Source: Rhodospirillales bacterium (lineage in GTDB: Bacteria; Pseudomonadota; Alphaproteobacteria; BOG-932; Roseiterribacteraceae). From it: a stretch of DNA of 33,202 nucleotides. The notes beneath the pieces were generated by a model that saw only the letters and a program-made list of their open reading frames with translations, made no database searches and was not told the DNA's origin. Shown here piece after piece: positions 1 to 33,202 of this stretch. The stretch lies in the NCBI GenBank assembly GCA_003165335.1, contig PLTD01000057.1, forward strand, positions 2,046-35,247, read 5' to 3'. The position numbers and the translations under genes are program-made. Within the stretch, counting starts at the first letter, position 1, and each line of letters opens with the position of its first letter.

Positions 1-878
1 GCTTCGCGGCCCGGCGGACGGCGAAGAAGCAAGGACATTTGACGATAAGCAACGGCTTGCTTCGACAGATCATCATAAACGATCAGCGCATGCATGCCGT
101 TATCGCGGAAGAATTCACCCATCGCGCAACCAGCGTATGGCGCCAAAAACTGCAGCGGGGCCGGCTCGGACGCAGTGGCCGCTACGACGATGGAATATTC
201 CAGAGCACCATACTCTTCCAGAGTACGAACCAGGTTCGCCACAGTAGAGCGCTTTTGACCGACGGCGACATAGACGCAATAGAGCTTCTTGGATTCATCA
301 GTTGTCTGGTTGACCGTGCGCTGATTGAGAATGGCATCAAGTGCGACGGCCGTCTTGCCCGTCTGGCGATCACCAATGATCAGTTCGCGCTGACCGCGCC
401 CAATCGGAACCAGGGAATCAATCGCCTTAAGACCAGTCTGCATGGGTTCATGAACCGACCGCCGCGGAATGATACCAGGGGCTTTAACATCGACGCGGCT
501 GCGCCGGGTGGCATTGATCGGCCCTTTGCCGTCGATCGGATTTCCTAGCGCATCAACGACTCGGCCCAGCAACTCCTTGCCGACCGGCACTTCAACGATC
601 GCGTTTGTGCGTTTGACCGTGTCGCCTTCCTTGATGCCGCTGTCGTCGCCGAAGATGACGACGCCGACATTATCGGATTCAAGATTGAGCGCCATTCCAC
701 GAATGCCGCCCGGAAACTCCACCATTTCGCCGGCTTCAACATTGTCGAGCCCGTAAACACGAGCAACGCCGTCACCCACTGATAGGACTTGGCCTACTTC
801 GGAAACGGCCGCATCGGTGCCGAAATTCTCGATCTGCTGCTTCAGAATGGCGGCGATTTCCGCGGGACGAATATCCAT
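1..878 (-). CDS. atpA: ATP synthase F1 subunit alpha (3' end beyond window)
   Basis: Alpha subunit of the F1 catalytic head of the membrane ATP synthase; it carries the non-catalytic nucleotide sites and alternates with beta subunits. The reverse strand translates from [19 protein letters not shown] without a stop to the window edge, giving 292 codons of a protein usually near 510. Seen directly: the beta-barrel domain with [11 protein letters not shown], the segment [16 protein letters not shown], and the P-loop GDRQTGKTA followed by the helix with ALDAILNQ. The ATG at 878 lies 5 bases after the atpH stop, and its AGGGAG ribosome site sits inside the last codons of atpH, so the two are translationally coupled. 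The carboxy-terminal domain and the following atpG/D/C genes would lie to the left of this window. Identification is secure. Confidence 0.97.
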
Positions 879-883
879 AACGA

Positions 884-1441
884 TCAGGCTCCCTTCATGA
901 TCCGCTCCAGCCCGATTAGCTTGGTGCGGATTGAACTATCGATCAGCTTCGAGCCGATCTTGACGACAAGTCCGCCCAAAAGGGACGGATCGACTTTAGC
1001 GTTGATCCGGACTTTTGCGGCGAGTGTTTGATTGAGTTTTTCGGTTAACCGCTCAGCCTGTTCCGGTGTGAGCGGTTGGGCGGAGGTCACATCGACCGTC
1101 ATTTGACCACGACGCCGAGCAAGTTCGCCAAGGAAAGCATCGGCAATTGCATCAAGTGCGAAGAGGCGGCGATTGCGCGCCAGCACACCCAGGAAACTCA
1201 AAACTACCGACGACAAACCGACCGCTTTGCCGATTTCGATGATGGCATTGCCCTGCTGCGCACCGTTAAACATCGGATTGCGCAAAGCGCCGCGCAGATT
1301 TTCATTTTCGGCCAATAGGGCCTTCAGCTTCAGAAGGTCACCTTCGATTTGATCGAGGGTGTGCCTTTCGTCAGCAATATCGAATAGCGCGCTGGCATAG
1401 CGCGCGGCAATGATCGGCGATGCGTTTGCAGTACCAGCCAC
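884..1441 (-). CDS. atpH: ATP synthase F1 subunit delta
   Basis: Peripheral stalk subunit (bacterial delta, OSCP-like) that joins the F1 head to the b subunits so that rotation of the central stalk drives ATP synthesis. At 185 residues it matches the family length. The amino-terminal helical domain begins after [17 protein letters not shown], the typical delta opening, and the end contains the conserved [18 protein letters not shown] segment, here with KIG where many members have RIG. It is first in the atp transcript on this strand, with about 500 non-coding bases before it, so the operon promoter should lie there. In many alphaproteobacteria priA sits directly upstream of atpH; here hopanoid and other genes separate the two. 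Confidence 0.95.
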
Positions 1442-1954
1442 TCTTTAGAAATCCCGGTTCGACGGGCCGGAACGGCCCATTTCGGCACGCGCTGTAAGGC
1501 ACGGAAAATCGCCGGCCAGACATGCCCGGCGCGGAGACGGGTGCCGTTTAACACGAGCAGGCGGCGGGGCGCAACACTGCCTGATGGCGAGAATCAGGGC
1601 AGTTTGGCGCATGCTGGTACTCGCTTGCCCGCAGTCCCCGCAGTAATCGGGCACAAAGGCCTTGCGGGAAGTCCCTTCAACGGCCGCAGCCGATTTCCGG
1701 CTTGGGAAACCTAGCCACTATTTTTGCAGCACTTAGCTTATCTTGGTCCCTATCAAATGCTACAGGAAGACCACGGTCAGCAGAGCCGCAAATGCATGAC
1801 TGTGGCAAAGCTCGCTTCACATCACTAAACTGCACTACAAGATCAATAAGCGCCTTAATCGTTCGCGGGACTAATCCAGTCGGCGGCGTAGGTTCCAAGG
1901 GCAATCGGCATTCCAAGAAACGCCCGCGTCTTATAGCCGTTGCAGGTTCAATTC
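1442..1954. other. Intergenic region between divergent atpH and hpnN
   Basis: About 510 bases with no convincing gene; the short open frames on both strands lack ribosome sites and recognisable protein character. It must hold the promoter and leader of the atp transcript (leftward) and the promoter of hpnN (rightward), but I see no clear -35/-10 pair for either. One hairpin stands out at 1577-1602 (CTGCCTGAT, loop, ATCAGGGCAG, one bulge), about 140 bases upstream of the atpH start, within the likely atp leader. A more A+T-rich patch near 1720-1770 is the most promoter-like part. Confidence 0.5.
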
Positions 1955-4558
1955 ATGACAATTCAGCGAGTGCTTGCCCGACTGGTTGCTTATAGCCAGC
2001 GCAATGCCTTTTTGGTGGCACTGTTGGCCATCGTTGCGGTCAGCCTGGGCGGTGTAATTGCGGCAAAGAAGCTAAGCGTTACGACAGACACGGCCCTGAT
2101 GTTCCCGGAAACTCTCCCCTGGCGCGCTAGCCAGTTGGAGTTCAACAGGGATTTCCCCCAGGTAACCGACCTCATGGTTGCCGTGATCGACGCAAGGATC
2201 CCAGAAGAAGCCGACGCCACCGCGGCCGGATTAGTCGAAGCACTTGCACCCGATCACGATCATTTTGTCGAAATCCGTCGGCCCGACGCCTCTCCTTATC
2301 TGGCAAAGGAAGGACTGCTGCTGTTCGACAAACGGCAGTTACAGGATTCGCTGGATACGATCATTTCTGCCCAGCCATTCCTCGGCGAGCTTTCAGCCGA
2401 TCCGACAGCTAGAGGCGTATTCGGCGCCTTGTCGCTGATAGGAACCGGTGTCGAACACGACTCCGGCGACATCTCCTCATATCTTCCCGCGCTCGAGGGG
2501 TTCCACCAGACAATGGCGAGTGCGATTGTCGGGAAAGCCCGGCCTTTGTCCTGGACAAAGCTGCTCGGCGGGAAATTGTCCGATTTGGCGGGACAGTACA
2601 AATTCGTCTTGCTCCGAATCAAACCCGAATTCGGCGCATTAAGGCCGGGAGGCGCAGCAACGGACGCTATCCGCACAGCTGCTGCTGGGCTCGAATTTGT
2701 AAAATCCGGCGACGCGCATATCCGCATTACCGGGCCAGTGGCTTTGGCGGACGACGAATTCTCGTCGGTCGCCGAAGGAGCCGCGATCGGCATGTTGGGC
2801 AGCCTGCTTCTGATTACACTGTGGCTCTATCTTGCTGTCCACAGTTGGCGGCTGATCGTGCCGATCCTCCTCACCTTGGGGACCGGGCTTGTATTGACCC
2901 TGGTTTTTGCAGCTCTGGCAGTCGGTACACTGAACCTCGTCTCAGTCGGATTCGGCATATTATTTATTGGTATCGCGGTCGATTTCGCGATCCAATTCAG
3001 TGTGCGGTTCCGCGAAGTGCGCACCACGATCGCCGATATCGCCCCTGCCTTGGATGAAACAGGCCGGCGCGTAGCACGCCAGATACTCGTTGCCGCAGCG
3101 GCGACGGCCGCGGGCTTTCTTGCATTTGTTCCGACTGAGTTCCGAGGCGTGGCAGAACTGGGTCTGATCGCCGGGATCGGCATGCTCATCGCCTTTTTCT
3201 GCACACTCACGTTTCTGCCGGCCTTCATTGTTTTGTTTCGGCCGCACGGTGAAAAATCTGAGGTCGGCTTCGTTTGGGCCGCACCCCTGGACGGATTCAT
3301 GCGCCGGCATCGTTGGCCGATTCTCGGGCTGTTCGGAGTTCTGGCGGTCGCTGCGCTCGTGCTTCTGCCCAAACTGACCTTCGACTCTGACCCTCTGCAC
3401 ACCAAGAATGCGAACACCGAGGCAGTTCGCACCCTCTACGACCTGATCGATTCGCCGCTAACCAACCCGTTTACTATCGACATAATCGCACCAAGCGTTG
3501 CCCAAGCGGACAAGACAGCCCAGCGACTGTCTAGGCTGTCGTTAGTCTCGACCACGCTCACTATTACCAGTTTCGTACCGACGGATCAGGCCGCCAAATT
3601 GGCGCTCGTGGCCGATGCAGCGTCGCTGCTGGGCCCTACTTTGGATTCACCGCCGCAAACCGAACCCGTGACACCACTCCAGATGCGATTGGCGGCTGCA
3701 GCCGCATTAAGGAAAATAGCGCCCGCGTTGCTCAAATTGTCGGCCGACCATCCCCTTGCCGCCATCGCGGGCGACCTGAGACAGCTATCTTCGGCCGACG
3801 ATACGGTGCTTCTGAACGTCAATCGGGCTCTATGCCGGTTCCTCCCGGCACAACTCACTCAGTTAAGAAATCTCATGGATGCTGGACCGGTTACGCTGAA
3901 AGATATCCCGGCCGATATCGCGCGGGATTGGTTATTGCCGGATGGTCGCGCACGCGTGCAGCTACTGCCAAAGCCCGAGGCACGTGACAGCGCCGGTCTG
4001 CGCCGGTTTGCCGATCAAGTCCTGTCAGTCGCACCCGACGCGGGCGGTGCGGCAATCATTATCGTTCAAACTGCCGATACTATTATTGGCGCTTTCCGTT
4101 CAGCGGCGGCGACCGCGCTGGTCGCTATCGCCATCATCCTATTCATCGCCCTGCGACGACCACTGGATGTTATGTTGGTTTTGGCGCCCTTGATGCTGTC
4201 GGCAATGCTGACAGTTCTCGTCGCCGTTTTGGTGCCGGTACCGCTCAATTTCGCCAACATTATCGCTCTCCCGCTCCTATTGGGGGTCGGCGTATCGTTC
4301 AATATTTACTTCGTGATGAATTGGCGCGCAGGGCAAACTTCCATTCTCGGTTCGGCGACCGCTCGTGCCATATTATTCTCTGCGCTGACGACCGGCACCG
4401 CCTTCGGATCTCTTGCATTGTCAGCCCATCCCGGAACGGCGAGCATGGGAACACTTCTGCTGATCAGCCTGGGATGTACGTTGGTCGCCAGTTTGGGCTT
4501 TATTCCGGCACTTCTTGCAGTAATGCCAAAGCCGAAAGACATTAGCCGACCGAACTGA
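1955..4558 (+). CDS. hpnN: Hopanoid export RND-family transporter HpnN
   Basis: Inner-membrane RND/MMPL-type protein that moves hopanoids from the cytoplasmic membrane to the outer membrane. The product is about 867 residues, the usual HpnN length. Layout is the RND pattern twice over: one membrane helix (about residues 18-36), a periplasmic loop, then five helices, repeated after about residue 450. The first helical bundle carries GILFIGIAVDFAIQF, the TM4 segment with the conserved Asp; the second bundle has LLLGVGVSFNIYFVMNW in the matching place, without that Asp. The ATG at 1955 is preferred because it has an AGG ribosome site 8-10 bases upstream; a TTG at 1940 would add five residues. 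The 3' end overlaps the convergent hpnI by 17 bases. The neighbouring hpnI and hpnL support the assignment. Confidence 0.93.
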   Translation: MTIQRVLARLVAYSQRNAFLVALLAIVAVSLGGVIAAKKLSVTTDTALMFPETLPWRASQLEFNRDFPQVTDLMVAVIDARIPEEADATAAGLVEALAPDHDHFVEIRRPDASPYLAKEGLLLFDKRQLQDSLDTIISAQPFLGELSADPTARGVFGALSLIGTGVEHDSGDISSYLPALEGFHQTMASAIVGKARPLSWTKLLGGKLSDLAGQYKFVLLRIKPEFGALRPGGAATDAIRTAAAGLEFVKSGDAHIRITGPVALADDEFSSVAEGAAIGMLGSLLLITLWLYLAVHSWRLIVPILLTLGTGLVLTLVFAALAVGTLNLVSVGFGILFIGIAVDFAIQFSVRFREVRTTIADIAPALDETGRRVARQILVAAAATAAGFLAFVPTEFRGVAELGLIAGIGMLIAFFCTLTFLPAFIVLFRPHGEKSEVGFVWAAPLDGFMRRHRWPILGLFGVLAVAALVLLPKLTFDSDPLHTKNANTEAVRTLYDLIDSPLTNPFTIDIIAPSVAQADKTAQRLSRLSLVSTTLTITSFVPTDQAAKLALVADAASLLGPTLDSPPQTEPVTPLQMRLAAAAALRKIAPALLKLSADHPLAAIAGDLRQLSSADDTVLLNVNRALCRFLPAQLTQLRNLMDAGPVTLKDIPADIARDWLLPDGRARVQLLPKPEARDSAGLRRFADQVLSVAPDAGGAAIIIVQTADTIIGAFRSAAATALVAIAIILFIALRRPLDVMLVLAPLMLSAMLTVLVAVLVPVPLNFANIIALPLLLGVGVSFNIYFVMNWRAGQTSILGSATARAILFSALTTGTAFGSLALSAHPGTASMGTLLLISLGCTLVASLGFIPALLAVMPKPKDISRPN

Positions 4559-5756
4559 CCTTCGGGTCCGATCCTTCGTTCAGCGCGGGAAGTACCACCG
4601 AGACAGGCTGGGCTATCGGCCGGGCATCGCTGTTCGTGCCCATCTTATGCCCACGCCAAACAACTTCATCGACGCCAAAGGAAGCGGCTATTTCAGCAAT
4701 GGATAAAATATCTCGGAACGGAAGCATCCAGAATGGCGTGGCAAAAGCAGGGCGTCCGACCAACGGTCGCAGGGCCGTATCGATGAGGCGCGTTGCCATA
4801 GCACGAATAATCCAGGCCCCGATGAACAGCGATATAGCCCAGGTCGCGGCCCCGGAGAACGCAATAGCCATCATGGACCAGAACAAGGGATACTGAAGAG
4901 TCGAACCGCATAAAGATACCGGGGCTAGTGCCCGTATTGTGCTGGTCCAGCGAATCTCGTGTTCCCACAAGGTTGGAAGTGTCGGCTCAGGTACGGTCGC
5001 AGCAGGTATTGTGTCTGCAAGGCCGACCGAGAGGCCGAGATTGCGAACCCGCTGCCCCATGACGTTGTCTTCGGCGAGAAGTTGTACCAGCGCTCGAAAG
5101 CCGCCAGTGCGCTCCAAAGTATCACGCCGGAGCATTGCAGTACTCCCGAGGCAGTCTTCACGACCCATAGCTCGAGACAACAAGACACCTGGCAAGAAAC
5201 TGTGGCTGATCTGAGTAGCACCCATGTGCGATGCCCAGCCTTTTTTTGCTGGTTGCAGCCCGATGTACAGCGACGTGACTAAGCCTGTCCCGGGCTTTTC
5301 GAGTGCTGCGATTAGCCGTTCGAGGTAATTTGGCGGCAGATGAAGGTCGCTGTCGGAGATCACCAAGACATCATACCGCGCGGACGGCAGCATATTGATC
5401 AAATTGGCGACCTTACGATTCGCACCGTGAGGTGTGGGATCGATGACGACCGCAATGTCGCGCTCGGGGAACCGCTTCTGCAGACGCCGCAACACGGGCA
5501 AGGCCGCGTCATTTGGATCTTGAATTCCAAAGACGATCTGAAATTCCGGATAATCCTGCTGAAAACATGAGGAAAGTGCTTCCTCCAACAGGGGTTCGTC
5601 GCCGCACAACGGCTTAAGAATTGTTATTGGCGGATATTCGCTGGGAGGCTCGTTACTGCCGCGCCTGGCGAATCGACGGACAACCGCCACCCCCAAAATG
5701 CATTGCAGTAAGCCTAAGCCGGCGAACAATGCCATAAGGTCCGCGACGGCGGTCAC
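4542..5756 (-). CDS. hpnI: Hopanoid head-group glycosyltransferase HpnI
   Basis: Membrane-associated family 2 glycosyltransferase related to ceramide glucosyltransferase. In hopanoid producers HpnI adds an N-acetylglucosamine unit to bacteriohopanetetrol, which HpnK then deacetylates. Seen: an amino-terminal membrane helix (about 5-26), PPITILKPLCGDEPLLEEAL, the Asp motif ISDSD (133-137), AEDNVMG (228-234), and the acceptor/processivity motif HEIRW (266-270), followed by two or three hydrophobic helices. The start is GTG at 5756; an ATG seven codons in (5735) is possible and neither has a strong ribosome site. Neither HpnK nor HpnJ is next to it, so the rest of the pathway must be elsewhere. 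The stop lies inside the end of hpnN on the other strand. Confidence 0.92.
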   Translation of the reverse strand: MTAVADLMALFAGLGLLQCILGVAVVRRFARRGSNEPPSEYPPITILKPLCGDEPLLEEALSSCFQQDYPEFQIVFGIQDPNDAALPVLRRLQKRFPERDIAVVIDPTPHGANRKVANLINMLPSARYDVLVISDSDLHLPPNYLERLIAALEKPGTGLVTSLYIGLQPAKKGWASHMGATQISHSFLPGVLLSRAMGREDCLGSTAMLRRDTLERTGGFRALVQLLAEDNVMGQRVRNLGLSVGLADTIPAATVPEPTLPTLWEHEIRWTSTIRALAPVSLCGSTLQYPLFWSMMAIAFSGAATWAISLFIGAWIIRAMATRLIDTALRPLVGRPAFATPFWMLPFRDILSIAEIAASFGVDEVVWRGHKMGTNSDARPIAQPVSVVLPALNEGSDPKVSSVG

Positions 5757-5877
5757 TTGAGGACTGGCATGCGGTAAGGATCAGTCATTTGAGTTGCTTC
5801 ATCCCCGGTAGGATCGTTTAAGCCATGAGATATATTCTAACTTCGATTATCAATATCCCGGAATCCTCGTTCTTAAT

Positions 5878-6858
5878 ATGAAGAATTTTAAGCTCCTGTC
5901 GATTGCCCTCGCCATAGTCGGGGTCACTGCCGCGACTCTGCTGGTCGGGTGGTTTGGTTTCGGCCGTGTCGCAACAGCGGTTTTATCAGCCGGCGCCAAG
6001 GGCTTCCTTATCTTTTGCGTCTGGCAAATCATCGTCATGGCGATCTTAGGAGTGGCATGGCGCGTGGTGGCGCCTGTACCTGGCACTCGCGCGCTAGCGG
6101 TGTTTGTCTGGGGACGAATGGTTCGCGATTCCGCCGCAAGCTGCCTGCCATTCTCGCCGGTGGGTGGATTCGTGATCGGTGCGCGAGCCATCACTTTGCA
6201 TGGCATCGCCTGGCCGGTCGCAGCGATTTCCACTGTTGTGGACCTGACTGCGGAATTTGCTTCGGAGATTCTTTTCGCGCTGGGCGGATTGCTGATCCTG
6301 CTGGGCCGCACATCGAACGCGGCCGTCATTCGACCGGTGGAAATCGGAGTCGGTGTGGCACTTGTTGCCGGTATCGCCGTGCTGCGCTTGCAACGGGGTG
6401 TTGCGCCCTTATTTATGAAACTGGGCACGCGCCTGTTTGGCCAATGGTTCGGCGGCGCGGAACATGAGGGGATTTCGGCGGTTCAGTTAACCGCGACGTA
6501 TGGCGACAGTACGAGGCTGGCGCTTTGCACGGTCATTCATTTGGCCGGATGGTTTGGAAAGGGTCTGGGAAATTGGATCGCCTTTCGGCTGCTAGGCTCC
6601 GATCTGGATCTTATGGGTGCGCTGGCGATCGAAGGGTTGCTGCATGTCGTAATGGCAACCGCCGTTCTGATCCCAGGCTATGCTGGTGTGCAGGAGGCGG
6701 GCTATGTCGCCTTGGGGTCTCTTTTCGGCGTTTCGCCGGAAATTGCGCTGGGCGTATCCCTCTTGCGGCGCGCGCGCGACATCGCAATTGGAATTCCTAT
6801 TATCCTTTTCTGGCAGCTTGTCGAAGTGAGGCGTTTGCGCAGCCTGCCTGCGGCATAG
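5878..6858 (+). CDS. hpnL: Hopanoid-associated membrane protein HpnL
   Basis: Integral membrane protein of 326 residues, resembling the flippase-like domain of lysylphosphatidylglycerol synthase (UPF0104-like), the group in which HpnL is classed. About seven or eight hydrophobic segments are visible, starting with LLSIALAIVGVTAATLLVGWF (interrupted by nothing polar) and ending with a helix before VEVRRLRSLPAA. The segments VIPGYAGVQEAGYVALG-like (here LIPGYAGVQEAGYV, about 266-279) and SLLRRARDI match the conserved part of the family, where a Gly-rich loop and Arg residues face the lipid path. The role of HpnL is not established; transport of a lipid or lipid precursor is the family inference. 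It is divergent from hpnI with a 121-base spacer and no strong ribosome site. Confidence 0.85.
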   Translation: MKNFKLLSIALAIVGVTAATLLVGWFGFGRVATAVLSAGAKGFLIFCVWQIIVMAILGVAWRVVAPVPGTRALAVFVWGRMVRDSAASCLPFSPVGGFVIGARAITLHGIAWPVAAISTVVDLTAEFASEILFALGGLLILLGRTSNAAVIRPVEIGVGVALVAGIAVLRLQRGVAPLFMKLGTRLFGQWFGGAEHEGISAVQLTATYGDSTRLALCTVIHLAGWFGKGLGNWIAFRLLGSDLDLMGALAIEGLLHVVMATAVLIPGYAGVQEAGYVALGSLFGVSPEIALGVSLLRRARDIAIGIPIILFWQLVEVRRLRSLPAA

Positions 6859-6943
6859 CGGCACTGACTACCAGATATGAACAAACCGCATTTGCAGCGT
6901 GCTGCATTGCAACATAAGCTAAGCTCAATCTAGGAGCAGAATC

Positions 6944-7366
6944 ATGCGACCGACAAATTTTCAGGGCAATATTCACATCATCAACTTTCCGTCGAGCACA
7001 TCGGCGGCTGAGTTGGCCGAACTGTTCGATGAATTCGGGTTGGTACTGGGTGCACATATCAAATCGATTCCGTCGACTGGCGGTCATCTGCGTTTGGGAA
7101 TTGTCTCACTGGCGCCTGACAAAGTGGCCGACAAAGCAATCGAAGCATTGCAGGGATATCAACTCGGCGGCCAGAAATTGAAGCTGAAAAGGTCTGTCCC
7201 TCCGGTAAAGGGCGAAAAGAAGCAGGCGGCACGACACGCCCCGGTGGAACGGACAACGCAAAATTCCGCCGAGCGCTTTCCGGTTCGCATGCCTACCGAG
7301 CCACCGCGCAAGGTTATCGTTGAATATCGCGGCCGACGCGCTTTGAACCGCGCAATCACCCGGTAA
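6944..7366 (+). CDS. RNA recognition motif (RRM)-like protein
   Basis: A 140-residue protein with one RRM-like domain (about 8-86) and a basic tail. Seen: an RNP2-like strand NIHIINFP (9-16), a helix AAELAELFDEFG, an RNP1-like strand GGHLRLGIVSL (46-56), a second helix ADKAIEALQGYQLGG and a last strand KLKLKRS. This is the order of an RRM fold and recalls small bacterial RNA-binding proteins. The RNP1 strand lacks the aromatic residues that normally stack on RNA bases, so binding may differ from the classic mode. The tail holds many Lys and Arg residues and ends with RRALNRAITR. A good ribosome site (TAGGAG) precedes the ATG. The gene is convergent with the hotdog gene, with a 12-base gap. 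Fold fairly sure, function inferred. Confidence 0.75.
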   Translation: MRPTNFQGNIHIINFPSSTSAAELAELFDEFGLVLGAHIKSIPSTGGHLRLGIVSLAPDKVADKAIEALQGYQLGGQKLKLKRSVPPVKGEKKQAARHAPVERTTQNSAERFPVRMPTEPPRKVIVEYRGRRALNRAITR

Positions 7367-7378
7367 CTTGATCCTCGG

Positions 7379-7891
7379 CTAGTCCTTCGGGATATCGAGT
7401 ACCATCAGCGTGGTGCCCATGTGCGCACACAGGCGACCCTGCGAATCCGTGATCCGCGCCTCCGCGGTCGCGGTGCGCGATCCCAGATGAATGACTTTGC
7501 CGACGCAAGTTGCGCGGCCGCTCGCCATACTGACCGCCCGGATAAAGTTGATATGCAATTCAAGCGTGGTGCAGGTCTTTCCGAAGGGCAGGCGCGAGTG
7601 CACAGCCAATCCAGCAGCGGTATCGCACAGAGCGCTTAATATTCCCCCGTGGACGCATGCGATCAGATTGTAATGTTGTTCGGCGGGGTCGAGCGCGAAG
7701 ACCATCTCGCCCGGTTCGACTGAAATCGGCTTGAAGCCCTGCAACTCGAAAGACGGCGGCAGCGGCATTTCGCCTGAGACCATCGCGCGCAGGATGTCGA
7801 TCCAGGGAAGTTTTTTCTCCACACCCTGAAGTATGGCGGGATCGCACCATGATACGGTGATCTGGCGATTGTGCTGGATACGGTCAGGCAT
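7379..7891 (-). CDS. PaaI-type hotdog thioesterase (first paralogue)
   Basis: A 170-residue single hotdog protein of the PaaI acyl-CoA thioesterase group, expected to hydrolyse acyl- or aroyl-CoA thioesters in the cytoplasm. Seen: the active-site helix region CVHGGILSALCDTAAGLAV (about 79-97) with HGG at 81-83 and the candidate catalytic Asp at 90, then TLELHINFIRAV and SRTATAEARITDSQGRLCAHMGTTLMV, all typical of the family. The ATG at 7891 is chosen over longer frames because GGGAAG lies just upstream. It follows its paralogue by 35 bases and probably shares a transcript with it and priA. The substrate is unknown. Confidence 0.82.
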   Translation of the reverse strand: MPDRIQHNRQITVSWCDPAILQGVEKKLPWIDILRAMVSGEMPLPPSFELQGFKPISVEPGEMVFALDPAEQHYNLIACVHGGILSALCDTAAGLAVHSRLPFGKTCTTLELHINFIRAVSMASGRATCVGKVIHLGSRTATAEARITDSQGRLCAHMGTTLMVLDIPKD

Positions 7892-7926
7892 AAATCTTCC
7901 CTGTCTTGCGAAGGACTTCCAAAATA

Positions 7927-8436
7927 TTAAACCGGCGCTGGCGGCAAGACGATAAACGTTGTGCTCATCAAGGCACAAAGATTTCCAGCCGCATCGATCA
8001 CGCGCGCTTCGGCCGTAGCCGTGCGGGCGCCGACCCGGATAGCCCGGCCCACGCAGCTGATATGCCCGGATTCCAGCGTTACAGGGTGCAACAGGCTGAC
8101 TTGCAATTCCAAAGTGGCGCAGCTTACCCCCGCGGGAACCCGCGTGTGGATCGCATAGCCTGCCGCCGTATCGGTGAGAGCCGTCAGGATTCCCGCCTGC
8201 ATTGCCCCGCCATGATCGAGATGCTGCTCAGCGGGCAACAAAGCCAGCGCCACTTTGCCAGGCTCAACCAGAACAAGTTCCGCACCCAGAAGCGCCATGC
8301 ATGGCTCGATCGGGATCGAGCCATCTCTTACGGCACGGAACAGATCGATAGGCTTCATCAGCTTTCGCGCGGCATAGAGCCGAGTCGGCTCCGACCAGGT
8401 GACCAAGACCCCACGATTGGCTTTTGCATTGTTCAT
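7927..8436 (-). CDS. PaaI-type hotdog thioesterase (second paralogue, altered active-site motif)
   Basis: A 169-residue hotdog protein clearly homologous to its downstream neighbour; the two align without gaps through the core (EQH...GIL.AL.DTAAG.A.H.R.P). In the helix where the neighbour has HGG, this copy has QAG (residues 80-82), while the Asp (89) is kept; an HGG does occur five residues earlier but does not align. The end SRTATAEAR-like segment (ARTATAEARVIDAAGNLCALMSTT region) is conserved. It starts 26 bases after the priA stop, so it is likely the second gene of a priA-hotdog-hotdog transcript. Whether it is still a thioesterase, or a partner subunit that binds acyl-CoA, cannot be told from sequence. 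Confidence 0.8.
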   Translation of the reverse strand: MNNAKANRGVLVTWSEPTRLYAARKLMKPIDLFRAVRDGSIPIEPCMALLGAELVLVEPGKVALALLPAEQHLDHGGAMQAGILTALTDTAAGYAIHTRVPAGVSCATLELQVSLLHPVTLESGHISCVGRAIRVGARTATAEARVIDAAGNLCALMSTTFIVLPPAPV

Positions 8437-8462
8437 AGACGGCTATTAGCGAACGCGGCGCG

Positions 8463-10682
8463 TTAGAGAAAGCTGTAGGGATCGATGTCGACTTGAACGC
8501 GCACGTGCCCGGGTATGGCGACGCGATTGACCCAGTCTGACATCAGCGGCTGGACCGGGACGTCGCGTCGCGCCTTTAGGAGCAGTCGTTCCCGGTGCAG
8601 ACCGCGCAGCATTGAAAGCGGCGCCGGCGCCGGACCCAATACGACGATACCCTCGCCACGCGGCGCAGCGCGTGCCAGTTCCCGAGCAACCTGCCCGACC
8701 TCGGCAGTATCGGGGCCCGAGACAATAATAGCCGCCAAGCGCGAAAACGGGGGCATGGCCGCGGCACGGCGCTCGTCCGCCTCCACCGCTAGAAAGGCCT
8801 CGCGCTGATTGTCTGCCAAGGCCTGCATTACCCGATGCTCCGGCATATAGGTTTGCAGCAGGACGTGTCCCGGCCTCTGTGCCCGCCCTGCCCGGCCCGC
8901 GACCTGATGGAGCAGCTGGTAGGTTCGCTCCGACGCCCTGAGATCACCGCCGGTGAGACCCAGATCGGCGTCGACGACACCCACCAGGGTCAGCATCGGG
9001 AAATGATGCCCCTTCGCGATGATTTGGGTCCCGATCACGATATCGACCTCATGATCCTGCACCTGCCGAATGGCTTCCTGCAGAGCCATCCCGCGTCCGG
9101 CGAAGCCTTGAAACATATCGCTTGCCAACAACGAGACGCGGGCATCGGGAAAAAGCTCGCTCACCTCATCGGATATGCGCTCTACCCCCGGCCCGCATGG
9201 GGCGAAGCTGCCGACATTGTCGCATTGCGGACAGTTCGTCGGGATCGGCTCCGCATGGTCGCAGTGATGGCACCTAAGCAAGCCCTGGAACCGGTGCTCC
9301 ACCAACCAGGCCGTACAGTTGGGGCATTGCATGCGATGCCCGCATGACCGGCAGAGGGTTAGGGGTGCATAGCCACGCCGATTGAGGAACAGCATCGCCT
9401 GCTCGCCCGCAGCCAGAGTATCGGCCACAGCCTGCGTTAGCATGGGGCTGAGGAAACGGCGTGCAGGCGGGCGTTCCCGCCGCATATCGATCAGCCCAAT
9501 TCTCGGCAACGCGGCACCGGCGTGGCGGGAGGGGAGATACAATCTGTCATAGCGGCCGGCCTCGGCATTCACGACCGATTCAAGCGAGGGAGTAGCCGAT
9601 ACCAGCACAATGGGAAAACCGCCCAGGTGGGCTCGCGCTACTGCCATGTCGCGGGCGTGATAGATGACGCCGTCTTCCTGTTTGAATGCCGCCTCGTGCT
9701 CCTCATCGACGACGATGAGACCCAGATCGCAATAGGGCAGAAACAAAGCAGAGCGCGCGCCGACGACGACCTTGGTTTTGCCCTCGGCCACGCCGCGCCA
9801 GGTCATCCGCCGGGCAGCCGGTCCGACGTCGGAGTGCCACAGTGCGGGCATCGCGCCGAAACGCCTGGCGAAGCGATCCAGCAACTGGGCCGAGAGCGCG
9901 ATCTCAGGTAACAGAACCAGCGACTGTCGGCCCGCAGCGATATTGGCCGCCACCGCCTCAAAATAGACTTCGGTCTTACCTGCCCCCGTAACGCCGTCGA
10001 GCAATGTAGCAGAATAGCCGGCGCCGAGCTTTGCCTTCAGACGGTCTGCCGCCAGCACTTGATCGTCCGACAAAGTCGGTCCGTCACCCAGCGGCTCGAA
10101 TGCGGCGGCCGGGTAGCGGGGCGGCATCATCACGGTTTCGAGCGCGCCTGAATCGGCCAAACCGCGTACCACAGCCACACCGCAGCCCGCTGCCTCGGCC
10201 AATTCCTGGGCGGCTGCGGTACCTCGCTCTTCGAGAACGTCGAATATGCGACGGCGGGCGGGGGTGAGCGCGATATCCGGCAAGGTCTGCGCTCGGCGGA
10301 AAGCGACACCGCCCCTTGGCTGCTCCAACGCCTTTGGCGCGGTCAGCGACATCCGCATCACCGTCCCTGGCGGCGACAGCGTATAAGCGCCAACCCAATC
10401 GATAAAGCGGCGGTGGATCTCCGGCATGGACGGGGCATCGAAGCGACCGGCGACCGGCTTCATCTTCTTGGCTGAAACATCTCCCAGCCCCTCTCCCCAG
10501 ACGACCCCCAGCACCTCACGCGGACCCAGCGGTACGCGAACGTAATCGCCGACGACCAGATTCATCTCGGGGGGGGCGAGATAATCGTAAGGACCGAGCG
10601 GGTATGGCAGCAAAACGGAAACACGGCGCCAATCCGAGCGATCCGTATCTCCTTTTTGTGAACTGGCATCGACATCGGCCAT
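8463..10682 (-). CDS. priA: Primosomal protein N' (replication restart helicase PriA)
   Basis: 3'-5' superfamily 2 helicase that recognises stalled forks and D-loops and starts reloading of the replicative helicase. The 739 residues match the family. Order seen: the amino-terminal 3'-DNA-binding domain (about 18-115), a winged-helix segment (about 135-190), Walker [12 protein letters not shown] (230-240), Walker B DEEH (326-329), SATPSLES, then eight Zn-binding cysteines in four CxxC pairs (444, 447, 453, 456, 471, 474, 484, 487), and helicase lobe 2 with [12 protein letters not shown] and [10 protein letters not shown]. The carboxy-terminal domain ends at SFL. It is divergent from fsa across 76 bases. 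Identification is secure. Confidence 0.97.
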
Positions 10683-10758
10683 GCTTTAAACTCTGGGCAA
10701 GGGAATCGGGCGTTCGAGTCCGCTTCTCCGCCAGTTGGTTCCTATACCCGGATAAGTC

Positions 10759-11454
10759 ATGAAATTCTTCGTCGATACCGCCGAAATTGCCGACATCCGG
10801 GACCTTGCTGAGACTGGCTTGCTTGATGGGGTAACCACCAACCCGTCGCTCGTCGCCAAGTCGGGGCGGCAATTCATCGATCTGGTCAAGGAAATTTGCG
10901 AGGTCGTGGACGGTCCGGTCAGCGCCGAAGTCGCCTCGACCGATTTCGACACGATGCTCGCGGAAGGCAAATTTCTCAGCACGTTGGCTCCCAATATCGC
11001 GGTAAAAGTGCCGCTCACGCCGGCGGGACTCAAAGTGTGCAAGACTTTGTCGCGCGACGGCACAATGGTCAACGTGACGCTGTGCTTTTCCGCGGCGCAG
11101 GCGCTGCTGGCGGCCAAAGCCGGTGCGACCTTCGTTTCGCCCTTCGTCGGACGTCTGGACGATGTCGGCGAGAACGGCATGAACCTGATCGCCGACATCG
11201 CCCAGATCTATGCGATGTACGATGAGATCGACACCCAGATACTGGTCGCGTCGATTCGCCATCCGATCCATCTGATCGAAGCCGCAAAGCTGGGCGCGGA
11301 TGTTGCGACCATGCCGCCGGCGGTCATCCGCTCGCTGTTCAACCACCCGCTGACGGATAAGGGTTTGGCCCAGTTTGTCGCGGATTGGGCCAAGACAGGG
11401 CAAACGATACCCACCTTGCCGGCCGGCAAGAAAACCAAGTCGGTCGTCCTGTGA
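10759..11454 (+). CDS. fsa: Fructose-6-phosphate aldolase / transaldolase (small type)
   Basis: Cytoplasmic class I aldolase of the small transaldolase family (TalC/FSA). It either transfers dihydroxyacetone units in the pentose phosphate pathway or cleaves fructose 6-phosphate. Seen: [10 protein letters not shown] with Asp6, GVTTNPS (24-30), the Schiff-base Lys83 in [38 protein letters not shown], and [20 protein letters not shown]. At 231 residues it is slightly longer than typical (about 215-222) because of the carboxy-terminal tail. Transaldolase and aldolase activity cannot be told apart with certainty by sequence alone. It is first in a tight plus-strand run; its TGA overlaps the GTG of the next gene. 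Confidence 0.93.
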
Positions 11455-12191
11455 AAGGCACTCGCGAGACCGGACCGGCACCGCGAAAGCTGGCCCAGCC
11501 AGCACAGCCGATCGACGAGGCGACCGAGGCGGAAATCGCCGCCTATCTGGCAGCCCATCCCGACTTCGTGCAGCGCCACCCTGCGCTGCTGAGAACCCTG
11601 ACACCCCCCTCGATCGATCGCGGCAAGGGCGTCGTGGATTTTCAACGATTCATGGTCGCGCGGCTGCAGGGCGATATCGACCAACTGACCCTCGACAACA
11701 CCGCGCTCATTCATACCGCACGAGCCAATGCACATAGCCAGGCGCGTATTCACGCCGCCGCCTTGGCATTGATCGAAGCGCAAAGCCTGGGGCAGTTGCT
11801 TGAGGTCCTGACCGGCGACCTGATGGATGTTCTCGATGTGGACGTTATCGCGATGGTCGTCGAATCGAATGGTGTCGACCTGCCGCATGTCGCTGCATCA
11901 GGGATCAGGATCGTCGAGTCCGGCGCGGTCGACGACTGGCTGGGCCGGCACGAAGCCCTGCTGCAGGGTAATATCGCTGGCGATTCCGCCATCTACGGCG
12001 AAGGCGCGGGCCTGATCCAGAGCGAGGCATTGCTGCGGCTCGTCATCAGTTCGCGAACTCCGACCGGGCTCGTCGCCTTCGGCAGCCGCGATCCCAATCT
12101 CTTCCATGAAGGCCAGGGAACCGAACTGATTACCTTCCTGGGCGGCGTCATCCAGCGGCTGCTGCGCGCATGGCTGGATCTTCCGGCCTGA
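11451..12191 (+). CDS. DUF484 family protein
   Basis: A 246-residue cytoplasmic protein of the DUF484 family (GAF-like). The start is taken as GTG at 11451, which overlaps the fsa stop (GTGA); a longer frame inside fsa is unlikely. Seen: [19 protein letters not shown], the characteristic opening, then [16 protein letters not shown] with a helical or coiled-coil linker (about 45-90), and a GAF-type domain to the end with [19 protein letters not shown]. The family is commonly found directly before xerC, as here, including in gammaproteobacteria. Its function is unknown; the context suggests a link to chromosome dimer resolution or simply a conserved transcript. Confidence 0.88.
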
Positions 12192-13156
12192 GCCCTTCCG
12201 CGGTTAAGGGCCGCACCGAGACCAATCTTGCCCTGGCTGCGGCCGAGGATCTGGCTGCGGTCCTGCCGCGTTGGCGGGACTGGCTGGAGGTCGAGCGGCA
12301 ATTCTCGCCCCATACCGTCACCGCCTATGTCGGAGATCTGACGGGTTTCCTGGGCTTCTTCGCCGGCCATCGTGGTCAGCCAGTCAGGCTGCGCGATCTG
12401 GCCGATGCCGGGCTGGCCGACTTTCGGGCCTGGCTGGCGCGGCGAACGGCGGCTGGCGCTACGGCGGCCAGCCGCGCCAGGGCTGTCTCGGCTCTGCGCA
12501 ATTTCTTCCGCTGGCTCGACCGTTCGGGAATATTGCACAATGCTAAAATTGGCGCCCTGTCGGCGCCCAAGCTGCCGAGGACGGCGCCCAAACCCCTGCC
12601 GGTCGCCGATGCTGCTGCCTTACTCGAGGCAGCCGAGACTTTCGTCGAAGAACCCTGGATCGGCCTGCGTGACCGGGCGCTGTTTACGCTGCTCTACGGC
12701 TGCGGCCTGCGCATATCCGAGGCGCTAGCCCTGAACCGGGGTGCCCTGCCGCTGGGCTTGTCGCTCAGGGTGCTTGGCAAAGGCCACAAGGAACGGCTGG
12801 TGCCGGTGCTGCCCGCGGTCAGCGAGGCCGTTGCACTTTACGCCGAGTCCTGTCCCTTCCGGGGCGACAAGGACGATGCGCTGTTCGTCGGCGCCCGCGG
12901 CAAGCGGCTGGATCCGGCCATCGCACAGAAGTCGATGCGCAGTCTTCGGCACCAATTGCAGTTACCGGATACGGCCACGCCCCATGCACTGCGCCATTCC
13001 TTCGCCACGCATCTCCTGGGCGGCGGCGGGGACTTAAGGGCGATACAAGAACTGCTTGGCCACGCTTCGCTCTCCACCACGCAGCGTTACACCGAAGTCG
13101 AGACCGAGCAGCTTCTGTCCGTCTATCGGGATGCCCATCCAAGAGCCCGGGGATGA
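12170..13156 (+). CDS. xerC: Tyrosine recombinase XerC
   Basis: Site-specific recombinase that acts with XerD at dif to resolve chromosome dimers. The product has 328 residues. The amino-terminal SAM-like core-binding domain spans about 30-120 (LEVERQFSPHTVTAYVGDL). The catalytic domain shows all expected residues: Arg181 (GCGLRISEAL), Lys204 (GKGHKERLVPV), His272 and Arg275 (HALRHSFATHLL), His298 (LLGHASLSTTQRYT) and nucleophile Tyr307. The ATG lies 22 bases inside the end of the DUF484 gene, so the first residues are less certain; a later start is possible. Position after DUF484 favours XerC over XerD or an integrase. The stop overlaps the next start (ATGA). Confidence 0.93.
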   Translation: MAGSSGLSPSAVKGRTETNLALAAAEDLAAVLPRWRDWLEVERQFSPHTVTAYVGDLTGFLGFFAGHRGQPVRLRDLADAGLADFRAWLARRTAAGATAASRARAVSALRNFFRWLDRSGILHNAKIGALSAPKLPRTAPKPLPVADAAALLEAAETFVEEPWIGLRDRALFTLLYGCGLRISEALALNRGALPLGLSLRVLGKGHKERLVPVLPAVSEAVALYAESCPFRGDKDDALFVGARGKRLDPAIAQKSMRSLRHQLQLPDTATPHALRHSFATHLLGGGGDLRAIQELLGHASLSTTQRYTEVETEQLLSVYRDAHPRARG

Positions 13157-13563
13157 GCGCCGGCTACTCCGGCACGCCGTTGGTGAAGAAGCTCGGCTAC
13201 AAGCTCGGATACCGCGCCTTATGGCTGGATACGCCGGACGATTATTCCGCCTGGCTCGGCGGCTTACCGGACGGCGTCACGACGGATCGTGCGTCTTCCG
13301 GGACACCTTATGACCTGGTGCATCTGTTCGCGCGAACCCTTGCCGAATTCGACCGGCAACTTCCGCAGGCGCGGGCGGCTCTGAAGTCCGAGGGGATGAT
13401 CTGGGTGTCCTGGTATAAGCAGGCAGCTAAAATACCGACCGACGTGACCGAAAATGCAATCCGCGCGCGGGCCTTGGCGGGCGACCTGGTGGATGTGAAG
13501 GTCTGCGCCGTCAGCGACATCTGGTCCGGCCTGAAGTTGGTGATCCGCAAGGCGCTGCGGTGA
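13153..13563 (+). CDS. DUF3052 family protein
   Basis: A 136-residue soluble protein beginning MSAGYSGTPLVKKLGYKLG, the usual opening of the DUF3052 family, and ending in VSDIWSGLKLVIRKALR. The middle carries GMIWVSWYKQAAKIPTDVTE (about 80-99), also typical. The function is unknown. The ATGA overlap with the xerC stop points to translational coupling and membership of the fsa-DUF484-xerC transcript. Its end lies 4 bases from the end of the convergent LLM oxidoreductase gene. There is no signal peptide or membrane segment. Confidence 0.83.
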   Translation: MSAGYSGTPLVKKLGYKLGYRALWLDTPDDYSAWLGGLPDGVTTDRASSGTPYDLVHLFARTLAEFDRQLPQARAALKSEGMIWVSWYKQAAKIPTDVTENAIRARALAGDLVDVKVCAVSDIWSGLKLVIRKALR

Positions 13564-13567
13564 TCGC

Positions 13568-14437
13568 CTAGCTCAGCGGCCGGATATACCGCTTGGCGAA
13601 ATCCTCCATCAGCCGCTTCTTGTCGTCCAGCGACGAATGCAGTCCCAGGCTGAAATAGAACGGGTAGCTCACGCCCGAGGTCATGCCCTGGTCGGCCAGC
13701 CGCTTGAAGGTGTCGATGTCGGGCGGGGTCGAGAGGGGGATGACCGTCTCGAACGGCAGGTGGTCGCGTCCGGCCTCGCGCCGCATGCGGTTGAGCTCGG
13801 CCAGCAGCCCCGGCACCTCGTCCGGCATGTTGCCGGCGCCGATCAAGCCGTCAGCAACCTCGGCAATGCGCTTCAGCGCCTTGGGGGCATGGCCGCCGAG
13901 ATAGATCGGCACGGTCTTCTCGGGCGCGGGCGCGATCTGCAGCGCGGGAAAGTCGTAGATTTCGCCCTTGTGGGAGACCATCCCGCCGGCCCACAGCTTG
14001 CGCAGGACGGCGATCTGCTCGTCCATGATCTTCCCCCGCTTGTGGAAGTCGACGCCGTATATGTCGAACTCGTCCTTCATCCAGCCGATGCCGGCGCCAA
14101 GGATGAAGCGGTTGTTGGTTAGGATGGCGAGCGTGCCGGTAGCCTTCGCCACCTCGAACGGGCTCCTGAGCGGCAGCACGTAGACCGCGGTCGAGAGCTT
14201 GAGCCAGGTCGTGGCCGCCGCCATCGCCATGATCGAGATCCAGGCATCGGGGTAGGGCCAGTCCGGGCTCATCGCCGGCTTACCGGTCGTCGAGTAGGGA
14301 TATTGGGCCTTGACCACCTCGGGATAGACCGCGTGATCGGCGTTCATTACCCCTTCGAAGCCGACCTCCTCGGCGAACTTCGCCACCTCGGCCAGCTGCT
14401 CGACCTCAATCCACGGAACCATCTGCCAGAACTTCAT
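13568..14437 (-). CDS. LLM-class flavin (F420-type) oxidoreductase
   Basis: Luciferase-like monooxygenase fold enzyme of 289 residues, close to the F420-dependent group known as TIGR03619. Seen: GFEGVMNADHAVYPE (about 24-38), WISIMAMAAATTWLKLSTAVYVLPLRSPFEVAKATGTLA region, GAGIGWMKDEFDIYGVDFHKRG, and PIYLGGHAPKALKRIAEVADG, all family signatures of the flavin/F420-binding barrel. The ATG at 14437 follows a strong GGGAGGAAG; the open frame extends 16 codons further but through a tandem repeat without a ribosome site. The substrate is unknown. Many members act on alcohols, aldehydes or alkane-like compounds. Whether F420 or FMN is used cannot be read here. It is divergent from the sulfotransferase. 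Confidence 0.85.
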   Translation of the reverse strand: MKFWQMVPWIEVEQLAEVAKFAEEVGFEGVMNADHAVYPEVVKAQYPYSTTGKPAMSPDWPYPDAWISIMAMAAATTWLKLSTAVYVLPLRSPFEVAKATGTLAILTNNRFILGAGIGWMKDEFDIYGVDFHKRGKIMDEQIAVLRKLWAGGMVSHKGEIYDFPALQIAPAPEKTVPIYLGGHAPKALKRIAEVADGLIGAGNMPDEVPGLLAELNRMRREAGRDHLPFETVIPLSTPPDIDTFKRLADQGMTSGVSYPFYFSLGLHSSLDDKKRLMEDFAKRYIRPLS

Positions 14438-14454
14438 GCGACTTCCTCCCGAAC

Positions 14455-14490
14455 CGATTCCCACCAGCCTGTCGATTCCCACCAACCTAG
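14455..14490. repeat. Two 18-base tandem direct repeats in a divergent promoter region
   Basis: Units at 14455-14472 and 14473-14490 share CGATTCCCACCARCCT (15 of 16 positions identical) with an exact 18-base period. They sit between the ribosome site of the LLM oxidoreductase gene (minus) and the sulfotransferase gene (plus). They could be a paired operator for a regulator or a chance local duplication. Confidence 0.6.
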
Positions 14491-14577
14491 CGGGACTATT
14501 CTATCTGTGCGACCTTGATTCCAACGCCGGTCCGCTTTAACCGCCAATCCGATAAGGACCACAGGGGAAGTTCGTCT

Positions 14578-15831
14578 ATGCCTAACGACATCATAATCGA
14601 TGATCTGCGCCATCCGGTGCTGAGCGAGACGCAGAAGGCCGGTCAGGCCTGGGGCGACGCCAACCCAATCACCTTTACCGAACAGGCGGTCCTCGATGTC
14701 GCGCGTCAGCGCACCGGCCTTACCGATTTCGGGCCGGACGATTTCCGCGAGCGGATGAACATGCTCTTCACCGAGTGGAACGCCGACCGGGGCATGAGCA
14801 ATATCCATCGCCATACGCTGTGGAGCTATGTCACCCGCTATGCCGCCAACCGGCTTCTGTTCCGGGACATACTGAAGCGCCACCCCGAGATCCACGATGA
14901 GGTGATCGAAAAGCCGATCATCGTCGCCGGCCTGCCCCGTTCGGGCACTACCCATCTGGTCAATATCCTGGCTGCCGACCAGCGCCTGAGGTCCCTGCCC
15001 TTGTGGGAATCTTACGAGCCCCTGCCCATACCCGGCGAAGCAATGCTGCCGAACGGTGTCGATCCGCGCTATCAGCGCTGCGCCGACGCCTGGGATCAAC
15101 TGCGGGCAAGCGTGCCGCTGCTGGCGGCGATGCATCCGATGGAGCCCGACCATATCCATGAAGAGCTGGAGCTGATGGGCCCCGACTTCGCCTCCTATAA
15201 TTTCGAGTGGATATCGAAAATCCCCAAATGGCGGGACCATTATTACGCCACCGACCAGACCCCCCATTACGAATATCTGAAGACCGCGCTGAAGGTTCTT
15301 CAGTGGATCAGGGGGCCAAAGCGCTGGGTTCTGAAATGCCCTCAGCACATGGAACAGCTGCCGGTCCTGAAAAAGGTCTTCCCCGACGCTACGGTCGTGA
15401 TCACCCATCGCGATCCGGTCGCGGTCGTCCAATCGGCAGTGACGATGACCGGATACACCCAACGTTTCTACCGCAACAGCGTCGAGCCTGAGGCTCTGCT
15501 CGCCTATTGGTCCGACCGGATCGAGCATCTGCTGCGCGCCTGCGTGCAGGACCGCGCCGTCTGGCCGGAGGGGCAGAGTGTCGATGTCTATTTCGACCGC
15601 TTCATGGCCGACGACATGGGCACGGTAGAGGGGATTGAGGCTAAGGCCGGCTTGCCCATGACCCCGGCCGTCAGAGCCCAGATCGATCAGTTCCTGAACG
15701 AACATCAGCGCGGCAAGGAAGGCCGCGTGATCTATAACCTGAAACGCGATTTCGGCGCCGACCCGGCGGAACTTCGCAAACGTTTCCAGTTCTATTTCGA
15801 CGCCTTCCCGGTAAAGGCAGAGGTTAAGTAG
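14578..15831 (+). CDS. Sulfotransferase family protein
   Basis: PAPS-dependent sulfotransferase-like protein of 417 residues. Seen: the 5'-phosphosulfate loop PIIVAGLPRSGTTHLVNIL (113-131) and the 3'-phosphate segment ATVVITHRDPVAVVQSAVTM (271-290) with Arg278 and Ser286. The intervening HPMEPDHIHEELELMG and ending RGKEGRVIYNLKRDFG are features of the large bacterial sulfotransferases often seen in actinobacteria and alphaproteobacteria, whose substrates are mostly unknown. The ATG at 14578 has AGGGGAAG 8 bases upstream; the open frame reaches back to a TTG at 14515 without support. The SDR gene follows in the same direction after a hairpin repeat. Fold assignment is firm, substrate unknown. 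Confidence 0.87.
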   Translation: MPNDIIIDDLRHPVLSETQKAGQAWGDANPITFTEQAVLDVARQRTGLTDFGPDDFRERMNMLFTEWNADRGMSNIHRHTLWSYVTRYAANRLLFRDILKRHPEIHDEVIEKPIIVAGLPRSGTTHLVNILAADQRLRSLPLWESYEPLPIPGEAMLPNGVDPRYQRCADAWDQLRASVPLLAAMHPMEPDHIHEELELMGPDFASYNFEWISKIPKWRDHYYATDQTPHYEYLKTALKVLQWIRGPKRWVLKCPQHMEQLPVLKKVFPDATVVITHRDPVAVVQSAVTMTGYTQRFYRNSVEPEALLAYWSDRIEHLLRACVQDRAVWPEGQSVDVYFDRFMADDMGTVEGIEAKAGLPMTPAVRAQIDQFLNEHQRGKEGRVIYNLKRDFGADPAELRKRFQFYFDAFPVKAEVK

Positions 15832-15850
15832 AGTCTAATAATTTACGCCT

Positions 15851-15936
15851 CGTCATTGCGAGCGCAGCGAAGCAATCCAGAGTCACAGGCACGAACCATC
15901 CTGGATTGCCGCGTCGCTACGCTCCCCGCAATGACG
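15851..15936. repeat. Intergenic hairpin repeat (REP/MITE-like, TCATTGCGAGCG type)
   Basis: The left arm 15851-15880 begins CGTCATTGCGAGCGCAGCGA; the right arm 15901-15936 is its imperfect reverse complement, with a 20-base loop. The arms share CGTCATTGCG and CAATCCAG exactly, with small insertions between. This sequence type is, to my knowledge, a dispersed repeat in many alphaproteobacterial genomes. It ends 6 bases before the ribosome site of the SDR gene, so it could also fold in the sulfotransferase-SDR transcript. Confidence 0.85.
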
Positions 15937-15955
15937 ATCATAGGAGAGCAAACGC

Positions 15956-16705
15956 ATGGACACACTCGACGGTAAGCGCGTCATCGTCACCGGCGGCGCG
16001 GGCGGCATCGGCAATGCGGCGGTCAAGGCGCTGGTTGAGGCCGGCGCGCGTGTCGCCTGTACCTATAACGCCGCAAAACCCGATCTGCCCGCCGGCGTTC
16101 ACGGCCAGCGCTGCGACATCACGAGCAAGACCGACATCGATGAGGCCTTCGACCATTTTGCCCGTGCGCTCGGTGGACTGGATGGGCTGATCCATGCCGC
16201 CGGGGTTCACGGCTCCTGCCCCGCCGATCAATTGAGCGAGGCCGATTGGGACGGCATGTTCGCCCTCAACGGGCGGGCGACGATGCTGACCAATCAGGCG
16301 GCATTCCGCCATATGAAGGCGGGCGGCGGGTCGATTGTGAATATGGGCTCGGTCGAGGGTGTGCGCGGCTATGCCGGGAACGCCTGCTATGCCGCAACCC
16401 GCGGCGCGGTGATGGCCTGGACACGCAGCATCGCGCTGGAATGGGGCAAGTATAATATCCGCGCCAACTGTGTGGCCCCTGTCGTCTTCACCGGCCCGGC
16501 CGAGCGGATGCGGGCCAAGCTGGACGAAGCGACCAACGCCATGATCGACGCCCATCTGGCCCAGGCGATCCCGCTGGGCGGCAAAATGGGCGATGCGCGG
16601 ACGGACCTGGCCCCGGTCCTGGTCTTCCTCGCCTCGGACGCCTCCCGCTTCATCACCGGCCAGACCATCTCGGTCGACGGCGGCTTCATGATGCTGGGCT
16701 CTTAA
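15956..16705 (+). CDS. Short-chain dehydrogenase/reductase family protein with Lys-to-Arg change
   Basis: A 249-residue Rossmann-fold protein of the classical SDR family, normally NAD(P)H-dependent oxidoreductases of alcohols and ketones. Seen: nucleotide-binding TGGAGGIG (12-19), CDIT (53-56), AAG (81-83) in place of the usual NAG, Asn105, Ser132, Tyr145, and the closing segment FITGQTISVDGGFMM. The catalytic YxxxK is YAATR, with Arg at 149 where Lys lowers the Tyr pKa in classical members. Activity may therefore be reduced or altered. The start has AGGAGAG upstream. It lies downstream of the sulfotransferase on the same strand, separated by the hairpin repeat, and a terminator follows. Confidence 0.88.
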   Translation: MDTLDGKRVIVTGGAGGIGNAAVKALVEAGARVACTYNAAKPDLPAGVHGQRCDITSKTDIDEAFDHFARALGGLDGLIHAAGVHGSCPADQLSEADWDGMFALNGRATMLTNQAAFRHMKAGGGSIVNMGSVEGVRGYAGNACYAATRGAVMAWTRSIALEWGKYNIRANCVAPVVFTGPAERMRAKLDEATNAMIDAHLAQAIPLGGKMGDARTDLAPVLVFLASDASRFITGQTISVDGGFMMLGS

Positions 16706-16735
16706 AAAGGGGAAGCGCGCGGCCGGCCCTTTTTT
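16704..16735 (+). terminator. Rho-independent terminator after the SDR gene
   Basis: AAAAAGGG (16704-16711) pairs with CCCTTTTT (16727-16734) around a G+C-rich interior that includes GGCCGGCC, and the 3' arm ends in a run of six T. It begins at the SDR stop codon, so it should end that transcript. The A run on the left gives some capacity to work in the other direction. Confidence 0.8.
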
Positions 16736-16836
16736 AGGCTACCCAAGCGTCAGGACCGCCGGTATTGCAAAGCTACCTTCTTCTCCCCTTTCCCACAGTT
16801 CGGACAGGATAGAGTCAAGCCAACTTCGAGGACGAT

Positions 16837-17130
16837 ATGCGTCTATTGTTTGTGGTTTGCCTGTCGCTATTTCTGATCGCAAAAATCGGCAGCGCCGGCG
16901 CCAATACCATAGATGCTCAGGTAGCCTTACGGCTTGCCTGCAGCGCGGCTGCCGAGATTTACGATGGCGATAAGCGGCAACTCGTCCAACGAGACTGCGG
17001 GTCGAACTACAAAGTTAGCGACGCCGGAAACGACTTTTGGCTCGTCGAGCCAAAGCAGCATTCGTTCGGGTACACCTCGTTTAGCGTTCGCAAGAGCAAT
17101 GGCGATATAATTACGCACGCTACCAACTAG
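16837..17130 (+). CDS. Small secreted protein, unrecognised
   Basis: A 97-residue protein with a clear signal peptide: MRLLFVVCLSLFLIAKIGS, likely cut near GSAGA (about residue 20-22). The mature part (about 75 residues) has two Cys (35 and 54) that could form a disulfide, a segment KQHSFGYTSFSVRKSNGD, and no membrane helix. A GAGGA ribosome site lies 5 bases before the ATG. I do not recognise the family; export to the periplasm is all that can be said. It is convergent with the small lipoprotein gene. Confidence 0.65.
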   Translation: MRLLFVVCLSLFLIAKIGSAGANTIDAQVALRLACSAAAEIYDGDKRQLVQRDCGSNYKVSDAGNDFWLVEPKQHSFGYTSFSVRKSNGDIITHATN

Positions 17131-17232
17131 CTTATCGCTCGGCGACGGTCGATTGGACTTCAGCTGGGTACGGGCAGCATAATATTCTGCAGAAGAATGC
17201 GATGCTCCACTTCTTGTTTGTCCCGGTAGCAG

Positions 17233-17277
17233 AGACTAGGACACCATCTTTTCCAGCTTAGCCAACCGTCCTAGTCT
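17233..17277. repeat. Perfect 10-base inverted repeat between convergent genes
   Basis: AGACTAGGAC (17233-17242) and GTCCTAGTCT (17268-17277) are exact reverse complements with a 25-base spacer. The right arm covers the stop codon of the lipoprotein gene. It may act as a two-way terminator stem; no long T run follows, so this is tentative. Confidence 0.55.
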
Positions 17278-17546
17278 GGACCCGTCGTTATAAACTGACT
17301 TATCCCTCTCGCTTCTTGAAGCGCAAACACGACCTGACCATCGTCCGCGCGGGCCACGAGATAGCCCGCCCTATGACCGAGTTCCACCATGCAGCGTAGG
17401 TAATTATCCGTGCCGAGCTGGTCGCCGCGAGCAATGCATGCGGCCCGGTCGTGAGCTAGGGCATCCTGAGTCAGTCGCGCATTTTCGCCCGGCGACGCAC
17501 AGGCCGGCAGGATTAAGAGTGGCAAAATAGCGAGCTTGCTCACCAT
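17271..17546 (-). CDS. Small lipoprotein, unrecognised
   Basis: A 91-residue protein with a short lipoprotein signal: hydrophobic LAILPLLILPAC with lipobox LPAC, so Cys16 should be lipidated and the protein membrane-anchored. The remainder has ARLTQDALAHDRAACIARGDQLGTDNY-type composition with two further Cys (in RAACIA and LRCMV), and an ordered carboxy-terminal part. GGGAGG sits very close to the ATG at 17546; the adjacent GTG at 17543 would have better spacing. A longer frame back to 17597 lacks support. The family is not known to me. Confidence 0.65.
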   Translation of the reverse strand: MVSKLAILPLLILPACASPGENARLTQDALAHDRAACIARGDQLGTDNYLRCMVELGHRAGYLVARADDGQVVFALQEARGISQFITTGPD

Positions 17547-17681
17547 GCGCCTCCCGTTAGTAGTGGTAGAAACTCGCTCCATGGCAGCCTCCACCATTCT
17601 TGGTTTCTATGATTACGCTCAGATATGGCGCTGCCTGCGTTGATCATCTGCCTCTGGGTGCGGGAGGTATAATATGCGGAA

Positions 17682-17942
17682 ATGAAACACCTGATGATCT
17701 ACGCGTTCAGTTCAGTGGTGCCTGTCATTGCGGCGTTCGTTCTAGTGCGCTTCGTGCGAGCATCAATAAAATCCGGGAAGATTGTCGGGCGAGGCGGCTT
17801 TATCGGGGTAAGGACCTATTATCGAGTGGAAACGCCCGCCGTTTATTGGTTCTTTCTCATATTTAACACCCTGGTCGGCTTGGCGATGTTAGGCATAGTT
17901 GTAGGGCTTATTGTTTCGCAGGCTCCTAAGCTGACCCATTAG
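17682..17942 (+). CDS. Small membrane protein with two helices, unrecognised
   Basis: An 86-residue protein with two hydrophobic segments, about residues 4-25 (MIYAFSSVVPVIAAFVLV) and 55-80 (WFFLIFNTLVGLAMLGIVVG), joined by a basic loop containing SGKIVGRGGFIGVRTYYRVE. It is probably an inner-membrane protein. Upstream there is a GGGAGG, then TATAAT, then a three-codon frame (ATG CGG AAA TGA) whose stop overlaps this ATG. A different-frame reading beginning near 17600 is less protein-like. No function can be assigned. Confidence 0.6.
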   Translation: MKHLMIYAFSSVVPVIAAFVLVRFVRASIKSGKIVGRGGFIGVRTYYRVETPAVYWFFLIFNTLVGLAMLGIVVGLIVSQAPKLTH

Positions 17943-18102
17943 GAGAAGTTTTTTTTCCAAAGCGCCATAGCTCGGCCCGCCGCTTGCAACAGCGCCGGAT
18001 TGCTACTTAAATGCCGGCCCGAATAAGGCCGTTCCTCCGCTCTATGGCCACCGGAACAGGCGTAACTGTTCCGACCTCGGGCAGTTCATAGTCCATAGTG
18101 CC

Positions 18103-18603
18103 ATGAAAATTTTTGAAACTTTTACAACCGGATACGACGAGGTCGAGGATCGGATTAGTCTGGTCGGGTCCTGCCTGAAGGGGGATGTCGTCCAACTCTG
18201 GCTGAACCTGCGCCTCATGCAGAAATTCCTGCCGCCCATGATGGATTGGCTGAAGAATACCGATCGCGCCGAACCCGCCAAAGCTGCTCAGGTCCAGGGA
18301 TTCATGCAGCAATCCGCCCGCGAGGCGATGGGGCAACAGCCGCCGGTCATGCCCACCGGGAATAGCGAAAAATGGCTTGTTCGCTCGCTCGATTTGAATT
18401 GGGGGCCCGGGCAGATCGTGCTCGTCCTTAAAGGGGAGGGCGATCAGGCGGCCACGATAGGCTTTCCGACTCTCATCGCACGGCAATGGCTGAATGTCGT
18501 TTACGACCTCTACAGGAAAGCAGACTGGCCTTTAACCATCTGGCCGGACTGGATGTCGGAAGGCGCAGCCGCGCCCGCTACCCCTCACATCGTAAAGCAC
18601 TGA
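18103..18603 (+). CDS. Unrecognised 166-residue protein
   Basis: A soluble protein with a helical first half (VVQLWLNLRLMQKFLPPMMD, about 29-48) and a second half of alternating strands (SLDLNWGPGQIVLVLKGE, about 94-111) followed by ARQWLNVVYDLYRKADWPL and WPDWM. No signal peptide or membrane segment is convincing. The ATG has no clear ribosome site; the frame is open further upstream but without a good start. The opposite strand has a 159-codon frame that is less protein-like (few conserved-looking elements, many Pro and Gly). I do not recognise the family. The tryptophan-rich end suggests a real domain. Confidence 0.6.
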   Translation: MKIFETFTTGYDEVEDRISLVGSCLKGDVVQLWLNLRLMQKFLPPMMDWLKNTDRAEPAKAAQVQGFMQQSAREAMGQQPPVMPTGNSEKWLVRSLDLNWGPGQIVLVLKGEGDQAATIGFPTLIARQWLNVVYDLYRKADWPLTIWPDWMSEGAAAPATPHIVKH

Positions 18604-18615
18604 TAAGCCGGCAGT

Positions 18616-18810
18616 TTAATGCTCGGTTCCTGAAAAACCATCGCCGGACGGCGAGAAGATCCTGGCATAGGCGTCTGCGCGCTCATCCCAAGTCTGCGCC
18701 ACCTGAAGCAGTTTGGTGCGCATCTCGGGATCTGTGATCTGGTTGGAAAACGCCCGCAAGGACGCTGCCTGGGCGCGGCAGGACGGTTCATTATCGAATA
18801 TTTCGGGCAT
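18616..18810 (-). CDS. Small helical protein of a common alphaproteobacterial type
   Basis: A protein of about 64 residues with the pattern CRAQAASLRAF...ITDPEMRTKLLQVAQTWDERADAYARIF, which resembles short helical proteins common in alphaproteobacteria (a first helix with Cys/Arg/Ala, a DPE turn, then a LLxxAxxW helix). Their function is unknown. The ATG at 18810 is preferred (purine-rich GCCGAAAA upstream); an in-frame ATG at 18825 would add five residues. It ends 12 bases from the end of the convergent unknown gene. The A+T-rich stretch upstream may hold its promoter. Confidence 0.6.
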   Translation of the reverse strand: MPEIFDNEPSCRAQAASLRAFSNQITDPEMRTKLLQVAQTWDERADAYARIFSPSGDGFSGTEH

Positions 18811-18883
18811 TTTTCGGCTTTGCATAATCCGATTACGCGCGAACAACCCGATTGGATCAAATATTTATAAAATTATTATGGAT

Positions 18884-18889
18884 ATTATA
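18884..18889 (-). promoter_or_regulatory. Candidate -10 element for the small helical protein
   Basis: On the minus strand this reads TATAAT within an A+T-rich stretch (about 18850-18915), roughly 60-75 bases upstream of the start of the small gene ending at 18616. No good -35 match is seen at 17 bases, so support is limited. Confidence 0.3.
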
Positions 18890-18942
18890 ACCTATTGATT
18901 AATATATATTTTTTAGTCTTGCCGTCAGTGGGCTAAGCCGGA

Positions 18943-19533
18943 TCAGCCCCAGCAGCGCACCGCGCCGGTGTCGACATGGACGAAATCGTCTTCGGGGTAA
19001 TAGCCCACGCCGCCCGATCTCATCGCCAGCGCCGCCTGATGCACAAGGGAAAGTCCGGTTCCCGGCAGGCGTATGTCGATGGCGCGGCCTTCCATGTGCA
19101 GGCTGTGCGCCGCCACCCCCGCCGATGCCTCATGCATCAATGCGTTGCTTTCCGGCGACCGGTATCCCGAAATCACATTGAAGGGCGCCGCGCTGCCCAC
19201 GGTTGCATGCAGCCGGTGAATCACATCCAGCAACTGCGGGTCGATCGGGTGAATCTTGTTGTTGCGATAATCGCGCAGCACGACCGCGACGGCGCGTAGC
19301 GCATCGGGAACATACCGGCCGTTGTGCCAATATTCGGCCTTCAGCCGTTCCCCGGTATGCAGGTTGAGAAATGACAGTTCCCGCCCCGCCGCCGGGGCCA
19401 TCAGCCCGCGCGCCAAGACCGGCAAAGGCAGCACCATCGCCGCCCCCATTCCCAATGCCGCCTTCAGCAAAAGACGGCGCGCCGGCATCTCGTTCGCCGG
19501 GCTCATCCCACCTATCGCACTGCGATTGTTCAT
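18943..19533 (-). CDS. MepK-like LD-endopeptidase (DUF882, peptidase M15 family)
   Basis: Exported zinc peptidase-like protein of 196 residues, of the DUF882/YcbK family. E. coli MepK (YcbK) cleaves mDAP-mDAP 3-3 crosslinks in peptidoglycan. The amino terminus carries a twin-arginine type signal (ARRLLLKAALGMGAAMVLPL, about 18-37). The core shows SGYRSPESN (122-130), the metal-binding HMEGRAID (146-153) with His146 and Asp153, and FVHVDTG (184-190) with His186. Start at 19533 with AGGAG about 7 bases upstream. The LD-transpeptidase that would make such crosslinks lies about 2 kb further along on the same strand, beyond the ligase gene. Fold and zinc site are clear; bond specificity is inferred. 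Confidence 0.88.
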   Translation of the reverse strand: MNNRSAIGGMSPANEMPARRLLLKAALGMGAAMVLPLPVLARGLMAPAAGRELSFLNLHTGERLKAEYWHNGRYVPDALRAVAVVLRDYRNNKIHPIDPQLLDVIHRLHATVGSAAPFNVISGYRSPESNALMHEASAGVAAHSLHMEGRAIDIRLPGTGLSLVHQAALAMRSGGVGYYPEDDFVHVDTGAVRCWG

Positions 19534-19948
19534 CCCGACTCCTAAGCGAAATTTATTTCGTCCAGAAGGGAACTAAACAGTAATTCTTGAATTATCAATA
19601 GCCGTACTGCTATATAAATCACTACAGATTATTGTGATACAGAATTATAAAATATTTTTTATGATCTATATCCGTTTTATGAACCTCACAAGAACAATAA
19701 CATAATTACTATTCAGGCCGTATTTGTTTTTACGTCAATGCAGCGGGAAAATAGACCGTGTATCGGATTTTTCCGGCACCTGAAACAGGATTTCCGCGAT
19801 TGGCGGGTAACGGCGCTTTCGCGACCACACCTCGTCTGGTATGCAGCTTCCTATGGCCTGGATGTACGGTCCATCCGGGAAATGTTGCCTAAACGGTTAA
19901 GCCCGTGCGCACGGGTAATCCCGACAACATCGGTTCGATACACCGATT
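19534..19948. other. A+T-rich region between the MepK-like and ligase genes
   Basis: About 415 bases, with 19560-19735 strikingly A+T-rich compared with the neighbouring coding DNA. It should contain the leftward promoter of the MepK-like gene and the rightward promoter of the ligase gene, though no convincing -35/-10 pair could be fixed. A short inverted repeat ATCAC-N11-GTGAT lies at 19618-19638. A doubtful open frame begins at 19738. Confidence 0.5.
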
Positions 19949-19980
19949 ATGGAGTACTCGGTGGAGCAGAGTTACGATAA
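19738..19980 (+). CDS. Doubtful 80-codon open frame before the ligase
   Basis: The frame overlaps the ligase start by 32 bases. The first 50 residues look protein-like (FFRHLKQDFRDW and HLVWYAASYGLDVRSIREML), but there is no ribosome site and third-position base use is not clearly coding. It could be a short upstream gene coupled to the ligase, a remnant, or chance. I do not recognise it. Confidence 0.25.
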   Translation: MQRENRPCIGFFRHLKQDFRDWRVTALSRPHLVWYAASYGLDVRSIREMLPKRLSPCARVIPTTSVRYTDYGVLGGAELR

Positions 19981-21487
19981 GGCTGCGGCCGAAAAGATCG
20001 CCATGCGCCCACTTCAACAGTGCCTGCGACACTGGGCGCTGACGAAACCGGTTGCCGTTGCCGTGGTCGACAACGGCACCGCATACAGCTATCGGCAAGT
20101 CGCAATCAATACCGTTCAATATATTAAAATGCTCGAAGCCGCCGGCCTGCGTAAGGGTATGCTTGTCGGTATCGTCTCCGACTACCGCTACCTGCATCTT
20201 TTGCTTCTTGTAGCCTGCTCGGCCATCGGCGCGACGACGATTTCCCTGACGGCGTTCGAACTGGATGCCGATCTGGAGCTTCAGCGCCGCTGCGAGCTGT
20301 TCCTGCTCGGGAGTGAAGTACCCGAAACCATCGCAGAAAACCTCAAAGGCGTTATCAGATTGAGCCAAGACTTGCTGGATCACGCACTGAATACGCCGGT
20401 AGATGATTTTTCCGCGCTGAATACCGTTCCTGGCGACAACGATATCGTCCAAATCGCCCGCAGCTCGGGAACGACGGGCACTTCAAAATTCATACCGCTC
20501 ACCGAACCGCGCCACAGAGCGCGATTCAGGTCATATGTCTGGAGTTTCACGGACTTTTCGCAGATTTCCGATCTGATCATCGTCTTCAACCTGACGATGG
20601 GCGCCGCGGCGGCGATGGCGTTCATCAGTCTGCACTACGGCAAGACAATGAGATTTTGCACAATTCAGGATTTGGAACAGAACGTCGCGGCTGCTGATCG
20701 GTCATTCGTTCAGTTGCTGCCCTTCTATATCGCCGAAACAGTGAAGTCGTGCGGCGGGCGACCCTGGAAGAAAAAAGCCTACGAAGTGCGCAGCATCGGC
20801 GGACCGGTTCCGGATCATCTCCGAAGTCAGATTTTAGACCTGTTCGCTTCGAACGTGATTTCGGACTACGGCTCGATGGAGACGTCTGCGATTTCGGTGA
20901 CCGGCGGCCCTGAAGCCGGAAAACTATATCCCGGCGTTTCGGTACGAATTTGCTCCGAAGCCGGCGACCTGCTTCCGCCGGGGAGAATCGGGGAAATTGA
21001 AGTCAAATCCGATCAGACGATCGGCGGATATCTCTGGGACCCGGAACTCAACCGAAAACATTTTAGAGACGGGTGGTTTCGTCTCTTCGATCTTGGCTAT
21101 GGTACCGAAGCCGGCGAGTTGATTATCGTGGGGCGCGGGGACGATGTTCTCAATATCGGCGGCTTCAAAGTCGCGCCAGCCCATACCGAAAATCAGATCA
21201 AGCTTCTGGATGGCGTGAACGACGCAGTTCTGCTCGGCCTTCCCGATGCGCAGGGGATAGAGGAACTCCACGCCTATATAGAAAGGAACAATCCGGCCGA
21301 CGATTCGGCTCTGCAGGAACGCATCCTGCGCACAATCTATTTCGGCGTCAGAGAGGTGACGCTGCACTTTGTCTCCAAACTGCCGCGAACCGAAAGCGGC
21401 AAGGTCCGAAGGGGCGAACTGCGCGACGGGCTTGCGGCGGCGAGAGCGAAACTCGCGATGACCGAGGCGAAGCTGGCTTCGAATTGA
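19949..21487 (+). CDS. Adenylate-forming acyl ligase (ANL superfamily)
   Basis: AMP-binding enzyme of 512 residues that should activate a carboxylic acid with ATP to an acyl-adenylate, then pass it to CoA or a carrier. Seen: the P-loop-like A3 motif SSGTTGTSK (172-180), the A5 motif SDYGSMET (305-312), the A7 position GWFRLFDLGYG (376-386) where TGD is usual but Asp381 is kept, the hinge GRGDDVLNIGGFKVAP (395-410), and the A10 Lys in ESGKVRR (Lys485). All catalytic elements are present. There is no carrier domain or partner gene nearby, so the acid and acceptor are unknown. The start lacks a ribosome site; a second ATG at 20006 is possible. It sits behind an A+T-rich leader and interrupts two cell-wall genes on the other strand. 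Confidence 0.85.
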   Translation: MEYSVEQSYDKAAAEKIAMRPLQQCLRHWALTKPVAVAVVDNGTAYSYRQVAINTVQYIKMLEAAGLRKGMLVGIVSDYRYLHLLLLVACSAIGATTISLTAFELDADLELQRRCELFLLGSEVPETIAENLKGVIRLSQDLLDHALNTPVDDFSALNTVPGDNDIVQIARSSGTTGTSKFIPLTEPRHRARFRSYVWSFTDFSQISDLIIVFNLTMGAAAAMAFISLHYGKTMRFCTIQDLEQNVAAADRSFVQLLPFYIAETVKSCGGRPWKKKAYEVRSIGGPVPDHLRSQILDLFASNVISDYGSMETSAISVTGGPEAGKLYPGVSVRICSEAGDLLPPGRIGEIEVKSDQTIGGYLWDPELNRKHFRDGWFRLFDLGYGTEAGELIIVGRGDDVLNIGGFKVAPAHTENQIKLLDGVNDAVLLGLPDAQGIEELHAYIERNNPADDSALQERILRTIYFGVREVTLHFVSKLPRTESGKVRRGELRDGLAAARAKLAMTEAKLASN

Positions 21488-21497
21488 CCAAAAGATA

Positions 21498-23141
21498 CTA
21501 AAGCGTGCGGGCCGCCGTGGCGTTACCCGGATCGGTCTTTGCGGTCGGCGCCGCAGCCGGATGCAAAGCGGTCCATAGCAGCGCGTCGCGGCCATAGGGG
21601 TCGAGACCCAGCACCAGTTTGCCGTTGGGGTCGAGCCAGGCCGTGCGATAGACCAGCGAAACGGGCACCGGCTGCGACAACGCGATTAAGCGCAACTTGC
21701 CGGTCTTCTGCATATCGTCCAGGCTTTCGGGCAGCGACGCCGCCTTGTCGTCCAACAGCAGTTCGGCCAACCCCTTGGCGTTATCCAGACGCACGCAGCC
21801 ATGGCTGTAATTACGCAGCTCGAACCGGAATTTGCCCTGATCCGGCGTGTCGTGCAGATAGATGTCCTGGGCATTCGGCATCACGAATTTATAAAGCCCC
21901 AGCGGGTTGTCCGGCCCGGCGGGCTGAACGTAACGCTCCCCGTCCTTATCGCTCACTCGCACAATTCCGTGCTTGGCGAAATAGGCGGCGCGATGGCCCC
22001 GAAGTTCTTTCAACACGACCGGCGGCAGTGTCCAAGTCGGGTTCAGCACCACCGTGGTGATCTCGGTTTCCAAAAGGGGCGTCTGGTTCTCCGCCGTGCC
22101 GTCGACCACAGACATCGCCAATATGACGTGATCGTCCTGAAAGACATTCAGCGAATAGGACGCGAGATTGACCACGACTCTGCGGCCCTGCGGGGGTGCT
22201 CCGGCCCAGCGGGCGCGCTCCAGATTGACGATCACCTGCCGCAGCCGATCCTCGGCCGGCATATTCAATGCCGCACGCGTATCCTTTCCGATCGTCCCGT
22301 CCGGCTTGATCCCGTGCGTGCCCTGGAAATCTTTGACGGCGGCGACAAGGTCCGGCGCATAGAGGGTCTGCGCGGCGCCGGTTGACGGTGTGGGGTCCGC
22401 CGCAATTCGCCCCTCCGCGATCAGCCGCAGCCGCAGCGCCGGTATCGCAGGATCGTGCCCGCCGGGGCGGATGGTCGCCCCATCGGGAAGCGCCTGCCAA
22501 CCACCCGCCGCGGCCAGGGGCCGAAGCACGGCGAGTGTCGCCTTCAGGGCGCGATATTCCGGGGTCGAGGGCGGCCAGGCGGCAAACACTGCCGGCAGGG
22601 ATGCCGGATCCAGCGTCGCCGCGCTCTCCAAAGCATTTTCCGTGTCGATGCCGCCTGACTTGAGCCCGCTTCGCTCGTCGGTTTGAAGCGGCGTCAATTT
22701 CCCGCCGCTGGCATCCTGAACGTAATGAAACAACCCGTCGCTGAGCAGCAGGTCCCGATCGACACGGTCCCCGTCCGCGGTCGCTCCGGCCAGGCTGGCG
22801 ATTTCGGCTGTATGATATTCGGCCGGGTCCAGACCCTCGGCATCGGCCGAAGATAATAGGGCGGCGACCGCCGCAGCACGCGGGCCCAAACCCGCGCCAT
22901 CGCTATCCCAGGCCGGCGCATAGTTGCGGCGGGAATAGAACGCCTGAAGCGCAACCTGGTTGAGGTTCACCCCGTGCGCGCTCAGCGGCTCGACCGCGGA
23001 TACACGGGCCATGATCAGGCCGGTGCGCGCATCGGCCTGGGCCTCGGCTCGAACCGCCGGAAACAGGACAAGGATGATGCCGAAAATCGACGACGCCGCG
23101 GCCAGTCTCAGCCCAAAGCGGTAAACACCATGCGACACCAT
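21498..23141 (-). CDS. LD-transpeptidase (YcbB/LdtD-like, YkuD domain)
   Basis: Periplasmic enzyme of about 547 residues that forms 3-3 crosslinks in peptidoglycan or attaches proteins to it. Order: signal peptide (MVSHGVYRFGLRLAAASS... to AEAQA, about 1-36), an amino-terminal scaffold domain with LNQVALQAFYSRRNYAPAW, a peptidoglycan-binding motif (YAPDLVAAVKDFQGTHGI, PDGTIGKDTRAALN, about 255-290), and the YkuD catalytic domain with IYLHDTPDQGKF and SHGCVRL, the nucleophile being Cys449. This layout is that of the YcbB type. The ATG at 23141 gives a proper signal peptide; a TTG at 23186 would add 15 residues. It is convergent with the ligase (10-base gap). Confidence 0.93.
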   Translation of the reverse strand: MVSHGVYRFGLRLAAASSIFGIILVLFPAVRAEAQADARTGLIMARVSAVEPLSAHGVNLNQVALQAFYSRRNYAPAWDSDGAGLGPRAAAVAALLSSADAEGLDPAEYHTAEIASLAGATADGDRVDRDLLLSDGLFHYVQDASGGKLTPLQTDERSGLKSGGIDTENALESAATLDPASLPAVFAAWPPSTPEYRALKATLAVLRPLAAAGGWQALPDGATIRPGGHDPAIPALRLRLIAEGRIAADPTPSTGAAQTLYAPDLVAAVKDFQGTHGIKPDGTIGKDTRAALNMPAEDRLRQVIVNLERARWAGAPPQGRRVVVNLASYSLNVFQDDHVILAMSVVDGTAENQTPLLETEITTVVLNPTWTLPPVVLKELRGHRAAYFAKHGIVRVSDKDGERYVQPAGPDNPLGLYKFVMPNAQDIYLHDTPDQGKFRFELRNYSHGCVRLDNAKGLAELLLDDKAASLPESLDDMQKTGKLRLIALSQPVPVSLVYRTAWLDPNGKLVLGLDPYGRDALLWTALHPAAAPTAKTDPGNATAARTL

Positions 23142-23294
23142 CGGGTCAGCCCATAAATTCGAGGAGATCACGTAACCCGGACCCAACCCCGCGATGGTCG
23201 TTTAGTTCAGAGTCGCGATTCCGACCGCAGTTTATCTCCGTCAGGGCCGGCCCGCTACTGCACCGAACGAACTACTTAGCCAACGATCCCGCGC

Positions 23295-23408
23295 TCACAG
23301 CGGCCGGTACAAAAACGCCAGCACCACCATCACCGCACCAACGCCGATCAGCCAAAGCAGCAGCCCCGGCGGGGGATTGTGATGCGGTTCCTGTGTGGGT
23401 CTTTTCAT
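23295..23408 (-). CDS. 37-residue single-helix membrane protein
   Basis: A short frame below usual gene-finder limits. It reads MKRPTQEPHHNPPPG, then a hydrophobic helix LLLWLIGVGAVMVVLAFLY (16-34), then RPL and TGA. The polar Pro/His-rich head and one helix fit a small inner-membrane protein. It starts 11 bases after the stop of the upstream lipoprotein gene on the same strand, so it may be cotranscribed. The ribosome site is weak. Function unknown. Confidence 0.55.
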   Translation of the reverse strand: MKRPTQEPHHNPPPGLLLWLIGVGAVMVVLAFLYRPL

Positions 23409-23419
23409 CGCCGTACCGT

Positions 23420-23833
23420 CTAATTCGCCTTGGGCGGTGTATAGGGCGTGAACTCGCCCAGCAGGCAGGTAGCCCCGAACAGCGGACCGCCGCCTTGTTC
23501 GATCACGCGGATCGTCTGCAGGTTCGAACAGATTCGGTCAATATCCGTCTCATATTTGAACCCGCCCGAGGCTTTCAGGCCAAAGCAGCGTTCGGTCAGC
23601 GTGTTCTTCCAAATCTTGCCGCCGATCATATGAAACAGGATCGTATTGTCGTCCGTCACCTCCGTATGGTCGATCCGATAGGTCTCGATGCATACGCCCT
23701 TCGACGCGACCTGCGCGGCATCGCCGCCCGCCGGCGCTGTACTCTTGGGCCCCATCGCACAGCCGGCAAGCCCGACCATCAAGGCGCAGCCGATGGCGGC
23801 GGCCTGTACCGCGGGTCTGTTTAACCGGATCAT
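23420..23833 (-). CDS. Lipoprotein, DUF6491-like
   Basis: A 137-residue protein with a lipoprotein signal ending LAGC (Cys25), anchored in a membrane facing the periplasm. The mature part contains CIETYRIDHTEVTDDNTILF (about 48-67), IGGKIWKNTLTERCFGL and CSNLQTIRVI, a pattern I associate with the DUF6491 family of small exported proteins with several Cys. The ATG at 23833 has GGAGGAAA about 7 bases upstream; a longer frame to 23857 adds eight residues without a signal feature. The 37-residue gene follows closely. The function is unknown and the family call is tentative. Confidence 0.72.
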   Translation of the reverse strand: MIRLNRPAVQAAAIGCALMVGLAGCAMGPKSTAPAGGDAAQVASKGVCIETYRIDHTEVTDDNTILFHMIGGKIWKNTLTERCFGLKASGGFKYETDIDRICSNLQTIRVIEQGGGPLFGATCLLGEFTPYTPPKAN

Positions 23834-23909
23834 CGTCGTTTCCTCCGCTGCGGGCATATGATCTTAAACGGTCGAATCGCTCCCAACCTACGTCGCCTTG
23901 CTGCTATCG

Positions 23910-25118
23910 TCACGCCGCCAACTCGACCTTCATGGAAACAGGACCGAACAGAAACGGCGTCGGCATATAGCGCAGGTCGAAATCTGCCACGGTGCGCAAA
24001 GCCCCCGGCTCGACCCGTTCCACGAAGACCTTCAGCGCCTCTTGAATCTCCATCCGCGCCAACTGGTTGCCGACGCAGAAATGCGCGCCCAGCCCAAAGG
24101 AAAGATGGGGCGCAGGGTCGACGCGGTCCAGCCGAAAATCATGCGGCCGGTCATAGACGGCGGCGTCGCGATTGGCTGGGGCGATGGCCGCGATGATCCG
24201 CTCCCCCGCCGCGATCGCCATGCCGTTCACCGTCGCCGCCTCGGTTGCGGTACGGATGACGAACAGCACCGGCGGCGCCAGGCGCAACCCCTCCTCCACC
24301 GCCGCCGGTACCAGCGACGGGTCGTCGCGGATCGCGGCGTGCAGATCGGGCTGAAGGATCAGCTCATGGAACAGATTGCCCAGAAAATCCCGCGTCGTGG
24401 CGCTGCCGCCGAGCAGCAACTGGATCAGTACCATACGGATGATCGTCTCGGGCGGCGCTGCCCCGGCCTCTCGTGCGGCCTCGGTAATGCGCGAGATGGC
24501 GTCGGGGTCGCCCTCGCGCTCTAATCTTCGCTGGGCGATCAGATCGTCGATGAATCCGGTGAATTCGGGAAATGCCGCCTTATAGCCGAAACCGCGCGGC
24601 GTGCGATTGGTGACCGGCATCTCGCTGGAGAGAATCGTCTCGGCCTGTTCGGACAGCCAGTCGCATTTGTCCAGCGGCACGCCCATCAGCCGGGCGATCA
24701 CCCTGTTGGTAAGGATGACGCTGAAATCCCCCACCAGGTCGCCGCTGCCGCGCGCCAGGATCGCCTCCAGCAGCCGGACCGAGGTTTCGCGGGCAAAATT
24801 GCGCAAATCCTCCACCGCGCCCGGTCCCGCGGCCGCCCCGATCGCCAGTCGGCGGATCGGCCCATGTTCCGGCGGGTCCAGCTCGCCCAGCGTGCGGTCC
24901 TCGATCGGCACCTCAAGCCCGGTCGGGCGAAATCCGCCGGCATTGGCGAAGACCGTCGGCGCCATCAAAATCCGGCGGGCATCCTCATAGCGATGGACCA
25001 TGACGAAGCCGCTCGAAAGCCGCAGCACTGGCGCCTCATCGGCCAGCCTGCGGGCAATCTGCGCCACCGCATGTGTTTGCGCCGCGTCGAACGGGTTGAA
25101 GTCGAAACTCTGGGTCAT
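23910..25118 (-). CDS. Cytochrome P450
   Basis: Soluble bacterial-type P450 of 402 residues, a haem-thiolate monooxygenase. Seen: the C-helix motif DPPEHGPIRR (81-90), the I-helix oxygen-binding segment LLLGGSATTRD (235-244), ExxR as EGLR (276-279), PANRDAAVYDRPHDFRLDR (315-332), and the haem loop FGLGAHFCVGNQLAR with the axial Cys348. There are no ferredoxin or reductase genes beside it, so electron donors must come from elsewhere. The substrate is unknown; the general form is like the CYP families of alphaproteobacteria that act on terpenoids, steroids or fatty acids. Start at 25118 with GGGGAACGG upstream. Confidence 0.93.
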   Translation of the reverse strand: MTQSFDFNPFDAAQTHAVAQIARRLADEAPVLRLSSGFVMVHRYEDARRILMAPTVFANAGGFRPTGLEVPIEDRTLGELDPPEHGPIRRLAIGAAAGPGAVEDLRNFARETSVRLLEAILARGSGDLVGDFSVILTNRVIARLMGVPLDKCDWLSEQAETILSSEMPVTNRTPRGFGYKAAFPEFTGFIDDLIAQRRLEREGDPDAISRITEAAREAGAAPPETIIRMVLIQLLLGGSATTRDFLGNLFHELILQPDLHAAIRDDPSLVPAAVEEGLRLAPPVLFVIRTATEAATVNGMAIAAGERIIAAIAPANRDAAVYDRPHDFRLDRVDPAPHLSFGLGAHFCVGNQLARMEIQEALKVFVERVEPGALRTVADFDLRYMPTPFLFGPVSMKVELAA

Positions 25119-25207
25119 GATGGGACGCCGTTCCCCGATTGGCCGCCGGTGCGCCCGGCGTTGTCGGGAAGATGTTACCCTTTCTTCCGCCTCAGGACAG
25201 GGTCAAT

Positions 25208-25807
25208 TTATTTGGCCGCGGCAACCGCGCCATGTGCGATCTGAATGATCTTTTCGGCGATGGCCTCGGGCGACAAGATAAAATCGATGCAGCCGCTGGC
25301 GATCGCGCTTTCGGGCATGTCCCGCTTCTCGGCTGTATCGAGCCTTTGCGCGATCGTGATGCCGCCCACTTCTCTAATGCCGCACAGCGCCGCCGCCCCA
25401 TCGCCGTCATAGCCGGAAACGATGACGGCGATCAGCTGTCCGTCCCAATGCTCGGTCATGGAGCGTAGAAATACGGTAATCACATCGGGCCAACCCCAGG
25501 GCTTTGAGATCGGCTTAAGCCGAAACTCCCCGTTCAACACATGTAAATCCCGTTTTTCCGGGATGATGAACACATGGTTGGGTCGAATGACCAATTTGTC
25601 CGTTATCAACTCGACCGGCATTTGGGTGTAACGCGGAAGAATCTCGTGGAGAAGGGTGGCCACGGTTCTGAGGTGGTTAACGATGACGATCGCCCCCCCC
25701 ATGTCGGCGGGCAGATGCCTCAGCAACCGGATATAGGCGTCAAGCCCGCCCGCCGATCCGCCCACGCAAACGACCGGGAAATCCTTGGCGATCGCGTCGG
25801 CTTTCAT
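25208..25807 (-). CDS. Single-domain CheB-type methylesterase
   Basis: A 199-residue protein equal to the catalytic domain of the chemotaxis methylesterase CheB, without the receiver domain. CheB removes methyl groups from glutamates of chemoreceptors. Seen: GGSAGGLDAY with Ser18, VNHL with His45 (27 residues after Ser, as in CheB), and SGYDGDGAAAL with Asp136, which together make the catalytic triad. The segment PNHVFIIPEKRDLHV also fits. No receptors or other chemotaxis genes are nearby, so it may serve another methylated protein. Its ATG lies 6 bases after the stop of the 62-residue gene, with the ribosome site (CAGG) overlapping that gene's end, so the two are coupled. Confidence 0.88.
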   Translation of the reverse strand: MKADAIAKDFPVVCVGGSAGGLDAYIRLLRHLPADMGGAIVIVNHLRTVATLLHEILPRYTQMPVELITDKLVIRPNHVFIIPEKRDLHVLNGEFRLKPISKPWGWPDVITVFLRSMTEHWDGQLIAVIVSGYDGDGAAALCGIREVGGITIAQRLDTAEKRDMPESAIASGCIDFILSPEAIAEKIIQIAHGAVAAAK

Positions 25808-25813
25808 CGGCGC

Positions 25814-26002
25814 TTACCTGCATAGGGGCCCGTCGCCCCGATCGGGCGCGCCGACCACCTTGAGCGTCCTGGGTATGACGGCCGGAATGGGTTTGTCGGC
25901 ATGTATCTTGTCCACCAGCAGTGTCCATCGCGCCCCTGCCTCCACCAAAGCCTCCAGGCTTTCTGTGACTTCGGCCATTCGCTCTTCGTCCGACGGTTTC
26001 AT
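25814..26002 (-). CDS. 62-residue protein coupled to the CheB-like gene
   Basis: An acidic, probably helical first half (MKPSDEERMAEVTESLEAL, then VEAGARWTLLVDKIHAD) followed by a Pro-rich segment (KPIPAVIPRT) and a charged end. A good ribosome site (AAGGGAG) lies before the ATG. It is directly upstream of the CheB-like gene and translationally coupled to it, suggesting a functional partner or regulator. No known family is recognised. Confidence 0.65.
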   Translation of the reverse strand: MKPSDEERMAEVTESLEALVEAGARWTLLVDKIHADKPIPAVIPRTLKVVGAPDRGDGPLCR

Positions 26003-26080
26003 AGAACTGCTCCCTTAACGCGTCCGGGTTAAAGCGCCCGCAAATGCTGAGATCCAAGTCATGCGCGTAATTGTTTTTTT

Positions 26081-26111
26081 GCTTCCGGCCGATTGGGTCG
26101 GCCCAGGAAGC
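26081..26111. terminator. Strong hairpin downstream of the CAP-domain gene
   Basis: GCTTCCGGCCGA pairs with TCGGCC and GGAAGC (two-base bulge) around a short TTGGG loop. On the plus strand a seven-T run lies to its left, so leftward transcripts would carry an A run after the stem rather than the usual U run. It lies between the CAP-domain gene end and the start of the 62-residue gene; a terminator role is plausible but not canonical. Confidence 0.4.
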
Positions 26112-26159
26112 TTGAACTAAAGGATGCGCCCGTCGGCGACTTTGCGGCAGCTTCGGAAT

Positions 26160-26768
26160 CTACCTAGTCGGTGCAACTGGGTAGGGACGGTCGCCCACAG
26201 AATTGCCGGGCGGGGAATAGTTGCAGACCCAGATCTCCGAGTTGCCGCAGCTGACCATGCCGCAGCCCACGAACTTCGTGTCGCGCCAGACCACCTGGGT
26301 GTAATGGCCGCAGACAGAGCCCGGGGCACAGGCGCCGTTGGCCGGGTTGAAAGCCCGCCGTTCATCGACCCACATCGACACCACGGCGGCGGGGCTCAGA
26401 TGCTGCCCGCCCGCCCAGGCCAGGTTTTCGCCCAGACCACCGACGCCGCTGTGGCGCATCGCGCAATTTTCTCCGCCCAGATGCTGCGCCCAGCCTTGCG
26501 CGATCTCCGACAGCCGATCGGACCATTGCAGATCCGGGACACCCACCGCGCGGCGGGCGCGATTATGGCCGGCCAGCATACCGGCGAAGGCTGCGGGCTC
26601 ATGCCCCGCGCCGTGCGGCAAAGACGGCATCGCGCCCTCCAGTGCTGGCAGCGGTGGGCGGACGGCGCTCGAGGATTGCGCCCCGCTACCCCCCGTCATG
26701 GCCAGGATGGCAAATGCCGCCACGGCGCAACAGGCAATCGCGCGGGTCGGTATGATGCCATTGGGCAT
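26160..26768 (-). CDS. Secreted CAP-domain (SCP/PR-1-like) protein
   Basis: A 202-residue protein with a signal-like hydrophobic segment (IACCAVAAFAILAMTG, about 11-26) and one CAP domain. Seen: LAGHNRARRAVGVPDLQW (65-82), GENLAW (113-118), VCGHYTQVVWRDT (152-164) and VCNYSPPGN (181-189), which are the CAP signature motifs, with several Cys able to pair (102, 147, 153, 169, 174, 182). The roles of bacterial CAP proteins are poorly known; it acts outside the cytoplasm. The ATG at 26768 gives a good signal peptide and has AAGGACAG upstream; the frame is open to 26843. This CAP form resembles the plant PR-1 type more than the short bacterial YkwD type. Confidence 0.88.
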   Translation of the reverse strand: MPNGIIPTRAIACCAVAAFAILAMTGGSGAQSSSAVRPPLPALEGAMPSLPHGAGHEPAAFAGMLAGHNRARRAVGVPDLQWSDRLSEIAQGWAQHLGGENCAMRHSGVGGLGENLAWAGGQHLSPAAVVSMWVDERRAFNPANGACAPGSVCGHYTQVVWRDTKFVGCGMVSCGNSEIWVCNYSPPGNSVGDRPYPVAPTR

Positions 26769-26968
26769 AGCGGGCTGTCCTTGTGGTGTGAAGGGCCACT
26801 TCCGCATGCGACGTAGGCTGTCGCTGCGAACAAGCATGGGCACGGCAACGCCGATAGGCCAAGCCTACTCTTTCAAAGCAGCGAATTGACCTAGATCATG
26901 TACCGCTTAGAAGTGCAGGGGCAACCTGTATGTCGCACTCTCATGGGAGTCTGCCCGGAGCTTGAGCA

Positions 26969-28639
26969 ATGATGGTTGTGTACGTTTCCTCCAATCGCTT
27001 CCGATCCACGCTTCGCTTGCGGTCCTGGGCTTTCGGCTTCTGCCTCGCCACGCTTCTGACGGGGACCTGTACTCAGGCCCGGGCGCAAATCGTAGCCGCG
27101 GTCCTGCCGTCCAGCCGGGCCGTCGCGGTCGGCCATACCGCAACCGCCTTCGCCACAATCATCAATGCCGGCACAACTGCGGCAACCGGCTGCGGGATCG
27201 CGCTCCCCGGCGGCATATCCGCAAGCCTGACTTATAATACGACCAACCCCGCAACGAACGCCGTGGTCGGCGCCACCAACACACCGGCCACGATTCAGCC
27301 CGGCGGATACCAGACCTATGTCTTCGCGATCACACCGTCGGCAGCTTTCGCCTCGACCGATATCGCGCTCAGCTTCACCTGCACGGGGCAGGACCCCGCA
27401 CCGACCTTATCGGGCATCAATACGCTGCTGCTGACGGCGACTGCGACCGCCGGACCCGATATCGTGGCTCTGGTTGCGACCACTGCCGGAAACGGCACCG
27501 TCTCACTGCCCGGCGCCGCCGGGACTGCCGCCTTCGCGGTCGCCACGGTCAATGTCGGCGCGTCGGATTCGATCACCGTCTCGGCCGACACCGGGTCCTC
27601 GATCACTCTGCCGGTGAACATCAATATCTGCCAGACCGTGCCCAGCACCGGCGCCTGCATGGGTACGCCCAACCCGACGGTCACCGTCTCGATTGCCGGG
27701 AACGCAACACCGACCTTCGGCGTGTTTCTAAGCGGTACCGGCAACATCGCCAATCTCCCGGGCGCGAACCGAATTTCGGTGCATTTCAAGGGCAGCAACG
27801 GCACGGTTGTCGGCTCGACCAGCGTGGCCGTGCAAACCACGGGCTATACGCCGCCGGCAACATCGGCAGAGGCCTTTACCGCTTCGGCCGCAACGAATGC
27901 GACAGCGGGCACAGCCTATAGCTTTTGCTATTGCTCACCGACGCCCAGCGGGTCGAACGGGCTTTGCGGCTTTCCGACCCAAAGCAACCCCAGTGGGGGA
28001 AATCCGCCCTATCATTTCCAACTGGGGTCGGGTGGCGGCTTTCCGCCGCTCGGCGTCATTCTGCAGCCCAACGGCTGCCTCAGCGGCACCCCGTCCGTCG
28101 CGGGCACCAGCAGCTTTAGCGTCTGCGCAATTGATTTGAACGGAACGCAAATCTGCCGCCCGGTCTCAGTAACGACGATGCCGGCCAGCGGCACTACCTA
28201 TGTCGGCGCCCTATCGGGCAGCGGTACCTTTTCGAAGGACTATCCCGATTACGGCACCACATGTACGGGTACCAACACCTTCAGCGGCACTATCATGGTG
28301 AGCAGCATGACCGCGGTGGGCGGGGCAGTGACCGGTACTGTGAGCATCTCCGGGACATGGACCAGCACCATAACCGGCGGAAGCACCTACAACTTCACAT
28401 GCCTGGATAATAGCGCGCCGATCAATTCGTCGGGTCCGATTACCGTTTCGGGGACCAGCATCACCTGGTCGACATCCTTCAATACGGCGGGCGTTGGCAG
28501 TGCTGGAGTGGGATCAACGATAACCGGGGCGTTCAGCGGAACGATCAGCCCCACGACCATCAGCGGAACGGTGACCGAGACAAGCAGTGTGTCGATGGGG
28601 TCGGCCGTCATTCCCGTGACGCTGAAGTCCTCGCCCTAG
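26969..28639 (+). CDS. Large secreted protein with putative Ig-like domain
   Basis: A 556-residue exported protein rich in Thr, Ser, Gly and Ala. The signal peptide is about residues 1-40, ending TQARAQ. The first part consists of beta-rich repeats resembling exported adhesin-like domains (HTATAFATIINAGTTAA, GGYQTYVFAITPS). Around residues 325-395 there is a putative-Ig (He_PIG-like) pattern: GGNPPYHFQLGSGGGFPPLG, then LQPNGCLSGTPSVAGTSSF. The last 150 residues are Ser/Thr/Gly-rich beta strands. No sorting or autotransporter signal is seen at the end. Function unknown; surface or extracellular location inferred. Two adjacent ATGs; GGAG lies 8 bases upstream. Confidence 0.75.
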   Translation: MMVVYVSSNRFRSTLRLRSWAFGFCLATLLTGTCTQARAQIVAAVLPSSRAVAVGHTATAFATIINAGTTAATGCGIALPGGISASLTYNTTNPATNAVVGATNTPATIQPGGYQTYVFAITPSAAFASTDIALSFTCTGQDPAPTLSGINTLLLTATATAGPDIVALVATTAGNGTVSLPGAAGTAAFAVATVNVGASDSITVSADTGSSITLPVNINICQTVPSTGACMGTPNPTVTVSIAGNATPTFGVFLSGTGNIANLPGANRISVHFKGSNGTVVGSTSVAVQTTGYTPPATSAEAFTASAATNATAGTAYSFCYCSPTPSGSNGLCGFPTQSNPSGGNPPYHFQLGSGGGFPPLGVILQPNGCLSGTPSVAGTSSFSVCAIDLNGTQICRPVSVTTMPASGTTYVGALSGSGTFSKDYPDYGTTCTGTNTFSGTIMVSSMTAVGGAVTGTVSISGTWTSTITGGSTYNFTCLDNSAPINSSGPITVSGTSITWSTSFNTAGVGSAGVGSTITGAFSGTISPTTISGTVTETSSVSMGSAVIPVTLKSSP

Positions 28640-28660
28640 TCGCCCCCTTGATTAACGGCG

Positions 28661-28684
28661 CCGCCCCGCGTTCGGCAGGGGCGG
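28661..28684. terminator. Hairpin between convergent genes
   Basis: CCGCCCC (28661-28667) pairs exactly with GGGGCGG (28678-28684) over a 10-base loop, just after the secreted protein gene and just before the end of the convergent membrane protein gene. There is no T run, so it is only a candidate terminator. Confidence 0.4.
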
Positions 28685-28697
28685 GCGCGCCGCCATG

Positions 28698-29576
28698 TCA
28701 CTCCGCCGCGGCCAGCGAGCCGGTATGGACCCGCGGGCGATAGGCCCATTCGAAGAATGCCATCATAATGACCGTCAGGATCGCGCCTTCCGGCACCTGA
28801 ATGATCAGCATCTTCCAGGTATATTTATCCAGAGCGACAAAGAACTGCATGTTCGGGATGACCACCCAAACGCCCAGCCAGACCCCGAACCACAGGGCAT
28901 TACCCATGCCCCGGCGCGGATAGGTTCGCAGGAACATGTAGCAAAAGATGCTGAGCTGGAAGAGATAGGTCAGGAACAACCAGCCGAACAGGTCCGGCCC
29001 GACATGCTCCCGGTGCGGGAAATCATGGGCCGGATATTCGCTGAAAATCACCTGGGCCAGATGCTGATGAAACGAGATATCCAGCACGAAGACCAGAATG
29101 GCGCTCAGAATTCCCATGATCAGAAAGCGCGGCCAGTCGGTGGCGACCGGGACCCAGCTTTCGTTCTTGGGCTGATAGACCAGTTGAAAAAAGGCCATCA
29201 GAATCATGGTCATGACCGTACCTTCGATCATCTGCATCGCCAGCAGGTCCCAGCCCATATTGGGTGTGCCGACAAAGAACTGCCCATTGGGTAGCACCAC
29301 GAAAAAGCCACCCCAGGCGCCCCACCAGACCGCATTGGCCAGGCTACGCTGCGGGTACATCCGCAGGTACAGATAACAGAATATAACCAGTTGAACGACA
29401 TAGGTGGCGAACAGGAACGGGATCAGCGGCTTGACCTCTTCCGTCGGCCGCGACGGATAATTCGCATACATGTCGACCGCGACATGGGTGTGCCACAGCA
29501 CGTCGAGTACGAAGATCAGGATTGACCCCAAAATCGAGGCGACCAAAAAGCGCGGCCAGTTTACGGTAATGTTCAT
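28698..29576 (-). CDS. Internally duplicated membrane protein, unrecognised
   Basis: A 292-residue integral membrane protein made of two homologous halves, about residues 7-136 and 148-281. Each begins WPRFL, then a helix with IL.FVLD, a His-containing segment, YP, a helix with QL.IFCY..LR.YP.R...NA.W.G, then PN.QFFV, and closes with EG...T.I.MAFF...Y.P. Each half has about four helices, so eight in total. The paired His and Asp residues near helix 1 and the PNxQFF loops may mark a ligand or metal site. A strong AAAGGGAGGA ribosome site lies upstream. I do not recognise the family. Confidence 0.75.
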   Translation of the reverse strand: MNITVNWPRFLVASILGSILIFVLDVLWHTHVAVDMYANYPSRPTEEVKPLIPFLFATYVVQLVIFCYLYLRMYPQRSLANAVWWGAWGGFFVVLPNGQFFVGTPNMGWDLLAMQMIEGTVMTMILMAFFQLVYQPKNESWVPVATDWPRFLIMGILSAILVFVLDISFHQHLAQVIFSEYPAHDFPHREHVGPDLFGWLFLTYLFQLSIFCYMFLRTYPRRGMGNALWFGVWLGVWVVIPNMQFFVALDKYTWKMLIIQVPEGAILTVIMMAFFEWAYRPRVHTGSLAAAE

Positions 29577-29641
29577 ATGTTTCCTCCCTTTAACCTTTGA
29601 TTGCCCGCATTATAGGCGGCAATTTCGGGGGAGGACCACCA

Positions 29642-29941
29642 TCACGAGGTTTCGTCGCGCGCCGGGCCGATCATCGCGATGAAGGGCGACTGATTCCCGC
29701 TCCTCATCAGAAAGACGCCGAAGGCGCAAACCAGGCTTTTTTCGGGATAGCGCTTTGCGACATTCAGCTCATAGCGCATGGGCGACTTCAGCCCCTCTTT
29801 CGCGCTGATACGCCGTATCAGACCATCGATGATTTCGTCGGACGGCAGGTCGAAAAAGGCGGCGTCCTCCTCGAATTCGAAGGTCCGCTCACCGTCGCCT
29901 GCATAATCCATGATGACGGCACGATACTTGACCTTGGTCAT
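29642..29941 (-). CDS. Hypothetical 99-residue protein
   Basis: A soluble protein with an acidic opening (YRAVIMDYAGDGERTFEFEED) followed by FFDLPSDEIIDGLIRRI (about 29-45) and a carboxy-terminal beta-like part SLVCAFGVFLMRSGNQSPF. There is no signal or membrane helix. AAGGAAT stands about 5 bases before the ATG. It lies upstream of the duplicated membrane protein on the same strand (65-base gap), so the two could share a transcript. No family recognised. Confidence 0.6.
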   Translation of the reverse strand: MTKVKYRAVIMDYAGDGERTFEFEEDAAFFDLPSDEIIDGLIRRISAKEGLKSPMRYELNVAKRYPEKSLVCAFGVFLMRSGNQSPFIAMIGPARDETS

Positions 29942-30128
29942 GCGAATTCCTTATGCGCGTTTCAGGAGCAGACGTGCGGAATCGGGATCGCGGCTTTTAT
30001 ATCCGCATCCCAAGCCCCCAGAAACAGACAAACGAGGCGAACATTGATTCAGATCACGGCTCCCAGGTGGGCGGTGCGTTATCGCTAGTTTCGGCGGAGT
30101 AAGGTCTGGTCGGAAAGGATGGCGCGGC

Positions 30129-31742
30129 ATGACTGCTCTGGAGACGATTGCGATTGCGGCGCGCGCGCCGATCGCCAAGAAGCCCGCTCGTCGAATAACC
30201 AGGCCGCCGGATAAAATGCCGGCAACAGCGGCCGCATTTGCAGAAGCGCTCTCGATCGAAAGCCTTTACCGCAAGCTTACCGCCGTCCGCAAAGCGGTCG
30301 CCGAAGACGGTGCAGCGACGCTCGATCTATGGCGCGGAACCCTGGCCCACTCGGCCTTTACCCCGGCGGCGGAGAATCTGGCTCATTATCTAGCGCTGCG
30401 CCGCCGCGACCTCAGCACGCTTCAGCCGGCGCTGGCGGCCTATGGGCTTTCGTCGCTGGGGCGAAGCGAGGCGCGGGTGCTGCCGGCGCTGGATGCGCTG
30501 ATTGCGTCTTTGGCCCGCCTGGCCGGGCAGCCCGCACCGCCCTATCCCGACGCCGCCGATATAGAGGCCGGACCGGCAATGCTCGATGCGGAGAAGCAGC
30601 GCTTTTTCGGATGCGACCCGACGGGGCAGCATACAAGGATCATGGTCACGCTGCCAACCGAAGCGGGGTCTGATTCGGTGCTTGTCCGCCGTCTGGTCGC
30701 GGCGGGGATGAACTGTGCCCGGATCAACTGCGCCCATGACGACCCCGATGTCTGGTCGGCGATGATCTCCAATGTCCGCGCCGCGGCCCGCAGGCTGGGC
30801 CGCGACTGCCGTATCCTGATGGATATAGCGGGGCCCAAATGCCGCATCGAAACCGTGCATGTGAAGAATAACGCACGCCTTTACCGCGGCGACCGGATCG
30901 TGCTGGTGAAGGATTTCGACGACGCCGGCGTCCAGGACATGGCAATCGCGACGATCACCTTCCCGGATATACTGCACACCCTTCAGCCCGGCGCCGAAGT
31001 CTGGATCAATGACGGCAAGATTGGCGCGCGTGTCGCGTCGGTTCAGGGTGGAAGGGTGGTTCTGGAAATCTTCAGCGCCCGCGCCAAGGGCGAAAAGCTG
31101 AAGGCCGAGAAAGGGGTGAATTTCCCCAACACGCCGCTCAACCTGCCGGCGCTGGGCGCGGCCGACCTTATAGCGCTGGATTTCGTCGCCCGCCACGCCG
31201 ACCTGATCGGATTTTCCTTCGTTCAGCGCCCGGCCGACATCGCCTTACTGGACCGCGAGTTGAAAAAGCGCCGCCCGGGAAAGCCCGCGGACAATCCGCC
31301 CCAGCCGGTGATCCTCAAAATCGAAACACGCCTTGCTGTCCAGAATCTGCCGCAACTGATCGTCGCCGCCGCCGCAAGTCGGCCGGTTGCGGTGATGATC
31401 GCCCGCGGCGACCTGGCGGTCGAACTGGGCTTTGCCCGCATGTCCGAGATTCAGGAGGAGATTCTGTGGCTGTGCGACGCTGCCCATGTGCCGGTTATCT
31501 GGGCGACGCAAGTTTTGGATAATTTCGTCGCCGACGGCAGCCCCAGCCGCGCCGAAGCGACCGACGCGGCAATGTCACAACGCGCCGAATGCGTGATGCT
31601 GAACAAGGGGCCGTTTCTGGTCGAGGGGATCGGTTTTCTGAAAGATATTTTACGCCGGATGGACCGTCACCAGACCAAAAAATTCGCCCGCTTCGGCCCG
31701 CTCAAATCCTGGGATAGGCTTGAGATAGCAAGCTCACCATAA
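30129..31742 (+). CDS. Atypical pyruvate kinase-like protein
   Basis: A 537-residue protein with the pyruvate kinase barrel. After about 165 residues of helical, Ala-rich sequence not found in standard enzymes, the core runs about 168-510: TRIMVTLPTEAG, GMNCARINCAHDD (Arg198, Asn200), DIAGPKCRIE (Asp232, Lys237), a B-domain with WINDGKIGARV and KGVNFPN, GFSFVQ, the catalytic LKIE (Lys397, Glu399), ARGDLAVELG (425-434), ATQVLD (Thr460) and PSRAEATD. The usual SGETA element reads NKGPF, and the allosteric carboxy-terminal domain is absent. Catalysis of PEP plus ADP to pyruvate plus ATP is likely from the kept residues but not certain. The housekeeping enzyme may be encoded elsewhere. Confidence 0.85.
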   Translation: MTALETIAIAARAPIAKKPARRITRPPDKMPATAAAFAEALSIESLYRKLTAVRKAVAEDGAATLDLWRGTLAHSAFTPAAENLAHYLALRRRDLSTLQPALAAYGLSSLGRSEARVLPALDALIASLARLAGQPAPPYPDAADIEAGPAMLDAEKQRFFGCDPTGQHTRIMVTLPTEAGSDSVLVRRLVAAGMNCARINCAHDDPDVWSAMISNVRAAARRLGRDCRILMDIAGPKCRIETVHVKNNARLYRGDRIVLVKDFDDAGVQDMAIATITFPDILHTLQPGAEVWINDGKIGARVASVQGGRVVLEIFSARAKGEKLKAEKGVNFPNTPLNLPALGAADLIALDFVARHADLIGFSFVQRPADIALLDRELKKRRPGKPADNPPQPVILKIETRLAVQNLPQLIVAAAASRPVAVMIARGDLAVELGFARMSEIQEEILWLCDAAHVPVIWATQVLDNFVADGSPSRAEATDAAMSQRAECVMLNKGPFLVEGIGFLKDILRRMDRHQTKKFARFGPLKSWDRLEIASSP

Positions 31743-31778
31743 GCCACGCGCCCAATGGGCGATCATCGTAAGCTGCCG

Positions 31779-32624
31779 TTAGAGCGGGGAACGTCCGAAG
31801 CGATTGTCGCCGGACTGTCCGGGAATCGCGCCGAGAATGGTCGTGAACACGAGTTGAATCGCAAGCCCTACGGCGAATGCCAAAGCAGGGGCGTGATGAC
31901 CGACCGCTATAAGAAGAATCATCGTCGGTAGTTGGATCGCGTAGAGGACAAGCTGCCACCAGCCGGAGCGCCCGATATCGTGCAACCTGGCGGAATAAAC
32001 CCTGATCCACATGAGCTCGACGACGGACGAAACGCCCCGCCCTGCACCGGGAATACGGGATAATAGAATTGCAGCAGCAAAGATGATGACCGTCGCTATC
32101 CAAAATGCTTTGCGATTGAACCGGACTGCAGTCAAAGCGGCCATGAAACCGGACTGGGCAGGTACCGGGGGCATGATGTGCGTAATGCCGGTCGAGCCGA
32201 GCCACTGCGCCCGCCATTGATTCAGCAAAGCCGCAAGGGGCTGCGGGGTGATCTCGTAGTTGGACTGAATCACAACCGGCTTCCCAGTGGTCGCGCTGTC
32301 AAATGTGACCCCCTTGTTGTTAAGTCCAAGAACGGCGGGCCGGAAGTTAGCGACATCCGTCCACAGGTAGCTTCTTGTTCGCCCGAAAGCATTTTGGCAA
32401 AACCCCGATGGCCCAATTTCAAGCCGAACAGGCGCAACCAACATAATGAGTCCAAGGAGAGCGAACAGCCCGAACACCATCAGCCCACTTATGTGTGATA
32501 ATCCTGCAGTCTGGGGTGTTAGCGCGGTTACTATGAACATGAGCGTGAACAGGCCAAAAACCAGCATCGCGCGTCTTCGGCGCGCAACTAAAACAATCGG
32601 CGGCTGGTCCAGACTTCCCTGCAT
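31779..32624 (-). CDS. DUF805 membrane protein with amino-terminal PH-like part
   Basis: A 281-residue protein in two parts. The first (about 1-140) has two hydrophobic helices (about 20-36 and 47-64) followed by a beta-rich segment RLEIGPSGFCQNAFGRTRSYLWTDV-like, as in bacterial PH/membrane-bound domains (RLEIGPSGF, then WTDVANF). The second (about 165-281) is DUF805, with RLHDIGRSGWWQLVLY (213-228), two or three more helices, and the typical ending PGQSGDNRFGRSPL. DUF805 proteins are inner-membrane proteins of unknown role. The ATG at 32624 has AGAGGGAT upstream; the frame is open to 32780 but through the coding remnant of another frame. Confidence 0.83.
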   Translation of the reverse strand: MQGSLDQPPIVLVARRRRAMLVFGLFTLMFIVTALTPQTAGLSHISGLMVFGLFALLGLIMLVAPVRLEIGPSGFCQNAFGRTRSYLWTDVANFRPAVLGLNNKGVTFDSATTGKPVVIQSNYEITPQPLAALLNQWRAQWLGSTGITHIMPPVPAQSGFMAALTAVRFNRKAFWIATVIIFAAAILLSRIPGAGRGVSSVVELMWIRVYSARLHDIGRSGWWQLVLYAIQLPTMILLIAVGHHAPALAFAVGLAIQLVFTTILGAIPGQSGDNRFGRSPL

Positions 32625-32641
32625 CGTCAATCCCTCTGCGC

Positions 32642-32793
32642 CTAACCGCGCTCGTCGCTCTTGCGCACGATCACGCTGCCGAAACTCTCGCCCATAAAGA
32701 TGTTCTTCGGTTCGCGGAACGAGAACCGCCAACTGTCTTCGTCGGCGCCACTTTCGGAGATATATCGAGGTTGGCGTCACACGCCAAAACCAT
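32642..32793 (-). pseudogene. Short coding remnant upstream of the DUF805 gene
   Basis: One minus-strand frame, open from 32776 to a TAG at 32642-32644, encodes 44 residues with coding-like third positions, including ESGADEDSWRFSFREP and IFMGESFGSVIVRKSDERG. It has no start of its own before the TGA at 32777-32779. Another frame has an ATG at 32793 giving MVLACDANLDIS, so a frameshift near 32755-32765 would join them. It reads like the end of a broken gene or a small gene with a frameshift. The function is unknown. Confidence 0.35.
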
Positions 32794-32818
32794 CAAATTG
32801 CTGTGCCTTCTCAAGCTG

Positions 32819-33130
32819 CTATTTATTTTGATCGGGGGAACGTTGCCGATCCATATTCAAAAATACAGGTCCCGAAGTAATTAATGATCTAGAATTTTCT
32901 GGGGTTTGGCGCATTGATGGCGTTGAATGTTTTATTGGTGGAAATTTTGTACAGAAAAAAGCCCAAGCCTTAAGCGCAATAACTAAGATTATTGGAGATA
33001 TAAATAATAACCTGATTGTAACTCCAAAATCTGTGAGGTGTTTATTGTGCCATCTGTTGTCAACTAAAGCACCAGTGATGGCAACGAACGCAATCGCAAT
33101 AGTCGTTGAATTTCTGTCGCTTAATTTCAT
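32819..33130 (-). CDS. Possible small membrane protein in an A+T-rich stretch
   Basis: A 103-residue frame with two hydrophobic stretches, about residues 10-24 (TIAIAFVAITGALV) and 35-60 (DFGVTIRLLFISPIILVIALKAWAFF), then a polar tail. The base composition (A+T-rich) differs from the rest of the window. The ribosome site is weak (GAAAGACT). It may be a transferred gene or chance; no family recognised. Confidence 0.4.
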   Translation of the reverse strand: MKLSDRNSTTIAIAFVAITGALVDNRWHNKHLTDFGVTIRLLFISPIILVIALKAWAFFCTKFPPIKHSTPSMRQTPENSRSLITSGPVFLNMDRQRSPDQNK

Positions 33131-33202
33131 CACAGTCTTTCAGAAAAGATTTTCAGTTTTGCTCTGAGACGAAAATAACGATCGTTAGGCTAATATTTCG
33201 AA

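Follow-up and report, generated by a model that had tools for sequence, protein, structure and literature searches.

A C-domainless pyruvate kinase with an extra helical domain

A gene in a 33,202-nucleotide stretch of a Rhodospirillales bacterium contig (PLTD01000057.1; hereafter the window) raises the question of what a pyruvate kinase (PK)-like protein does when it lacks the C-terminal regulatory (C) domain and carries a long extension ahead of its barrel. The gene (30129-31742, plus strand, as are all features given below) opens with ATG and encodes 537 aa; the ORF call, Pfam and NCBIfam assign it as a C-domainless PK isozyme of the short form (defined below). The called genes on both sides lie on the opposite strand and encode membrane or unknown proteins, and none of them is glycolytic.

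Pfam placed the PK barrel (PF00224) at residues 168-492 (E = 2.2e-48; 165.5 bits against a gathering cut-off of 30), and PK_C (PF02887) was absent from its matches up to E = 1, confirming the missing regulatory domain described in an earlier note made from the DNA alone. From Pfam, the alignment and an AlphaFold2 model, the first part of the barrel, with RINCAH and MDIAGPKCR, spans residues 167-240 (30627-30848), so that about 165 residues precede it. The lid (B) domain follows in a single copy (residues 241-340, 30849-31148; boundary approximate, from the alignment and the model). The second part of the barrel occupies residues 341-518 (31149-31682; Pfam, model and structure superposition), and a short tail (residues 519-537, 31683-31739; alignment and model) stands in place of the C domain.

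The AlphaFold2 model, computed from an alignment of 54 relatives, had a mean pLDDT of 90.2 and a pTM of 0.88. Its residues 164-522 superposed best on human erythrocyte PK (2vgg; Z 33.1, rmsd 2.4, 312 residues aligned). Foldseek and VIA-align likewise placed residues 164-528 on pyruvate kinases, the VIA-align rows covering this segment, with the N-terminal domain outside them. Among the best 60 of 102 rows, PDB sequence relatives were also pyruvate kinases, the matches beginning at or beyond residue 164.

Ahead of the barrel, a leader (residues 1-41, 30129-30251) is probably disordered over residues 1-30 (pLDDT about 50, rising to 70 over residues 31-40). It is followed by a helical N-terminal domain (residues 42-166, 30252-30626; model and clade alignment) with five helices at 43-67, 78-91, 98-103, 117-131 and 142-160, in pLDDT blocks of 85-98. 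The front residues, modelled within the whole protein, are thus predicted to be helical. The length of the extension reported in the earlier note stands, but since residues 1-30 are of low confidence and helices are confined to 43-160, the well-folded extra domain is predicted to be about 120 residues rather than 165. The domain of the window protein matched none of the Pfam families, and those of 44 related rows matched eight families with one weak match each. A sequence-profile search of the PDB returned six matches to the domain (E 0.00025 to 0.55), four of them in designed TIM barrels and the other two in type III secretion proteins. They covered stretches of 17-19 residues and were regarded as chance.

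The catalytic residues are kept and the diagnostic residues are changed

The catalytic residues were located in the alignment as Lys397 and Glu399 of KIE (31317-31325), Asp428 of ARGD (31410-31412) and Thr460 of WATQVLD (31506-31508), which we take to be rabbit K269, E271, D295 and T327. As the earlier note had observed in the window protein, these four residues are kept; indeed, they were invariant in 70/70 rows of the clade described below. Arg198, His203, Asp232, Lys237 and Arg239 were invariant in 68/68 rows with letters. Lys237 (30837-30839) aligns with rabbit residue 117, where Lys is shared with canonical enzymes (43/43 clade rows and 35/36 canonical PKs).

Other positions separate the two groups. 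At rabbit position 76, Ala was found in 43/43 clade rows and Ser in 36/36 canonical PKs; at position 114, the clade has Ala or Gly, rarely Pro, Ser or Thr, whereas 35/36 canonical PKs have Gln; and the Ser of SGETAxG is Asn in 43/43 clade rows and Ser in 36/36 canonical PKs. This loop had been read as a replacement of SGETA by NKGPF. It is indeed changed, but mostly by deletion: SGETAxG aligns to N----KG (Asn-Lys-Gly, 31602-31610). In the comparison with E. coli PykF, a four-residue gap comes after the Ser, and the KG of the window protein lines up with the one behind SGESA. N-K-G was kept in 69/69 clade rows with letters. Given Ser76 to Ala and the shortened SGETAxG in the rows compared, the kinetics of the clade enzymes may differ from those of canonical PKs.

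The layout defines a patchily distributed clade with short and long forms

A pattern-based scan of genome contigs detected at least 71 loci with this layout, in Alphaproteobacteria, Gammaproteobacteria, Bacteroidota, Actinomycetota, Cyanobacteriota and Bacillota, and in metagenome-assembled genomes (MAGs) labelled Anaerolineae, Acidobacteria, Ignavibacteria and Planctomycetota. Because it recurs across phyla, the layout is more than chance. After rows below 240 bits in total and a duplicate were left out, 94 loci yielded 70 rows: 50 short forms, 17 long forms (one cut at a contig end) and 3 fragments. Alignments were built from 54 of the 67 rows of at least 450 aa (A1), 26 rows (A2) and 44 rows (A5). 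The N-terminal domain is typical of the clade, with the consensus NLAHYLALRxxDLRxLQ...GLSSLGRSE.

A tree built on the barrel separated 43 of the 70 clade rows, both short and long, from 36 canonical PKs by a 100/100 branch; the tree has no outgroup and its bootstrap was not fully settled. The phylogeny proposed in the earlier note thus sets this form apart from the canonical enzymes.

The distribution of the clade is patchy. Two of 59 genomes, the window's own genome being one, had a match at clade level (about 355-361 bits), against 168 bits or less for canonical PKs. The N-terminal domain was found in 3 of 142 genomes of the class, again including the window's own, plus a weak match (6e-4) in a 242-aa frame; save for this weak match, it occurred inside PK frames. 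Twelve plasmid records matched over at least 80% of the query, and ten of them were examined.

Short forms measure 479-537 aa and long forms 613-654 aa, the lid region of the latter being longer by about 130 residues. Directly after GPKxRTG, these extra residues resemble a second lid (B) domain. The AlphaFold2 model of one long form (L072, 5944-7827; pLDDT 89.4) showed a lid-like strand order in the extra region, and the profile match between this region and the short-form lid was weak (probability 61, P 7.8e-5). The other long-form rows with the extra region are L069-L071, L073-L076, L078, L079, L083-L085, L087, L089, L090 and L093. Two genes, in Stutzerimonas KOS6 (L082:5878-7888) and in a Chitinophagaceae (L091:3363-4950), are each split over two frames and are either broken or affected by sequencing error.

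A canonical pyruvate kinase is present alongside

Besides the window gene, the genome contains two further genes with a PK barrel: one for a canonical PK on contig C102 and one for another clade member on contig C21. The search for a canonical PK elsewhere in the genome, as suggested in the earlier note, was therefore successful; the enzyme on C102 (L001, NF004886) carries the sole PK_C match in the genome at E <= 0.001. It shares with the window protein the barrel and lid fold, the catalytic residues and Lys117, but unlike the window protein it has PK_C and no match to the clade N-terminal domain, and it has S76, Q114 and SAETA where the window protein has A, A and N----KG. A PK_C-bearing canonical PK was also found in 22/22 clade-bearing genomes tested, which correspond to 22 of the 71 scan loci, four of them titled MAG.

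The clade copy on C21 (L003:1690-2619), which is cut by the contig start, is 85% identical to the window protein over 482 residues, and the gene after it encodes a polyphosphate kinase 2 (PF03976, 7.9e-105). Its flank has no match to the window, so this copy either lies at a separate locus or comes from a related genome that entered the assembly (contamination 4.5).

Relation to annotated families and to C. glutamicum Pyk2

The best NCBIfam model for the window protein was NF011314/PRK14725, 'pyruvate kinase', at 561.1 bits, under the curated cut-off of 642. Like the window protein, this model includes the N-terminal domain; the window protein lacks model positions 217-328. All six of the other short forms tested likewise fell under the cut-off, while 2/2 long forms exceeded it. 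The 352-residue PK model NF005234/PRK06739 appears from its length to be too short for a C domain, as in the window protein, but it is also too short for the helical N-terminal domain, and the window protein scores 111 bits against its cut-off of 564. The description in the earlier note of a PK-like protein with a helical front domain and no C domain is therefore accurate, whereas its novelty is not: the layout is that of a clade of the NF011314 type which NCBI already names 'pyruvate kinase'. The layout is thus mostly not new, and the window protein is one more short form within an already recognised kind of PK.

Several leads to a precedent were considered. Arabidopsis AT3G49160 was one such lead. 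VcIIIPK of Vibrio cholerae was set aside, its 1461-bp gene and 50% identity to VcIIPK pointing to a canonical-size paralogue. Papers on M. trichosporium and M. alcaliphilum mention second PKs, which are at most candidate members of the clade.

The closest precedent is Pyk2 (NCgl2809) of Corynebacterium glutamicum. According to PMC5112673, it has PK activity in vivo and in vitro and complements pyk1 and double mutants on ribose. The purified enzyme is active and forms a hexamer; it is activated by FBP without a C domain, from which its authors inferred a distinct mechanism of FBP activation. Its S0.5 for PEP is weak (4.58 mM without FBP), and it needs Mn2+ and is reported to be K+-dependent, requiring a monovalent cation. 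The gene is co-transcribed with ldhA and is induced 14-fold under oxygen deprivation. For NCgl2809/cg3218, PMC3972247 and PMC6397837 provide expression data. As described in PMC5112673, Pyk2 shares with the window protein the PK barrel, an extra N-terminal sequence (120 aa), the absence of a C-terminal domain and the status of a second isozyme beside a canonical PK. Unlike the window protein, it has a mass of 67.6 kDa and a barrel at residues 128-213 and 346-606, limits consistent with a long form and its enlarged lid. Moreover, the C. glutamicum genome was one of the 2/14 control genomes that matched NF011314 at E <= 1e-70. From the published size and barrel limits together with this genome-level match, we infer that Pyk2 is a clade member of the long form. 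In the order of a Mycolicibacterium, 9/121 genomes had long-form members over the NF011314 cut-off, 9/9 with Lys117 and NKG. A literature search that covered few subscription papers found no published assay of a short form. A characterised normal PK of the same layout, which the earlier note regarded as evidence against its proposal, is thus closely approached by Pyk2, although this is apparently a long form (PMC5112673).

The cation requirement deserves separate mention. The Lys117 rule, as set out in PMC8835810, predicts K+ independence, and 77% of the Lys117 sequences considered there have L113/Q114. All clade rows with letters (68/68) have Lys at this position, yet the window protein has I233 and A234 at the L113/Q114 positions and does not match that pattern; the clade has mostly L/I and A/G. 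The K+ dependence of Pyk2, placed in this clade by its published description and the genome match, conflicts with the Lys117 type of the clade.

Genomic context of the clade genes

On plasmids of two Nostoc strains (L096 and L097), a short-form gene is followed by genes for L-lactate dehydrogenase (LDH) and phosphoglycerate mutase. The two strains share this plasmid set, with a DUF1269 gene upstream. In a six-frame search, these two plasmids were the only ones of 84 clade loci with an LDH, and no LDH was found at E <= 1e-10 beside the clade gene in four flanks from the order of the Mycolicibacterium, searched with a cyanobacterial LDH query. With short-form genes beside LDH in Nostoc and pyk2 co-transcribed with ldhA in C. 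glutamicum, as published, the pairing of PK and LDH seems to occur in both short and long forms. On Novosphingobium and Sphingobium plasmids (L099 and L100), the end of a cation transporter gene reaches into the clade gene, within a common cluster of oxidase, cytochrome, DedA and divalent metal transporter genes. This cluster would fit use at low oxygen and the Mn2+ requirement described for Pyk2.

In 5/97 loci, from four bacterial groups, the clade gene has a phosphate-transport gene no more than about 0.5 kb away: pstSCAB in Hymenobacter (Bacteroidota, L105), pstS in Thiodictyon (Gammaproteobacteria, L103), Cyanobium (Cyanobacteriota, L089) and a Chitinophagaceae (Bacteroidota, L091), and pstB in a Rhizobiales (Alphaproteobacteria, L028). 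None of the 36 canonical-PK loci, which are shorter (2.9-4.0 kb), had a convincing pst gene. Five loci first seemed to hold pstB, and L028 alone held up. Eight clade loci gave further pstB-like matches of 27-33% identity, and a canonical-PK locus gave another; these resemble other ABC proteins. The numbers fall short of proving a link, but that unrelated groups show the same association is noteworthy.

A Pfam scan of 221 of the 316 neighbour ORFs selected revealed no conserved operon partner, the most frequent families being ABC_tran (5/120) and Sulfate_transp and CitMHS (3/101 each). Gene calling by longest ORFs was crude: at the Hymenobacter locus only pstC was recovered of four annotated pst genes, and in seven loci the PK gene lost out to an antisense ORF. 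Eleven loci (near copies or split genes) and the loci without a called PK gene were excluded, and the lists were shortened by hand. For these reasons the absence of a common partner is a weak negative.

A probable accessory pyruvate kinase isozyme

All together, these results indicate that the window protein is very probably an accessory PK isozyme that converts PEP and ADP to pyruvate and ATP. The ordinary PK of the host would do the housekeeping, the clade isozyme being additional to it and probably called upon under particular conditions, for example at low oxygen, during fermentation or, in some lineages, when phosphate is limiting. By analogy to Pyk2, we infer that the short-form window protein would perform the same chemistry, and the same analogy suggests when it would be used.

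The proposal that the substrate could differ from PEP found no support beyond sequence divergence. Such an enzyme would act on another phosphoenol-type substrate, or on an acceptor other than ADP, in an active site reshaped by the changes at Ser76 and SGETA. S76A and N----KG throughout the rows compared, the 100/100 branch from canonical PKs and the canonical enzyme alongside in 22/22 genomes would all be compatible with it, and the weak S0.5 of Pyk2 for PEP leaves room for a better substrate (PMC5112673). Nevertheless, we consider it improbable: Pyk2, of the same layout, uses PEP and ADP and complements pyk mutants (PMC5112673), the catalytic residues are invariant, and on two Nostoc plasmids the gene adjoins those for LDH and phosphoglycerate mutase. 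A catalytically weak regulator, which would bind PEP, FBP or nucleotides and tune the canonical PK or another partner through the helical domain, is more improbable still. Its accessory distribution and the conservation of the extra domain would suit this role, but the catalytic residues are kept in 70/70 rows, Pyk2 is enzymatically active (PMC5112673), and no neighbour family exceeded 5/120 or 3/101 of those scanned with crude gene calling.

A third proposal, compatible with an accessory PK, concerns the conditions of use: in some lineages the protein might be a phosphate-starvation isozyme that makes ATP and spares or recycles phosphate, rather than an enzyme for low oxygen. The pst genes near 5/97 clade loci and 0/36 canonical-PK loci, and the polyphosphate kinase 2 gene beside the C21 copy, point in this direction. 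Still, 5/97 is a minority and against 0/36, with shorter control loci, too small a contrast alone. In addition, the window gene has no pst neighbour, and Pho-box-like sites in the window were not above chance (1 found, 1.57 expected). Hence we regard this proposal as unlikely, though less so than the two preceding ones.

Within the reading as an accessory PK, the helical N-terminal domain, for which the earlier note suggested a role as regulator or partner-binding module, would serve oligomerisation and perhaps effector control. It is conceivable, if rather doubtful, that the domain is a new PK control module that replaces the C domain, giving a hexamer instead of a tetramer and control by FBP, and that the clade needs K+ despite Lys117.

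The odd layout of the window protein thus belongs to a widespread second type of PK, and one protein built in this way has been characterised. This makes two questions testable: how FBP activates a PK without a C domain, and whether Lys117 is sufficient to predict K+ independence.
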